In this document: piece by piece, positions 1 to 64,000 of the stretch
Layout: each line of letters opens with the position of its first letter
How positions within the stretch are numbered: position 1 is the first letter of the stretch
Origin: Bacteroidales bacterium
Lineage (GTDB): Bacteria > Bacteroidota > Bacteroidia > Bacteroidales > UBA932
DNA length: 64,000 nt
NCBI GenBank assembly: GCA_022508605.1
Contig: JAFLUX010000004.1
Span: 1 to 64,000 of the forward strand
Reading direction: 5' to 3'
Program-made: the position numbers and the translations under genes
Notes under the pieces: model-generated
Databases searched by the model: none
The model's input: the letters and a program-made list of their open reading frames with translations, nothing else
What the model was told of the DNA's origin: nothing

Positions 1-153
1 CGATATGATATCATTACCGGTTACAGGGCGGATGATTCGTATTTCTCTTTTTCCAAAGCGTTCATGTCCAACGGAATATCGGCTTCGTTCAATAAGGGGA
101 TACGAGCAGGGGCAACGAGCCGGGGCGGTGCACGCCTCGCTGAAGCCCGGTGA
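1..153 (+). pseudogene. C-terminal fragment resembling DUF3990 family, truncated at window edge and possibly degenerate
   Basis: Frame 1 reads RYDIITGYRADDSYFSFSKAFMSNGISASFNKGIRAG...*, resembling the DUF3990 GYRADDSYFSF core; the tail after about IRAG no longer looks family-like. Confidence 0.5.
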
Positions 154-445
154 GCGTGAATAGACCGGCATATGCTGTGGAACTCGTCATAATTGCGGTT
201 CCGTGGTGTCACGGATGCTCCCGTTCCTAAGACGGTAGAGGATGATAGGTAGGGTATATCAAGAGTCGCAAGGAAATCCAGACTTCTCGATTCTCATTCC
301 CCAAGGGAAACGCCCAGGAGGGCACGGCGTCTTCGGTATTGGACCCGAAGAATTCCCGCCACAGACCCTGCACTTTTGCCTCAGATCGACGACAAGAAAG
401 ACAACGGAGGGGTTTGCCGGCATTTTCGGCCCCCGGTATAATAAA

Positions 446-478
446 ACGACTTTACGCAAAACATTCGCGTAAAGTCGT
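446..478 (-). terminator. Intrinsic terminator downstream of the 509-1159 gene
   Basis: Perfect 12-bp inverted repeat ACGACTTTACGC/GCGTAAAGTCGT followed on the minus strand by TTTTATTATA. Confidence 0.75.
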
Positions 479-508
479 GTCTGACAGAGTGATACCCTTG
501 TAGGGGAA

Positions 509-1159
509 TCAGAACCTCTTACCTATCTTGAAGAAGAAAGAGTTGGAAGACATGGTCCCTGTTTCGGTGTCGTAATAGTCCTTTACAATAAGTTTCATTT
601 TGACAGACTGAATGCCAAGGGCGATATTCCACTTTCCGGCTGATAGTCCGACCCCGTATTCCGCATAGGCGCCACCTTTCATTTTTGAGCTTTCGTCATC
701 GTAAGTTTCGTTTAATGCAGACGTAAAGCAGATGCTTGAACCGAAGCTGATTGAAATATACGGCTCCAAATCGTCTGAAATCGGATAATATCCCCTGACG
801 TTAGCGAAGATTGGCGCAAACATCGTATTCCAGCGGTCGCTGTCTTCGTAGTCGGCGATTTTTCCATAGGCATACTGGAGCCCCGCTCCTATGCCGGCAT
901 AGCCGTACTTGGTGATTCGGGCGCCGTGGATGGTGGAAAGGAATACCCTGGAAAAATCGGTATCTATATTGGTACCGACTTCGATTTTGTCGCAGGTTGC
1001 GTAACCGAGGTTCCATTCGCCCTGATACCATACATTGATGTCTGGTTTCTCGAATTGTATTTTGCGCTCGGACACGCTGGTCGTTGAAGTAATCATCTGG
1101 GCATTGGCCGCAGCGCAGAGCATAAGGGCGGCCGGGAGCAACAACATAATCTTTTTCAT
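509..1159 (-). CDS. Outer-membrane beta-barrel-like secreted protein, hypothetical
   Basis: 216-aa ORF with signal peptide (MKKIMLLLPAALMLCAAANAQ), alternating beta pattern and C-terminal FFFKIGKRF. Confidence 0.75.
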   Translation of the reverse strand: MKKIMLLLPAALMLCAAANAQMITSTTSVSERKIQFEKPDINVWYQGEWNLGYATCDKIEVGTNIDTDFSRVFLSTIHGARITKYGYAGIGAGLQYAYGKIADYEDSDRWNTMFAPIFANVRGYYPISDDLEPYISISFGSSICFTSALNETYDDESSKMKGGAYAEYGVGLSAGKWNIALGIQSVKMKLIVKDYYDTETGTMSSNSFFFKIGKRF

Positions 1160-1210
1160 ATAACTGATTTTATTTTGTCGGATGAACGGTTGAACTTTAT
1201 AACGGTCGGT

Positions 1211-1807
1211 TTATTCGGTAGCAAGCACGGTTCTCTGTCCTTTGGTGACAAGACCGGATTTTGAACTCAACGCGGCTTCATTCTTTGCGTTCTGTGCATT
1301 TGGGTCTTTGTGCCAGAACTGCGAGCTTTTGATTAAGTTGACATCTGCAGCCGTGGCCGAGCGGAATTTGACATAGTTTGCAGGGTAGCCCAATATGGTA
1401 ATCCGAATCACGTAGCGGTCGCCGTCCCTGTCGGACTGGCCGTCATTGTCATCGTCCACCGTCCTGGCGCTTGTCTGTGCGCCGACTATGACATCAGCAT
1501 TGTACTCGTAGGCGAAATCAAACAAAGCTTGACGCTTGAGCTGATCGATAGTCTGCAATTTGTCTGTATCGTTTGTGTACAGGTGGTAGTCCCTCTTGAA
1601 TTCTTTGGGGTGCTTGGACACGCTGTCCTGAATCTGAACCTCGGCCAGGAGCGGTGTTACCAGAAATTCGTGAGTTGCTTCAAGATTTCGTGCTGCAGTA
1701 GAACTGTGGTGATAGTTCTCATTTACGCGAAAACTTTCACGCTGGGCCGAGGCAAACGTAGAATTCAGCAGGAGTGCGCCGGCGAGAAAAACAAAAAACT
1801 TTTTCAT
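1211..1807 (-). CDS. Secreted hypothetical protein
   Basis: 198-aa ORF with signal peptide MKKFFVFLAGALLLNSTFASAQ; 51 bp upstream of the next minus-strand gene. Confidence 0.75.
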   Translation of the reverse strand: MKKFFVFLAGALLLNSTFASAQRESFRVNENYHHSSTAARNLEATHEFLVTPLLAEVQIQDSVSKHPKEFKRDYHLYTNDTDKLQTIDQLKRQALFDFAYEYNADVIVGAQTSARTVDDDNDGQSDRDGDRYVIRITILGYPANYVKFRSATAADVNLIKSSQFWHKDPNAQNAKNEAALSSKSGLVTKGQRTVLATE

Positions 1808-1860
1808 CTAAAAACTTTTTGTACATTCCGGCTCCTCAAAATGCGAAATCGTTAAACAAC

Positions 1861-1944
1861 AAAAAAAGTGTGGAGCCTCTTTCGTATATTCTTCCGAACG
1901 CTCTCGACTGCGTGAAACAAAAATATACAATCCGTACTCCACAC
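1861..1944 (-). terminator. Long rod-like intrinsic terminator 5' of the 1211-1807 gene
   Basis: Minus strand GTGTGGAG...GTATATT...AATATAC...CTCCACAC followed by TTTTTTT. Confidence 0.65.
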
Positions 1945-2110
1945 CCGCCTTGTATGGAGTACCTGATGGGCAGAAGCCCACCGACTGCATATAATCAAGA
2001 CGAGCTGAGTGTTGGCCGTATCCCTTGTTTCTGAAAATTGTCGAGATTTTCGGAAAGGACACGCGAAAACACTTTCGCTAATATGTCTGCCACCATTATG
2101 GGATGGCAGG
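1861..2110 (-). ncRNA. Candidate structured ncRNA or 5' leader with attenuator-like terminator
   Basis: Several perfect inverted repeats (1868-1875/1937-1944, 1884-1890/1922-1928, 1934-1941/1955-1962, 1967-1971/1976-1980, 2063-2068/2073-2078, 2087-2092/2104-2109); 3' U-run (A1861-1867 on plus); upstream TAnnTTTG element. Confidence 0.55.
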
Positions 2111-2112
2111 CG

Positions 2113-2144
2113 CAAAAATACTATTTTTAATTCAATGTTGCAAC
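2113..2144 (-). promoter_or_regulatory. Bacteroidetes-type promoter (-33 GTTG, -7 TATTTTTG)
   Basis: CAAAAATA at 2113-2120 is TATTTTTG on minus; GTTG lies 20 nt upstream. Confidence 0.5.
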
Positions 2145-2189
2145 TTGTTGTTGCTCCAGGTCATTGCAACATACCTCGCCGCCCCGGAG

Positions 2190-4568
2190 TCATCGGCCCT
2201 CCCGCCGCCGGACCCTGATGACGATGCTTGCGGCGGCCGAGCCGAGCACGAGCAGAATCAGCAGAATCGAACAGGCCCGCGACACGGCCTCTCCGTGCCT
2301 GTATGAGGGCGGGTCGAAACTCATCACGAGGGTGTGCGTGCCTGCCGGCAGGTCGATGCGGCGCAGCAATCCGTCGTCGTGGAGCCCGATTTCAAGCCGG
2401 GTCCCGTCTTCCAGGCGGGCCGTCCAACCGGCGGGATAATACACTTCGCTGAATATCGCCTCTCCTCCCGATTCGCTGGAATAGGCGTAGTCGAGCCTGT
2501 CGGGGGCATAGGCGGTCAGCTCTATGGTTCCTCCGTCTTCGGCGGCGAACCATGCGTTGCCGCGGGCGTGCGGGTAGCGGAGCGGTGGCAGATTGCCGCT
2601 TATTATTATGTAGCGGCAGTTGAGCGAGGCAAGGCCCTCCAAATATGGCAGCGCGGCCTCGGCTTCTTCGATGCTCCCCGCATTTTCCAGGGCCTTTGAA
2701 AGGGCTGAAATGTCGCGCGAAAGCTGCCGGTCTATGTATTCCTGATAAATCTGGAGTTTTGCCGGGGAATAGCCGCCGATGTTCTTGTGCCAGTAGGACG
2801 GGTGCGAATCGTTGAATACGTTGACGCTCAGGTCGAGTATGCGGTACGACGGGTCTTTGTCTTCAAGTATCATTTCATCCACGGGCCTCTTGTCGAACTG
2901 GCTCTGGAATGCCTTGGGGCTGATGAAATGCTCCGGGCCGAGGTAGCGCCGACCTGCGGAGAAAAGGTCTCCCAGCACTATGGCGCACACTATGACCGCG
3001 GCGGCGGTGCGTCTGCCGGGCGTGCCGGACACTCCCCAGACAAGGGCGGCGGCGGCAGCGGCGGCCAGCAGCAGCGAGCGCAGCGTGTCCCGCCAGAGCA
3101 GGGCGAGGCGGTCCGCTGCAAGGGCCGCGGTCAGCACTTCGGGCTGACCGGCATCGGCGGAGCCGATGAAGCTGCCGAACGTGCTCTGCAACAGGGCCAG
3201 CACGAAGAAAAGCCCGAGGGTGACGGCTCCGGAAATCAAAATCCTGCGCCGGAGCGTGCGTCCGTCGGAACAGCTCTTCAGGATGTCGTCGAGCATGAGA
3301 AATCCGAGCACCGGCAGGGTGAACTGCAATATGACGAGGGCCATGGACACGGTGCGGAACTTGTTGTACAGCGGCGCTATGTCGTAGAAAAGCCGGGTGA
3401 ACCACAGGAAGTGGCTGCCGAGGGCAAGGAATACGGCGAGCAGCGAAGATGCCGCGACCCACCATTTTTCGCGTCCGCGCCACCAGCACAGGCCGAGTAT
3501 GAACAGGAAAACGGTCACGGCGCCCATGTACATGGGCCCGGCGGTAAAGGGCTGCGGGCCCCAGTATGTGGGCATATACCGGCTTACCTGCTGGAGATTT
3601 CCCTGTCCGGCCCTCTTGAGGAGCCTGACGGTTTCCGAATCCATGCCCAGCGGGCCTGCGGATGCCCCTCCGTTGTAGTTGGGTATGGCGAGGTTGGGCA
3701 GTTCCTCCCAGCCGTAAGACCAGGCCGTGGCATAGTCAATGTCCAATCCCTTCCTGCCGCCTTCTCCGCTTTGCGGACCGCTGCCTCCGCGCATGGAATA
3801 CGGCGTATATTCCCACGTGGGCATGAGTTTGCTGGCGTTCGTCCCTATGCCGGCAAGCCCCAGCACGAGCAGGAGGGCGGACGCTGCAAAAAATTCTTTA
3901 AGCGACTTTTTCCTGCGCAGCAGCGACACTGCCAGCACCACGGCGTAGATGAGTATCATCAGGGCCAGGTAGTAGGAAATCTGCGGGTGGTTGGCCTTTA
4001 TCTGGAAAGACAGGGCGAGGCCGAACAGTGCGGCTCCGGGCACGGCCGCGAGCCATCTCCGGGAACAGGCGCTGCGGTACGTGAACACGAGGGCGGCAAG
4101 CACCCACGGCAGGAATGCGAGAGCCTGCATCTTCGTGTTGTGCCCCACCTGGATAATCTGTATGTTGTACGAGCAGAACGTTACCGCTATGGCGCCGCCT
4201 ATGGCGGGAATCGGGCCGACCCCGAACGCGAGCATCATCAGAAAGGCCCCGACGAGCGAGACGAACAGGTAGCTTGCCGGGCGCTTGCCGGTGAGCAGCA
4301 GGTCGTAGAGTTTCTGGGTCCAGTCGCCTTTCGTGGAGCTCTGTATGGATGCCGTAGGCATGCCGCTGAACATGGAACCGGTCCATTCGGCAGGGTCGTC
4401 GGGATGCGCCTTGTCCCATACCTGCTTTTCGCGGGCCATTCCCTGCCAGCCGGAAATGTCGCTCTGGTTGACGATTTTGCCGCTCAGCAGCTCGGGCACG
4501 AATGCGTAGGACAGGGCGAGGAAGCCCAGTACGGCGCCCAGACATATCAAAAGATTCTTTTTCATCAT
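2190..4568 (-). CDS. YfhO family membrane protein
   Basis: 792-aa multi-spanning protein with YfhO-like N-terminus and C-terminal beta domain (VYYPAGWTARLEDG). Confidence 0.85.
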   Translation of the reverse strand: MMKKNLLICLGAVLGFLALSYAFVPELLSGKIVNQSDISGWQGMAREKQVWDKAHPDDPAEWTGSMFSGMPTASIQSSTKGDWTQKLYDLLLTGKRPASYLFVSLVGAFLMMLAFGVGPIPAIGGAIAVTFCSYNIQIIQVGHNTKMQALAFLPWVLAALVFTYRSACSRRWLAAVPGAALFGLALSFQIKANHPQISYYLALMILIYAVVLAVSLLRRKKSLKEFFAASALLLVLGLAGIGTNASKLMPTWEYTPYSMRGGSGPQSGEGGRKGLDIDYATAWSYGWEELPNLAIPNYNGGASAGPLGMDSETVRLLKRAGQGNLQQVSRYMPTYWGPQPFTAGPMYMGAVTVFLFILGLCWWRGREKWWVAASSLLAVFLALGSHFLWFTRLFYDIAPLYNKFRTVSMALVILQFTLPVLGFLMLDDILKSCSDGRTLRRRILISGAVTLGLFFVLALLQSTFGSFIGSADAGQPEVLTAALAADRLALLWRDTLRSLLLAAAAAAALVWGVSGTPGRRTAAAVIVCAIVLGDLFSAGRRYLGPEHFISPKAFQSQFDKRPVDEMILEDKDPSYRILDLSVNVFNDSHPSYWHKNIGGYSPAKLQIYQEYIDRQLSRDISALSKALENAGSIEEAEAALPYLEGLASLNCRYIIISGNLPPLRYPHARGNAWFAAEDGGTIELTAYAPDRLDYAYSSESGGEAIFSEVYYPAGWTARLEDGTRLEIGLHDDGLLRRIDLPAGTHTLVMSFDPPSYRHGEAVSRACSILLILLVLGSAAASIVIRVRRREGR

Positions 4569-5152
4569 TTCAGAAATTCTTCCACAAAATCACGGTCCAC
4601 GAGGGCCAGGCCCTGTGCGGCGGCTTTCATGGACGGGTTGCGCTCCACTATGGCCCGGCAGTCCTCATACACGTTGAATCCGACGGACAGCATCTGCATG
4701 CGTCCGTCTTCGGGATAGGTGAATATTATGTCGTTGTCGGCACCGTCGGTGCGCAGAAACTTCAGCTCGGCGTCTTTGCCAATCTCCTGGCGCGTCACGA
4801 ACTTGCACAGTTCCACGGCTATATCGTCAAGCCCGGCATCGAAAATCTTAACCTTCTCGATGAAAGACCCCACATCGCATACCCGCCTGCCTGAAAGTCC
4901 GTCGAGCCCTTCCGCCTCTATCTTATACTCCGAAAGGCAGAGCAGCAGGTGGCTGTCCCGGTATATTACGGGCGTCTTGATAAGCTCCCGGCAGCCGCAC
5001 AAGGGGCATTCCCGCACGAAAACGCTGCCGTTCATCACCGCCTCCTTCATCTGCGGGTCGTCCTGTGCGTCTATGTGCCGGTAAACGTCCGCCTCGTATC
5101 CTTTGCCGCAGGAAGAACAAGTCACTGCGGTCTTTACTGCAACTGATTTCAT
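4565..5152 (-). CDS. CpXC domain-containing protein
   Basis: Start MKSVAVKTAVTCSSCGKGYEAD...CPLCGC inside the longer 4565-5638 ORF; 4-bp overlaps with both neighbours. Confidence 0.75.
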   Translation of the reverse strand: MKSVAVKTAVTCSSCGKGYEADVYRHIDAQDDPQMKEAVMNGSVFVRECPLCGCRELIKTPVIYRDSHLLLCLSEYKIEAEGLDGLSGRRVCDVGSFIEKVKIFDAGLDDIAVELCKFVTRQEIGKDAELKFLRTDGADNDIIFTYPEDGRMQMLSVGFNVYEDCRAIVERNPSMKAAAQGLALVDRDFVEEFLK

Positions 5153-6432
5153 AGCACTTCGCTGAGTTTTTCGGTGAGCAGTGCGCGCGAATACTTGTCT
5201 ATATTCCCGTCCACCGGCCCGTCCGCGGCTGCAAGGTGGCGTTCCCATGCGCTGTCTATCCAGTTGCGCAGGGGTTCTGTCCGCTCCCAGCCGTACATCA
5301 CTCCGGCCCCGGCATCCCTGAGCAGGGAGGCCGCAGCTCCGTTCTCGTCTCCTATGCCCAGCACCGGCCGACGGGCGGCGAGATACTCGAAAATCTTCCC
5401 CGGCAGGGCCTTGGCATATTCCGGCTCCTTCCTGAGCGGCAGCAGCAGCACGTTCGCATTCTGCTGCAGGGCGTTCGTCCTGAAGTGGGGCAGATAGCCC
5501 AAATCTTCCACGTTGTCCGCCAGTCCGCGGTCTCTGAGAGCCTGCAAAATCTCCGTGTCCGTCTTGCCTGCGAGGCGTATTCGCAGCTGCTCCCTGAACA
5601 TGCGGTCTTCTCCGCACTTGCGTGCGAGCACGTCCCAAAGGTTCAGGGGGTTGCCGTCGGAGGCGAAAAGCCCCGTGTGCACTATGGAGAAGCTGTCGCG
5701 CGGCAGCGGTGCGGGGGAGGCGGAAAAATCATCGGTGTCGAACCCGTTGGTAATAAGGTGTACCGGCGTTGCCGTGCGTGCCTGGAAATCGGCCCTTACA
5801 GGCTCCGATACCGCTATCACCGCATCCGCGCCGTCGAGCACTTTCTGCTCCAGCCGGCGGTGGCGCGACTCTGTCCACGGGAGCAGCCCCATGTGCTTGA
5901 AATAGTGCATTTCTGTCCATGGGTCACGGAAATCGGCCACCCAGCGCACTCCGGTCCGCTGCTTGAGCTGCATGCCGATGAGGTGCATGGAATGGGGCGG
6001 TCCGGTAGTGACAATGGTGTCGACGTGGTTGTCTTTCAGATATCCGGTCAGATATTTCACCGACGGGGAAACCCATCCGGCCCGGGGGTCCGGGACGAAA
6101 AGATTGCCGCGTATCAGTACGGCGAGTTTCTGTTTGAGAGTTTTTTTCTGCTGGTTCAGGGGGTTCACTCCGGCCCCCTTGTCCGAAGCCCCGAAAAACT
6201 TGCGGTACAGTGCGTAAGGCTCACGTATGCGCGTCCTGAGCACGGTCATGTCCGAGGGCACGTCGCTCATGAGGCTTTCGTCCGAGGCCAGACGCTCCGG
6301 GTTTTCCGGAGTGTATACCACCGGCTCCCAGCCGTATCTTCGCAGATACTTGCAGAACTTCACCCAACGCTGCACGCCGCTTCCGCCCGTGGGCGGCCAG
6401 TAGTAGCTTATTATCAAGACCTTTTTCATCAT
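5149..6432 (-). CDS. Glycosyltransferase (GT-B fold, family 4-like)
   Basis: MMKKVLIISYYWPPTGGSGVQRWVKFCKYLRRYGWEPVVYTP; C-terminal GKIFEYLAARRPVLGIG. Confidence 0.9.
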   Translation of the reverse strand: MMKKVLIISYYWPPTGGSGVQRWVKFCKYLRRYGWEPVVYTPENPERLASDESLMSDVPSDMTVLRTRIREPYALYRKFFGASDKGAGVNPLNQQKKTLKQKLAVLIRGNLFVPDPRAGWVSPSVKYLTGYLKDNHVDTIVTTGPPHSMHLIGMQLKQRTGVRWVADFRDPWTEMHYFKHMGLLPWTESRHRRLEQKVLDGADAVIAVSEPVRADFQARTATPVHLITNGFDTDDFSASPAPLPRDSFSIVHTGLFASDGNPLNLWDVLARKCGEDRMFREQLRIRLAGKTDTEILQALRDRGLADNVEDLGYLPHFRTNALQQNANVLLLPLRKEPEYAKALPGKIFEYLAARRPVLGIGDENGAAASLLRDAGAGVMYGWERTEPLRNWIDSAWERHLAAADGPVDGNIDKYSRALLTEKLSEVL

Positions 6433-9044
6433 TATTCTTTCGTGTCGGCACCCACTTCCTCCTTGAGCTTGCGCAGCAGGTCGAAGGCTTGGAGCGGTGT
6501 CATGTTGTCGAGATCCGCATCGAGAAGCTGTTCCCGAAGGGAAGACAGGGTGGGGTCGTCGAGCTGGAAAAACGACAGCTGCACGCTGCCGTCCCCGGCG
6601 CTGTTTCGGGATAGGGCCTCGGCGTTCTTTTCCCTTTGTTCCAGTTGTTGCAGCGTCTTTTCGGCAGACTGTATCACTTCCCTCGGCATGCCGGCCATGC
6701 GGGCCACGTGTATACCGAAGCTGCGGGCCACTCCGCCTCGCTCCAGCTTGCGCAGGAAGATTACGTCGTGCCCGTCCTCCTTGATGGCGATATGCCAGTT
6801 GTGCACGCGCCTGAAGTGGTTTTCGAGGTCGTTCAGCTCATGGTAGTGCGTCGCGAACAGGGTCTTGGCGCCCCTGCCCCTCTCGTGCACGTATTCGACT
6901 AAAGCGCGGGCGATGGACATGCCGTCGTATGTGGAAGTGCCGCGTCCTATCTCATCCATCAGCACCAACGAGCGTTCCGACAGATTGTGCATGATCATCG
7001 AGGTCTCGAGCATTTCCACCATGAATGTGGATTCGCCCCGGGAAATGTTGTCGGTGGCGCCCACGCGGGTGAAGATTTTGTCGAACACCCCTATGCGTGC
7101 GGACGATGCGGGCACGAAAGACCCGGCCTGGGCCATAAGCACTATGAGGGCGGTCTGGCGCAGGAGGGCGGATTTGCCCGACATGTTCGGCCCGGTGAGC
7201 ACCATAATCTGCTCGCTGCGGCTGTCCATGGCTATGTCATTGGGCACGTATTCCTCTCCCGGTCTCATCATCGTTTCGATGACGGGGTGCCGGCCACCCT
7301 TTATGTCGAACGAGAGCGACTTGTCCATCTGCGGGCGGCAGTAATTCCTGTCAATCGCCTGGCGGGCGTAGCTTTGCAGCACGTCGAGCTGCGCGACTAT
7401 GCGGCAGTTCGCCTGAATGTCCCTGATATGTTTCTGCACCTCCCCGACGAGCGAGGCGTAGATGCCGGACTCGAGTTCGTATATGGAGCCTTCGGCGTCC
7501 AGTATCTTGCGTTCGTATTCTTTAAGCTCCTCCGTGACGTAGCGTTCCGCATTGACGAGGGTCTGTTTGCGTATCCACTCCGGCGGCACCAGCCCCCGAT
7601 TGGAGTTGCGGACCTCTATATAGTAGCCGAAAACGTTATTGTACCCTATTTTGAGGGAGCTTATGCCGGTGCGCTCCGCTTCCCGGTTCTGCATGTCCTG
7701 CAAGTAGTTCTTGCCGCCTCTGGATATGTCGCGCAGGGTGTCGAGCTCTTTGTTCACCCCGGGGGCAATGACGTCTCCCTTGCCGAGCTGCGCCGCAGGA
7801 TTTTCGTGCATGGTCGCATGTATCCGGGAGAGTATGCCGTCGGTGTCTTTCATCGCCTTGGCCAGCTTGTCGAGCGCGGCCGTGCCGGTGTCGCTGCAAA
7901 CGCTGCGGACAGGGCCCATGCGGCTCAGGGACTTGGCGAGCTGCATCATTTCACGGGGGCTGATTTTTCCCGTTGCCGCCCTGGCGGTGATGCGGTCGAG
8001 GTCTCCGATGTCGGAGATGTACTCGCGTATTTCCGAGAGGGCCTCTGCATCGTCTGCGAAGAACTGCACTATGTCGTAGCGGCCGTTGAGGGTCGCCACA
8101 TCCATGACAGGCAGGGAGAGCCATTCGCGCAGGAGCCTGCTGCCCATGGGCGATGAGCACCGGTCGAGCACATCGGCAAGGGCGCGTCCTTCCGGACCGG
8201 CGTTGCTCTGGAAAATTTCGAGGTTGCGGAAGGTGAAACGGTCCATCCACACGAAGCTCCCTTCGTCTATGCGGCTGATGCTGCATATATTGCCGAGCCC
8301 AGTGTGGTGCGTCTGTTCGAGGTAGAATATGAGCGCCCCGGCGCTGCACAGGGCGAGAGGGTAGCGGTCTACCGCAAAGCCTTTCAGGGACGATGTCCCG
8401 AACTGGCGGCACAACTTTTCCGTGGCCGCTTCCCCGGCGAAAGCCCATTCGTCTATCGCGCTGACGTAGAAATCGGGATAACGCTCCCTGACGGCGCGAA
8501 GCACTTCGCGCTGGACCACGAGCTCCTTGGGCCGGAAAGAGTAGAGCAGGGTGGAGATATAGTCCGTGCTGCCCTGCGCGACCTTGAATGTGCCGGTGGA
8601 TACGTCCAAGAATGCGGCGCCGCATTCCGGTCCGTCGAAATTCAGTCCGGCGAGCCAGTTGTGCTCCTTGCCCTCGAGCATGGTTTCGCCGAAAGCCACT
8701 CCGGGAGTGAGGATTTCCGTGACTCCGCGCTTGACGAGCTTCGTTTTCGTGAGCTTGGGGTCCTCCAGCTGGTCGCAGATTGCGACTTTGCATCCTGCCC
8801 GTACCAGCTTGGGGAGATAGGTGTCTATGGCGTGGTGCGGGAATCCGGCCATCGCCGTGTCGCCCTTGTCTCCGTTGGAGCGGCGCGTGAGAACTATGCC
8901 CAGAATCTTGTTCAGGGCTATGGCATCGTCCGAGTAACCCTCGTAAAAATCCCCTACGCGATACAGCAGCAGGGCCTCAGGGTTCTGGGCTTTGATTGCA
9001 AAATACTGCTTCAGCAGCGGTGTGTCCTCCGCTTTTTTTGCCAT
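6432..9044 (-). CDS. mutS: DNA mismatch repair protein MutS
   Basis: 870 aa; mismatch-binding GDFYEGYSDDA, Walker A TGPNMSGKSALLRQ, MDEIGRGTSTYDG. Confidence 0.98.
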   Translation of the reverse strand: MAKKAEDTPLLKQYFAIKAQNPEALLLYRVGDFYEGYSDDAIALNKILGIVLTRRSNGDKGDTAMAGFPHHAIDTYLPKLVRAGCKVAICDQLEDPKLTKTKLVKRGVTEILTPGVAFGETMLEGKEHNWLAGLNFDGPECGAAFLDVSTGTFKVAQGSTDYISTLLYSFRPKELVVQREVLRAVRERYPDFYVSAIDEWAFAGEAATEKLCRQFGTSSLKGFAVDRYPLALCSAGALIFYLEQTHHTGLGNICSISRIDEGSFVWMDRFTFRNLEIFQSNAGPEGRALADVLDRCSSPMGSRLLREWLSLPVMDVATLNGRYDIVQFFADDAEALSEIREYISDIGDLDRITARAATGKISPREMMQLAKSLSRMGPVRSVCSDTGTAALDKLAKAMKDTDGILSRIHATMHENPAAQLGKGDVIAPGVNKELDTLRDISRGGKNYLQDMQNREAERTGISSLKIGYNNVFGYYIEVRNSNRGLVPPEWIRKQTLVNAERYVTEELKEYERKILDAEGSIYELESGIYASLVGEVQKHIRDIQANCRIVAQLDVLQSYARQAIDRNYCRPQMDKSLSFDIKGGRHPVIETMMRPGEEYVPNDIAMDSRSEQIMVLTGPNMSGKSALLRQTALIVLMAQAGSFVPASSARIGVFDKIFTRVGATDNISRGESTFMVEMLETSMIMHNLSERSLVLMDEIGRGTSTYDGMSIARALVEYVHERGRGAKTLFATHYHELNDLENHFRRVHNWHIAIKEDGHDVIFLRKLERGGVARSFGIHVARMAGMPREVIQSAEKTLQQLEQREKNAEALSRNSAGDGSVQLSFFQLDDPTLSSLREQLLDADLDNMTPLQAFDLLRKLKEEVGADTKE

Positions 9045-9068
9045 GACGATACGTGTTGGTCAAAGACC

Positions 9069-9100
9069 CAAAAATACGATTTTTCGACTGAATAATCAAA
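9069..9100 (-). promoter_or_regulatory. mutS promoter (TTTG-N20-TATTTTTG)
   Basis: Minus-strand TTTG (9100-9097), 20-nt spacer, TATTTTTG (9076-9069), about 25 nt before the mutS start. Confidence 0.7.
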
Positions 9101-9147
9101 AATGCTTGGGCGCACCCGTCCGGTGCCTGTTGCTAATGGGCTGATAT

Positions 9148-9531
9148 TCATACGAATATAGGAATAAAAGCGGACGGATAGTATTCCGTCTGCGGGCCGT
9201 CGTCGGTGAAAATGACGCTGATGACATCGAAACAGACTTCAAGGTCGGGCGGGAGTGCGGCCCGTGCCGTGTCGTGCAGAAATGCGTTTGCCGCCCTGAC
9301 GAGGCGCCTTTTCTTGCCCTCTCCCACGCGATGCAGCGGATCGACCGAGCTGTCTCCGCTCCCTGTCTTCACCTCCACTATGTGGAGCGTCCTGCCGCAC
9401 AAGCTGATTATGTCGACTTCAAGATGCCCGCACCGCCAGTTCCTGCGGACTATCCTGTGGCCCAGTCCGACGAGAAAGTCGCAGGCTTCCTTTTCGCCAC
9501 GCCTGCCTATGGCCTGCCGTTTGTTTTCCAT
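9148..9531 (-). CDS. YraN family (UPF0102) endonuclease-like protein
   Basis: GRRGEKEACDFLVGLGHRIVRRNWRCGHLEVDIISLCGRTLHIVEVKT. Confidence 0.92.
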   Translation of the reverse strand: MENKRQAIGRRGEKEACDFLVGLGHRIVRRNWRCGHLEVDIISLCGRTLHIVEVKTGSGDSSVDPLHRVGEGKKRRLVRAANAFLHDTARAALPPDLEVCFDVISVIFTDDGPQTEYYPSAFIPIFV

Positions 9532-9622
9532 AGTTTTTGTTCGAATGTACGGATATTTTCCGGAATTGGAAAATTCCGATAAAATTCCGACATTTGGACG
9601 GTTAACAGTTAGTAGGTATCAA

Positions 9623-10993
9623 ATGCAGTCTTCCAAAAGGGAAAGTTTCGGGAGTTCCATCACTTTCATCATGGCCATGGCCGGTTCGGCAATCGGGCTC
9701 GGCAATATTTGGCGTTTTCCGTTTATGGTGGGAGAGCATGGAGGCGGAGCGTTCATCATAGCCTATCTTTTGTGCAGCCTTTTCATCGCCATTCCCTGTT
9801 TCGTCTGCGAATCCCTCATCGGGCGGCGCGGGCAGAGCGACGTGTGCGGGGCCTTCGACCGTCTGGCCCCGGGAAGCAAATGGCGTGCGATGGGCGTGGT
9901 GTCGGTGATTTCCGCCTTCATCATAATCAGTTACTATTCCGTCGTCGGCGGCTGGTCCCTGGACTTCCTCATCCGCTCCATTACGGGTCGTCTTGCCCAA
10001 GGCAGGCCGGATGAGGCCGTGGGCATCTTCGGCAAGATGTCTTCTTCCGTCCTCGAACCGCTCGCCATGTACGCGGGCTTTTTGGGCGCTACGGCCTTTA
10101 TCGTGATAGGGGGCATTAAAAAGGGCATAGAGAGGTTCACCAAAATCACCACGCCCCTGCTTTTCGTGCTTATGGTGGTGATGGTGGCTTACTCGGTGTC
10201 ACTGCCGGGTGCCGGTGCCGGCGTACGCTATCTGCTGAATCCTGATTTCTCACGCCTCGATGCCGAAGGATGGGCCTGTGCCCTCGGGCAAGCCTTTTTC
10301 TCCATGTCGCTGGGCATAGGCACGGTGCTGGTGTATTCTTCCTTCATGCGCCGGCGGGACAGCCTGCTGAAAGGCGGCTTCTGGACTTCGGCCTTCGATT
10401 CGATGTTCGCACTCATCGCCGGGTTCGCCATCATGCCGGCGGTATTCGCCGCGGGGATAGAGCCGGGTGCCGGACCTTCGCTGGTGTACGAGACGCTGCC
10501 GTTCATCTTCGCCGAACTCGGTGTCGATGCGCCGGTGCTCAGCTATGTCATAACCATCGTTTTTTTTCTTGCGATACTCGTCGCTGCGCTGACTTCATCC
10601 ATTTCCATGATGGAGGTGTGCGTCGAAGATATGGTATCCCGCTACAAATGCAGCCGCAAGGCCGGAGCGTTCATAATCGTGGTGCCCGCCCTCGCGCTCG
10701 GCTCGCTGTGCGTACTCTCCTTCGGGCCCATGTCGGACCTGCAGCTGTTCGGCAAAACCGTGTTCGAGATTTGCGACTATGTGTGCTCGAACATACTGAT
10801 GACTATCGGGGCGCTGGCATTCGCGGTTTTCGTAGGCTGGAAGATGAAAAAATCGGATGTGAGGGAGGAGTTCACCAACAACGGGTCGCTGACGTTCAGC
10901 TCCCGCGTGTTCAACGCTTTGTATTTTCTGATACGCTGGATAATCCCTCCGGTAATCATGCTGATATTCGTGAGCAATCTGCTTAGCCAGTAG
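9623..10993 (+). CDS. Sodium-dependent transporter (NSS/SNF family)
   Basis: MQSSKRESFGSSITFIMAMAGSAIGLGNIWRFPFMVGEHGGGAF; start chosen at 9623 inside the longer ORF. Confidence 0.93.
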   Translation: MQSSKRESFGSSITFIMAMAGSAIGLGNIWRFPFMVGEHGGGAFIIAYLLCSLFIAIPCFVCESLIGRRGQSDVCGAFDRLAPGSKWRAMGVVSVISAFIIISYYSVVGGWSLDFLIRSITGRLAQGRPDEAVGIFGKMSSSVLEPLAMYAGFLGATAFIVIGGIKKGIERFTKITTPLLFVLMVVMVAYSVSLPGAGAGVRYLLNPDFSRLDAEGWACALGQAFFSMSLGIGTVLVYSSFMRRRDSLLKGGFWTSAFDSMFALIAGFAIMPAVFAAGIEPGAGPSLVYETLPFIFAELGVDAPVLSYVITIVFFLAILVAALTSSISMMEVCVEDMVSRYKCSRKAGAFIIVVPALALGSLCVLSFGPMSDLQLFGKTVFEICDYVCSNILMTIGALAFAVFVGWKMKKSDVREEFTNNGSLTFSSRVFNALYFLIRWIIPPVIMLIFVSNLLSQ

Positions 10994-11011
10994 GTTCCGC
11001 GTGCCGGAGAG

Positions 11012-11043
11012 TTTGATTTAGTCGTACTTTTTCTGTAGTTTTG
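11012..11043 (+). promoter_or_regulatory. Promoter of surface-lipoprotein block (TTTG-N20-TAGTTTTG)
   Basis: TTTG 11012-11015, spacer 20, TAGTTTTG 11036-11043. Confidence 0.7.
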
Positions 11044-11079
11044 TGATGTGAGCGGACGAAACAACCAAAAAATCAAAAT

Positions 11080-12735
11080 ATGAAAAGAATTATTACTACT
11101 GCCGTGGCCGTCGCCACACTCCTTTTGTTGAGCGGATGCAACAAGTATGATGAACTTGCCGGCCGCGTCGATACCCTTGAAAGCGATGTCGCAAGCCTGA
11201 AAGGCGATTTGGCGACGCTCCAGACAGCTGTCGCGGAGAAGTACAGCATCGTCAGGATTACGGAAGTGAGCGAGGGCTACGAAATCATCTTCTCAAACAA
11301 CAGTTCTGTGACCCTCAGGCACGGAAAAGACGGCGCGCAAGGTCCCCAGGGCCCTCAAGGTGCGCAGGGAGCACAGGGAGCCACTGGCGCGCAGGGTCCT
11401 CAGGGTGCTGCCGGAAAGGACGGCGATGCTTTCTTCGAGAGTCTGAGCGTCGAGGACGGAGTCCTTGTCATAACCCTCGCGGACGGCAAGCATACCGTGT
11501 ATCGTATTCCCCTCGCGGCTGAGGCCACTCCTCTGGCGGGCGTGACGTCTGTTGTTTTTGTTCCTGAATATACCGACGGTGCCATAGGATTCGTAAAGTA
11601 TGAGGCACTGAATAAAGTCGAGGCCGTCGCCGACTTCCTCGTCACTCCCAAGAGCGCCGCAGCCGCCATCGCCGCAGCCGGAAAGGATGTGGTGTTCTCT
11701 GCCAAGGTTTCGGCAGCCGCTACGCGTGCGGTCTCCTTTGTGGATGTCGCCGTCGTTTCCTCGAAGGTAAACGCCGAGGAGGGAATCATATCCCTTACTT
11801 TCAGCGGTGACGGTATCGAAGAAAGCGTTCTGGCCAGCGGATTTATCTTTGTCTCGGCCTCCGATGCGCTCACCTCTGTCGCCGTCCCTGCGATTCCTAC
11901 CGTATTCGCCGTGGAGAAAGGGCCAGAATTTGAAGAGTATGACGGCTATTTCGTGTATGACGGAGAGACCTACAAGACAGTGAAAATCGGCGATAAGGTG
12001 TGGATGGCGGAGAACCTGCGCTATGCCCCTGCCGGCTACACCGTGGCGTCCGGATGCTACAATGCGTCTTCTGCAAAGGACAACTCTATCTTCTATCCGT
12101 TCGAGGCCGTGGTCGAGGAAGGCAGCACCATTCTTACCGTCACCAAGATTGCAACGGCAGAGGATGTGGACCTGATTCGTGAGAAAGGATATCTGTACAA
12201 TCTGTATGGTGCGACCATGACTGAGGAAATCACCTCCGAAAACGGCAAGTCGCTCGAGGGTGTCCAGGGTGTCTGCCCTCCCGGATGGCATGTTCCCACC
12301 CGCTACGACTACCTTGCCCTCTGCGGCTATATGCCCAAATCCACCTATTGGGGAGACGATGCCGCAGTTACTGACGAGACGGCCCTGGCCTGGGATCCTG
12401 AAGCCGCAAAAGCGGGCTGCGCGACTCCCGCGAAGATGAACGAACTCGGTTTCAACTACATATTCTCCGGCCTCGGCTCCGCTGTCAATACGGCCACGGT
12501 GCAGTCCCCTTACGGAACCGCAGCCATCTCGGCGGCAAATACCTCGGTGCCTGAGTATGTCGGACTTCCTTCAGCCAACCTGTACATGACTTCGACCGTC
12601 AATATTTCCGGTTCGACCGTACAGTCATACAGCATGTACAGCTCATTCACGTCTTCCTATGCCTACGGCAGGCTGTTCATCAACGGCACCAATGCACTCT
12701 ATGGCGGAGCTGTCCGCTGCGTGAAGAACGACTGA
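11080..12735 (+). CDS. Surface lipoprotein: coiled N-terminus (DUF4988/PL29-N-like), collagen-like repeat, C-terminal FISUMP-like domain
   Basis: Lipobox LLLSGCNKY; GPQGPQGAQGAQGATGAQGPQGAAGKDGD; YKTVKIGDKVWMAENLRYAP and CPPGWHVPTRYDY. Confidence 0.85.
   Translation: MKRIITTAVAVATLLLLSGCNKYDELAGRVDTLESDVASLKGDLATLQTAVAEKYSIVRITEVSEGYEIIFSNNSSVTLRHGKDGAQGPQGPQGAQGAQGATGAQGPQGAAGKDGDAFFESLSVEDGVLVITLADGKHTVYRIPLAAEATPLAGVTSVVFVPEYTDGAIGFVKYEALNKVEAVADFLVTPKSAAAAIAAAGKDVVFSAKVSAAATRAVSFVDVAVVSSKVNAEEGIISLTFSGDGIEESVLASGFIFVSASDALTSVAVPAIPTVFAVEKGPEFEEYDGYFVYDGETYKTVKIGDKVWMAENLRYAPAGYTVASGCYNASSAKDNSIFYPFEAVVEEGSTILTVTKIATAEDVDLIREKGYLYNLYGATMTEEITSENGKSLEGVQGVCPPGWHVPTRYDYLALCGYMPKSTYWGDDAAVTDETALAWDPEAAKAGCATPAKMNELGFNYIFSGLGSAVNTATVQSPYGTAAISAANTSVPEYVGLPSANLYMTSTVNISGSTVQSYSMYSSFTSSYAYGRLFINGTNALYGGAVRCVKND
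11332..11427 (+). repeat. Collagen-like Gly-X-Y coding repeat
   Basis: In-frame GAQ/GPQ/GAT triplets with near-repeated nucleotide units (gcgcagggagcacaggg). Confidence 0.85.
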
Positions 12736-12750
12736 TAATATTCCGTATAG

Positions 12751-13980
12751 ATGAGGTTGTCGGATATAGCATTAGTTCCGGCGCTGGCCTTGCTGTTGGC
12801 GTCCTGCGGAAATCCCAAACCCGCCACCCCCGATGAACCGGGAGGCGGCGGGGGAGGAGATGTCCCGGACGGGCCGGTCGCCGTGGCCTCCGTCAGTTTG
12901 AACGAAACGTCCGTGTCCGTCGAGGTCGATGCAAGCGTAACCCTACAGGCCTCGGTTTTTCCTCCCGCGGCGGCGGAAGACTGGACCGTCGGCTGGAGCA
13001 GCGAAGACCCGTCGATAGCCGCGGTCTCGGACAACGGCACGGTGACGGGGAAGGCTGAAGGCTCTACGCGCGTTACCGCGAAGGCTGGCGGGAAGTCCGC
13101 CGTCTGTCGTGTGACAGTCACCAAAAAGACCATTCACGTCGTATCCGTGAGCGTCGAGCCGTCCCTGACCTTGACAGAAGGCGAAAGCGCCGTCCTGACG
13201 GCAGTCGTGTTGCCGGAGAATGCGGACGACAGGCGGGTCTCGTGGACGGTGCGGGATGCCGACATCGCCGCAATCGAGGCAAACGGGCTGAGCGCCGCAG
13301 TAACGGTGCTCTCGGCCGGTTCCACGGTCGTCACGGTTACTGCCGCAGACGGGGCGTTGAGCGCGGCCTGCAATATAACCGTCGTGCCCAAACCGAAGGA
13401 TGCGAGCTTCGGCAAAAATGTCTATTATGCCTATCCCGGCCTGAGTTTTACTCCGGAACTGTTTTATTCCGACGGCTCTCCGGCCACTGCCTCCGCCTGG
13501 ACGGTTTCCGGCGGAACCTATGCCGAGGTCTCCGGAAGCGGACTCGTCAGCGTGACCGGCACAGGGACGGGACTGCTTGTCACGGCCCTGGTCAACGGTG
13601 ATGAAGTAAGTGCCGCCATAGTCAGCGAGGTGACGGTGGACACAGGAGCCTCCGTGCCCTTAGTGCCTGGCAGCGGGGCCATCATTGCCCTGCCCATAGA
13701 CAAGGGAAGCCTGGACTTCTCCATAAACTATCGGGACTCTGTCAGCGGCTATGCGAATGTGCCCGCAGCTGCAATCAGCGGAGTCGGCACGGACGACGAC
13801 AATATAGCCCGGCTGGTTTCCTCCGCGACCGGATGGACGCTCAAGGCTGTGTCGGTAGGAAGCACGACACTGAATTTCAGTGTGGGTTCAGTGCAGTTCC
13901 ACGTCCCGGTAAGCGTTACTGAAAGTATTCCTTCCGATGGTTCAATCACTTATCCTGAAGACAACTATGGTCCGTTCTAA
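12751..13980 (+). CDS. Lipoprotein with bacterial Ig-like (BIG_2) domains
   Basis: Lipobox LLLASCGN, poly-Gly linker, VASVSLNETSVSVEVDASVTLQASVFPPAAAEDWTVGWSSEDPSIAAVSDNGTVTG plus a second copy. Confidence 0.85.
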   Translation: MRLSDIALVPALALLLASCGNPKPATPDEPGGGGGGDVPDGPVAVASVSLNETSVSVEVDASVTLQASVFPPAAAEDWTVGWSSEDPSIAAVSDNGTVTGKAEGSTRVTAKAGGKSAVCRVTVTKKTIHVVSVSVEPSLTLTEGESAVLTAVVLPENADDRRVSWTVRDADIAAIEANGLSAAVTVLSAGSTVVTVTAADGALSAACNITVVPKPKDASFGKNVYYAYPGLSFTPELFYSDGSPATASAWTVSGGTYAEVSGSGLVSVTGTGTGLLVTALVNGDEVSAAIVSEVTVDTGASVPLVPGSGAIIALPIDKGSLDFSINYRDSVSGYANVPAAAISGVGTDDDNIARLVSSATGWTLKAVSVGSTTLNFSVGSVQFHVPVSVTESIPSDGSITYPEDNYGPF

Positions 13981-15823
13981 ACGAATCCTTCCGCTCGTGG
14001 CCGCAGCGGCCGTGTTTTATGCCTGCGCCCCGCAGCTCGGCCCGGAGCCTGTCCCTGCCTCTTATGGCACGCTTACGGTCAGCCTTGAATCTGCGCTCAC
14101 CCGTTCATCCCTTCAGAGCGGCCCGGAGGGCAAGACTGTAGTGTGGGATATGGATGATACTTTCAGGATATTCAATGTAGAGGATGCCTCCTATACCGAT
14201 GTCAAGCCTGTGTCGTTGGGAGACGGCGGATTTACGGCCGATTTGCCTCTGCCGTATCCGAGAGGCGAGGGCATCAGCATAGTGGTTACTTATGGCGATG
14301 CCACATTCCGCGCCGACAGGACAATAGCGGCCGGATCTCCAATCGAGCAGGGGCTGTACACGGACGGGCACAATTGCAACGTCATGCCCATGTCCAGCCG
14401 CATACTGCCACTGGAGAAGGACAGCCCGGCGAGCCTGGTGCTGACCCCGCTTAACGCCCTTGCGGAAGTGGGTATGCTGAACATTCCCTGCAAGGATACG
14501 GACCGCATTCGCAACATACACATCACTACGACTGCCGTGCGCGGCACGAGGTCCAACCAGCTCACCTGCGATTCTTACCTATTCATGGTGGACACCGAAG
14601 GCTTCATCAACGAGATAGAGGACTACTTGTCGGACAAATACATCTTCGACGGGGAGTATGCCCCGTATCTCGAGCTTACATCCGATGAGCTGAGGCCATA
14701 TCCGGAAGGCAGCATTACCGCGTATTTTCAAACCCCCGGCTATATTCAGCCCCAGGGCGACCCTTCGGGAACCTACATGCAGAGCATCCGGGTGGACATC
14801 ACTACGGACAACAACATCATATCGAAGACATTCACCAACGTAGAGGAGGCAAAGGTGAAATTCACCTGCGGGCGGATTACCTCTTTCTCCCTGAACATGA
14901 GTGATGCCACGGTGACAGAGCGCAAATCATTCTCGGTCGAGTGGAGTCCGGGCTATCTGACATACGACGCCGCCTCAAAGGCCTATGCCTTTGCGGAGCC
15001 GGAGGAGCGGGGACTGTTTTTCAAAATCGGTTCCCTGATGGGCTTCGACCCTTTCAGCAGCATTCCCGCGGAAGACTACTTCGGACATTCGCGCAAGCTC
15101 GTGAATTACCGTTACTATGACTCTGACCACAGCATACTCGACAGCGACAGCAATCTGTTCTGGAGCGAGGGCGCTGCCGACCTGAAGGCCTACCGCAAGG
15201 ATGAGGATGGGAACATCGTGCCGTTCTCCCCGTCTTCTTACGAAGACATAGACTTCATAGCCTACGACCCGAACGCATCTTACGACAGACTCAAGCACGA
15301 CCCCTGCGCTTATGTGAAGGATGGCCATTCGGACTGGAGGATGCCCACTCCGGACGAGCTGCAGGAGCTTGTCGACCTCGCCCAGGAGAACCTGGGGAAC
15401 TGGAGGGTGTGGTCATACGGCTCCGATGTACTCACCACCACCGACGGCAAGCCGCACATGGTCGAAATCAAGGGGCGGGACGGAAACGGAGTCACTCTTT
15501 CCACTACGAGTTATATGACTCATTCGCACGCATTGACGACCAGCGGTGCGTATATGAACACCTGGAACTACAGCATAGAGATATCCTATTCGGAGAGCAT
15601 CTACATACCGTCCAACAAGATAACCCCTTATCTGCTCAAAGAGGTCGGCTATATGGGGACCCCGGTGTTCATGTTCACTTCGTTGACGTCCCTGCGGGCC
15701 AATTATGAGTGCGACGGTGCCAAGGTGTCGCCCAGCGGCAACAGCACCACATTCAGCTACAACAACGCTACGGCCCTGAAACAGGGCGCGACCATGGTGC
15801 GTTGTGTGAGAGACAGGAAATAA
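13967..15823 (+). CDS. Fimbrillin-like lipoprotein with C-terminal FISUMP-like segment
   Basis: MVRSKRILPLVAAAAVFYACAP; fimbrillin-like N-terminal half; DWRMPTPDELQELVD; overlaps previous gene by 14 bp. Confidence 0.7.
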   Translation: MVRSKRILPLVAAAAVFYACAPQLGPEPVPASYGTLTVSLESALTRSSLQSGPEGKTVVWDMDDTFRIFNVEDASYTDVKPVSLGDGGFTADLPLPYPRGEGISIVVTYGDATFRADRTIAAGSPIEQGLYTDGHNCNVMPMSSRILPLEKDSPASLVLTPLNALAEVGMLNIPCKDTDRIRNIHITTTAVRGTRSNQLTCDSYLFMVDTEGFINEIEDYLSDKYIFDGEYAPYLELTSDELRPYPEGSITAYFQTPGYIQPQGDPSGTYMQSIRVDITTDNNIISKTFTNVEEAKVKFTCGRITSFSLNMSDATVTERKSFSVEWSPGYLTYDAASKAYAFAEPEERGLFFKIGSLMGFDPFSSIPAEDYFGHSRKLVNYRYYDSDHSILDSDSNLFWSEGAADLKAYRKDEDGNIVPFSPSSYEDIDFIAYDPNASYDRLKHDPCAYVKDGHSDWRMPTPDELQELVDLAQENLGNWRVWSYGSDVLTTTDGKPHMVEIKGRDGNGVTLSTTSYMTHSHALTTSGAYMNTWNYSIEISYSESIYIPSNKITPYLLKEVGYMGTPVFMFTSLTSLRANYECDGAKVSPSGNSTTFSYNNATALKQGATMVRCVRDRK

Positions 15824-15824
15824 C

Positions 15825-17303
15825 TCAGGATATCCTGTACTTGTAGAGTATCCTGGCCGTTTTGTAGCAGACACCCTCGTAAACATTTTGCAGGGTGTCT
15901 GTCGCTATGTCATATACATAGATGCTGCCCTTCATGTCCCCGGAACGGGAAGGATTCCACGTGGCGACATAGAGGAGGGTTTCCGCGCCGGCTATGCTGC
16001 TGCTACCCATGTAATTCGTCGCGATGTCGCATATCTGCTCTCCGGCAGGGAGCCGGAAAGTGGGGCTTTCGGCCGGTTTGCCTGTCATGCTCCAGCGATA
16101 AATGGCATTGTCGTAGGTATAATAGACATCATTGGAGTGGCAGGAACTGCAGAAGACGGAGTTGATATCCATATTGACGGACTCTGCGGTAAATTCCGAA
16201 ACGTCCTGCAGCGCTCCCAGGGATGCAGTGGTGTACTTGATTGCATAAGAGCGCGGGTCGGCATCGGAGCGCAGGAGAATGTAGGTCCTGTTGGCATCCC
16301 TGTCAGAGAAGAAGTTCACGATTCTCCACCCCGCAGGCATGGTTCGCAATATGGTCGAGCCATTGTTGTCCGGCTGGCACAGCATGGTCTCGGTGTAGAA
16401 TACCGATTTGATATTGTCGGTTGCGGAAGTGCCGTAAAGGATGTTCTTGGAGTATCCGACAGTTCCAGCCGTCGATGCCACGTCGGTACGCTCGGTCAGG
16501 AAAGGGGTGAAAAGGTCGTGCCGGAAGACACGGCCGTCTGCCGCCCGGATGAAGGTATATGCCCCCGTCGCGGCCGTCTGGCGCCCGGAGAAGTCGCAGC
16601 ACCATGTGCCGTACTGGTCCTTCATCGGGGTGGCCATCACGAGGTTCATGGTCTTCGGCTCTATGTCATAGATGTTTCCGTGCTCATCTGCGGTGGAAAG
16701 AAGCAGGTGGTTGTAGGATATGCCCCCGGAGGTGAAAGAGGAAAGGAAAAGGGATGAACCGTGGGAGAGTTCAGTGTCCGGGTTGATGGTTCTGAACACA
16801 TCCTCCCATACCTCTTTCGCTCCCCGATCCTTTTCATCCTCGCTGCGGGTCTTGATGAACCCGAGGACGGACCTGCCGCCCTCATCGGAGGAAAGAATCA
16901 GCAGTCCCTCATCCAAGCCGGAATTGACATTGAGGGTGAAGTACTTGTATTCGATGCTTTCGCCATTGTCCACCCTCAGACGCAGGATATAGGAACCGAG
17001 TTTGCTGAAAGTGTAGTTGATTTGAGGCTCGGAGGAAATAATCTCCATGCTCTCCATGTCGTATTCATGCTTCGCATTCGCAGCCTTCTTCCCGTATGCC
17101 CACTGGTAGGTCACGGGTTTCTCGCTGATGACTTCGAGTTTGTCATAGATGAGCACTTCTCCCAGGGAGACGTCTATTTGGGACGGCACGTCGTTGAACG
17201 CGATGGGGGCGAGTTTCCGCAGATTGCCCTCATCTATGCCGAAGCAGGATGAGAGAAGACAGGCGGAAATGATGCTTATAAGTGTTAAATTGCTGATTTT
17301 CAT
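15825..17303 (-). CDS. PKD-like family lipoprotein of a SusC/D locus
   Basis: Lipobox LLSSCFGID, PKD-like VTYQWAYGKK...FSKLGSYILRLRVDNG; adjacent to SusD/DUF4843. Confidence 0.75.
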   Translation of the reverse strand: MKISNLTLISIISACLLSSCFGIDEGNLRKLAPIAFNDVPSQIDVSLGEVLIYDKLEVISEKPVTYQWAYGKKAANAKHEYDMESMEIISSEPQINYTFSKLGSYILRLRVDNGESIEYKYFTLNVNSGLDEGLLILSSDEGGRSVLGFIKTRSEDEKDRGAKEVWEDVFRTINPDTELSHGSSLFLSSFTSGGISYNHLLLSTADEHGNIYDIEPKTMNLVMATPMKDQYGTWCCDFSGRQTAATGAYTFIRAADGRVFRHDLFTPFLTERTDVASTAGTVGYSKNILYGTSATDNIKSVFYTETMLCQPDNNGSTILRTMPAGWRIVNFFSDRDANRTYILLRSDADPRSYAIKYTTASLGALQDVSEFTAESVNMDINSVFCSSCHSNDVYYTYDNAIYRWSMTGKPAESPTFRLPAGEQICDIATNYMGSSSIAGAETLLYVATWNPSRSGDMKGSIYVYDIATDTLQNVYEGVCYKTARILYKYRIS

Positions 17304-17304
17304 A

Positions 17305-18198
17305 TTATCTAAGTAGTCGCATAGGGTTTCCCCAAGTCATGGTAGTCAAATCCCCGACCTCGGCAAAAGTCTCGGCTTCGGAGGGGTGAGACGCATAGTA
17401 TTCTTCGTAGTATGCCCGCAAGGGAATCAGCACGTATGTAGCCCATACGGACTGGTCCTGCTTGCTCATGAAGTTCCTTTCCAGGCCTTTTTTGTCGATG
17501 TTCTCTCCATATTTCGCCACGAGTTCCTCATAAAGCCCCGGATTCTTGAGGGCTATGCCGTGATAGTATTCGAGGAGTTTTCGGAACTTTGCAGGAGTGA
17601 ATTTTCCATAGTAGGCGCCCCATTGGTAATCGACGCCGGCGGCCTCGGTCTTCCACCATTCCGGGCAGGAAGGCTCCCCGTCCGTGATGTAGAGGATAAA
17701 TTCCGGGGTGATGATGCTGCTCATGGAAGTGCTGTCGGCATCCATAGGCAGGAAGTTCTCGTCTTCGACTATGCGGAAATCGATTTTTTTGTATTTGCCC
17801 GCAAGGTCGGAACTGCGCATGAGGCGCAGGTCGAGCGTGCCCGTGACTTCTCCGGCGGGAATGACGAAATCGCCCACGGTATAGTCGATGCCCTCCACGG
17901 CGGTGTTGACGCTGACCTCCTCTCCTCCGACCCTGATGGTCTCGCCTATGGCGGAGTTTACGAATACGGCCTTGTAGGTGCGGTCTTCATCCCGGGGCAT
18001 GCCGAGCATATATACCGTGGCCTGATAGTCTACGAAAGTATCGGTCAGAAGGGCGAACGACACTACGTTCACGTCTCCGTCCACGGTGAAATAGAGCCTG
18101 TCGCGCTGCGAGCTGTCGTACATGAGCCAGGTTCCACGGCATCCGCAGGCCATGGACAGGAGCAGGGCCAAATACACTGTTCTGACAAAATTTTTCAT
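17305..18198 (-). CDS. DUF4843-like lipoprotein
   Basis: ACGCRGTWLMYDSSQRDRLYF...; position directly after SusD. Confidence 0.7.
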   Translation of the reverse strand: MKNFVRTVYLALLLSMACGCRGTWLMYDSSQRDRLYFTVDGDVNVVSFALLTDTFVDYQATVYMLGMPRDEDRTYKAVFVNSAIGETIRVGGEEVSVNTAVEGIDYTVGDFVIPAGEVTGTLDLRLMRSSDLAGKYKKIDFRIVEDENFLPMDADSTSMSSIITPEFILYITDGEPSCPEWWKTEAAGVDYQWGAYYGKFTPAKFRKLLEYYHGIALKNPGLYEELVAKYGENIDKKGLERNFMSKQDQSVWATYVLIPLRAYYEEYYASHPSEAETFAEVGDLTTMTWGNPMRLLR

Positions 18199-19625
18199 TG
18201 CTTGACTCCTTCTTCGTCTCTGTTGGCCTCTTCGCTTGTGGGAAGAGGCAGTTTGTAGGTGTTGATGTCGGTTCCGCTGAGGAATGTAGTGGCATCGGCC
18301 TGGATGTCTTTTCCCAGGCGTTTCATATCGTGCCAGTGCAGGCCCTCGCCGTAGAACTCCTTGCGGCGCTCGTTGTAGAGGATTTCCGAGTTCACGGTGC
18401 GCCCGCTTTCCGTGAGCCTGTCCAGGCCCCGCGAGGCTACGGCCTCGTCGTAATAGAGCGTGGCGGCCTCGGAGTCTGAAGACAGAAGGCTTTCAGCCAT
18501 TATGTAGTACATCTCGGAAATCCTGAGCACATTCACGCCGAGGATGGAAGGTCCGGAGTAGCTCCCGCTTCCTTCTATGAAAGAATTGTTGACCAGCACC
18601 CGCAGGCGCGAGCCGTCGAACCATGCGGCCTCACGGTAGTCGGAGCCGGTGCTCGAAGAACCGTCGTTGTAGAGGGAGCGCCAGTCGGATGCGATTACAA
18701 GGCTGGTGCCTGAACCGGAAAGACCGTATTTGGCGGCATTCTTGGAATTGGAACTCTGGGAATAGATTCCGAAGATGGTCTCTTTCAGGTCTAATGTGCC
18801 GTTGTCGAACTGTACGAAGGACGACTTGTCCCGGAAGCTGAATTTGCCGCTTTTGATGACCTTGTCGGCATAGACGGCTGCGTTGTCGAGGTCGTTGCGG
18901 GACCAGTAGACGCGAGCGAGCAGGGCCTGGACCGCATAGAGGTTCATGTGGATGATGCGGCAAGAGGTGAATCCTCCTGCGGATGAATTGTCCCTTTGCC
19001 GCGGCAGCAGCTCTTCATCTTCCGCAAGGCAGCGTTCCGCTTCTTCAAGGTCGGCGATAATCTTCTCATAAGCCTGGTCCACGGAGCTGAAAGGCGTGAT
19101 GCTGAAAGAATATTTGTCCACATACGGAATGGCTCTTGCCTTATCCGCGGCGCTTGCCCACACGGGGGCGCCGAAAAGCCGCAGCACCTCGAAATGTACC
19201 AGGGCCCTCAACGCAAGGGCCTCGCCCTTGTAGATACGGCTGTAGCGGAACTGGTCTTCGCCGCCCTCCTCTATATGTCCGATGATGTTGTTGAGGTGGT
19301 TGATTACCTTGTATGATGCGCCCCATACACCGTTTCTTATGGAGGTGGCGTTATATGCATACCATTGGGCGACAGCCATGTACTGTAGCCCGAGGTCCGA
19401 GATGCTGCTGTTGATCGAAAGCACCTCCGGTATCCAGTACAGATAGTCGCTGTACAGGTAGGTGGCTGTGCCCAGCTCAGCGTAGATGCCATAAAGGGCA
19501 TCTTCGTAGCCTTCCGCCGTGGAATACATGTCCTGGTCGAACACCTCTCCCTTCGGGTTCACGTCCAGGAAACCGCAGGAGGTGAGGGCGGAGGCCAACA
19601 ATATGGTAGTAAACAATTTTTTCAT
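18195..19625 (-). CDS. SusD/RagB family nutrient-binding lipoprotein
   Basis: ALTSCGFLDVNPKGEVFDQDMYSTAEGYEDALYGIYAELG; C-terminal ERRKEFYGEGLHWHDMKRLGK. Confidence 0.93.
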   Translation of the reverse strand: MKKLFTTILLASALTSCGFLDVNPKGEVFDQDMYSTAEGYEDALYGIYAELGTATYLYSDYLYWIPEVLSINSSISDLGLQYMAVAQWYAYNATSIRNGVWGASYKVINHLNNIIGHIEEGGEDQFRYSRIYKGEALALRALVHFEVLRLFGAPVWASAADKARAIPYVDKYSFSITPFSSVDQAYEKIIADLEEAERCLAEDEELLPRQRDNSSAGGFTSCRIIHMNLYAVQALLARVYWSRNDLDNAAVYADKVIKSGKFSFRDKSSFVQFDNGTLDLKETIFGIYSQSSNSKNAAKYGLSGSGTSLVIASDWRSLYNDGSSSTGSDYREAAWFDGSRLRVLVNNSFIEGSGSYSGPSILGVNVLRISEMYYIMAESLLSSDSEAATLYYDEAVASRGLDRLTESGRTVNSEILYNERRKEFYGEGLHWHDMKRLGKDIQADATTFLSGTDINTYKLPLPTSEEANRDEEGVKQ

Positions 19626-19627
19626 AC

Positions 19628-22600
19628 TCAGAAAGTGGGACGGAAAATCAAGTTCAGGGAACGGCAATAAGGATATGAGGTGCCCCTCTCATATTTGACG
19701 GAAGATATATAGCCGAGGTCGGATGTGCCTATGCCTACGCACAGGCGCTTCATGCCGAGCCTCTTGATAAGGCCCTCCGTGAAATCGTATGTCAGCTGGA
19801 GACTGGAAAAGTAAAGCTCGTTCTTTCTCTCGACGAAGCGTTCGGAATTGACGGTCTCGGATCTCGCGCCTATGGCGAGATAGCGGACCAAGTCTCCCGG
19901 AGTCTTCCACCTGTCGGTATAGGCCCTTGCGTCTATGTTCTTCCGGGGGTTGACATCTTCCACTTTGCCCTGCAGCGTGGAATTGTAGAAGTCGGAACCG
20001 AAAGTGTAGGAGACGTTCATGGTAAATGAGAATCCCTTGTAGCGCAAGGTGTTGATAACCGAGCCGCGAAGTATCGGGTTGGTATTGCCCACGGGCACGC
20101 GGTCGGATGAGTCATAGTTGAAAGTGAAGGCCCCGTTTTTCTTTATGAATATTTCCTTTCCTGTGGCGGGGTCGATTCCGGCAGAGCGCACGGCGTAGAT
20201 GTCGAACTGCGACCCCCCTTCGGTAAAGAGCAGTTTGGGGGTAATCGTATCTTCTCCGGAAACGCCTATTGCCGTGGTGCTCGTGCCGTTGAGCACGGAA
20301 GAAATGTTGTTAATCCTGTCCATCACGTGTCCTCCGGTCAGGGTGACGTTCCAGAACACGTTGCCGGTCTTGATAATCTGGCCGGACATGGAGAAATCGT
20401 ACCCCCGGTTGTTGATTTGTCCGAAGTTCACGTACATGGTAGACACGCCCACGGACGGCGGCAGATTGATGGGCATCAACAAGTCGAAGGTCGTATTGTC
20501 GTAGTAGTCGAAAGACAGGTTGAAACGGCCGTGCAGCAGGGTGGCCGTAATCCCCACGTTGTTGTTCAGCTTCTTCTGCCACTTCAGGTCGGGGTTGCCC
20601 ATGCTGACGGGAACGGCGCCTATGCCTGTATGATACTGATAATCGGACTTGTATTCATAGATGGTCTTGGCCTGATAGTAATCGAAGGAGACAGACCCCG
20701 TGTATCCGGTGGAGTAGCGGAGAGTGAGGGCTTCGACCCAGTCCTTGCCCTTGAGGAAAGACTCATTGTGCAGATGCCAGCCTATGCCCAGCGCCCAGAA
20801 AGGCGCAAAGCTGTTGTCACGGCCGAAGCGTGAGGAGCCGGAGGAGCGGTAGGAAGCATCCGCAAAATAGCGGTTCCACAGACTGAAATTGGCGTTGGCG
20901 AAAAGGCCGAGTTCCGTTGCAATCCTGTCGGTGCCGGTAGGATGCCCGCTGGCAGGGTACGAAAGGGCGAACGATATGTCGCTGAGACCGTCTTTGAGGA
21001 ATCCTTCTCCAACGGCACGGGCCGTCTGCGTGTGGGTATATTTGATATTGGAGCCTCCGCTGACTCTGAACATCGAGCCTCTGTATCCTATGGACTTGCC
21101 CCAGTTTATCACCACCTTGCCGTCGTAGGTCTGCCCCTTGCGCGAAGAGAATGCATATTGTCCCTTTTTGAGAATGTCGCTGTAGCCGGCATACTGAGCG
21201 GCATCCGGGGAGGTATAATCATCGGAAGAGCCCCAGTTGAAACTCATGTTGCCCTGGGCGGTCATGTACAGCTCCTTGGTGATGTCCCAGCGGCCTTGCA
21301 GGGAATTGGTCATGCTTTGCGAGCCACTTGTCGAGAAACTTGAAAGAGTAGCGTCGTACAGGGGGTTCGCCATCCTTTCCGAAGATGTATCGTAGGGATT
21401 GAAATAATAATTCCTGATGAAGTTCCCGTCGGCGTCGAATATGGGTTCGTAGGGGTTCAGCGCCACATAGTTCGAGAATATTCCGTAGGGAGACGCGGTG
21501 GATGAATTGATGTTGATGTTGGTCTTGTATGTGACTGTCAGTTTGTTCTGGAGATGGTATCCGACGTGGAATCCCACCCCGAACTTGCGGCGGTTGTCGC
21601 CTTTCATCACGCCGAAAGTGTCGCCGAAGTTCATTGTCGCCCGGTAGTCGGTATTGGACCCGCGGGCGCTGAAGGTCAGGGAATGGTTGTGGCTGAACGG
21701 GATGCGGAGCGGAGCATGTATCCAGTCCGTATTTACGCCCCTCCGGACATTTTGAAGCTTGTAGTCATAGGCCCTGTCCATAGAACCGTCGGCAGTGTCG
21801 TACAGGCCTGCCAGGCGCTCGAATTCAAGTTTTTGGGCGGCATCGGCAAGGTTGTATGAACTCAGGTCCGGAACAGAGAAGTTGGGAACGAAATTGTAGC
21901 TCAGGCGCACTTTCGCATCTTCGATTTTCTTCCTTTCCACGACAATTACGCCGTTGGCGCCTTTCTCGCCGTAAAGGATTGTCGCGGACGCATCTTTCAG
22001 GATGTCTACGCGCTCTATGTCGAAAATGTCGAGGTCGTAAAGCTCCTCCATGCTGATTTCAACACCGTCCAGCACAATCAGCGGGTTGTTCACGCCCTCT
22101 TCGCTCTCATTGGTGACCAAGGAATTGGCCCCTCGAATGAGTATCGACGGTATGGCATTGGGATTGGAGCCTTCGACATTGTTTTCCATCACGACGAGGC
22201 CCGGCGTGTACGCGGCGAGTCCTGCCATGATGTTTGTCGGGGACATGGCCACGAGGTCCGAGCCCTGTATGACGGTCGCCGAACCCGTGAACGTCTCCTT
22301 TGGCTGGGAGTAGAACCCGTTCACGATGACCTCGTCCAAGGTGGTGTCGGACTTGAGGGACACATTGCGGGTGCCGGAGGCCTTGACAGTGTGGGACTGT
22401 TCGAGCATTCCGACAAAACTGTACACGAGGGTCCAGCTGCTCTCGCCCGCCTTCTTGCGTATTTCCAGACGGTAGTTTCCGTTCTCGTCCGCCACGACGC
22501 CGGTCACGGTGCCCTTGAGCGTGACACCGGCCCCGGGCAGCGGCTCGCCGGTCTCATCCGTTATTTTCCCGGTGATGACTATCCTGTCCGCGGACTGGGC

Positions 22601-22663
22601 ATGCAGGACAGGGGCTGCCGACAGCAGCAATGCGGTCAGCAGCAATAGCAGTTTATTTTTCAT
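19628..22663 (-). CDS. SusC/RagA family TonB-linked outer membrane protein
   Basis: CarboxypepD-reg-like domain, plug motif IRGANSLVTNESEEGVNNPLIVLDGVEI...DILKDASATILYGEKGANGVI. Confidence 0.97.
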   Translation of the reverse strand: MKNKLLLLLTALLLSAAPVLHAQSADRIVITGKITDETGEPLPGAGVTLKGTVTGVVADENGNYRLEIRKKAGESSWTLVYSFVGMLEQSHTVKASGTRNVSLKSDTTLDEVIVNGFYSQPKETFTGSATVIQGSDLVAMSPTNIMAGLAAYTPGLVVMENNVEGSNPNAIPSILIRGANSLVTNESEEGVNNPLIVLDGVEISMEELYDLDIFDIERVDILKDASATILYGEKGANGVIVVERKKIEDAKVRLSYNFVPNFSVPDLSSYNLADAAQKLEFERLAGLYDTADGSMDRAYDYKLQNVRRGVNTDWIHAPLRIPFSHNHSLTFSARGSNTDYRATMNFGDTFGVMKGDNRRKFGVGFHVGYHLQNKLTVTYKTNININSSTASPYGIFSNYVALNPYEPIFDADGNFIRNYYFNPYDTSSERMANPLYDATLSSFSTSGSQSMTNSLQGRWDITKELYMTAQGNMSFNWGSSDDYTSPDAAQYAGYSDILKKGQYAFSSRKGQTYDGKVVINWGKSIGYRGSMFRVSGGSNIKYTHTQTARAVGEGFLKDGLSDISFALSYPASGHPTGTDRIATELGLFANANFSLWNRYFADASYRSSGSSRFGRDNSFAPFWALGIGWHLHNESFLKGKDWVEALTLRYSTGYTGSVSFDYYQAKTIYEYKSDYQYHTGIGAVPVSMGNPDLKWQKKLNNNVGITATLLHGRFNLSFDYYDNTTFDLLMPINLPPSVGVSTMYVNFGQINNRGYDFSMSGQIIKTGNVFWNVTLTGGHVMDRINNISSVLNGTSTTAIGVSGEDTITPKLLFTEGGSQFDIYAVRSAGIDPATGKEIFIKKNGAFTFNYDSSDRVPVGNTNPILRGSVINTLRYKGFSFTMNVSYTFGSDFYNSTLQGKVEDVNPRKNIDARAYTDRWKTPGDLVRYLAIGARSETVNSERFVERKNELYFSSLQLTYDFTEGLIKRLGMKRLCVGIGTSDLGYISSVKYERGTSYPYCRSLNLIFRPTF

Positions 22664-25322
22664 TCAGCGCAGACTCGATTGAATACAAAAGGGCCTTGTA
22701 GTGTGTTTTGTCCCCGGCAGATGCTGACGAGGATGCTTTCTTCAGCAGTGTCCTGATTCTCTGAAGTTCGCCGAAATAGACCTCTTTGCTGTTGTCTATG
22801 GTTCTCAGGTTAAGTTTATATTGCCAGCCGTAACCGGCTTCTCCGAACGAATCGAGCATTCTGGAGGCGACATAGCCATGCCCGTTTTCCTCGTCCAGCT
22901 TGTGCAGAAGCTCTGCATATCTTCCTGCGATGCCGCTTTCGTCCAGACCGAAATTCACGATTTCGCCCACGGAGGGCGCGTAGGCCGAGCTAAGGGAGGC
23001 GGAACCCACCTTTACAAGCTGTGTCTTTTTGGTCACGATGCCGCTAAGATACTGGACATACAGGCTCTGCATGATTTTGTCCCCGTCCGTGAGCGGCTTG
23101 CGCCTGATGGCGCTTTCCCAGATGGATTCATACATGTCGTCGCACCAGTCCTGTATCGTGTAGGCTTCCGACGGCTTGTCGGCGATGCGGGACGAAAGCA
23201 GCACGTTCTGGCTTGTCTCGAACAGTTCGAGAATGGTGTAGTACTGCAAAATCGTGTGCAGCTCAAGACGCAGCGAGAACTTGTCCGTCAGTTCGCGGTT
23301 CTCGATCCAGCCGCAGTTCTTCAGTTCGGACACCACCCAGAGGAGAGCGTTGCGCTGATACTCTTTGTCCACGGACTTGGCGACCCTGCCGGGGGTTCCC
23401 GGCTTCACGGCGGTCAGATAGATGCCGCCGACGTTAGACATGACATTGGAGATATAGCGGTTGTACTGCTTTGCAAGGAGTTCATAACGGGAAGTCCTCA
23501 AAGAAGCGTCGGGGTCTACGGCATCGTCCATCCATTCCTCGAAATGCTCCAGTATGTACTTGAGATTGCGCACCCCATAGTCCGAAGCCTTTATGGGGTC
23601 GTTTCCGAGGTCTTCTTCGCGGGCGCTGGGGTCGTACCTCTTCGCCACCTGCTGCCTGCCGTAGCGGTATATGGGGTCGCCGGCTTTCTCGTCCACCCAC
23701 TTCTCCAGCACGGCGGACTCTTCCTTCATGGTGGCGGCTTCGGGGACGGGACAGTAGGCATAGCGCACCAGCCATTCGTCATAGGGCCCGAGGAAAGGAG
23801 GCATCAGGTTCACGTCCTTGTCGGTGGGCTGGGACACGTAGTTGAAACGGGCATAGTCCATTATGGAGGCGGTGGTGCCGTACTTCGCCGTGAATGCGGG
23901 GTCGCGCAGGGACTCCGTGTCATAGGCGGCGGATGCGCTCATGTTGTGCATGAATCCGAGCGTGTGGCCCACCTCGTGCGCAACGACGTACTCGATGGAT
24001 TCCGCCAGTACGTCTTCAGGCATCTTCCTGCCGCGGACGCGCGGATCCACCTGGGCGGTCTGTATGAAACGCCACTCATTGATAAGCTTGATGATGTCGT
24101 TGTAGATTATGACGGAGGCGTTGTAAATTTCTCCGCTTGCCGGATCGCACCAGGACGGCCCCATGGCGTTGGAAATCTGCGCGGGGACATAGCGGATGCA
24201 GGAGTATTTCAGGTTGTCGGGGTCGAAGTCCGGATCGTCCGAGGGGAAGTCGAGCACTTGTATGACATCTTTCAGGCCGATTTTCTCGAAAGCGGCATTC
24301 CACCTCAGCGCCCCTTTGCGTATGGGTTCGCGCCAATTGGCGGGAAATGCGTCGTCGAGGTAGAATACGACGTGCTTGACCGGTTCCACCAGCTCGCCCC
24401 GCAGCCATGCGCTGGTGTCGCTGGGTTGCACGTCCCAGCGTTTGATTACGGAATAACGGTCGATTTTGTCGGACTCGAAAGTCAGGTCGTATCTGTTGGT
24501 GAGGAATATTCCGACCCTTGAGTCGGCAATGCGGGGACGCATCTTTTTCTCCGGGAGGAGCATGACGGTACGGGTGACATCCACGGTAAACGGCTCCTTG
24601 TTCTTCAGCGCTATGAGCTGCATGAGGTTGGCGCTCACCGTGTAGGAAAGTGTGGACTTGATCAGGGCGTTGTCCCGGAATGCCTTGATGTCGCCCAGGA
24701 CCGTGCCGGAACTGTTGTACGATGCCGTCATGTTCACGCCTCCGGTGCTGGAGCCGCTGCGCACCGGCGCAAGGGGCTCATAGTTGGCGGCGAAAAGGGA
24801 GGTGACATCGAACACTACGGCCGAAGAGTCCGGGCTGTAGCAGGTGGTCTTGAAAGACGAGAGTATGGGGTCTTTGGAATTGCGCAGGACGGCGGTCCTG
24901 AGCGCCTCGTTGTTCTCGTCGTAATCGGGCATCAGGGTCACGTCGTTCATGAACACGGTGCTGTCCACCATCGTGAACTTCACGTGCATGGGGGGCATCG
25001 GCTTGTAACCGATGGAAACGAGGTCGGCGGCGCTGGAGCCGGTAATGGTGGATGCGATGAGCATCTCGCGTCCGAGATATTTTCTGTCGAGTTCGAAATA
25101 AATCTTTCCTTTGGCTTTGTGCAGGGTGAGGAATCCGCCTTCGCTTCGCGCCGTCACGCAGTTCTTGTCCTTCAGGAAAAGGCGGGCATATTTGTTTGCC
25201 TTTGTTTTCGAGGAATCGGCGCTCTCTTTCTTTTCGTTGTTTTCTTTTGTCGCAGCTGAGACGGGATTCGCCGCGAGACAGGCGGCAATCACCGCTACAG
25301 TCATAAAAAATCGGTTTTTCAT
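22653..25322 (-). CDS. Zinc-dependent metalloprotease (metzincin; DUF5117/DUF5118-type)
   Basis: 889 aa; HEVGHTLGFMHNMSAS matches HExxHxxGxxH; signal peptide. Confidence 0.93.
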   Translation of the reverse strand: MKNRFFMTVAVIAACLAANPVSAATKENNEKKESADSSKTKANKYARLFLKDKNCVTARSEGGFLTLHKAKGKIYFELDRKYLGREMLIASTITGSSAADLVSIGYKPMPPMHVKFTMVDSTVFMNDVTLMPDYDENNEALRTAVLRNSKDPILSSFKTTCYSPDSSAVVFDVTSLFAANYEPLAPVRSGSSTGGVNMTASYNSSGTVLGDIKAFRDNALIKSTLSYTVSANLMQLIALKNKEPFTVDVTRTVMLLPEKKMRPRIADSRVGIFLTNRYDLTFESDKIDRYSVIKRWDVQPSDTSAWLRGELVEPVKHVVFYLDDAFPANWREPIRKGALRWNAAFEKIGLKDVIQVLDFPSDDPDFDPDNLKYSCIRYVPAQISNAMGPSWCDPASGEIYNASVIIYNDIIKLINEWRFIQTAQVDPRVRGRKMPEDVLAESIEYVVAHEVGHTLGFMHNMSASAAYDTESLRDPAFTAKYGTTASIMDYARFNYVSQPTDKDVNLMPPFLGPYDEWLVRYAYCPVPEAATMKEESAVLEKWVDEKAGDPIYRYGRQQVAKRYDPSAREEDLGNDPIKASDYGVRNLKYILEHFEEWMDDAVDPDASLRTSRYELLAKQYNRYISNVMSNVGGIYLTAVKPGTPGRVAKSVDKEYQRNALLWVVSELKNCGWIENRELTDKFSLRLELHTILQYYTILELFETSQNVLLSSRIADKPSEAYTIQDWCDDMYESIWESAIRRKPLTDGDKIMQSLYVQYLSGIVTKKTQLVKVGSASLSSAYAPSVGEIVNFGLDESGIAGRYAELLHKLDEENGHGYVASRMLDSFGEAGYGWQYKLNLRTIDNSKEVYFGELQRIRTLLKKASSSASAGDKTHYKALLYSIESALNEK

Positions 25323-25356
25323 TTAGAGTCCGTTTTGAATATTCTCCATTATGTCA

Positions 25357-25875
25357 TTACAGTTTTTCATACACCGCAAACTCGAATGTGTATCCGCTTT
25401 CCGGGTCGGTGCGGGTCTCCGAACAGCTCACCTGCTTCCACACTGCGGGGTCTATTTCCGGAAAGAATGCGTCGGCATCCTGCACCGTGGTGTGTACGTG
25501 CGTGATGTACAGCCTGTCCACCATCGGGAGAGCGGCGCGGTACACCGAGGCTCCGCCCATGATGAAGCATTTGTCCTTTCCTTCTGCCTCGGCCTCGCGG
25601 AAAGCCTCGTCGAAGGAATATACGCAGCTCACTTCAGGTATAGGCTCGCCGCCGGCATTGAGCACTATGTTCCTGCGGCCCTTGAGGGGGCGAAACGGCA
25701 GTGAGAAATAGGTCGTGCGCCCCATGATTACCGGATATCCGGAAGTGACTGACTTGAAATATTTCAGGTCTTCGGAAATGTGCCAGGGGAGGTCTCCTTT
25801 GACCCCGATTCCGTTGTTGTCGGCAATGGCTACTATGATACATTTAAGCATGGCGTGAGGATGTTTGGTTGTCAT
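25357..25875 (-). CDS. folA: Dihydrofolate reductase (start 25875 with ATGA overlap, or 25851 by homology)
   Basis: [33 protein letters not shown]...[24 protein letters not shown]. Confidence 0.95.
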
Positions 25876-26666
25876 ACGGCTACCGGAGCCTTGATGGCCG
25901 GCCAGGGGTCGTAACCCTCGAGCGTGAAGTCTTCGTAGCGGAAGTCGAATATGCTCCGGACCTCCGGGTTGAGCCGCATGGTGGGCAGTTTCCGCGGCTC
26001 CCGCGATAGCTGGAGCGCCACCTGGTCTGAATGGTTGAGGTACAGGTGCGTGTCACCAGTGCTGTGTATGAACTCGCCGGGCTGAAGTTCGCACACCTGG
26101 GCTATCATCATGGTGAGAAGGGCGTAGGACGCGATATTGAAAGGCACGCCGAGGAAGGTGTCGGCGCTGCGCTGATACAGCTGGCAGCTCAGTTTGCCGT
26201 CCGCCACATAGAACTGGAAAAGGCAGTGGCAGGGGGGAAGCGCCATCTTGTCTATGTCGCCCGGATTCCAGGCGCACACCAGCATGCGGCGGGAGTCGGG
26301 ATGCTGCCGTATCTGCTCTATGACCTGCGAGAGCTGGTCTATGCTGCGTCCGTCCGCCGTCTGCCAGCTGCGCCACTGATGCCCGTAGACCGGGCCGAGG
26401 TCTCCGTTCTCATCGGCCCATTCGTCCCATATCGTCACCTTGTTGTCGTGCAGGTAGCCTATGTTGGTGTCGCCGGAAATGAACCACAGCAGTTCGTGGA
26501 TGATTGAACGCAGGTGCAGTTTCTTCGTTGTCAGAAGGGGGAATCCCTCCGATAGGTCGAAACGCATCTGGTATCCGAAGATGCTGCGGGTGCCGACTCC
26601 TGTGCGGTCTTGCTTGATGACTCCGTTTTCGCTTATGTGGCGGAGCAGGTCGAGGTACTGTTTCAT
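25872..26666 (-). CDS. thyA: Thymidylate synthase
   Basis: [50 protein letters not shown] active site. Confidence 0.98.
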
Positions 26667-27727
26667 ATCGTGTCGAGGAAAGAAAGGACATTTTCCGTGA
26701 CGGCATCCTTCATGAGCACCCGTTTACTGGAGTCCAGCAGGTACAGCGAGGGGATGGCCCGGATATCGTATTTGCCGCTTTCGCGCAGGGAGAAAGTGTA
26801 GTCGTACCCGTTTATCCACGTGTCCGGGTAGTTGCGGTGGTATTCCCGCCATTCCTGTACGGCCTCGTCTATGTAGATGTTGACTACGGCCAGCCTCCCC
26901 TCGGCTATCAGGGAGTCTATGCGTCCGTGCGACCTAATCTCCCGGACTATGGCCTTGCAGGATTCGCAGCCGGGGTTGCTGAAAAAGAGCATCGTGTATT
27001 CGGCCTTGACTTCGTAAAGAGAGCCTTTGCGGCCCTTGATGTCGCTGAAACGGAAGTCCGGGGCCTTGCTGCCGAACGTGTTCGTGGCGCACATCTTAGC
27101 CTCGTATCTGTAGGCGGTGCGCATGTCTTCCCCTGTGCACGGGCTATCCGCAAGGGCCTTGGCGAAGGGCAGGTAGAGGTCTTCGTCGCGGACCGGAGAA
27201 ATGGGGTCGTACAGGTAGTGCGACACCATCTCGCTCATCTTGACATACAGCAGGGAGGTGGTGTCGGCCAGTTGTTTGGCCTCTATCTGCTTGAAAAAGT
27301 GCAGTATGCTTTTTTGCGCCTCGTGCAATGGGCCGGGTTCGTCCGGAGTGGCCTTTTGCTTGAGCGTGGATAGCAGCAGGATGTAGTTCGCAAGCCCTTG
27401 TTCCACCTCCTTGTCCTTCACGCCGAGTATCATTTCGGCATCTGTGACGCCGTCTCCGTTGATGAACGCATCCCAATAGTGCCCGAGCACGTAATTGCGG
27501 GCCTCTGCGGTGTCGTTGCCGTAGACGGCCGGGACGCTGATCATCGGGAAGGCGCGCGCGTTCTTTTCTCTGGCGGCGCTTGCGGCAGGCTTTATGGCAG
27601 TCTTGCCCGTTGTCTTGCCGGTGGTTTTCGTGCCGGTGGAGCTTGTGAGGGCGCCCTGCTGCCCACCCTCGAACGAGCAGGCGCACAGACAGATGGCGGC
27701 TATCAGGTATGTCAGGCTCTTGTTCAT
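26663..27727 (-). CDS. DUF5106-like thioredoxin-fold lipoprotein
   Basis: Lipobox [28 protein letters not shown] CxxC motif in a thioredoxin-like C-terminus. Confidence 0.75.
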
Positions 27728-29637
27728 TTCAGCACCGTCGCTTCGGCCACGGCCCTAAGCATGATGGCCTCGTGTTCGCTCAGACCGCAGGAGGGGACAT
27801 GGCCCTTGAAGGGTTTCCCGCTTATGGTAAGGTAGGTAACGCATGCCTTGAGATAGGCCCCTGAAAGTCCCGGGTGCTTATCGTCGCGATGCAGCAGTCC
27901 CATTTCGGGGACCTTTGCGAAAGCCTGTCCCACGAGGGATTTTTCAGTACCGGCAAGTGCGGCGAGGCTGTTGCAGCCCTCGGACAGCATGCGGTCGAAT
28001 TCTTCAAGCGAACCGAAACCGCCGTTGGACAGGGCCGGATACGCCCAGGTGTTCTCGACATAAATCCTGCACTTTGGCGACTTGCCGCGTATGATTCCGA
28101 CCAGCTCCCCGTATGCGTCGGCGACATCCTTGTGTCCGGCGGGATTGGCGGCATACTGCGCCGGCTCCTGGCTCTGTCCCTGGATGAAGGCATAGTCGTA
28201 GCGTGTCTGAGCGGCGGTTTTCACGGACATTTCGAGACCGCAATGCTGCCTGAATGTCTGTCCGCCCTTGAGCGATGCGTGAACGTCGAGCTTCAGCCCC
28301 TGCGAGAACGCAATTTCCTGAAGCATGAAAGGCTCTCCGAAATAGTATGTGAATGAGTTGCCTATGAGCAGCACGGACTTCTCCCTGGAGGGCTTTGCGC
28401 TGCCGAGAGGCTTGAGAACGGCGCCGACATAGTGTTTCTTTTTCACTTCCACCGAATTTCCGGGCTCGTCCGCGCTGAGCCTGCTGCCGTCTGCGGCAAG
28501 GCCGCTGCATACGCGGCAGCGCACCTTCAGCGTGTCGTAGACCGTATTGCGCAGTTTGTAGGTGGTAAGATAGGTCGTAGGATGCTTCTGCGAGGCGCTT
28601 ACGGTAAAGAACGAACCTTCTTTCACCCACTCGTCCCCGTCAAGGAATTCCACGGCATATTGTTCAGGGGCTTTCTCCCCCGTGTTCTCGACGCTGACTC
28701 CGAACTGCACCCAAGTGCCTTTCGGGAGCACGTCTACGGGACGGGAAAACACTATCGCGTCTCCCTCCACCATTCCGCTGCGGCTTATGGCGCTGCGTTT
28801 GTCGAGGAACCAGAGTCCGTCGCTGTGGTCTGAGCCGAAAATGGTGTTGAGGGCCTTGGCCAGCTGGTATCCCGCCTTGCGGATTTCCAGTTCGGCAAGT
28901 CCTATGTGGGCATCTATGAATTCCTGTCCGAGCACCGCACCTGCCGGAACCGTGCGTATGTATGGACGCACGTCGCGGGCGCAGTCTTCGAACCATTCCC
29001 TTGCCCAGCCTCCTGTGACGCTGCTGATGTGCTGGCTGTCCCAGGTGTCGAGCCTGTCAGCATATTCCCTGTAGTCTTTCCAGGCGAGGCCGCTGTGTTT
29101 CTGTATTATGCCGGTGTCCCAGACCGCATGCAGCACGGCCTGTTTGCCGAAAAATTCCACGCTGTGCTTCAGTTCGTTTTTCTCGTCCGTGTAGCGCACG
29201 TGAGCGGGGCAGTGGAAGTCTCCGACGATGTGGGTCATGCACTTTATGGCCTGGAGTACCACGCTGTCCGGCATGGACTCGTAGTCTTTCAGGCATTCCC
29301 TGAAAAATTCCATCGCCGTGACCCCGTCGCGGCAGTTCCTGCGGGCTTTCCTCAGGTAGAGGGGGCTGTTGAATGAGGGGTCGCATATTGATGCATGCCA
29401 TCCTGCGAACTCGGTTTTGTACGGCTCCGTGCCCGCCACCTCGTCCATCCAGCTCGCCCAGGTGGCGAGAGGCGCTCCGCCGGTGTAGTAGTCTATGACC
29501 CTTGCGGCCTCCGGCGTGAGGTGACGCTGGGCGATTTCTGCGATTGTGGCATGCCCGAGGCGACCCCAGGCGGCGGCCCCGACGCTCATTGAGAGCGCAA
29601 GCAGGGCGAGCGAAATGCGGTGCACTGTCTGCTTCAT
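27724..29637 (-). CDS. S1/P1 nuclease-like domain fused to a DUF4886/SGNH-hydrolase domain
   Basis: Start MKQTVHRISLALLALSMSVGAAAWGRLGH; MTHIVGDFHCPAH; VLHAVWDTG; C-terminal VLLIGNSFTYYFGEPFML...HRDDKHPGLSGAYL. Confidence 0.85.
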   Translation of the reverse strand: MKQTVHRISLALLALSMSVGAAAWGRLGHATIAEIAQRHLTPEAARVIDYYTGGAPLATWASWMDEVAGTEPYKTEFAGWHASICDPSFNSPLYLRKARRNCRDGVTAMEFFRECLKDYESMPDSVVLQAIKCMTHIVGDFHCPAHVRYTDEKNELKHSVEFFGKQAVLHAVWDTGIIQKHSGLAWKDYREYADRLDTWDSQHISSVTGGWAREWFEDCARDVRPYIRTVPAGAVLGQEFIDAHIGLAELEIRKAGYQLAKALNTIFGSDHSDGLWFLDKRSAISRSGMVEGDAIVFSRPVDVLPKGTWVQFGVSVENTGEKAPEQYAVEFLDGDEWVKEGSFFTVSASQKHPTTYLTTYKLRNTVYDTLKVRCRVCSGLAADGSRLSADEPGNSVEVKKKHYVGAVLKPLGSAKPSREKSVLLIGNSFTYYFGEPFMLQEIAFSQGLKLDVHASLKGGQTFRQHCGLEMSVKTAAQTRYDYAFIQGQSQEPAQYAANPAGHKDVADAYGELVGIIRGKSPKCRIYVENTWAYPALSNGGFGSLEEFDRMLSEGCNSLAALAGTEKSLVGQAFAKVPEMGLLHRDDKHPGLSGAYLKACVTYLTISGKPFKGHVPSCGLSEHEAIMLRAVAEATVLK

Positions 29638-30851
29638 TCTGCGAAGAGCTTTATGATGTTGAGTATTACGGCGGATGCTTTCTGCATGGACTCTAACGGC
29701 ACCCATTCGTACTTGCCGTGGAAGTTGAGCCCGCCGGCGAAGATATTGGGGCAGGGGAGTCCCTTGAAAGACAGGTTGGCCCCGTCGGTGCCGCCGCGTA
29801 TGGGCTGTATGCGGGGCGTGACCCCGGCCAGCTTCATCGCCTCCACGGCCTTCTCCACTATGTGGTAATGGGGCTCCACCATCTCCCGCATGTTGTAATA
29901 CTGGTCCTTGATGACGGGGGTCGCGGTGCCGCTGCCGTATTTGGCGTTGATGAAATTGCAGCACTCCTGCATGAAGTCTTTCTTGCGCTCGAACTTCGCC
30001 CTGTCGTGGTCGCGGATAATCCAGTTCACGGTGCATTCCTCCACGCTGCCCTTTATGCCGATGAGGTGGAAGAATCCCTCGTACCCCTCCGTGTGCTCTG
30101 GCCTCTGCCCGGCGGGGAGCAGGGAGGTGAGTTCCTGGGCTATGAGTATGGAGTTGAGCATCTTGTCCTTTGCGTTTCCGGGGTGTACGTTGCGGCCCTG
30201 GATGTGCACGGATGCGGATGCGGCGTTGAAGTTCTCGTATTCCAGCTCTCCGACTTCTCCTCCGTCCATGGTGTAGGCGAAATCCGCTCCGAAACGCTCC
30301 ACATCGAATTTCACGACACCCCGTCCTATCTCTTCGTCGGGTGTGAAGCCGATTTTGATTTCCCCGTGTTTGAACTCCGGGTGAGTGACAATGTACTCGA
30401 CGGCATCCATGATTTCGGCAATCCCGGCCTTGTCGTCGGCGCCCAGCAGGGTCGTTCCGTCGGCCGTGATGATGGTTTCTCCCTTGTGTGCGAGCAGTTC
30501 GGGGAAGTCGGCGGGGTCGAGTTTCATCCCCGGAACGCCTTTAAGCTCTATTGCGGAGCCGTCGTAGTCGCGGATAATCTGCGGCTTGACATCTTTGCCG
30601 GGGGCGTCCGGAGACGTGTCCGCATGGGCTATGAAGCCTATTTTGGGCACCTGCCTGTCCGTGTTGGACGGGATGGTGGCCATCACATATCCGTATTCGT
30701 CGAGGGTGGCCTGCACGCCGAGTTCGAGAAGCTCGTCCCGCAGCATTTGCAGCAGCACCAGCTCCCGGGCCGCAGACGGCTGGGAGGAAGATTCTTCATC
30801 GGATTGCGTATCTATTGCGACATAGCGCAGGAATCTGTCGAGTATGTTCAT
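29634..30851 (-). CDS. pepT: Peptidase T (tripeptide aminopeptidase)
   Basis: MNILDRFLRYVAIDTQSDEESSSQPS...GFIAHADTSPDAPGKDVKP...TTLLGADDKAGIAEIM. Confidence 0.96.
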   Translation of the reverse strand: MNILDRFLRYVAIDTQSDEESSSQPSAARELVLLQMLRDELLELGVQATLDEYGYVMATIPSNTDRQVPKIGFIAHADTSPDAPGKDVKPQIIRDYDGSAIELKGVPGMKLDPADFPELLAHKGETIITADGTTLLGADDKAGIAEIMDAVEYIVTHPEFKHGEIKIGFTPDEEIGRGVVKFDVERFGADFAYTMDGGEVGELEYENFNAASASVHIQGRNVHPGNAKDKMLNSILIAQELTSLLPAGQRPEHTEGYEGFFHLIGIKGSVEECTVNWIIRDHDRAKFERKKDFMQECCNFINAKYGSGTATPVIKDQYYNMREMVEPHYHIVEKAVEAMKLAGVTPRIQPIRGGTDGANLSFKGLPCPNIFAGGLNFHGKYEWVPLESMQKASAVILNIIKLFAE

Positions 30852-32842
30852 TTACGGCTTTTTTTAAGTGATGAGACTATCATATATGCACAAATGGCGA
30901 GGAAAGGCACTATGGCGAGCATTTCCGCAGGGGCGGCACCGGATGCTCCGGCTTCGTTCCAGCCGCTGAGGAACCAGTCGGCGCCGGCGAATTTCAGAAT
31001 TGCCGACACGACCCCCATGAGGGCGCCGCCGGCGATGAAGCCGCTGGCAATGAGGGTTCCTTTCTCACGGCGCTCGTTGTTGAGCGCGGCGTCCTTGCTG
31101 CGGGTGCTGACATACCAGGATATGGCACCGCCGACGAGCAGGGGCAGGTTCAGGTCTATGGGGATGAACATGCCGAGGCAGAATGCGAGGGCGGGAATCT
31201 TCAATACCGTGAGCAGCACGGCTATGACGGCCCCTATACCGTAAAGCAGCCAGGGTGCGCTGCCTCCGTTCATCATGGGCTGTATGACAGCTGCCATCGC
31301 ATTTGCCTGAGGGGCCACGAGGGCGCCTTCTCCCGTGAAGCCGTAGGTCTTGTCGAGCACGAGCATGACCCCGCCCACGGTTGCCGCGGCTACCGCCACT
31401 CCCGCGAATTTCCAGACTTCCTGCTTGCGGGGCGTGGTGCCTGCCCAGTAACCTATCTTGAAGTCGGTGATGAGGCCTCCGGCGGTGCTCAGCGCGGTAC
31501 ATACGACTCCTCCTATGACCATGGCCGCAACCATTCCGGCATTGCCTTTGAGCCCGGCGGCGACGAGCACGAGTGCGGTGATTATCAGAGTCATGATGGT
31601 CATGCCGCTGACGGGGTTGGTGCCCACTATGGCTATGGCGTTTGCCGCAACCGTGGTGAAGAGGAACGATACGACCGTGACAATCGCGAGGGCGAGCAGG
31701 GCCTGCCAGACGTTGTTCACCACTCCGCCGAATGCGAAGAATGCGAATACGGCGAGCAGGGCTATGATGATGCCGAATATGACGCTTTTCATGGGCATGT
31801 CCTCCTGCGTGCGTTCGGCAGATGCGGCGCCCCCTTCTCCCTTGCGCCTGAACTCTCCGGCCGCGAGGCCCACCGCGCTCTTGATGACCCCGGCACTCTT
31901 GATTATGCCTATGATGCCGGCGACGGCTATGCCTCCTATGCCTATGTGGCGGGCATATTCCTTGAAAATCTGCTCAGGGGACATGGCGCCAACTGCGGAG
32001 GAGATGCCGGTGCCCATGAGGTCTATGACCTGTCCGCCCCAGATGAGGTTCATCAAGGGGATGATGACCAACCACACGAGGAAGGAGCCGCAGCAGATGA
32101 TGAATGCGTACTTGAGCCCCACTATGTAGCCCAAGCCGAGCACCGCCGCTCCGGTGTTGAGTTTGAGCACTATCTTTGCCTTGTCCGCCACGACCTGCCC
32201 CCAGTGCATGACCGTGGTGCTGAGCGTTTCGGCCCAGGCGCCGAACGTCGCGACAACGAAGTCGTACAGACCGCCTATAAGCCCGGCGGCAACGAGCGTC
32301 CTTGCGCTTTGTCCTCCGCCCTCGCCGCTTACCAGCACCTGTGTAGTGGCAGTGGCCTCGGGGAAGGGATATTTGCCGTGCATTTCCTGCACGAAATACT
32401 TTCTGAACGGAATGAGGAACAATATGCCCAGGACCCCGCCGAGCAGGGAACTGAGGAACATTTGCCAGAAGCTCACCTCCAGCCCGAGAATGTATATTGC
32501 TGGCAGGGTGAAAACAGCTCCGGCGACTATGACCCCGGAACAGGCCCCTATGCTCTGGATGATGACATTCTGGGCCAGCGCATCGTTCTTGCGCAGGATG
32601 CCTGTGACCCCGACGGCGATGATGGCAATCGGTATCGCCGCCTCGAACACCTGTCCTACCTTAAGCCCCAGGTAGGCCGCCGCCGCCGAGAACAGGACCG
32701 TCATCAACAGTCCCATCGTCACGGAGTACGGCGTCACTTCCTGCGGGCGGCTCTCCGGACTCAGGAGCGGCTGGTACTTCTCCCCGGGCTTCAATTCCCG
32801 GTGCGCGTTTTCGGGCAGCGCTGCGTGCTTTTTCTCTTTCAT
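30848..32842 (-). CDS. OPT family oligopeptide transporter
   Basis: TPYSVTMGLLMTVLFSAAAAYLGLKVGQVFEAAIPIAII; about 15 TM segments. Confidence 0.93.
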   Translation of the reverse strand: MKEKKHAALPENAHRELKPGEKYQPLLSPESRPQEVTPYSVTMGLLMTVLFSAAAAYLGLKVGQVFEAAIPIAIIAVGVTGILRKNDALAQNVIIQSIGACSGVIVAGAVFTLPAIYILGLEVSFWQMFLSSLLGGVLGILFLIPFRKYFVQEMHGKYPFPEATATTQVLVSGEGGGQSARTLVAAGLIGGLYDFVVATFGAWAETLSTTVMHWGQVVADKAKIVLKLNTGAAVLGLGYIVGLKYAFIICCGSFLVWLVIIPLMNLIWGGQVIDLMGTGISSAVGAMSPEQIFKEYARHIGIGGIAVAGIIGIIKSAGVIKSAVGLAAGEFRRKGEGGAASAERTQEDMPMKSVIFGIIIALLAVFAFFAFGGVVNNVWQALLALAIVTVVSFLFTTVAANAIAIVGTNPVSGMTIMTLIITALVLVAAGLKGNAGMVAAMVIGGVVCTALSTAGGLITDFKIGYWAGTTPRKQEVWKFAGVAVAAATVGGVMLVLDKTYGFTGEGALVAPQANAMAAVIQPMMNGGSAPWLLYGIGAVIAVLLTVLKIPALAFCLGMFIPIDLNLPLLVGGAISWYVSTRSKDAALNNERREKGTLIASGFIAGGALMGVVSAILKFAGADWFLSGWNEAGASGAAPAEMLAIVPFLAICAYMIVSSLKKSRK

Positions 32843-35630
32843 ACTGTTTTCGGTATTTCTCTATGTATTTCTGCAGTTTCGCCTCGTCCTTCGCTTCCTG
32901 CCGGCGCATGTCCTGCAGGGCTTTCAGGGTCTTCGCCCTCTCTTTTTCCATGGCCTTCTGCTTCTTTTCCTCCCTTTTGAGCGAATCCCTTCTGTCGAGT
33001 TCCGCCCATTTTGCCTCGCGGGCGGCGATTCTGGCATCCCTTTCGGCTATGCGCAGCTTCCTTTTCAGCTCCTTCTCCTCCCGGCGCTGCTGCTTGGGGT
33101 CGGAGTACGGCACGGCGAGGGGGTCGGCAGGGGCGGCAAGCGAGGTGTCGGCCGGAGCCGGCTGCTGCCGGAGAGAGTCGGACACTGCCGTCGTGTCTGC
33201 CGGAGCCGGCAAATCGCGCATCACGGTGCTGTCCTGCACTGTCAGGGAGTCGCTGACTGCCGCGTCGACGGTCTTTGCCGATGTGTCTCGGGCGCTCTTT
33301 CCGAGTGCCGCAAGGGAGTCCCTTATGGCTATCTCCCTGCGTATGCGCGGCATGTACCCGGGGAAATAAGTCTCGGTCTGCTTGAAGCTGGCCTGCGGCT
33401 TTCTGGAAAAATAGGCACGCTGGCTTTTCCTGATTTTCATCGTGGTGATGTCCTGCGGGCCGGTCGGCTTTTCGTCGGGCCTCCAGTTGAAGCCCTTCAT
33501 CTTGCGCTCCTGCTCCGGCAGCTGCACCACGGGGTAGGCATTGTTCTTCGGCGTCTCGAAATAGGACACCTGGTCTATATTGCCGTTTACCAATATGGCG
33601 GACAGCATCTTCGAGTCCACCTTGTTGACGGTGGCGAATGCCTCGTTTTCTCGTATGAAGAATATGGCGGAAGCCCCTCCGAGGGCATCGAAGCGCTTGA
33701 GCGCGCTGTCCGTGGAGTCGAAATAGGCCATGATTTCGGCCCCCTTTATCTGGTCGTAGCTTACCTCGTCCTCCTGCGTGATTACGAATGCGTCTGACTG
33801 CAGGCTCGCCTTGCGTACGCTTCCGCCTCCGACCAGCACGAAGATGCTGTCCGCGGTATACTGGCGGTTGCCGTCATTCCATACCACGGGGTCGAGGTAG
33901 AAACGCGCTATGGAGTCGAGGTCGCAGTAGCTCAGAGAATCGCAGCGCACCTGAATGTCCTTGCGGAATATCCTGACGTTGCGTATTCCGTATGCGAATC
34001 CTATTTTGGTGGTGTCGCGGTTCGCAAAGGCTATGGAGTCCGCCCTGGCGAGCGAGTCCGCGATGAATAAGCTGTCGAGCCGGGCCCTTTCCGCCGCCGC
34101 AATGCTGTCCCGTATGGCGGCAGCTGCGAGAGCTGCGCTGTCCGGAGGCGTCTGCATGGCGCCCTCTTCGGCTGAAATGGAGTCGCGGGCTGCCGTCGAA
34201 TCTGCGGCTGCAGCGTTTGTGTCTTTTGCTGCCGTCGAGTCTGTGAGGACCGCTCTACCTGTGTCAGCCGCTATCGTTGCGGCTGCTGCCGTCAAGCCCG
34301 TAGCTGCCGTGGAATCAATGGTTGCAGCGCTTGTGTCTTTTGCTGCCGTCGAGTCTTTGACTGTCGTCAGGTCCGCGGCTGCTGTTGCGTCTTTGACTGC
34401 CGTCGAGTCGGCCGTTTCGGGGCCGCTCCGCATGTCCATGGAGTCATCCTCGGGAGTGTCGTTTTCCGCTCCGCCCGGCTTGATGCTCCCGGGGCGCGAG
34501 AGACCGGCACCGGGTTTTTTCTGTCTTGCCTCCTCGGCCGCCTGTGCAGCGGCTTCCGCAGCTTTCCGCCTAAATTCGGTCACGGCATCGGTGAGTATGT
34601 CAGACAGCCGCGACTCGCATGCCTTTACGGTGGCATCGTCCACGTCGCAGCGCGGTATGGTCCTGTAGATGAGCGTGTCGGCCCCCACGTACACGGTGTC
34701 GGTGCGCTCTCCCTGCGTGGTCTCCATGGCTATGGCGGCCCTTTTCCTCATCATCACCTGCTGGAGCGAATCTGAATAGTAGATGCGGTCGGCCATTCCG
34801 GTAGTGCGGCGTGAGCTGTCCTGCACCTGGGCGTTGCCCATCAGATGTATGTCGTTGGTCGTGCGGTAGTAATAGAGCGTATCGGCCCACATTTCCTGCT
34901 CCCTGGACTGGCCGTGCACGTTGCGGGTGAAGAAAAACCTTTCGCGCCCCCTGTCATACCATCCCATGCCGGCGGAGAGCATGTTGCCGCCTTTCCAGAA
35001 GTCTATGAACCCCGGAAATTCCGCCTTTTCGGTCTCCGAATAATACAGCAGCCTGCCGGTCTTCACGAAGATGGAGTCGGTGAACATGTTCACGTCATTC
35101 TCGAATGTGAAATACTTGCGCCGGGAGTCGTAGGTGCCGGTGAGGCTTTCTATTATCTGTCCCTTTTCGTCGCGCATGGCCCCTCCGTTCCTGAACACGG
35201 CCATGCTGTCGCGGGTGTTGTAGTCGAGGTATCGCGTGCGCAGCTGGTTGAGCTTCTTGTTTTCGAGCTGGACGGTCGTGCCGCGGAACTGGGCGAGGTC
35301 TTCGTCGATGAGATAATCGAGCTTGTCGCTCGTCAGTATTGTTTCATCCTGGATTACCTTTACGTGCCCCCAGGCATTTATGACCTTCGTGTCGACGTTC
35401 CACAGCGCCGTGTCGCTGATGAGATAGGTGCCGTTGTGCAGAAAAGTGGAGGCTATGGCCTTGCGGTACTGCTGCCCGTTGATTTCCTTCAGCTCCAGCG
35501 ACTCGGCCTTCATTATGCGCACGAGGCTGTCGGCCTTCTCCTTGTCGGGGAAGGCGTGCAGCGGCAATGCGGCGGCAATCAGGGCTATGGCCGCGAGAAC
35601 TTTCAGTGCTTGGCGAATCTTGACTTCCAT
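32661..35630 (-). CDS. OstA-like (LptA/LptD-type) protein with low-complexity insert and charged C-terminus
   Basis: SDTALWNVDTKVINAWGHVKVIQDETILTSDKLDYLIDEDLAQFRG; 989 aa; 182-bp overlap with OPT gene. Confidence 0.8.
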   Translation of the reverse strand: MEVKIRQALKVLAAIALIAAALPLHAFPDKEKADSLVRIMKAESLELKEINGQQYRKAIASTFLHNGTYLISDTALWNVDTKVINAWGHVKVIQDETILTSDKLDYLIDEDLAQFRGTTVQLENKKLNQLRTRYLDYNTRDSMAVFRNGGAMRDEKGQIIESLTGTYDSRRKYFTFENDVNMFTDSIFVKTGRLLYYSETEKAEFPGFIDFWKGGNMLSAGMGWYDRGRERFFFTRNVHGQSREQEMWADTLYYYRTTNDIHLMGNAQVQDSSRRTTGMADRIYYSDSLQQVMMRKRAAIAMETTQGERTDTVYVGADTLIYRTIPRCDVDDATVKACESRLSDILTDAVTEFRRKAAEAAAQAAEEARQKKPGAGLSRPGSIKPGGAENDTPEDDSMDMRSGPETADSTAVKDATAAADLTTVKDSTAAKDTSAATIDSTAATGLTAAAATIAADTGRAVLTDSTAAKDTNAAAADSTAARDSISAEEGAMQTPPDSAALAAAAIRDSIAAAERARLDSLFIADSLARADSIAFANRDTTKIGFAYGIRNVRIFRKDIQVRCDSLSYCDLDSIARFYLDPVVWNDGNRQYTADSIFVLVGGGSVRKASLQSDAFVITQEDEVSYDQIKGAEIMAYFDSTDSALKRFDALGGASAIFFIRENEAFATVNKVDSKMLSAILVNGNIDQVSYFETPKNNAYPVVQLPEQERKMKGFNWRPDEKPTGPQDITTMKIRKSQRAYFSRKPQASFKQTETYFPGYMPRIRREIAIRDSLAALGKSARDTSAKTVDAAVSDSLTVQDSTVMRDLPAPADTTAVSDSLRQQPAPADTSLAAPADPLAVPYSDPKQQRREEKELKRKLRIAERDARIAAREAKWAELDRRDSLKREEKKQKAMEKERAKTLKALQDMRRQEAKDEAKLQKYIEKYRKQYEREKARSAARKRAPGIEARGEVPAAPESGEPPAGSDAVLRDDGTVDDGPVLGGGGLPGA
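34080..34430 (-). repeat. Degenerate DSTAAKD-type coding repeat inside the OstA-like gene
   Basis: TTGTGTCTTTTGCTGCCGTCGAGTCT occurs twice 114 bp apart (about 34217 and 34331); a third divergent copy near 34388. Confidence 0.75.
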
Positions 35631-36979
35631 TCCGCGGACTCGAATTCACAATCCTCGAAAATAGGATCTATGCGGATATAGGTGGTCCGTATCTTTTCTT
35701 TTATGAAATTGTCTATGGCCTTCATCTGGAGCTGCTGCCTCACGTCTCCGAGAATTTCCGTGTAGTCCCTCTCGAATGTGGCGGTGTGCGCCGGGATAAT
35801 CTTGTCCAGGCGCAGTATCTTGTACACTAAGTTGCCGTCGCGCCCCTCGTTGTCGAGAGACTCTATGGGCTCGGAAATCTCGCCCGGCTGCAGGTCTTTT
35901 ATGGCATTGTAGTCCTGGGGCTTGAGCTGGTCTATTTCAAAATAGGCCGAGCCGGAGTTGGGGTCTGCCATCTGGCCTCCGTTGGTGCGCGAGGCAGGGT
36001 CTTCGGAATAGAAGCGTGCGGCAAGTTCAAAGGTGATGAGGGAGTCGGTGATGGCCGTCTTCAGGCTGTCGAGCTTGCTGAACGCCTTCTCCCTGTCTTC
36101 CGAAGAATATTCGGGCTTGAGCAGGATGTGGCGGGCGTTGAACATGTCCCCCTTCTTTTCGAGCACCTCTATGAGGTGGTATCCGTCCGGCGTCTCCACT
36201 ATTTGGGAAATGGCTCCGGGCTTGAGCGCCATGGCGGCATCCGAGAATGCGGGCCAGAAAACGGATTTAGATGCCATGCCGAGCTCGCCTCCCTTGCGTG
36301 CGCTTCCGGGGTCTTCGGAATAGAGGCGTGCCAGGGTGGAGAATTTCTCTCCGTTAAGTATGCGTTCGCGTATGGACAGCAGCCTCTCCTTTACGGCGAG
36401 GGCGGCCGCATCCCTGTCGGGATACATGCATATCTGGCTTATCTTGTACTTTATGGGCACGACCGGCAGCCTGTCCACGGAGGACGTGTCTATGTACATC
36501 TTCACGTCGTATGGAGTCACTTCCGGTATGGCGCGGGCGATTTCCATCTGCTCCTGCTGCGTGAGGGAGTTTTCCTCGATTTGCTTGCGCCACTCCTGGC
36601 GGAGTTTGTAAAGCGGCTTGCCGAAATAGGCATTCACCCCCTCCTCGCCTCCGAGGGCCGTAAGCACCTGGTCTATCTGCTGCGACAGCTGGGCCTCCAC
36701 GAGCTCGTGGTTGACGTTGAGGGAGTCTATGCGGGCCTGCATGAGGAAGAGTTTGGATTTCATCATGGCCTCCAGCAATTCGCAGCGTATGTTGCGGTCC
36801 GAGGCCTGTCCGCGGGCCGACATCATCTGGACCTCCTGCTCTATGTCCGAGAGCGTGATAAGTTCATTGCCTATGACCGCCGCGGACTTGTCCACTATGC
36901 CGCCATATTTCTGTGCCCCGGCGAAAGCCGATACCGTCAGCAGCGCCGTGGCGATGAATGTTTTCAGGTATAATTTCAT
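35603..36979 (-). CDS. SurA-like periplasmic peptidylprolyl isomerase
   Basis: Parvulin repeats: KISQICMYPDRDAAALAVKERLLSIRERILNGEKFSTLARLYSEDPGSARKGGELG and a second copy FNARHILLKPEYS. Confidence 0.9.
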   Translation of the reverse strand: MKLYLKTFIATALLTVSAFAGAQKYGGIVDKSAAVIGNELITLSDIEQEVQMMSARGQASDRNIRCELLEAMMKSKLFLMQARIDSLNVNHELVEAQLSQQIDQVLTALGGEEGVNAYFGKPLYKLRQEWRKQIEENSLTQQEQMEIARAIPEVTPYDVKMYIDTSSVDRLPVVPIKYKISQICMYPDRDAAALAVKERLLSIRERILNGEKFSTLARLYSEDPGSARKGGELGMASKSVFWPAFSDAAMALKPGAISQIVETPDGYHLIEVLEKKGDMFNARHILLKPEYSSEDREKAFSKLDSLKTAITDSLITFELAARFYSEDPASRTNGGQMADPNSGSAYFEIDQLKPQDYNAIKDLQPGEISEPIESLDNEGRDGNLVYKILRLDKIIPAHTATFERDYTEILGDVRQQLQMKAIDNFIKEKIRTTYIRIDPIFEDCEFESAEWKSRFAKH

Positions 36980-36985
36980 AACTAT

Positions 36986-38008
36986 CTATTTTCCTGTTTC
37001 AGCAAGGTGCTTTTCCCAGGCCCAGGCCGAGGCGAGCGTTTCCTCCACGCTGCGCAAGGCTTTCCATCCGAGCTTGCTCCAGGCAAGCGACGGGTCGGCC
37101 CAGATGGCGCTCACGTCCCCGCTCCTGCGCGGAGCGAACCTGCGCTTGAGCTTCACCCCGCTCGCCTTCTCGAAAGCGTTCACCAGTTCGAGCACCGACA
37201 CGGGTGTGCCGGTCCCGATGTTGAAGATTTCGTAGCGGGACTCCATGCGGCCGTCCAGCATCCTGTCCACCGCGCACACGTGCGATTTCGCGAGGTCGGT
37301 GATGTCTATGTAGTCGCGCAGGCACGTTCCGTCCGGGGTGGGGTAGTCGTTGCCGAAGATGCTGAGACATTCCCGCTTGCCTATGGCCGTCTGCGTGATA
37401 TAGGGCACGAGGTTGTTGGGCACGCCCCGGGGCAGTTCGCCTATGAGTGCGGACGGATGCGCCCCTATCGGGTTGAAATACCGCAGCGAAATCCCGTACA
37501 TGCCGTATGCCGCCGTGCAGTCCCGCAGGAAATCCTCGCATATCTGCTTGGTGTTTCCGTAGGGTGATGCCGCGCTTCGGCGCGGGCTCTCTTCCGTGAC
37601 GGGAGACGTGTCCGGCTCTCCGTACACCGTGGCGGATGATGAGAAAACCATGCCGCTTCCGCAGTTGCGGGCGGCTTCGAGCACGTTAAGGAAGGATACG
37701 AGGTTGTTCCGGTAGTATTTCAGGGGCTCGTCCACCGACTCTCCCACCGCCTTGAACGCGGCGAAGTGTATGACGGCGTCGATGCCGTATTTGCCGAAGA
37801 GGGCGTCCGTGGCGGCCTTGTCGCAAAAATCCACGCGCTCGAAAGGCGGGCGGAAGCCGAGTATGGCGCAGACGCCTTCGTAATTGGTGTCGTCGCAATT
37901 GGACATGTTGTCCGCAACCACCACGTCGTAACCCGCCTGGCTCAGCTCCACGGTGACATGGCTCCCGATGAAGCCGGCACCTCCGGACACAAGTACAGTT
38001 TTCTTCAT
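36986..38008 (-). CDS. galE: UDP-glucose 4-epimerase
   Basis: KKTVLVSGGAGFIGSHVTVELSQAGYDVVVADNMSN...VIHFAAFKAVGESVDEPLKYYRNN. Confidence 0.97.
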   Translation of the reverse strand: MKKTVLVSGGAGFIGSHVTVELSQAGYDVVVADNMSNCDDTNYEGVCAILGFRPPFERVDFCDKAATDALFGKYGIDAVIHFAAFKAVGESVDEPLKYYRNNLVSFLNVLEAARNCGSGMVFSSSATVYGEPDTSPVTEESPRRSAASPYGNTKQICEDFLRDCTAAYGMYGISLRYFNPIGAHPSALIGELPRGVPNNLVPYITQTAIGKRECLSIFGNDYPTPDGTCLRDYIDITDLAKSHVCAVDRMLDGRMESRYEIFNIGTGTPVSVLELVNAFEKASGVKLKRRFAPRRSGDVSAIWADPSLAWSKLGWKALRSVEETLASAWAWEKHLAETGK

Positions 38009-38014
38009 AACCTA

Positions 38015-38045
38015 CAAATTTAATTATTTTGCCCGAACATTCAAA
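38015..38045 (-). promoter_or_regulatory. galE promoter (TTTG-N19-TAAATTTG)
   Basis: Minus TTTG (38045-38042), spacer 19, TAAATTTG (38022-38015). Confidence 0.7.
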
Positions 38046-38058
38046 ATTCGTAACTTTG
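38028..38058 (+). promoter_or_regulatory. trmB promoter (TTTG-N19-TAACTTTG)
   Basis: TTTG 38028-38031, spacer 19, TAACTTTG 38051-38058. Confidence 0.7.
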
Positions 38059-38072
38059 CCGGAGGTACCATC

Positions 38073-38924
38073 ATGGGACACGACAAACTCAGGAAATTCG
38101 CAGAGAACGAATCGTTCTCCTGCCTGTTGCAGCCCTCTGCCGCAGAAGTGCTCGCGGACGGCTACATGAATCTTCGCGACCACGGTGTGAAAGGCCGCTG
38201 GGGGGAACGTTTCCACAATCCTGCGGCCTCGCTGGTGCTCGAGCTCGGCTGCGGCAAGGGGGAGTACACGATAGACCTGTCCATGCGGGAGCCGTCCCGC
38301 AACTATGTCGGGGTGGACATCAAGGGGGCACGCCTTTGGAAAGGGGCCAAATATGCCACGGAGCATAATCTGGGGAACGTTGGCTTTCTCCGCACCCGAA
38401 TAGAATTCATCACGGCCTTTTTCGCTCCCGGCGAGGTATCGGAGATTTGGCTCACTTTTTCCGACCCGCAGGTGCGCAGCGAAAACTCGCGCCTGACTTC
38501 TCCTCTCTTCCTCGAACGCTACCGCCGGTTCCTTGCTCCCGGGGGCCTCGTGCACCTGAAGACGGATTCGCGCTTCCTGTATCAGTACACCCTTGAGCTG
38601 TGCCGGGAAAACGCTCTCCCCGTGGAGGCCTTTTCGGACGACCTGTATGCCGAGGCCGGGCGTTTCGATCCCTGCCTTACCGAGGTGCAGACCTTTTATG
38701 AGAAGATGTTCCGCGACCAGGGCTATCCCATACGATACCTCCGTTTCCGGCTCGACGGCACCGACCCGCTCCGCTCCCCGGAGGGCTTCGATGCGGATTA
38801 CTGGCGCTCGGTAGAGGGGGACCGCACCCTTTTCGGGAGGGATACCGCGGAAACACGCAGGCAGAAGCTCCTGAGGGAAAAGGCCCCTAACGAGACTCGA
38901 ACCGGCAATAAATCAAAGAATTAA
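38073..38924 (+). CDS. trmB: tRNA (guanine-N7)-methyltransferase
   Basis: LVLELGCGKGEYTIDLSMREPSRNYVGVDIKGARLWKGAK...WLTFSDPQ; start at MGHDKL inside longer ORF. Confidence 0.93.
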   Translation: MGHDKLRKFAENESFSCLLQPSAAEVLADGYMNLRDHGVKGRWGERFHNPAASLVLELGCGKGEYTIDLSMREPSRNYVGVDIKGARLWKGAKYATEHNLGNVGFLRTRIEFITAFFAPGEVSEIWLTFSDPQVRSENSRLTSPLFLERYRRFLAPGGLVHLKTDSRFLYQYTLELCRENALPVEAFSDDLYAEAGRFDPCLTEVQTFYEKMFRDQGYPIRYLRFRLDGTDPLRSPEGFDADYWRSVEGDRTLFGRDTAETRRQKLLREKAPNETRTGNKSKN

Positions 38925-38929
38925 CAATT

Positions 38930-39646
38930 ATGATAATGAAAAAGCTAAGATTTGCCGCCGCATTGGCGATGATGACCATGCTTGCATGTGCATGCGACCC
39001 TGAACATTTTGAGGATGACATAGATGAACCCCTGGCCTCCATTTCGTACTGGGGAGAAGACGTGTATTCCTTTACCTATAACGACTCCGGACGAATCGCC
39101 ACGATTACGGACAATCTGAACGACATTCGGATTTCTGTCAGGTACAATCCTTTGATGCTGACTGTAGGCGGCTATGAAATAAAGAATATAAAGTGCAATG
39201 ACATGGGGTATATCGAGTCTTATTCGGAGCCGGACGGTGCGACGGCATATTGCGAATATGATGCGGACGGACACCTTCTCCAGTTTCGCATGGATGATTT
39301 CTACAAGGTGGACTTGAAATGGGAGAAAGATTGTTTAGTGCAGGTCAAGGACTATGATGAGGACGATTTGATGAACACTGTCAACTACGAATACAAAAAC
39401 GACGACAACCGCAACGGATTGTGGATACCCCTGTGGCCGGGCCCTATGGAGCTTCCGCATCTGATGACGACCGGACTGTTCGGCAAGATTCCGTCCAAGC
39501 TGGTTTCGAGGATAAGCTCGCAATATCCCGGAGGATATAACGCTTTCTCATATAAACTCAACAAGCAGGGCCTGATTTTGTCCATGCACGTGGACTTCGG
39601 TGACGGAGGCTCGTATGATGACTGGGTCTTCAACTATGATGATTGA
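38930..39646 (+). CDS. Lipoprotein, DUF4595-like (YD-like beta repeats)
   Basis: LACACDPEHF lipobox; SFTYNDSGRIATITDNLND pattern. Confidence 0.65.
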   Translation: MIMKKLRFAAALAMMTMLACACDPEHFEDDIDEPLASISYWGEDVYSFTYNDSGRIATITDNLNDIRISVRYNPLMLTVGGYEIKNIKCNDMGYIESYSEPDGATAYCEYDADGHLLQFRMDDFYKVDLKWEKDCLVQVKDYDEDDLMNTVNYEYKNDDNRNGLWIPLWPGPMELPHLMTTGLFGKIPSKLVSRISSQYPGGYNAFSYKLNKQGLILSMHVDFGDGGSYDDWVFNYDD

Positions 39647-39734
39647 CATGCCCCATCGTGGCTCCGCCCTGGAGAGGCAGCTCCGCTTTCTGCTGGACGG
39701 AGCGACTGAATAGTCCGGGATTTACGGAAACTAA

Positions 39735-39765
39735 AAGGCCGGGTGACTGAATGTCATCCGGCCTT
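39735..39765 (-). terminator. Intrinsic terminator of acpP (possibly bidirectional)
   Basis: 13-bp stem AAGGCCGGgTGAC/GTCAtCCGGCCTT, minus strand followed by TTAGTTT. Confidence 0.8.
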
Positions 39766-39785
39766 GAATGTTCAAAGTCAAAGGC

Positions 39786-40028
39786 TTAGCCAATCTTTTC
39801 GGCAACCTTGTCGATAGCGTCCTTGACGGTGCTTATCGTGCTGGTTTCCTCATCTGGAATCCTGATGCCGAACACCTTCTCGAACTCCATGAGGAGTTCC
39901 ACGGTGTCGAGAGAATCGGCGCCGAGGTCATTGGTGAAATTGGCGTCCTCGGTAACCTCTGAAGGCTCGACACCGAGTTTGTCAACGATAATGCCCTTTA
40001 CTTTTTCTACGATTTCTACGCGTTCCAT
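39786..40028 (-). CDS. acpP: Acyl carrier protein
   Basis: [58 protein letters not shown] phosphopantetheine site. Confidence 0.97.
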
Positions 40029-40073
40029 AAAATATTGGTTTAATAAATTAGTACTTCCGTTTAACGCAGTGCG

Positions 40074-40105
40074 CAAAGGTATGTATAATTATTCAGATAT
40101 ACAAG
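40074..40105 (-). promoter_or_regulatory. acpP promoter (CTTG-N20-TACCTTTG)
   Basis: TACCTTTG on minus (40081-40074), TTG 20 nt upstream. Confidence 0.6.
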
Positions 40106-41891
40106 ATTCTCTGCTTTCAATTATGGTTTTCGCGAGCTTAACTCCCACAAGGGCAGCCACTTCCTCTTCCGGCGCCGCCATTATCCTGGCAAGGGAACCG
40201 AAGTGCAGCATAAGTCTTTCCTCCGTCTTTGGCCCGACTCCCGGGATGTCTCTGAGCGCGCTGTGCAGGGCGGCCTTGCTGCGCAGGGAACGGTGGAACG
40301 TGATGCCGAAGCGGTGGGCTTCGTCGCGTATCTGCTGCAGCACTTTCAGAGCCTTTGAGTTACGGTCGAGGAACAGCGGGTACGGGTCGCCCGTCCGTAT
40401 CACTTCCTCCAACCTTTTGGCAAGGCCCACGACGAATATTCTTTTCTGCAGTCCCAGTTCGCATATGGCCTGCCATGCGAAGTTCAGTTGTCCCGCTCCG
40501 CCGTCGATTACGACGAGCTGCGGCAGGTCGTCGGGATTTTCTTCGAGCATGCGGGAGTAGCGGCGGTTCACCACCTCCTTCATGGATGCGTAGTCGTTGG
40601 CACCTATGACAGTCTTGATTTTGAATTTCCTGTATTCTTTCTTGGACGGCGCGGCGTCGCGGAACACCACGCAGGATGCCACTGGATTGGTGCCCTGGAG
40701 GTTGGAGTTGTCGAAACATTCGATATGGCGCGGGAGTTCCTTCATGCCCAGCGCCTTGCCGAGCTCGCGCACCACCTCGCCGCGGTATTCGTCCGGGTTG
40801 CTGTGCTCGCGCTGTTTCAGCGAGTTGAAGTGAAACTCCTTGGCGTTTTTCGCGCTCAGCTCCAGCAGTGCGAGCTTGTCGCCCCTGGCCGGTATGTGGA
40901 AATTCACGCCGTCTATCTCCACGTCGGGCAAGAATGGCACTATGACCTCTTTCGACAGCTCTCCGAACTTTTGCTCTATCTCCGCCACGAAGCTGCTCAG
41001 CACCGATGACTGTTCTTCCTCTATCTGCATGCGGAACCCTAAGTTGAGACTGCGCACTATGGCCCCTCCGCGCACCCGCATGAAGTTGCCGTAGGCGTCG
41101 AAACCGTCGAATACGACGGAGAACACATCCAGGTCCCTGTCGCGTTCGGAGCTGATGACGGACTTGGCATAATGGCGCTGCAGGGACTCCATGCGCTGTT
41201 TGCACAGCTGCGCGCCCTCGAAATCGAGCCGTTCCGACGCCTCGAACATGGCGGTCCTGTATTTCGAGATGATTTCGCTGGCCCCGCCTTTCAGCAGGTG
41301 CACTATTTCCGCAATCCAGCCGTTATACTCTTCGGTGGAAACGGCGCCCGTGCAGCATCCGCGGCAGCGGCCTATGTGGTAGTCGAGGCAGGGACGCACC
41401 TTGCCCCGCAGTATGGTGTCGGAGTCTATGCGCAGACGGCAGCTTCGGAGCGGCCAGTTTCCGCTGAAAAATTCGAGGAGGCTGCGTGCGTGGAACACGG
41501 AACTGTAGGGCCCGAAATAGCGGGACCCGTCCTGCACCACGCGGCGTGTAAGGAACACCCTCGGGTACGGCTCGGCCGTGACGCATATCCACGGATAGGT
41601 CTTGGAATCTTTCAGGAGTATGTTGTATCGGGGCTTGTACTCCTTTATCTGATTGTTCTCGAGCAGCAGGGCATCGGCCTCGGATGCGACGACCGAGTAC
41701 TGGACATCGGCAATCTTGCCGACGAGCACGCGGGTCTTGGCGTTGAGGCGTTCCGGCTCCACGAAATACTGGTGCACGCGTTTGAAAAGGTCCTTGGCCT
41801 TGCCCACGTAGATGACGGTCCCCTTGTCATCGTAGTAGCGGTAGACTCCGGGGCTGTGCGGCAGCAGTTCTATCTTTTCCCTTACGGTCAC
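40089..41891 (-). CDS. uvrC: Excinuclease ABC subunit C
   Basis: GIY-YIG-like PHSPGVYRYYDDKGTVIYVGKAKDLFKRV; C-terminal HhH DIPGVGPKTEERLMLHFGS. Confidence 0.97.
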   Translation of the reverse strand: MTVREKIELLPHSPGVYRYYDDKGTVIYVGKAKDLFKRVHQYFVEPERLNAKTRVLVGKIADVQYSVVASEADALLLENNQIKEYKPRYNILLKDSKTYPWICVTAEPYPRVFLTRRVVQDGSRYFGPYSSVFHARSLLEFFSGNWPLRSCRLRIDSDTILRGKVRPCLDYHIGRCRGCCTGAVSTEEYNGWIAEIVHLLKGGASEIISKYRTAMFEASERLDFEGAQLCKQRMESLQRHYAKSVISSERDRDLDVFSVVFDGFDAYGNFMRVRGGAIVRSLNLGFRMQIEEEQSSVLSSFVAEIEQKFGELSKEVIVPFLPDVEIDGVNFHIPARGDKLALLELSAKNAKEFHFNSLKQREHSNPDEYRGEVVRELGKALGMKELPRHIECFDNSNLQGTNPVASCVVFRDAAPSKKEYRKFKIKTVIGANDYASMKEVVNRRYSRMLEENPDDLPQLVVIDGGAGQLNFAWQAICELGLQKRIFVVGLAKRLEEVIRTGDPYPLFLDRNSKALKVLQQIRDEAHRFGITFHRSLRSKAALHSALRDIPGVGPKTEERLMLHFGSLARIMAAPEEEVAALVGVKLAKTIIESRESCISE

Positions 41892-41903
41892 TTCGCGTAT
41901 TCC

Positions 41904-42809
41904 TCAGACTAATTCGGCAATCATCTCCAGCCAGACGGCATCCGTGTTGTCGAAGGTGCCGGCCGATGTGCTGTCTATGTCGAGTACCGCCTGCACGGCC
42001 CCGTCCCTTATCAGCGGCACGACTATCTCGGAACGCGATTCGCTGCTGCATGCTATGTGCCCGGGGAACTCCTCCACGTCGGGCACGACTATGGTGCGGC
42101 GCTCTTTCCATGCCGTTCCGCACACTCCGCGGCCGAAAGCTATGCGGAAGCATGCCGGAGGGCCCTGGAACGGCCCGAGGACGAGCTGCCCGTCAATCAC
42201 GCGGTAAAAACCCGTCCAGAAAAACTTCATCGCCGAGGCAATCATCGCGGCCGCCTGGGCCTGCCGCGCCACGGGGTCACTCTCGTCGCCGAGGGCAAGG
42301 GCCAAGTCCTGCCACAAGCGCAGATAGCGGAAGGCTTTCAGCGGCACATGGCAATACCCGCCGGGGTTCTTGTCAAGATAGTCCCTGTGCCGTTCTTCCG
42401 CCGGCCAAAAGGAGCGCAGCGGCGCCAGTTCCGTGGCAATGGGAGTCGAAAAGCGCTCCTGCACTGCCCTGAAACATGATTCTATCACCGGCCTTTCGCT
42501 TTCGTCTCCGTAGTACACTCCGCTGCGGTAACGTGTCCCCTCGTCGTGCCCCTGGCGGTTTTGGGCCAGCGGGTCTATCAGCGCGAAGAACAATTTCACG
42601 AGGGTCGCCAGATTCACCCTTTGCGGGTCATAGCTCACCTGCACTGTCTCGGCGTGTCCGGTGGAGTCGGTGTAGACCTGCTCGTAAGAAGGAGACTCCG
42701 TGTCTCCGTTGGCATAGCCCGGAACGGTGCGGAGCACCCCGTCCACACCCTTGAAAAAATGCTCGACGCCCCAGAAACAGCCTCCGGCAAACCAAATCGT
42801 CTTTTCCAT
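41904..42809 (-). CDS. msrA: MsrA fused to a GAF-domain free-methionine-(R)-sulfoxide reductase
   Basis: FAGGCFWGVEHFFKGVDGV (MsrA) followed by FFWTGFYRV...LGPFQGPPACFRIAFGRGVCGTAWKERRTIVVPDVEEFPGHIACSSESRSEIVVPL (fRMsr). Confidence 0.9.
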   Translation of the reverse strand: MEKTIWFAGGCFWGVEHFFKGVDGVLRTVPGYANGDTESPSYEQVYTDSTGHAETVQVSYDPQRVNLATLVKLFFALIDPLAQNRQGHDEGTRYRSGVYYGDESERPVIESCFRAVQERFSTPIATELAPLRSFWPAEERHRDYLDKNPGGYCHVPLKAFRYLRLWQDLALALGDESDPVARQAQAAAMIASAMKFFWTGFYRVIDGQLVLGPFQGPPACFRIAFGRGVCGTAWKERRTIVVPDVEEFPGHIACSSESRSEIVVPLIRDGAVQAVLDIDSTSAGTFDNTDAVWLEMIAELV

Positions 42810-42893
42810 AATGCTCGCTTGAAAGTGTAAACTTAGTAAATTTTTGTCAAAATCAGTGGAATTATTATATTAGCGGGGTAAAACTAAAACCGA

Positions 42894-44585
42894 ATGAGCC
42901 TTAAAAGCCAGTTAGTTGCCAACACTCTGGTTGGCATAGCGGGGAGCTTGGAAATGTCGCGCCTGAACCGTGCGCTCAGACATCCCCGCATCGCAAGTGC
43001 AGACACACTCAGGACTATTCTCAGATATGCGCAGAACACGGCGTACGGGAAGGAGCACGGGTTTTCGGAGATTCTTAAGGCAAGAAACGACACCGAACTC
43101 TTCCGCCTTTACCGAGCGCACGTCCCAGTCAATGATTACGAGGCCCTTCGCCCGTGGGTGGAGCGTCACAAAAAGGGAGAATCCAGCGTCCTCATCCCGG
43201 GGAAGCCTGTGATGTACGCCACGACGTCGGGCACGACGTCGGAACCGAAATGGATACCTATTTCTGCGGAGTATCTGCGCAACGTCTACGGGAAGATGAC
43301 GAGGGTGTGGCTCTACAATTTCATAAAATACCGGCCGAAGGTGTTCAGCGGGTCCATCCTGACCATAGTGGGAAAGGTCGTCGAGGGATATGCGGAGGAC
43401 GGGACCATGTACGGCTCCGTTTCCGGCGTCACGAGGATAGACGCCCCGTCCTTCATAAAGAAACTGTATTCCAATCCTACCTGCGTCTATTCCATATCTG
43501 ACTACACGGCACGCTATTATGTGCTCATGCGCCTTGCCGTAGAGCAGGACATCACGCTGTTCATAACCCCCAATCCCTCCACAGTGGTCGAGATGATGGC
43601 CAATGCGGAGCAGTATTTCGACGACTACATATCCGACATAGAGGCCGGCACCGTGTCGTCCAAATTCGCCATAGAGCCGGAGATACTGCGGGAGTTGTAC
43701 GGCAGCCTGAAACCCAATCCGGAAAGGGCGCGGGAACTGCGTGCCCTCAAGGAACGCCACGGCACGCCGCTGCCCCGGCATTACTGGCCGAACCTCCAGA
43801 TACTCAGCACCTGGAAATGTGGAAACACGGCCATATACATCGACAAGATGGAGGGCATGTTCCCGGAGGGCACTTTCCACCAGGAGCTGGGATATTTCAG
43901 TTCAGAGTGCCGTTTCGGGCTTACTCTCGACGAATCCATCAACACCTCGCTTTTCCCGCATTTCCATTTCTACGAGTTTGTCGAGGAGAGCGAGCTGGAA
44001 TCCGAGAATCCGAAATTCCTCACTGTGGACGAATTGGAGGAGGGGCGCAGGTACTGTCCTTTCGTGACCACTTTTTCTGGCCTGTACCGCTACAACATGA
44101 ACGACCTCGTGGAAGCCGGCCCGAAACGGCTGGGAACCCCCACGGTACACATGTGTCAGAAAGTCAACGGAATAGTGTCCATAACAGGAGAGAAGCTGCA
44201 CGAAAGCCAGTTCATAGATGCAGTGGAACAGGCCGAAAAGCAGACGGGGCTGAAGACCCGTTTCTTCGTGGGCTTCGCCGACCTCAAGCTGCTCGGATAC
44301 CGTTTCTACTATGAATTCATCAACAAGAACGTGACCCAGGAGCAGATGGAGCATTTCAACAATCTGGTGGACGAGAACCTGAAAAAGCGCAATATAGAGT
44401 ATGAAAGCAAGAGGGCCTCGATGCGCCTGCGCGAGCCGCTGCCCTACAGGCTCGTGGCGCACTCTTTCCGGCGCTTCAAAATGGAATGCCTGAAGGAGGG
44501 CTTCAGGGACGGGCAGTTCAAGATGCTGCTGCTGCTCCAGGATGAGTACCGTCACGCCAAATTCAAAAAGCTCATAGAAAAATAA
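42894..44585 (+). CDS. GH3 auxin-responsive promoter family protein (acyl-adenylate/amidosynthetase-like)
   Basis: PVMYATTSGTTSEPKWIPISAEYLRN; PNLQILSTWKCGNTAIYIDKMEGMFP. Confidence 0.9.
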   Translation: MSLKSQLVANTLVGIAGSLEMSRLNRALRHPRIASADTLRTILRYAQNTAYGKEHGFSEILKARNDTELFRLYRAHVPVNDYEALRPWVERHKKGESSVLIPGKPVMYATTSGTTSEPKWIPISAEYLRNVYGKMTRVWLYNFIKYRPKVFSGSILTIVGKVVEGYAEDGTMYGSVSGVTRIDAPSFIKKLYSNPTCVYSISDYTARYYVLMRLAVEQDITLFITPNPSTVVEMMANAEQYFDDYISDIEAGTVSSKFAIEPEILRELYGSLKPNPERARELRALKERHGTPLPRHYWPNLQILSTWKCGNTAIYIDKMEGMFPEGTFHQELGYFSSECRFGLTLDESINTSLFPHFHFYEFVEESELESENPKFLTVDELEEGRRYCPFVTTFSGLYRYNMNDLVEAGPKRLGTPTVHMCQKVNGIVSITGEKLHESQFIDAVEQAEKQTGLKTRFFVGFADLKLLGYRFYYEFINKNVTQEQMEHFNNLVDENLKKRNIEYESKRASMRLREPLPYRLVAHSFRRFKMECLKEGFRDGQFKMLLLLQDEYRHAKFKKLIEK

Positions 44586-45187
44586 TGCACCGTGCGGTGA
44601 TATTCGACTTGGACGGGACGCTGTATGACAAGCGCTTCCTTCCTGTGCGCATGCTACTCCGCGACCTGCGCCATATATGGTGGATGCGAGCCGAGAGGCT
44701 TGCCCGCCGGGAACTGATGGGCCGGGACTTCGGCAATGCGGAGTCTTTTTTCGCCGCTTTTTTCGCCGCTGTACGAAAGCACATCCCTTCGGCCCCTTCT
44801 GAAAAGAAGATAAGCGAGTGGTACACGGAAACCTACATGCCGCTCATGGCGGAGCGGATTCGCAGCGGCTGCAAACTGTATCCGTGGGTCAGGGTGCGTT
44901 TTGCCGAACTGCGGGAGCAGGGGATAAGGACGGCTGTGTTTTCGGACTACGGCTTCGTCGCGGAAAAGCTCTCCGCCCTCGGCTTCGACGCCTCTTGGGC
45001 GGACCTGATAACCGACGCCCCGTCCATGGGCGGACTGAAACCTTCGGGGGCTTCTTTTCTGAGAGTGGCGGAAAAGCTCGGCGTGATGCCGTCGGAATGT
45101 CTTGTCGTGGGCGACAGGGAAGATACGGACGGGGCCGGGGCAAGGAATGCCGGCATGGAGTTCCGGCTTATTCGTCCGCGGGGATAG
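44585..45187 (+). CDS. HAD superfamily hydrolase
   Basis: MHRAVIFDLDGTLYDKRFL...TAVFSDYG...KPSGASFLRVAEKLGVMPSECLVVGDREDTDGAGARNAGM. Confidence 0.92.
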   Translation: MHRAVIFDLDGTLYDKRFLPVRMLLRDLRHIWWMRAERLARRELMGRDFGNAESFFAAFFAAVRKHIPSAPSEKKISEWYTETYMPLMAERIRSGCKLYPWVRVRFAELREQGIRTAVFSDYGFVAEKLSALGFDASWADLITDAPSMGGLKPSGASFLRVAEKLGVMPSECLVVGDREDTDGAGARNAGMEFRLIRPRG

Positions 45188-46013
45188 CAGGCCAGGGATT
45201 TTCCACTATTCCGGCCATTTCTTCCATGCGCCTGTGGGTTTCCTCCCGCACCCTGTCTATTTCAGTCTTGCGCGGGTTGTTCCTGTCGAATCCCACGGGC
45301 TTGCCTATGTGTATGGTGACGCAGGGGGTCTTGGCGGGGCCGAAAAGGCGGTACAGGCCGCGTCTTTTCCTGTAGGTGAGCACGAGGGGCAGCACCGGAC
45401 AGCCGAGCCGCCATGCTATTGTGAAAGCCCCTCTGCGGAACGGTCTTATCGGCTGATACCAGTTCCATCTGACGGCTTCGGGGAACACCAATATGCTGTC
45501 GCCCTTGCCGTGAAAATAGTCTATGGCCTCGTTGAACGGCCTCACCCCGGAGCTTTCCTCGGGCACCGGAATGCCTCCCATGCCGCGCAGGAAGTATCCG
45601 AGTCCGCCGTTGAAATGCTTGGCGAACATGGGTATGCGTATCCTGCGCCACGGGCGCACGGCCTGGTTGACTGCGAGGGCGTCGAATACGTAAACGTGGT
45701 TGCAGACCATCACGATGCCTTTTTCAAGCTCGTCCCCCAGCAGGGCGAGATTCTCCCGACCCTGTATCCGGAGTCCGAAATGAAGGCGGTTTATCGGGGC
45801 CGCCAGCAGCCACTTCACGAAGAAGGAGATTGCCTGATTGAGCCTGTAGCCGAAGGACCTGTCCACATAGGGGTATGAGTCGTCGAACTGATACTTCCCT
45901 TCTGAGGAATTCTCCTGCTTCACCTTCAGCAAGCGCTGGAAGGGGTCGTCGGGATACTGCATTCCGGTGTCCGGGACATGCACTCCGGGCTTGTTCACGG
46001 CTCTGTGCATCAT
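45168..46013 (-). CDS. 1-acyl-sn-glycerol-3-phosphate acyltransferase-like (PlsC domain)
   Basis: GIVMVCNHVYVFDALAV, FPEAVRWNWYQPIRPFRRGAFTIAWRLGCPVLPLVLTY; start MMHRAV with ATGA overlap to upstream gene. Confidence 0.8.
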   Translation of the reverse strand: MMHRAVNKPGVHVPDTGMQYPDDPFQRLLKVKQENSSEGKYQFDDSYPYVDRSFGYRLNQAISFFVKWLLAAPINRLHFGLRIQGRENLALLGDELEKGIVMVCNHVYVFDALAVNQAVRPWRRIRIPMFAKHFNGGLGYFLRGMGGIPVPEESSGVRPFNEAIDYFHGKGDSILVFPEAVRWNWYQPIRPFRRGAFTIAWRLGCPVLPLVLTYRKRRGLYRLFGPAKTPCVTIHIGKPVGFDRNNPRKTEIDRVREETHRRMEEMAGIVENPWPAIPADE

Positions 46014-46513
46014 GATTTCTCGTCTATGTTGCGGAATGTTGTGCTCGTGAAGTTCTTTACCCACACCTGGCGCTCGAATGCCTGGTCCAAAGACAGCATG
46101 GTGTCCGTGGACTGCACGTAGGGAATGCGCTGTATGGTGTTGAGGATGGTCTCCATGAGGTGGTCGTTGTCTATGCAGTACACCTTCAGGAGAAGGGCGC
46201 AGCGGCCCGTCACGAAATGGCACTCCACAATCTCAGGAATGTGCCGCAGGGCCTCCGTGACTTCGTGATACTTGTTGTCCTCCGACAATGATATGTTGAT
46301 GAAAGCGCACACGTTGAGTCCGAGCGTGCTGGGCTTAACCCTCATCTGGGAACCGGTGATAACCCCGGCCTCCTCCAGCTTCTTGACTCTCTGATGCACC
46401 GCCGCCCCTGAAATCCCGCATTCGCGGGCTATTTCCAGGAACGGCATCCTGGCATTGTTGATAAGAAAGAACAGAATCTTGCGGTCGGTTTCGTCCAATC
46501 GATAATTTCCCAT
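46010..46513 (-). CDS. Lrp/AsnC family transcriptional regulator
   Basis: LDETDRKILFFLINNARMPFLEIARECGISGAAVHQRVKKLEEAGVITG. Confidence 0.95.
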   Translation of the reverse strand: MGNYRLDETDRKILFFLINNARMPFLEIARECGISGAAVHQRVKKLEEAGVITGSQMRVKPSTLGLNVCAFINISLSEDNKYHEVTEALRHIPEIVECHFVTGRCALLLKVYCIDNDHLMETILNTIQRIPYVQSTDTMLSLDQAFERQVWVKNFTSTTFRNIDEKS

Positions 46514-46528
46514 AGGTGATATTTTGTT

Positions 46529-48832
46529 TTATTTTGTGCTGCGCCTGCTTCTGCGGGCCGACGGGCTGGAGCCGGATATTATTTCCCTGCATTTCTCCTC
46601 GGTCAATTCCGCCGCGCTGATAGTTTTCGGTATTCGGTAGTTTTTGCCGTCGAACTTGATGTACGGGCCGTAGCGTCCGTTTATCACGCTGATGTCCCCG
46701 AACTCGCACAGAGGCTCTGAGCCGGCCTCCCTGCGCTTTCTGTCAGCCTCTATCAGGCTGCCGCACTCCTCTATGGTAATCTTCATCGGATCTTTCCCGC
46801 GGGGCAGGGATATGTTCCTGTCGCCCCATTTCAGGTACGGGCCGAAGCGCCCCTTGGTCACTACCACGGGCACCCCTTCGTATTCGCCGGCGGTGCGGGG
46901 CAGGTTGAACAGTTTTACGGCTTCTTCCAGGGTGAGCGTCTCTATAATCTGCCCCTTTCCGAGGCTTGCCGACTGGCGGTGTTCCCCCTCGCCCTTCTGC
47001 ACATACGAGCCGAACTGCCCCAGCCGGGCGGTAATCATGAGTCCGTCGGAGGGGTCTATTCCGATTTCCCTTTCCAGATGGCTGTACTGGCGCTTGTTTA
47101 TGGCCGCGTCGACCCTCGCGTGGAAAGGTGCGTAGAAATCGGAAATCACGGTGTTCCATTGCTTCTTTCCGCTGGCCACCTGGTCGAAATCCTTCTCCAC
47201 GTTGGCGGTGAAGTCGTAGTCCATGATGTCGGAGAAGTCGCCCGTAAGATAGTCGGTCACGAGTATCCCCACATCCGTCGGTATGAGCTTGCCCCTTTCG
47301 GCGCCTATTGTGTCGGTGCGCTGCTTTTCGCTTATCTCGCGCCCTTTGAGCGTGAGGTCGCATACCTTGACCGCGCTTCCCTCCTTGTCGCCCTTGGTGA
47401 TATATCCGCGGGCATTCGTAAGGGTGCTTATAGTGGGCGCGTATGTGGACGGGCGCCCTATTCCCAGCTCCTCCATCTTCTTTATGAGCGTCTGTTCGGA
47501 GTAGCGGAACGGGGCCTGGGTGTGCTTGCAGTCGGCGTTCACCTGCTTTACCGTGAGCTCCCGGCCGGCATCTACGCGCGGCAGCACCACTTCCTCTCCG
47601 CCCGTGGCGTCCTCATCGTCGGAGCCTTCCCGGTAGAGCTTCAGGAAGCCGTCGAAAAGCATCTGTAGGGACTGTATGGAGTATTTCTCTCCGCGCTTGT
47701 CTATGTCCACCCCTATGGAGGTGTTGAGGACCCTGGCCTCGGACATCTGCGATGCCACGGTACGCTTCCAGATGAGCTGGTAGAGCTTCTGTTCCTGCTG
47801 GGTGCCTTCTATGTCCGTGTTCGATATGAATGTGGGGCGTATGGCTTCGTGCGCCTCCTGCGCCCCCTTGGACTTCGTGCGGTACTGGCGCGGACGCGAA
47901 TATTCGGGACCGAAATTGTCGAGGATAAATTCTTTGGCGGTGTTTACGGCAAGGCTCGACAGATTGGTGGAGTCCGTACGCATGTAGGTTATCAGTCCGC
48001 GTTCGTACAGCGACTGGGCTATGCGCATCGTAACTCCCACCGGCAGGTGAAGTTTGCGTGCCGCCTCCTGCTGGAGCGTGGAGGTGGTGAACGGTGCGGG
48101 CGGCATGCGCGTGCCCTCCTTGCTCTCCACCGACCCTACCGTGTAGCGCGCCCCGATGCAGTCCTGAAGGAAGCTGCGGGCCTCCTCCTTGTTGCCGAAA
48201 CGCTTGTCCAACTGGCCTTTTACCGCTATCCCGTCTATCTCGAACAGGGCCTCCACGCGGTAATAGGGCGCCGGGGTGAATGCGCTTATCTCTCTTTCGC
48301 GGTCCACGACGAGGCGGAGGACCACCGACTGCACGCGGCCTGCGGAAAGTCCGCGCTGAATCTTTCTCCAGAGTATGGGGGAAAGCTCGAAGCCCACGAG
48401 CCTGTCGAGTACGCGGCGGGCCTGCTGGGCGTTTACGAGGTCCATGTCCAGGGATCGCGGGTTTTTCACGGCATGGAGTATGGCGTCTTTCGTGATTTCG
48501 TGGAAAACTATGCGGCGGGTCTTTTCAGGTTCGAGTCCGAGCGTTTCGGAAAGATGCCACGAAATGGCTTCTCCCTCGCGGTCCTCATCGGAAGCGAGCC
48601 AGACGACGGACGCCTCGGAAGCGAGCTTCTTCAGTTCGCTCACCACCCGCTTCTTGTCGGCAGGAACTATGTATTCCGGCTTGAATCCGTCCTTTATATC
48701 TATGCTCAGGCTTTTGTCCTGGAGGTCTCTTATGTGTCCGAAACTGGATTTCACTATAAATCCGCTCCCGAGATATTTCTGAATCGTCTTCGCCTTTGCC
48801 GGCGACTCTACTATCACTAAATTCGCTTCCAT
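46529..48832 (-). CDS. topA: DNA topoisomerase I
   Basis: MEANLVIVESPAKAKTIQKYLGSGFIVKSSFGHIRDL; LITYMRTDSTNLS active site. Confidence 0.98.
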   Translation of the reverse strand: MEANLVIVESPAKAKTIQKYLGSGFIVKSSFGHIRDLQDKSLSIDIKDGFKPEYIVPADKKRVVSELKKLASEASVVWLASDEDREGEAISWHLSETLGLEPEKTRRIVFHEITKDAILHAVKNPRSLDMDLVNAQQARRVLDRLVGFELSPILWRKIQRGLSAGRVQSVVLRLVVDREREISAFTPAPYYRVEALFEIDGIAVKGQLDKRFGNKEEARSFLQDCIGARYTVGSVESKEGTRMPPAPFTTSTLQQEAARKLHLPVGVTMRIAQSLYERGLITYMRTDSTNLSSLAVNTAKEFILDNFGPEYSRPRQYRTKSKGAQEAHEAIRPTFISNTDIEGTQQEQKLYQLIWKRTVASQMSEARVLNTSIGVDIDKRGEKYSIQSLQMLFDGFLKLYREGSDDEDATGGEEVVLPRVDAGRELTVKQVNADCKHTQAPFRYSEQTLIKKMEELGIGRPSTYAPTISTLTNARGYITKGDKEGSAVKVCDLTLKGREISEKQRTDTIGAERGKLIPTDVGILVTDYLTGDFSDIMDYDFTANVEKDFDQVASGKKQWNTVISDFYAPFHARVDAAINKRQYSHLEREIGIDPSDGLMITARLGQFGSYVQKGEGEHRQSASLGKGQIIETLTLEEAVKLFNLPRTAGEYEGVPVVVTKGRFGPYLKWGDRNISLPRGKDPMKITIEECGSLIEADRKRREAGSEPLCEFGDISVINGRYGPYIKFDGKNYRIPKTISAAELTEEKCREIISGSSPSARRSRRSTK

Positions 48833-48851
48833 TTTTTGTCAATATCGGCCA

Positions 48852-48859
48852 CAAAGTTA
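48852..48859 (-). promoter_or_regulatory. Putative topA -7 element TAACTTTG
   Basis: CAAAGTTA on plus; no convincing -33 partner. Confidence 0.4.
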
Positions 48860-48881
48860 AAGATTTTCAAAAATTAAATCG

Positions 48882-48889
48882 TAATTTTG
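48882..48889 (+). promoter_or_regulatory. Putative PBP1A -7 element TAATTTTG
   Basis: TAATTTTG 18 nt before the PBP1A start. Confidence 0.45.
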
Positions 48890-48906
48890 TCTTCTAAATC
48901 GAAAAA

Positions 48907-51252
48907 ATGACGGATAAAGTAAAACGGACGATAATCAAGGGCTTCTGGATACTGATAACAGTGCCTTTCGCCCTGATAATCATATTGCTGCTCTGCGTGG
49001 GACTTTTCGCGGAGCTGCCCTCTTTCGAGGAGTTGGAACACCCCGACAGCAAGCTGGCCACGCAGGTGCTTGCGGAGGACGGAGAAGTTCTCACCACTTT
49101 CCACATAGAGAACCGCACCTACATTTCCTACGATGAACTTTCAAAGAATCTGGTGCATGCCGCGGTGGCTACCGAGGACGTGCGCTTCTACAGGCATTCG
49201 GGCGTGGACATGAAGGGCCTGGCGCGCGTGGCCGTGAAGACCCTGCTGCTGCGCGATTCGAGCCAGGGAGGCGGCAGCACCATCACCCAGCAGCTGGCGA
49301 AGACCCTTTATCCCCGCAACGAGAAGTCGGGAAAACTTGCCCTCGTGATTACAAAACTCAAGGAGTGGATTACGGCAGTGCGGCTCGAGAGGGACTACAC
49401 CAAGGACGAGATAATGGCCATGTACCTCAACTCCATCTTCTTCGGGAGCGGTGCATATGGCGTGAAATCGGCCTCCGAGACCTTTTTTGCAAAGGCCCCC
49501 TCGGAACTCAACGTGGAGGAGAGCGCGCTGCTCATAGGCATGGTCAACAAGCCCACACGCTACAACCCGGCCCTCAATCCGGACGAGTCCATTAAGCGCC
49601 GCAACTTCGTCATAGGGCGCATGGAAAAGGCCGGTTACATAAGCAAGTCCGAAAGGGATTCCCTCAGGCAGCTGCCGATAGTGCTGGACTATCATGTGCA
49701 GGACCACAATTCCGGCCATGCCCCCTATTTCCGCGACATGCTCCGCCGCGACATGAACGCGAAGAAGCCGCGCCGCTCCGACTATCAGTATGAAGAGGAT
49801 TATTCGGCCGACTCGCTGCGCTGGGCTTCCGACGCCATATACGGCTGGCTGCAGAAAAACAAGAAGCCGGACGGCAGCCCCTACAATCTCGACAGGGACG
49901 GCCTGCGCATCTATACCACCATCAATTACAAGATGCAGGTTTTTGCCGAGGAGGCCGTGGCCGAACACCTCGGAGGCTATCTTCAGGGGGCGTTCAACAA
50001 GGAATTGCGCTCCAAGCGCAACAAGCCATTCGCCAACGACATAGACCAGAAGACCGTGGATCGCCTGATGTCGCAGGCCCGCAGGTGGAGCGACCGCTGG
50101 CGCATGCAGAAGAGGGCCGGGCTGAGCGACCATGAGATACTCGCGCAGTTCGACAAGCCTCAGAAAATGCGCGTCTTTTCATGGAGCAAGAAGGGTTATG
50201 TGGACACCACCATGACCCCGAACGACTCCATACGCTACTACAAGTCTTTCCTGCGCTGCGGCTTCGTGGCCATGGAGCCTGTGACCGGCAATGTCAAGGC
50301 ATTCGTGGGCGGTCCCAACTACCGCTATTTCAAATACGACAACGTGAGCCAGGCGAAGCGTCAGGTGGGCTCGACCATCAAGCCTTTCCTTTATACGCTT
50401 GCGATGCAGGAGGGCATGACCCCGTGCGACAGGGTGATATGCGCCCCGCAGACCTTCATCAACTGGGACGGCTCCACGTGGACTCCGCGAAGCACCGACA
50501 AGCCCGAAATGATAGGCCAGACGGTCACGCTCAAATGGGGACTTGCCAACAGTTCCAACAACATATCGGCTTTCCTCATGAAACAGTTCGGCCCGAGCGC
50601 CATGGTGCAGATGATGCACCGCATGGGAATACACAGCCATGTGGATGAGGTATATGCCCTGTGCGTGGGGCCGGCCGACATAGCGCTGTATGAAATGGTG
50701 GCGGCATACAACACCTTCCCCTCGAGGGGAGTGTATGCCTCTCCCGTATATGTGACCCGCATAGAGGACAACCAGGGCAATGTCATTTCCGAACACGCCG
50801 GCAGCAAGAGGGAGGCGATCAGCGAGGCTTCCGCCTATCTGATGACGAATCTGCTGCAGGGCGTCGTCAACGGCGGCACGGGCAGCCGCCTGCGCTATGC
50901 CTACAACCTGAAAGGCGAAATCGCCGGCAAGACCGGCACCACGAATGACTGTTCCGACGGCTGGTTCATCGGATACACTCCGCGAATCACCGCCGGCGCA
51001 TGGATAGGGGGAGAGGACAGGCAGATACATTTCAATTCCCTGGACGGCTCCCGCATGGCCCTGCCGGTCTGGGGGATATGGATGAAGAAATGTCTTGCCG
51101 CCGGACTTTTCAGCGAACGCGATGCGTTCCTTGCCCCGGCGAACATAGATTTCAGCCTCGACTGTTCATCTTCCGGAACTTTCCTCGGCGGGGACGAGGA
51201 CCCGCTGTCCGAGGCGGCCAACACCGAAGAAACAGACTACTATTTCAATTAG
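48907..51252 (+). CDS. Penicillin-binding protein 1A (transglycosylase/transpeptidase)
   Basis: ATEDVRFYRHSGVDMKGLARV, GGSTITQQLAKTLYPRN; SSNNISAFLMK; GKTGTTNDCSDGWFIGYTP. Confidence 0.96.
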   Translation: MTDKVKRTIIKGFWILITVPFALIIILLLCVGLFAELPSFEELEHPDSKLATQVLAEDGEVLTTFHIENRTYISYDELSKNLVHAAVATEDVRFYRHSGVDMKGLARVAVKTLLLRDSSQGGGSTITQQLAKTLYPRNEKSGKLALVITKLKEWITAVRLERDYTKDEIMAMYLNSIFFGSGAYGVKSASETFFAKAPSELNVEESALLIGMVNKPTRYNPALNPDESIKRRNFVIGRMEKAGYISKSERDSLRQLPIVLDYHVQDHNSGHAPYFRDMLRRDMNAKKPRRSDYQYEEDYSADSLRWASDAIYGWLQKNKKPDGSPYNLDRDGLRIYTTINYKMQVFAEEAVAEHLGGYLQGAFNKELRSKRNKPFANDIDQKTVDRLMSQARRWSDRWRMQKRAGLSDHEILAQFDKPQKMRVFSWSKKGYVDTTMTPNDSIRYYKSFLRCGFVAMEPVTGNVKAFVGGPNYRYFKYDNVSQAKRQVGSTIKPFLYTLAMQEGMTPCDRVICAPQTFINWDGSTWTPRSTDKPEMIGQTVTLKWGLANSSNNISAFLMKQFGPSAMVQMMHRMGIHSHVDEVYALCVGPADIALYEMVAAYNTFPSRGVYASPVYVTRIEDNQGNVISEHAGSKREAISEASAYLMTNLLQGVVNGGTGSRLRYAYNLKGEIAGKTGTTNDCSDGWFIGYTPRITAGAWIGGEDRQIHFNSLDGSRMALPVWGIWMKKCLAAGLFSERDAFLAPANIDFSLDCSSSGTFLGGDEDPLSEAANTEETDYYFN

Positions 51253-51253
51253 C

Positions 51254-52270
51254 ATGAGCAAGTACAATTCCATAGCCGTGATTTACGGAAGCGATTCTTC
51301 CGAGTGGGAGGTGTCGTGCCGCAGCGGCGAATTTGTGGCCGGAGCCATAGACCAGGCCGTATATGACGTGTATGAGATTTTCGCCCGCTTCGGGGTGTGG
51401 CAGCTCGTCGCCTACAGGCGGAAAAATGCCATGAGGGTGACTTTCCCGGAGGGCGCGAGGCCGGAAGTGGACAAGAACGATTTTTCCGTCAGCGTGCTCG
51501 GCAACAAGGTGAAATTCGATTTCGCATATATTGTGCAGCACGGCGCTCCGGGCGAGAACGGGCAGATGCAGGGCTACCTTGAAATGCTCCGCGTGCCCTT
51601 CAGCTCCTGCGGCTCTTTCTCCAGCGTCATCGCGTTCGACAAATATGCCTGCAAGTCTTTCGTACGGGACAGCGGTATCGTCAAATGCGCCCCAGACGCC
51701 TATGTGCACAGCGGCGACGACCTTGCATCATTCTGCGAGGCCGCTGCACAGAAGCTGTCTTTCCCAGTATTCGTCAAGCCTACCCAGGCCGGTTCCAGCT
51801 TCGGCGTGACCAAGGTCGCCGACCCGTCCGGGCTGCCGGAGGCCATACAGTTTGCATTTACCGAAGACCCCGCCGTGATAGTGGAGCAGGGGATAAACGG
51901 ACGCGAACTCACCTGCGCGGCCTATTTCGACGGCCAATCCGTGCAGACGCTTCCTCCCATAGAGGTGGTGCCGGAAAGCGATTACTTCGACTATGATGCG
52001 AAGTACAACGGCCACAGCAAGGAAATCTGCCCCGCCCCGCTTGAGGCGGCACAGGAGGCGGAACTGCGCCGGACCACTGCGGAGCTGTATTCTTTCCTCG
52101 GCTGCAAGGGCGTGGTGAGAATGGACTATATCCTTGCCGAAGACGGACTTTATTTCCTTGAAGTGAACATCATTCCGGGGATGACCAGCGCGTCCCTTGT
52201 GCCCCGCATGGTGCGTACCGCGGGAATGTCCGTGACCGACTTCCTGTCCCTGATAATCGAAAATTCGTAG
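51254..52270 (+). CDS. ddl: D-alanine--D-alanine ligase
   Basis: FPVFVKPTQAGSSFGVTKV, YFLEVNIIPGMTSASLVPRMVRTAGMS. Confidence 0.95.
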   Translation: MSKYNSIAVIYGSDSSEWEVSCRSGEFVAGAIDQAVYDVYEIFARFGVWQLVAYRRKNAMRVTFPEGARPEVDKNDFSVSVLGNKVKFDFAYIVQHGAPGENGQMQGYLEMLRVPFSSCGSFSSVIAFDKYACKSFVRDSGIVKCAPDAYVHSGDDLASFCEAAAQKLSFPVFVKPTQAGSSFGVTKVADPSGLPEAIQFAFTEDPAVIVEQGINGRELTCAAYFDGQSVQTLPPIEVVPESDYFDYDAKYNGHSKEICPAPLEAAQEAELRRTTAELYSFLGCKGVVRMDYILAEDGLYFLEVNIIPGMTSASLVPRMVRTAGMSVTDFLSLIIENS

Positions 52271-53127
52271 TGCTGCTGCGGCAGTTCATCAGCGGGGGGA
52301 CGGAAGCACTCGGCTCCCTGTATCCTCCCGAAGAGGCGCGCGGCATCGTGCTTCGGCTGTGCCGCGACATACTCGGAGTGGAATCGTACACCCATGTGGT
52401 CGATCCGGATTTCCGTGTTCCGGAGTCCGCAGAAGCCGCCCTCGCAGATGCCCTCGTGCGCCTGAAATCCGGTGAGCCGCTTCAGTATGTCACGGGCTGG
52501 CAGGAGTTCTGCGGGCGGCGTTTCAGGGTGTCTCCCGCCGTGCTCATACCGCGTCCCGAGACGGAACAGCTCGTGCAGGCCGCCCTGTCCCGTGCCGCCG
52601 AAGCCGGGGAGGGACCTTTGCGCATACTCGACCTTTGCACCGGTTCCGGATGCATAGCGTGGAGCCTGTCTCTCGGCCTCCCCTCGGCCTCCGTTACCGG
52701 CATAGACATTTCGCGCGAGGCCCTTGACTTGGCCGGGGCGCAGTTCCCCTGCCCAGGGCCGGCTTTTCTGGAAATGGATGTGCTGGACCCTCCGGATGAG
52801 GCGGACGGCGCCCCCTTCCATATTATTACTGCCAATCCTCCGTACATAAGAGAAAGCGAAAAGGCGGCGATGCACGCCAATGTGCTGGAGCATGAGCCTC
52901 ATCTTGCCCTGTTCGTCCCGGATGACGACCCGCTGGTGTTCTACCGCTCCATATCCGTATGGGCCGGGCGCTTTCTTGCTCCCGGCGGCTGGTGCATCGC
53001 TGAAATCAATGAGGCCCTCGGGGATGCCGTCGCAGGGCTTTTCCGCTCATGCGGCTTTGAAAAGGTTCGGAAAATCCGGGATTTTTTCGGAAAAGAGCGC
53101 TTCGTGTCCTTTGAAAAAGGGCTTTAG
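52270..53127 (+). CDS. prmC: Peptide chain release factor N5-glutamine methyltransferase (GTG start)
   Basis: PLQYVTGWQEFCGRRFRVSPAVLIPRPETEQLV; ANPPYIRESE. Confidence 0.95.
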   Translation: MLLRQFISGGTEALGSLYPPEEARGIVLRLCRDILGVESYTHVVDPDFRVPESAEAALADALVRLKSGEPLQYVTGWQEFCGRRFRVSPAVLIPRPETEQLVQAALSRAAEAGEGPLRILDLCTGSGCIAWSLSLGLPSASVTGIDISREALDLAGAQFPCPGPAFLEMDVLDPPDEADGAPFHIITANPPYIRESEKAAMHANVLEHEPHLALFVPDDDPLVFYRSISVWAGRFLAPGGWCIAEINEALGDAVAGLFRSCGFEKVRKIRDFFGKERFVSFEKGL

Positions 53128-53219
53128 CGGCATTCCTGGCGCCGTTTTGAAAAACAAGCGTATCGCATTTTGAAAAAACGCTTGATATTCCGTTTCTTTG
53201 CAGGAGAAACTTTAAGACT

Positions 53220-54398
53220 ATGAAAAATTTATCCTGCTATGCCGCCATGCTGTTGTCAGTTGCATCCTGCGGCGCAATCGAAAAAAACGGCACGCCCGAT
53301 TTGCAGCCGGACAATGCTCCGGCCGAACTTTCGCTTCCCGGTCTCGCCCGGATGTTCGCTGAACTTCCGCTGGAGCCGGAACACCTCAGAGAAGTCTATG
53401 ATGCCGTCGGCAATTCTTCCGGCAACGGCTTCGACGAGGAGTACACCATGAGCTGCATTCTCGAAAACCCCGGAGCCGGAGTAGGCGACGACAGGCTGCC
53501 TGCCGGAACCAAGGCCCCCGGAGGATACGGCAATCCGCTCCGCAACCTGATAAGGGACTATCTTTCAGGCAGACCATCCACGAGGTCGTCCGTGGAGAGC
53601 CTTATGGATGCCCTCGCCCAAAGCGACTACCAGCTGTATTGGCCGTATTCCGAAGACTGGGACGGGGTCACATATCCCATCATCACCTTCGACCCTGGCT
53701 ACGGGGCGGAATCGAACTACGGCTTCGAGTTGTCGGTGGAGGGCGGCGAACTGAGGGTAAAAGACTCGGTATATGTGGACGAGGCCGTGGCGATGCGCCG
53801 TCCGGTGTGGGTGCTCAACAGCAATTCCGACGCGGCGTTTACGCCCATGGAGCTGTTCGAGAAAGTGTCGGGACATTCATACGCGGCCGCGGCCCCGGAG
53901 CCTGACGGAATATCGCCTGCCGCCCGTCCGCGCAAACTTACTGTCAAGACCTTCAAGATGCTGCGCAACTACGACACCTGGTTCTGCGGGGCATCGGAGT
54001 TCTGGATAAAATGCGGCAGCGTAGAGGGCTTCACCGCGAGCACGGAGGCGGAGCTGAAACTGTATTCTCCGAGCATAACGGAGTTCATCATCGTGGTGCA
54101 GAGGCGCTATGTGGGCAAGGAACTTCCTTTCGAGGCCATACTGGTGTCGGATTTCAGCACGCAACTCGACAAACTCGCATTTCTGATAACCGAAGACGAC
54201 GGGGGTACGCGCACCAGCTGGAAATGCGAGGCGACGGTGAAAATACAGTCAAAGTCCTACGGCTTCACCATAGACCTGCCCATGAATATCAAGGACGACA
54301 TCGTATGGCGCGGCCAGCTGTCCGCCAGGTTCTTCGAGGAGGAGGACATAGTCACAGGCCGCTTCGGCGATGTGGTAATCAGTTTCGAGCTGGACTGA
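53220..54398 (+). CDS. Hypothetical lipoprotein
   Basis: MKNLSCYAAMLLSVASCGAIEKNG lipobox; C-terminal beta-rich region. Confidence 0.75.
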   Translation: MKNLSCYAAMLLSVASCGAIEKNGTPDLQPDNAPAELSLPGLARMFAELPLEPEHLREVYDAVGNSSGNGFDEEYTMSCILENPGAGVGDDRLPAGTKAPGGYGNPLRNLIRDYLSGRPSTRSSVESLMDALAQSDYQLYWPYSEDWDGVTYPIITFDPGYGAESNYGFELSVEGGELRVKDSVYVDEAVAMRRPVWVLNSNSDAAFTPMELFEKVSGHSYAAAAPEPDGISPAARPRKLTVKTFKMLRNYDTWFCGASEFWIKCGSVEGFTASTEAELKLYSPSITEFIIVVQRRYVGKELPFEAILVSDFSTQLDKLAFLITEDDGGTRTSWKCEATVKIQSKSYGFTIDLPMNIKDDIVWRGQLSARFFEEEDIVTGRFGDVVISFELD

Positions 54399-54413
54399 CG
54401 GGCCCCGCTGCGG

Positions 54414-55448
54414 TCAGCCCTGCCTGTCAGGGGTGAACATCACCTTGCTGAAGAACTCCTTGCGGCCGAGGATGAGGTCGAAGGCCTGCTTGTAGTCTTC
54501 AAGCGCGAAACGGTGGGTGATGAGCGGGCGTACATCCACGATGTGCCCGGAGATGGCGTCGAGGGATGTGCGCCAGTCGTTCCTGGAGTCATTGTAGCTG
54601 CTGTTCCAGGTGCCCCTTATGTTCAGTTGCTTGCGGAGCAGCTGGCTGTAGGTGCCCTGGGTCAGGGTCATGTCTCCGAAAGGATTGCCCATGCACACCA
54701 CATGTCCGAAACTCTTTACGGCCAGTATGCAGGCCTCCCATGTGGCGCTGGCTCCTGCGCCTTCTATGCATGCGTCCGCACCGCGTCCTCCGGTGGCCTC
54801 ACGAATGTATGCCGCGGCATCGACGTTCGCACTGTTGATTGCAGTGAAGCCCATGCCGGCGGCGAAGTCCACCTTGCTCTGGTCTATGTCGCAGATGAAC
54901 ACCTGCGAAGCTCCGGAGGCCTTGGCCCAGAGTCCGAGCATCATTCCTATGGGACCGGCCCCGAAGATGGCGACGGAATCGCCAATCTGTATCTGCGCGA
55001 GTGATACTGCGTGGAGGGCGACGGCGGCAGGCTCGCACATGGCGGCCTCCTCGAAAGAGATGCCGTCGAAATACACCAAGTTCCATTCCTTGACAGCCAG
55101 ATATTCGGCATAGGCCCCGTCGCGGCGGGAGCCGTAATAGTCGTAGTCGCTGCACTGCGCATACTCTCCTACCTGGCAGGAAGCGCACTTCCGGCACGGA
55201 ATCAGCGGGAATACCGCGGCCTTGCGGCCTATGAGTTCCGGCCTGTCGGCATCTACGACCTCTCCGGAAAATTCATGTCCGGGAATGGTGGGGAAGTGGT
55301 AGGTGCCTTTTTTGAAGATTCTGGGAATATCGCTGCCGCAGATGCCGCAGGCTTTGATTTTCAGCAGGACTTCGCCTTTCTGGCGTACAGGGTCGGGTAC
55401 TTCCTCGTAGCGGAGGTCTCCGACGGCGTGGAGGTTGAGTGCTTTCAT
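54414..55448 (-). CDS. Zinc-dependent alcohol dehydrogenase family (galactitol-1-phosphate dehydrogenase-like)
   Basis: KIKACGICGSDIPRIFKKGTYHFPTIPGHEFSGEVV; VAIFGAGPIGMMLGLWAKASGA. Confidence 0.92.
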   Translation of the reverse strand: MKALNLHAVGDLRYEEVPDPVRQKGEVLLKIKACGICGSDIPRIFKKGTYHFPTIPGHEFSGEVVDADRPELIGRKAAVFPLIPCRKCASCQVGEYAQCSDYDYYGSRRDGAYAEYLAVKEWNLVYFDGISFEEAAMCEPAAVALHAVSLAQIQIGDSVAIFGAGPIGMMLGLWAKASGASQVFICDIDQSKVDFAAGMGFTAINSANVDAAAYIREATGGRGADACIEGAGASATWEACILAVKSFGHVVCMGNPFGDMTLTQGTYSQLLRKQLNIRGTWNSSYNDSRNDWRTSLDAISGHIVDVRPLITHRFALEDYKQAFDLILGRKEFFSKVMFTPDRQG

Positions 55449-55473
55449 ACTGCGAATTTAACAAACATTTTTT

Positions 55474-55481
55474 TATTTTTG
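55474..55481 (+). promoter_or_regulatory. Putative -7 element TATTTTTG for MATE gene
   Basis: TATTTTTG ends 8 nt before the ATG at 55489. Confidence 0.45.
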
Positions 55482-55488
55482 CCCCGCG

Positions 55489-56871
55489 ATGCGCTGCATT
55501 TTGAAAGAAGGCTCCCTTAACCGCGAGATACTGCGGCTGTCACTGCCGAGCATACTGGCAAATATCACCGTGCCCGTGGTGGGCATGGTGGACACCTCCT
55601 TGGCCGGGCACCTTTCCTCGCCGGGCGGCGGCTCCGCGGTGTTCATCAGCGGAATTTCCGTGGGGGCCATGCTCCTCAATCTGCTGTACTGGAATTTCTT
55701 TTTCCTGCGCACGGGCACAGGCGGCCTCACCGCACAGGCCTACGGACGCGGGGACATGCGCGGGGCCGCCGCCATATTCGTGCGGGGCACGGGGCTGGCG
55801 CTGGTGTTTTCGCTTTTCATCTGGCTCCTGAGAAAGCCCCTGTCCTCGATGGGCATGCTGCTGGTGAGCGCCGGGCCGGAAGTGTGCGACCTCGCCCTGC
55901 GCTATTTCGGGCTCCGCATCTGGGCCGTTCCGGCAACCGTGTGCCTCATGGTGTTCCGGGGGTGGTTCGTGGGCATGCAGGATTCTGTCAGCTCCATGTG
56001 GACCGACTTGATAATAAATGTGGTGAACGTGGCTTCCTCGGTGCTGCTGACATTCGGCCTCGCCGGGTGGGAGGGGATAGGTTTCGACGGCATTGCGGCC
56101 GGAACCCTCGTAGCCCAGTATTCCGGACTCCTTTATGCCGTGCTGGTGTGCCGCATAAAGTACAGGGATGTGTTCGGCTCCCTGCGGGCCGAAGACGTGC
56201 GCTCGCTGCTGCGGGGCGAGGGGCTGCGTCCTTTCCTCCGGATGAACGGCAATCTGATGGGCCGCTCACTGTGCTTTACGGCCATTTACATGGGATATAC
56301 CATCATCGCGTCGGCCTTCGGAGACGTGCTGCTGGCCTGTTCGTCGATAATGATGCAGCTGCTGATGGTGTTCTCCTATTTCACCGACGGCTTCGCGTAT
56401 GCCGGGGAAGCCATGAGCGGGCGTTTCATCGGAGCGGGGGATGAAGCCATGCTTCGCCGGACTGTGCGCTTAGTATTCTGCTGGAGCATGAGCATAGCCG
56501 TGCTGTTCGTCGGGGTCTATGCGGCCGCAGGCATGCCGCTGGTGCGCCTCCTGACCTCCGACCCCGATGTCGTGGACACCTGCCGCCGCTTCCTGCCGTG
56601 GCTGCTGGTCATGCCTCCGATAGGCTGCGCGGCATTCACCTGGGACGGCATATATCTCGGGGCCACGGCCTCGCGCAGCCTGTTCCAGTCCATGGCCCTT
56701 GCCTTGACCGGGTTCTTCGCATTCTGGTTCGGATTCAAGTATCTGGCCGGGGCGCCCGCTGCCGGCGATGTCCTCCTGCACATGCTGCTTGCCGCCTATT
56801 TCGTGCATCTTGCCGCACGCACGGTGTGGCTTACGCTGCGCTACAGAAAGGAAGTGCTGGTCAGAAAGTGA
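55489..56871 (+). CDS. MATE family efflux transporter
   Basis: EILRLSLPSILANITVPVVGMVDTSLAGHL; 12-TM pattern. Confidence 0.94.
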   Translation: MRCILKEGSLNREILRLSLPSILANITVPVVGMVDTSLAGHLSSPGGGSAVFISGISVGAMLLNLLYWNFFFLRTGTGGLTAQAYGRGDMRGAAAIFVRGTGLALVFSLFIWLLRKPLSSMGMLLVSAGPEVCDLALRYFGLRIWAVPATVCLMVFRGWFVGMQDSVSSMWTDLIINVVNVASSVLLTFGLAGWEGIGFDGIAAGTLVAQYSGLLYAVLVCRIKYRDVFGSLRAEDVRSLLRGEGLRPFLRMNGNLMGRSLCFTAIYMGYTIIASAFGDVLLACSSIMMQLLMVFSYFTDGFAYAGEAMSGRFIGAGDEAMLRRTVRLVFCWSMSIAVLFVGVYAAAGMPLVRLLTSDPDVVDTCRRFLPWLLVMPPIGCAAFTWDGIYLGATASRSLFQSMALALTGFFAFWFGFKYLAGAPAAGDVLLHMLLAAYFVHLAARTVWLTLRYRKEVLVRK

Positions 56872-57538
56872 GAATGGCCGCAGCCAGCGCGAGGTCTTCG
56901 GGCGTCGTTATCTTTATGTTGAATTTCTCCCCATCGGTTATGCCGACGGGAATCCCTGCCCTGGACGCTACGGATGCGTCGTCCGTGAAAGCCGTGTCGT
57001 AGGGCTGGCGGTATGCTTCTTTCAGCTTCTCCGACCAGAACATCTGCGGGGTTTGCACCATCACGAGGCGGCTCCTGTCGGGGTCGGGGAGTTGCGGGTC
57101 GGTGCTTCGCAGCGTGTCTGTCACCGGCAGGGCGGGTATGAGCGCGGGACAGTCCCGCATCATGGAAAGCATGCGTTCCACAAGAGCTGTGCTGAACAGC
57201 GGGCGCACCCCGTCATGCACTGCCACGACGGCTCCGTCCGGAACCCTGGCAAGCGCGTTCTGCACCGAGTGGAAGCGCGTCAGGCCGCCGTGCACTATGA
57301 TTTGGGAGAATGCCGCGCTGAAGCACAAGTCCCGCCAGTGCTGTTCGTATGCGGACGGCAGCACCGTTATCACCTTTGCCTCCGGTGCCGCGTCGAGGAA
57401 GCGCTCTATCGTCCGCCTCAGCACGGGTACTCCGTTCAGTTCCAGGAATTGTTTCGGAATGCTGCCGCCCATCCGAGTGCCGCTGCCGCCGGCGACGAAC
57501 ACTGCATATACGGGTCTTTTCAGATTTTTGGAGTCCAC
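56861..57538 (-). CDS. ispD: 2-C-methyl-D-erythritol 4-phosphate cytidylyltransferase
   Basis: VYAVFVAGGSGTRMGGSIPKQFLELNGVPVLRRTIERFL; VAVHDGVRPLFS. Confidence 0.95.
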   Translation of the reverse strand: MDSKNLKRPVYAVFVAGGSGTRMGGSIPKQFLELNGVPVLRRTIERFLDAAPEAKVITVLPSAYEQHWRDLCFSAAFSQIIVHGGLTRFHSVQNALARVPDGAVVAVHDGVRPLFSTALVERMLSMMRDCPALIPALPVTDTLRSTDPQLPDPDRSRLVMVQTPQMFWSEKLKEAYRQPYDTAFTDDASVASRAGIPVGITDGEKFNIKITTPEDLALAAAILTF

Positions 57539-57607
57539 ACAACAAAATTAATGGAAATATTTGGAAATTTGATTAATTTTGTGGAGTATCCGTATAAGTA
57601 CGAAATT

Positions 57608-58633
57608 ATGGCATTTTCATTCCTAAACCAAGAACTGGCCATAGACCTGGGCACCGCCAATACCGTCATCTATCAGAATGACAAGATAGTGCTGGACGAG
57701 CCGAGCATCGTGGCCATAGACAATAATACAGGCAAGTGCATAGCCATAGGCCGTAAGGCGAAGCTGATGCACGAACGCAACAATCCGGGCATACGCACCA
57801 TACGCCCCCTGCGCGACGGTGTGATTGCGGACTTCAATGCGGCGGAGATGATGATTCGCGGATTCATACGCCAGGTGAACAACCGCCGCCGCACCCATCT
57901 TTTCAACCCCAACCTCAAAGTGGTCGTGGGCATCCCTTCCGGGTCTACGGAAGTTGAAATCAGGGCCGTGCGCGACTCCACGGAGCACGCCGGCGGACGC
58001 GACGTGTATCTGATTTTCGAACCCATGGCATCGGCGCTCGGCATGGGACTCGACGTGCAGGCTCCCATGGGCAACATGGTCGTGGACATAGGCGGCGGCA
58101 CCACTGAAATCGCCGTGATTTCGCTGGGCGGCCTCGTGGTGCAGGAGAGCATACGCACCGCCGGCGACGTGTTCACTGCCGACATACAGCAGTACCTCCG
58201 CCAGCAGCACAACATCAAGGTGGGAGAAATTACGGCGGAAAAGATAAAGATTGCGGTCGGAGCCGTGATTCCGGACCTCGACGAGGAGCCGGAGCCGTTC
58301 ATCGTGCGCGGACCCAACCTCATGACGGCGCATCCTGTGGAGGCTACCATCACCCATCAGGAAATAGCCCACTGCCTCGACAAGTCCATAGCGAAGATAG
58401 AGACCTCGATACTCCACGTGCTCGAGGGCACGCCCCCCGAACTCTATTCCGACATAGTGGAGAACGGCATATGGCTCGCCGGCGGCGGGGCACAGCTGCG
58501 CGGTCTTGCCAAGCGTCTCACCGACAAGGTGAATATACAGTTCCACGTATGCGAAGATCCTCTGCACGCGGTGGCAAGAGGCTCCTGCGATGCACTGAAA
58601 AATACCGACCGTTACTCTTTCCTGATGCGCTGA
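57608..58633 (+). CDS. mreB: Rod shape-determining protein MreB
   Basis: FLNQELAIDLGTANTVIYQNDKIVLDEPSIVA; start at 57608 inside longer ORF. Confidence 0.98.
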   Translation: MAFSFLNQELAIDLGTANTVIYQNDKIVLDEPSIVAIDNNTGKCIAIGRKAKLMHERNNPGIRTIRPLRDGVIADFNAAEMMIRGFIRQVNNRRRTHLFNPNLKVVVGIPSGSTEVEIRAVRDSTEHAGGRDVYLIFEPMASALGMGLDVQAPMGNMVVDIGGGTTEIAVISLGGLVVQESIRTAGDVFTADIQQYLRQQHNIKVGEITAEKIKIAVGAVIPDLDEEPEPFIVRGPNLMTAHPVEATITHQEIAHCLDKSIAKIETSILHVLEGTPPELYSDIVENGIWLAGGGAQLRGLAKRLTDKVNIQFHVCEDPLHAVARGSCDALKNTDRYSFLMR

Positions 58634-58663
58634 GAAGCCGGTAATCGTTAGAGCAGCTTCCAC

Positions 58664-59482
58664 ATGGCACAGAAGGGGAGGTTCTTCAGCGGCCTTTTCA
58701 CCGCGGCAGTCTTCATTTCGCTGGAGATTGCCGCGGTGTCGGCGCTGAAGAGTTCGTCCGTGCTGCAGGATATATGGATAAACCGTTTCTCGCACAATGT
58801 GATGGCCTTTTCCTGGGGCAGCATAAACAATGTCCGGGGATATTTCGGCTTGCGCGAACAGAACGAGATACTGGCGGGACGCAACTATGAACTTTTCAAG
58901 GAGCTGCAGCATTACAAGGAACTGGAAAAGGAGTCGCAGGCGATGGCGAAACTCGACTCGGCGGGGCTGCCCTCGCGCTTCAACTACATTCCTGCCGAAA
59001 TCACGGCCATGGGCACCAACAGCCGCCACAACTACATCATACTGAACAAGGGTAGCGAACACGGGGTAAAGCCCCTCAGCGCCATAATCACGCCGAACGG
59101 CGTGGTGGGCATGATATATTCGGTGGACAGGCGTTATTCCTACGGACTTTCGCTGCTGAACGACAAAATCAGCGTGAGCGTGCGCATAGGCAGGGAGGGC
59201 ATAGTGGCCCCGATGAACTGGGACGGGGGCGACTTCGACCGCGCCATACTCAAGAACATCCCCCTGCACCTCGAGGTTCCGGAGGGCGATACCGTGCTGA
59301 CGAGCGGTCTTTCGGCCGTGTACCCGGCCGATATTCCAGTGGGCGTGACCACCGGCTCCCGCCTTGTGGACGGGGCCGTCAATATAGTGGATGTCAAGTT
59401 GTTCGTGGATTTTTCGGCGCTGCGCTACGTGATTATTGCGGAAAACCCTGACAGAGCGGCCATAGAGGAGATGAGCGAATGA
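58664..59482 (+). CDS. mreC: Rod shape-determining protein MreC
   Basis: FNYIPAEITAMGTNSRHNYIILNKGSEHGVKPLSAIITPNGVVGMI; between mreB and mreD. Confidence 0.95.
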   Translation: MAQKGRFFSGLFTAAVFISLEIAAVSALKSSSVLQDIWINRFSHNVMAFSWGSINNVRGYFGLREQNEILAGRNYELFKELQHYKELEKESQAMAKLDSAGLPSRFNYIPAEITAMGTNSRHNYIILNKGSEHGVKPLSAIITPNGVVGMIYSVDRRYSYGLSLLNDKISVSVRIGREGIVAPMNWDGGDFDRAILKNIPLHLEVPEGDTVLTSGLSAVYPADIPVGVTTGSRLVDGAVNIVDVKLFVDFSALRYVIIAENPDRAAIEEMSE

Positions 59483-59982
59483 GCAAATACCGTTTCATAG
59501 TTTTCAGCCTCATATTCATAGTCGTGCAGATTTTCATCTGCAACTATTTCCCGTTTTCCAGGTACGTGCTGATTTCCATCCTTCCGGCGCTGCTGCTCAT
59601 GCTGCCGCTGGAGTATGGCAGCAACGTGTCCATGCTCATAGCTTTCGCCGCCGGATTCGCCGTGGACTTTTTCTCCACGGGCATGCTCGGCATCACGTCG
59701 GCCTCCCTCGTTCCTGCCGCGCTGCTGCGCCAGCCGCTGATAAGTTTCGTCTTCGGAGACGAAATAAGCTCTCGCGCCGAGCGCATCATTCCGGGGCGCA
59801 TCGGCCTGCCGAAGATGTCGCTTGCCATGCTCCTGCTCTGCGCCGTGTTTTTTCTGTGCTACGTGTGGATGGATGCGGCAGATACCTCAGGATTTTGGAG
59901 CGGCGCCCTCCGTTTCGCGCTTTCCGTGGCGGCGAGCGCTCCGCTGTGCGTGCTTGTTGCCGGAATCTTAAGACCGGAATGA
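59479..59982 (+). CDS. mreD: Rod shape-determining protein MreD
   Basis: Small multi-TM protein between mreC and PBP2. Confidence 0.88.
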   Translation: MSKYRFIVFSLIFIVVQIFICNYFPFSRYVLISILPALLLMLPLEYGSNVSMLIAFAAGFAVDFFSTGMLGITSASLVPAALLRQPLISFVFGDEISSRAERIIPGRIGLPKMSLAMLLLCAVFFLCYVWMDAADTSGFWSGALRFALSVAASAPLCVLVAGILRPE

Positions 59983-59983
59983 C

Positions 59984-61813
59984 ATGGAAATCGACAATCG
60001 CTCCACAAAACTCCTGATAGGTTTCGCCGTGGCCCTGCTCATATTGCTCGGTAGGCTGTTTTATGTGCAGATAATAGACGTGGGCTACAAGGTGGACGCG
60101 GACAACAACTCCATGACCCGCGAGATGATATATCCTCCGCGCGGGGTCATTTACGACCGCAACGGACTCCTGCTTGTCGGAAACCGGGTGTGCTACGATA
60201 TCATGGTGACTCCGAGGGAGGTGACGGCATTCGACACCCTCGCCATGGCGCAGGCTCTCGACACGAGTGCGGATTTCATAAGGGAGAGGATGAAATATTA
60301 CCATGACTACCGCTCCCGAATAGGCTGGCAGACGCTGACTTTCCTCAAGCAGGTAAGCTCCGACAGCTACCTGCGTTTTGCGGAGGAACAGTTCCGTTAC
60401 CCTGGCTTCAAGGGGCGTGTGCGGACGGTGCGCGAGTATCCGTTCAATGCGGGCGGCAACCTGCTGGGGTACACCTCGGAGGTGAGCGCCGAATTTCTTG
60501 AGACGCACCCCGACTACAAGAGCGGCGACTATTACGGGCGCACCGGCCTGGAGGCGGCAAGAGAGCAGGATTTGAGGGGCCGTAAGGGATGGCACATATA
60601 TCAGCGCGACTCGAGGGGGCGGCAGAAAAATTCATACAGGGACGGAGAGTTCGATGTGGAGGCGGAACCGGGCAAGGACATATACACCACTATAGACGCC
60701 CGCCTGCAGCAGTACGGACAGCGCCTGATGAACGGCAAGAAAGGGAGCGTGGTGGCGATAGAGCCGTCTTCCGGGGAGATTCTGGCCATGGTGTCGAGCC
60801 CTGGCATAGACGTGGACGTGCTCGCGGAGTTCGGACGGCACTACCAGAAGCTGAGCTCCGACAAGAACAAGCCCCTTTACAACCGCGCTGTATCGGCGTC
60901 TTACCCTCCCGGCTCGGTGTTCAAGTTGGTGAACGGACTGATAGGGCTCGAGGACGGGGTGCTCAAGCCGTGGATGCAGTACCCCTGCTACAACGGGTAT
61001 GTCTATACTTCGAGCGGCCGCAAGCTCGGCTGCCATTCGCACCGCTCTCCGCTTAACCTGGAAGATGCGCTCATGATGTCCTGCAACGGCTATTTCTGCT
61101 ACGTGTTCAAGTCCATACTGGAAAATCCGGAATACAGGTCTACGGAGGAGGCTTACGACCACTGGCGGGAGATGGTGATGAGTTTCGGGTTCGGCCGCAA
61201 GCTCGGGAGCGATTTCCCCTCTGAACTCAGCGGAAACATTCCCTCGTCGGCATTCTATAACCGTTACTACAAGAAGGGGCGCTGGCGCTTTCCCACCATA
61301 GTGTCGCTGTCGATAGGCCAGGGGGAGATTCTCGCCACCCCCTTGCAGATAGCCAATCTGGCGGCGACCATAGCCAACCGAGGCCACTATTACATCCCGC
61401 ATGTGGTGAAGGCATCCGAAGGTGTGGAGATAGATCCGATATACTACGAGAAGCAGTATACGCTCGTGGACACCCTGCAGTTCCCGAAGGTGGTGCACGG
61501 CATGTGGAAAGCCGTGAATGCCATAGGGGAGGGCGGCACCGCGAACTCCGCCTATGTGCCCGGCCTGAATATATGCGGCAAGACGGGAACGGCCCAGAAC
61601 CCTCACGGAAAAGACAATTCCGTGTTCATCTGTTTCGCCCCGGCCGACGATCCTAAAATCGCAGTGGCCGTGTACATAGAGAATGCCGGATTCGGCGCGA
61701 GCTGGGCTTGCCCCATAGCCTCGCTTCTCGTCGAGCAGTATCTGAGGGGCGAGATATCGGAGGGCCGCAGGGATGTGGAGCACAGAGTCATGAATACCAG
61801 ATTGATACGCTGA
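59984..61813 (+). CDS. mrdA: Penicillin-binding protein 2
   Basis: MTREMIYPPRGVIYDRNGLLLVGNRVCYDI; ASYPPGSVFKLVNGL; CGKTGTAQNPHGKDNSVFICFAP. Confidence 0.96.
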   Translation: MEIDNRSTKLLIGFAVALLILLGRLFYVQIIDVGYKVDADNNSMTREMIYPPRGVIYDRNGLLLVGNRVCYDIMVTPREVTAFDTLAMAQALDTSADFIRERMKYYHDYRSRIGWQTLTFLKQVSSDSYLRFAEEQFRYPGFKGRVRTVREYPFNAGGNLLGYTSEVSAEFLETHPDYKSGDYYGRTGLEAAREQDLRGRKGWHIYQRDSRGRQKNSYRDGEFDVEAEPGKDIYTTIDARLQQYGQRLMNGKKGSVVAIEPSSGEILAMVSSPGIDVDVLAEFGRHYQKLSSDKNKPLYNRAVSASYPPGSVFKLVNGLIGLEDGVLKPWMQYPCYNGYVYTSSGRKLGCHSHRSPLNLEDALMMSCNGYFCYVFKSILENPEYRSTEEAYDHWREMVMSFGFGRKLGSDFPSELSGNIPSSAFYNRYYKKGRWRFPTIVSLSIGQGEILATPLQIANLAATIANRGHYYIPHVVKASEGVEIDPIYYEKQYTLVDTLQFPKVVHGMWKAVNAIGEGGTANSAYVPGLNICGKTGTAQNPHGKDNSVFICFAPADDPKIAVAVYIENAGFGASWACPIASLLVEQYLRGEISEGRRDVEHRVMNTRLIR

Positions 61814-61814
61814 T

Positions 61815-63107
61815 ATGCAGGAAGAAGTACTTGACAGAGGTCTGAGGAAGACGGTGGACTGGAGGCTGATAGCCGTTTACTTGCTGATAATGCTCTTCGG
61901 CTGGCTGAATATCTATGCGGCCGTGCGTTCCGGGGAGCCGTCCTCCATCTTCGACTGGTCTTTCAACTGCGGCAAGCAGGCGGTGTGGATAGGAAGCGCC
62001 GTGGTGCTGGCCGCGCTCGTGCTGTTCGTCGTGAATCCGTATTTCTGGGACAGTATATGCAAGCCCGCCTATGCCTTTGTGCTGGTGCTGCTGGTGCTGG
62101 TGATTTTCATAAGCAAGGATGTGAAAGGCTCCCATTCATGGTTCGAGTTCGGCCCGGTGAAGTTCCAGCCGGCGGAGGTGTCGAAGATTACGACCTCCCT
62201 CGTGCTGGCCTCGCTGCTCAGCCGTCCGAATTTCCGCATGGGCAACTGGAAGCATTTTCTGCTTGCGGCATCTTTGGTGCTCGTCCCCATGCTGGTCATC
62301 GTGGCGGAGAGCGAGACGGGCTCGGCGCTGGTATATGCCGGCTTCATATTCGTTTTCTACCGCGAGGGGATTTCCGGGTGGTGGCTCGCCCTGATAGGCA
62401 TGTCGGCGCTCATCTTTATCGTGACCCTGAAGGCAGGCTGGTGGCTCTCCCTCGTGCTGGTGCTGCTGGCCGGGGCGGCATATTTGGTGTACTACACCAG
62501 AAAGGCCAGCACGCTGCGGTATCGCCGCATGGTGATACGCAACGGCATCATAGGCATCATCGCAGGAGTGGCCATGATACTCGTCACCGACGTGTTCTTC
62601 CACTACGGCCTGAAGACCTATCAGCGGGAGCGCATAGAGGTGCTGCTCGGCATCAAGGAAGACCTTAAGGGCGTGGGATACAACGTGCACCAGTCGCTTA
62701 TCGCCATAGGCTCCGGCGGGCTGTTCGGCAAGGGATATCTGCAGGGTACGCAGACGACCTTCGGCTTCGTGCCGGAACAAAGCACGGACTTCATCTTCTG
62801 TACGGTCGGAGAAGAATGGGGCTTTGTCGGCAGCATGGCGGTGCTGCTGATGTACGGACTGCTGATATTCTGGATAATCCAGGATGCGGAGCGGGCCCGC
62901 AGCACCTCCACGCGGGTGTATGGCTACTGCGTGGCGTCATGCTTTTTCATGCACCTGGTGATAAACCTTGGCATGACCCTCGGCCTTATGCCTGTCATCG
63001 GCATACCCCTGCCGCTCTTCAGCTACGGGGGCTCGTCGCTCTGGGCCTTCACCGTGCTGCTGTTCATCTTCATCGCGCTGGACCGTCAGGAGAAGAAATA
63101 CTTTTGA
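61815..63107 (+). CDS. rodA: Rod shape-determining protein RodA (SEDS glycosyltransferase)
   Basis: SHSWFEFGPVKFQPAEVSKI; FVPEQSTDFIFCTVGEEWGFVGS; GIPLPLFSYGGSSL. Confidence 0.97.
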   Translation: MQEEVLDRGLRKTVDWRLIAVYLLIMLFGWLNIYAAVRSGEPSSIFDWSFNCGKQAVWIGSAVVLAALVLFVVNPYFWDSICKPAYAFVLVLLVLVIFISKDVKGSHSWFEFGPVKFQPAEVSKITTSLVLASLLSRPNFRMGNWKHFLLAASLVLVPMLVIVAESETGSALVYAGFIFVFYREGISGWWLALIGMSALIFIVTLKAGWWLSLVLVLLAGAAYLVYYTRKASTLRYRRMVIRNGIIGIIAGVAMILVTDVFFHYGLKTYQRERIEVLLGIKEDLKGVGYNVHQSLIAIGSGGLFGKGYLQGTQTTFGFVPEQSTDFIFCTVGEEWGFVGSMAVLLMYGLLIFWIIQDAERARSTSTRVYGYCVASCFFMHLVINLGMTLGLMPVIGIPLPLFSYGGSSLWAFTVLLFIFIALDRQEKKYF

Positions 63108-63206
63108 CGGGGGACGCCTTTTCTCATTGGCTTTTCCGCTGTCTGCCTCCTTTGACCCGTTCGCTTTTGCGGCGGCCCTCGGAGTTCCCGCAGACCTTTC
63201 CTCGCC

Positions 63207-63418
63207 TCCGTCTCCGCTTCTTCTGCCGTTTCTTTTCCGTTGCCTTTTGTCGTCTTGCTTTGCCGTCCTTTCTCCGTCGCTTTCTCTGCTGCCTTGCTTC
63301 TGCTCTCTCGTCTTTCTGCCCCGCCCCCTTTGCCTTTTCCGTTTTTGTGTCTCCGTCTCCGCTTCTTCTGCCGTCCCTTTTCCGTTGCCTTTTGCTGTTT
63401 TGCTTTGCCGTCCTCTTT
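63207..63418. repeat. Pyrimidine-rich imperfect direct repeat (two ~67-bp copies, 145-bp offset)
   Basis: 63207-63273 and 63352-63418 share tccgtctccgcttcttctgccgt..cttttccgttgccttttg....ttgctttgccgtcct. Confidence 0.85.
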
Positions 63419-63474
63419 TAGTCGTCTTTCACAGGGCGTTTCAGGAAAGAGGCAATCATTTCAAAAATAAAACG

Positions 63475-63482
63475 TATCTTTG
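63475..63482 (+). promoter_or_regulatory. -7 element TATCTTTG of the tRNA-Leu gene
   Basis: TATCTTTG 11 nt before the tRNA 5' end. Confidence 0.55.
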
Positions 63483-63493
63483 CACCCGCAAGG

Positions 63494-63578
63494 GCCTTGG
63501 TGGTGAAATGGTAGACACGAGGGACTTAAAATCCCTTGGCCCGAAACGGCCGTGCGGGTTCGATTCCCGCCCGAGGCA
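63494..63578 (+). tRNA. tRNA-Leu(TAA), CCA not encoded
   Basis: Acceptor GCCTTGG/CCGAGGC; anticodon arm GGGA-CTTAAAA-TCCC; T-arm GCGGG-TTCGATT-CCCGC; long variable arm. Confidence 0.95.
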
Positions 63579-63586
63579 CTAATTAG

Positions 63587-63621
63587 AAAACCAATCTATT
63601 GAGATTCAGTAGATTGGTTTT
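63587..63621 (+). terminator. Intrinsic terminator after tRNA-Leu
   Basis: AAAACCAATCTA/TAGATTGGTTTT then GCTTTT. Confidence 0.8.
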
Positions 63622-63694
63622 GCTTTTGAGTGATTTTTGTCTCAATAATTTTGAAAGTTGCCGCAATGGGACGAAAACTTCTGAAAAGAAAAAC

Positions 63695-63722
63695 GGCGTC
63701 CCGAAGAGACTTTCGGGGCGCC
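63695..63722 (-). terminator. Intrinsic terminator, minus strand
   Basis: GGCGtCCCGAA/TTCGGGGCGCC stem followed on minus by GTTTTTCTTTTC. Confidence 0.75.
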
Positions 63723-63785
63723 GCGGGTCAATAAATAAGAATGGCCGAGGCCAAACTCGACTGCAAAGATAATCAAATTTAACCA

Positions 63786-63819
63786 AAAGCCCCGGCCGCC
63801 TATCGGCAGCCAGGGCTTT
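63786..63819 (-). terminator. Intrinsic terminator of the edge CDS
   Basis: AAAGCCC/GGGCTTT stem with TTTTGGTT on the minus strand. Confidence 0.6.
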
Positions 63820-63849
63820 CTCTTTGCAACGGGCTTGCGCCCTGCGGAT

Positions 63850-64000
63850 TACGCTCCCGCGGTCCACTTGACTTCGGTCTGCATGGCCTGGGACTTCTCC
63901 CCGGTGCTGCCGTTGACGAAGTAGTAGCGGAAGAAGATCTTCGGGGCGGCAACCTTGCAGCGGAAGAGAATTCTCCGCAGGCCGCGGAGGCCTGCGAACG
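63850..64000 (-). CDS. C-terminal part of a hypothetical protein, runs off the window
   Basis: Open minus frame ending ...LRRILFRCKVAAPKIFFRYYFVNGSTGEKSQAMQTEVKWTAGA*, followed by a terminator; absent from the ORF track because its start lies outside. Confidence 0.65.

Follow-up and report, generated by a model that had tools for sequence, protein, structure and literature searches.

Bacteroidales, a dominant order of the gut and rumen, has few known regulatory RNA classes. The closest described systems are attenuating riboswitches with pseudoknots, for example the cobalamin riboswitch, in which L5 forms a kissing loop with L13 of the expression platform. The leader described here, on the minus strand of a 64,000-nt stretch of a Bacteroidales genome (the window), has in common with them a long 5′ leader, mutually exclusive hairpins, a U-run hairpin, a loop-to-leader pseudoknot before the gene and near-isoenergetic folds. 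It differs in having no Rfam riboswitch match, in the three-part body of long-range 5′-3′ pairings and in targets that do not belong to one pathway. Cyclic-di-GMP riboswitch regulons are, by analogy, alike in use, with several copies per genome before different and often surface-related genes, but the structure of the leader is different and there is no ligand evidence for it. Bacteroidales-1 and 6S RNA (RF01693, RF01685) are likewise structured Bacteroidetes RNAs with their own promoters, whereas the leader has another structure and is linked in cis to genes; no cmscan match to either was obtained for the leader even at E-values up to 10. The processive antitermination RNAs of the EAR/epsC type are comparable as structured leaders with a pseudoknot affecting termination. 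EAR/epsC RNAs are located within long exopolysaccharide operons, whereas each leader here lies directly before one, often small, gene.

Rfam scans of the leader and its relatives at curated and permissive thresholds gave chance-level matches only, and the riboswitch criterion of a match to a described class is thus not met in the window or in the relatives. Within the window, only a tRNA gene (63494-63578, plus strand) scores above an Rfam threshold. No description of the family was found in the literature searched, from which the supplementary candidate lists of two studies were excluded; one gives thousands of candidate microbiome RNAs (PMC8040213) and the other 104 motifs (PMC2864571), and a fragment of the leader may be among them. 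The family, which is spread across Bacteroidales, is apparently undescribed and best read as cis-regulatory. By analogy, it may resemble an attenuating riboswitch or a protein-sensing leader, with no described class matched. A riboswitch is defined by ligand binding, for which there are no data here, and the leader is therefore not classed as one.

Architecture of the leader at the locus

The whole leader is about 290 nt long (2113-1824) and continues past the U-run as far as a hairpin at 1843-1824 (Table 1). No Pfam match was found for the product of the gene behind it, the N-terminus of which is signal-peptide-like. The original prediction, made from the sequence alone, described the shorter hairpins, the -7 box, a long rod and the U-run on the minus strand, and all of these held, as did the placing of the ATG 53 nt past the U-run. 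Its claim that a shared TGGAG segment (1941-1937) makes two pairings exclusive also held and could be extended, P7 being covarying and P8 conserved. The predicted fold was incomplete, however, as the strongest helices, LR1-LR3, and the hairpin past the U-run had been missed. Folding supports a structured RNA: the minimum free energy (MFE) of minus-strand 1855-2110 is -92 kcal/mol as compared with -66.8 +/- 4.6 for shuffled sequences (z -5.45; 0 of 200 shuffles as good). For the window leader, estimates that leave pseudoknots out put the P7 fold and the P8 fold about 1 kcal/mol apart.

Table 1. Coordinates of the leader, its pairings and the gene behind it (window positions)
Feature	Position	Strand	Remarks
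Promoter	2113..2144	minus	Bacteroidetes-type: TTG, 20 nt, then TATTTTTG
-7 box	2120-2113	minus	TAnnTTTG, here TATTTTTG
5′ hairpin	2087..2109	minus	CTGCCA 2109-2104 / TGGCAG 2092-2087; pairing kept, sequence differs between copies
Conserved GCGAAAGTGTTTTCGC with local hairpin H1	2063..2078	minus	GCGAAA 2078-2073 / TTTCGC 2068-2063
LR1, 5′ strand	2049..2055	minus	TTCCGAA; partner 1898-1892
LR2, 5′ strand	2040..2045	minus	CTCGAC; partner 1908-1903; in the loop of P3 (GAAA/UUUC)
LR3, 5′ strand	2025..2031	minus	GAAACAA; partner 1920-1914
P6 hairpin	1967..1980	minus	TGGGC 1980-1976, TTCT loop, GCCCA 1971-1967; missing from short family members
P7, 5′ arm	1955..1963	minus	GGTACTCCA; candidate anti-terminator; short distant members lack it
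P7 pairing	1962-1955 / 1941-1934	minus	GTACTCCA / TGGAGTAC
Hub	1934..1948	minus	GCGGGTGTGGAGTAC; partner is the P7 5′ arm (via TGGAGTAC) or the 3′ arm (via GTGTGGAG, P8)
P8 pairing	1944-1937 / 1875-1868	minus	GTGTGGAG / CTCCACAC
P12	1928-1923 / 1889-1884	minus	GTATAT / ATATAC; run of 10 bp with 8 variable pairs; 84% paired
3′ strands of LR3, LR2 and LR1	1892..1920	minus	LR3 1920-1914, LR2 1908-1903, LR1 1898-1892
3′ arm and T-run	1861..1878	minus	AGGCTCCACAC + T7 (1867-1861); closes P8, terminator-like; AGGCTCC has a second complement in the downstream loop (PK)
3′ hairpin	1824..1843	minus	CATTTT-GAGGAGCC-GGAATG; GGAGCC in the loop (1835-1830) is the complement of GGCTCC in the 3′ arm
Downstream gene	1211..1807	minus	198 aa predicted secreted protein; ATG at 1807, 53 nt past the T-run

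Covariation and spread of the family

More than 220 divergent copies of the leader were gathered, and they retain the same architecture with compensatory changes. In an L-INS-i alignment of 117 copies, analyzed with an APC-corrected G-test, LR1 gives the top covariation signal of the family, with pairs up to 32 sd and 93% pairing, and LR2 and LR3 rank after it. In the model alignment, both sides have changed in 8 of the 8 pairs of LR1 (91% paired) and in 6 of the 7 pairs of LR2 (98% paired), and shifted controls for these double changes are all far lower. The comparison thus shows that LR1, LR2 and LR3 link the 5′ half of the leader to its 3′ half. When the LR, P6 and P7 pairs were added to the model, the scores of distant homologues outside the training set rose from 28.5 to 63.7 bits (G722), from 28.9 to 68.3 bits (G698) and from 66.1 to 113.6 bits (L164), which is an independent check of the added pairs. 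G-U pairs exceed A-C mismatches in all supported helices, indicating that selection acts on the transcribed strand as RNA.

Two small conserved hairpins, GAAA/UUUC and AGGU/ACCU, hold the strands of LR2 in their loops; a kissing pair within a four-way junction is therefore likely, this three-dimensional reading being inferred. P12 is supported by covariation, and the bulged P2 only weakly. The segment AGTGTT (2073-2068) has alternative partners, AACACT at 2013-2008 (helix a-b) and the 3′-end ACACTTT (helix a-d, or P14), and both helices are supported in distant copies, a-d only modestly. Inside the genus, P14 (5′ AAAGUGU / 3′ ACACUUU) is 97% paired without covariation and remains a possible pairing.

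The first covariance model (R1) detected the leader in 198 of the 400 Candidatus Cryptobacteroides genomes sampled, in 89 of 250 genomes of the family (13 of 26 genera) and in 37 of 295 genomes of the order. With the long-range pairs added, the second model (R2) detected it in 40 of the 247 Bacteroidales genomes sampled, or 33 of 173 genera. Outside Bacteroidales it was essentially not found, the sole match being weak and 85 nt long, and no match was obtained in the phage collection searched. Each genome with the leader carries 1-9 dispersed copies, and the source genome has at least 6 full ones plus one truncated by a contig end; divergent, scattered copies were also seen by blastn in relatives. 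The related records come from the rumen, reticulum, horse and other guts. In 174 of 226 copies, the 50 nt ahead of the core contain an exact -7 box TAnnTTTG, as compared with 1.7% of control windows. Comparison thus shows each copy to be a promoter-leader module, most of which stop about 20 nt ahead of the start codon. The genes concerned are unrelated to one another and often encode secreted, lipo- or surface proteins.

Several single loci have features of their own. Tandem copies on the same strand are found in L268 of genome G687 (1159-1001 and 953-780, 47 nt apart), in L167 of G907 (1696-1501 and 1337-1132, 163 nt apart) and in L180 of G780; tandem leaders occur for some riboswitches. Three copies (L132, L141, L145) have ACACTTGAACCG... 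in place of the U-run, lack both a PK loop and a gene behind them, and are possibly decayed or recombined. Among 80 copies (L081-L160), 21 lie less than 1 kb from a contig end where 6 are expected, which suggests strain-variable or repeated surroundings. Serine recombinase (resolvase) genes, mostly divergent from the leader, are near L064, L070, L086, L145, L199, L200 and L007; present at only a few loci, the recombinase was rejected as a constant partner. In L162, which comes from another Bacteroidales family, a DUF805b RNA (RF02914; 2609-2643, plus strand) lies about 0.9 kb downstream of the leader copy.

The contested hub and the genes behind the leader

The hub UGGAG(UAC) can pair either with the upstream GUACUCC (P7) or with CUCCACAC ahead of the U-run (P8). 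P7 covaries (UA 33 and CG 30 at one pair) and is missing in the short distant members L164 and L165, and therefore it is not the universal switch arm. P8 is 99.4% paired within the genus in the model alignment. Among 206 copies, 168 form all 10 of its 10 pairs, and variants such as GUGUGAAG/CUUCACAC and GUGCGAGC/GCUCGCGC are compensated. At least 5 U are present within 8 nt after the P8 stem in 211 of 226 copies, as against 5% of control windows. Two criteria for an attenuator are met accordingly: the anti-terminator (P7) and terminator (P8) hairpins are mutually exclusive and both conserved, short members without P7 excepted, and the U-run is right behind the terminator-like stem.

A second contest concerns the terminal CUCC, which can pair with the hub or with the GGAGCC loop beyond the U-run (PK). 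Across copies this CUCC appears as GGCUCC, CAGCUCC, CAACCUC, GGGCUUC and other forms, and the loop as GGAGCC, GGAGCUG, GAGGUUG and GAAGCC. Of 202 copies, 185 contain the complementary strand, the end of which keeps a near-constant spacing to the ATG behind it (median 21 nt). As PK is downstream of the U-run, it cannot decide termination there, and its use may be translational or purely structural. The pairings were also examined by an alignment-free swap test, in which, for 157 non-redundant copies, the own partner was compared with that of close relatives. The own partner fits better for LR (t=12.1), PK (6.2), the 5′ hairpin (6.2) and P8 (4.1), and among 43 distant copies 0 of 2000 permutations match the observed pairing for LR, P8 or PK. 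The conserved RNA, its cis position, the exclusive pairings and the U-run are thus shown by comparison.

A codirectional ORF starts 20-110 nt downstream in most copies (182), and the criteria for a cis leader, a 5′ UTR position at constrained distance and a covarying secondary structure, are met. Among the first downstream ORFs (non-redundant n=173), 40 are lipoprotein-like and 41 have another hydrophobic N-terminus. The Pfam/NCBIfam matches are scattered over LRR_5/BspA (8), Ig-like, fimbrillin-like, BACON, PEGA and OMP barrels. One common function was rejected, there being 109 Pfam families among 142 proteins, and an anti-phage defence theme found only scattered PADLOC hits. No common function hinting at a ligand was seen among the downstream genes, nor was a common neighbouring regulator gene found among the upstream ORFs. 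Paralogous modules in one genome have the promoter, leader and 3′ hairpin in common and not the coding sequence, so that the module appears to spread before different genes. Likewise, 4 of 5 other homologues of the window gene are without the leader, meaning that the leader is only loosely associated with this gene. At four loci (L093, L123, L140, L151), short ORFs with a Y/L-x-APE-x-E-type motif are right behind the leader, ahead of large lipoprotein genes.

Competing explanations and biological meaning

The best explanation is that the 1211-1807 gene is transcribed with minus-strand 2113-1824 as its 5′ untranslated leader, which regulates it in cis. The evidence tips only slightly in favour of this, no transcript, terminator or ligand data being at hand, and the terminator switch with a body that senses a signal is inferred. 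In this mechanism, P8 with the U-run would be an intrinsic terminator, or the OFF state, and P7, forming first during transcription, would keep the hub from P8. After read-through by the polymerase, PK would take the terminator arm and lock the ON fold. The body folded by the LR helices would sense an unidentified signal, be it a small molecule, an ion or a protein, and set the balance. The switch is best read as cis-acting and of the terminator type, possibly also translational, with its signal unidentified and its expression and function inferred.

The main rival is translational control by the same cis leader, in which PK and the 3′ hairpin would alter ribosome access and P8 would be an alternative state rather than a terminator. 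It draws its standing from PK, which lies after the U-run at its near-constant distance from the ATG and is the switch element most broadly retained, more universal than P7 and present in distant copies as well. This reading is nevertheless unlikely, as translational control does not need the U-run that nearly all copies have after P8, and the 3′ hairpin ends short of the immediate start region. A leader that binds a protein, of the antitermination or autoregulation type, in place of a small molecule overlaps with the best explanation. The large structured body and the lack of a clear ligand theme in the genes are in its favour, but the many unrelated targets speak against autoregulation of a single gene and no common regulator gene stands among the upstream ORFs. 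Such a leader is doubtful as a separate explanation, and protein binding and small-molecule binding cannot be separated from these data.

The original prediction had also allowed an independent sRNA beside a regulatory leader. Of these two options the leader is supported, while regulation itself is not shown, there being no RNA-seq. A free-standing sRNA could account for the promoter, the terminator-like end and the three copies with neither gene nor PK loop behind them, but most copies precede a codirectional ORF, and the conserved element reaches the PK hairpin, beyond the U-run. As a free sRNA would not need a PK placed at a near-constant distance from the ATG, this explanation is disfavoured and very unlikely. 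The criterion of conservation independent of the adjacent gene is not met for an sRNA, its function itself being inferred. Equally improbable is a dispersed DNA repeat or mobile element with palindromes that merely mimic RNA structure. Points for it are the copy number in the source genome, the duplication of modules with promoter and 3′ hairpin ahead of different genes, the enrichment at contig ends and the recombinase genes near a few copies. Against it are the compensatory changes in long-range helices, the tolerance of G-U with A-C rare, the near-constant ATG spacing and the order-wide presence of divergent sequences. Many dispersed copies, which the original prediction would have taken as the mark of a repeat, are literally present, yet they are divergent 5′ UTRs with the covariation among homologues that it had asked for, and not a decaying repeat. 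With the copies divergent, an RNA-strand bias and only occasional recombinase neighbours, the criterion for a repeat or mobile element is not met.

Returning to the cis-acting terminator switch, if its body sets the switch by one signal, several unrelated genes, mainly for surface or secreted proteins, could be controlled together. A bolder reading, which is possible and has no ligand data behind it, is a Bacteroidales-only riboswitch class for a signalling molecule that would co-regulate dispersed surface and secreted proteins, with the two large hairpin loops of the 5′ and 3′ halves paired to each other through LR1-LR3, kissing of the P3 and P13 loops and a three-way CUCC/GGAG strand exchange. 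The exclusive pairings of the leader are open to direct mutational tests. If the proposal is true, the copies, several to a genome, before LRR/BspA, fimbrillin-like, Ig-like and other surface or secreted genes would constitute an unsuspected regulon, and the leader a new sensor, in Bacteroidales.
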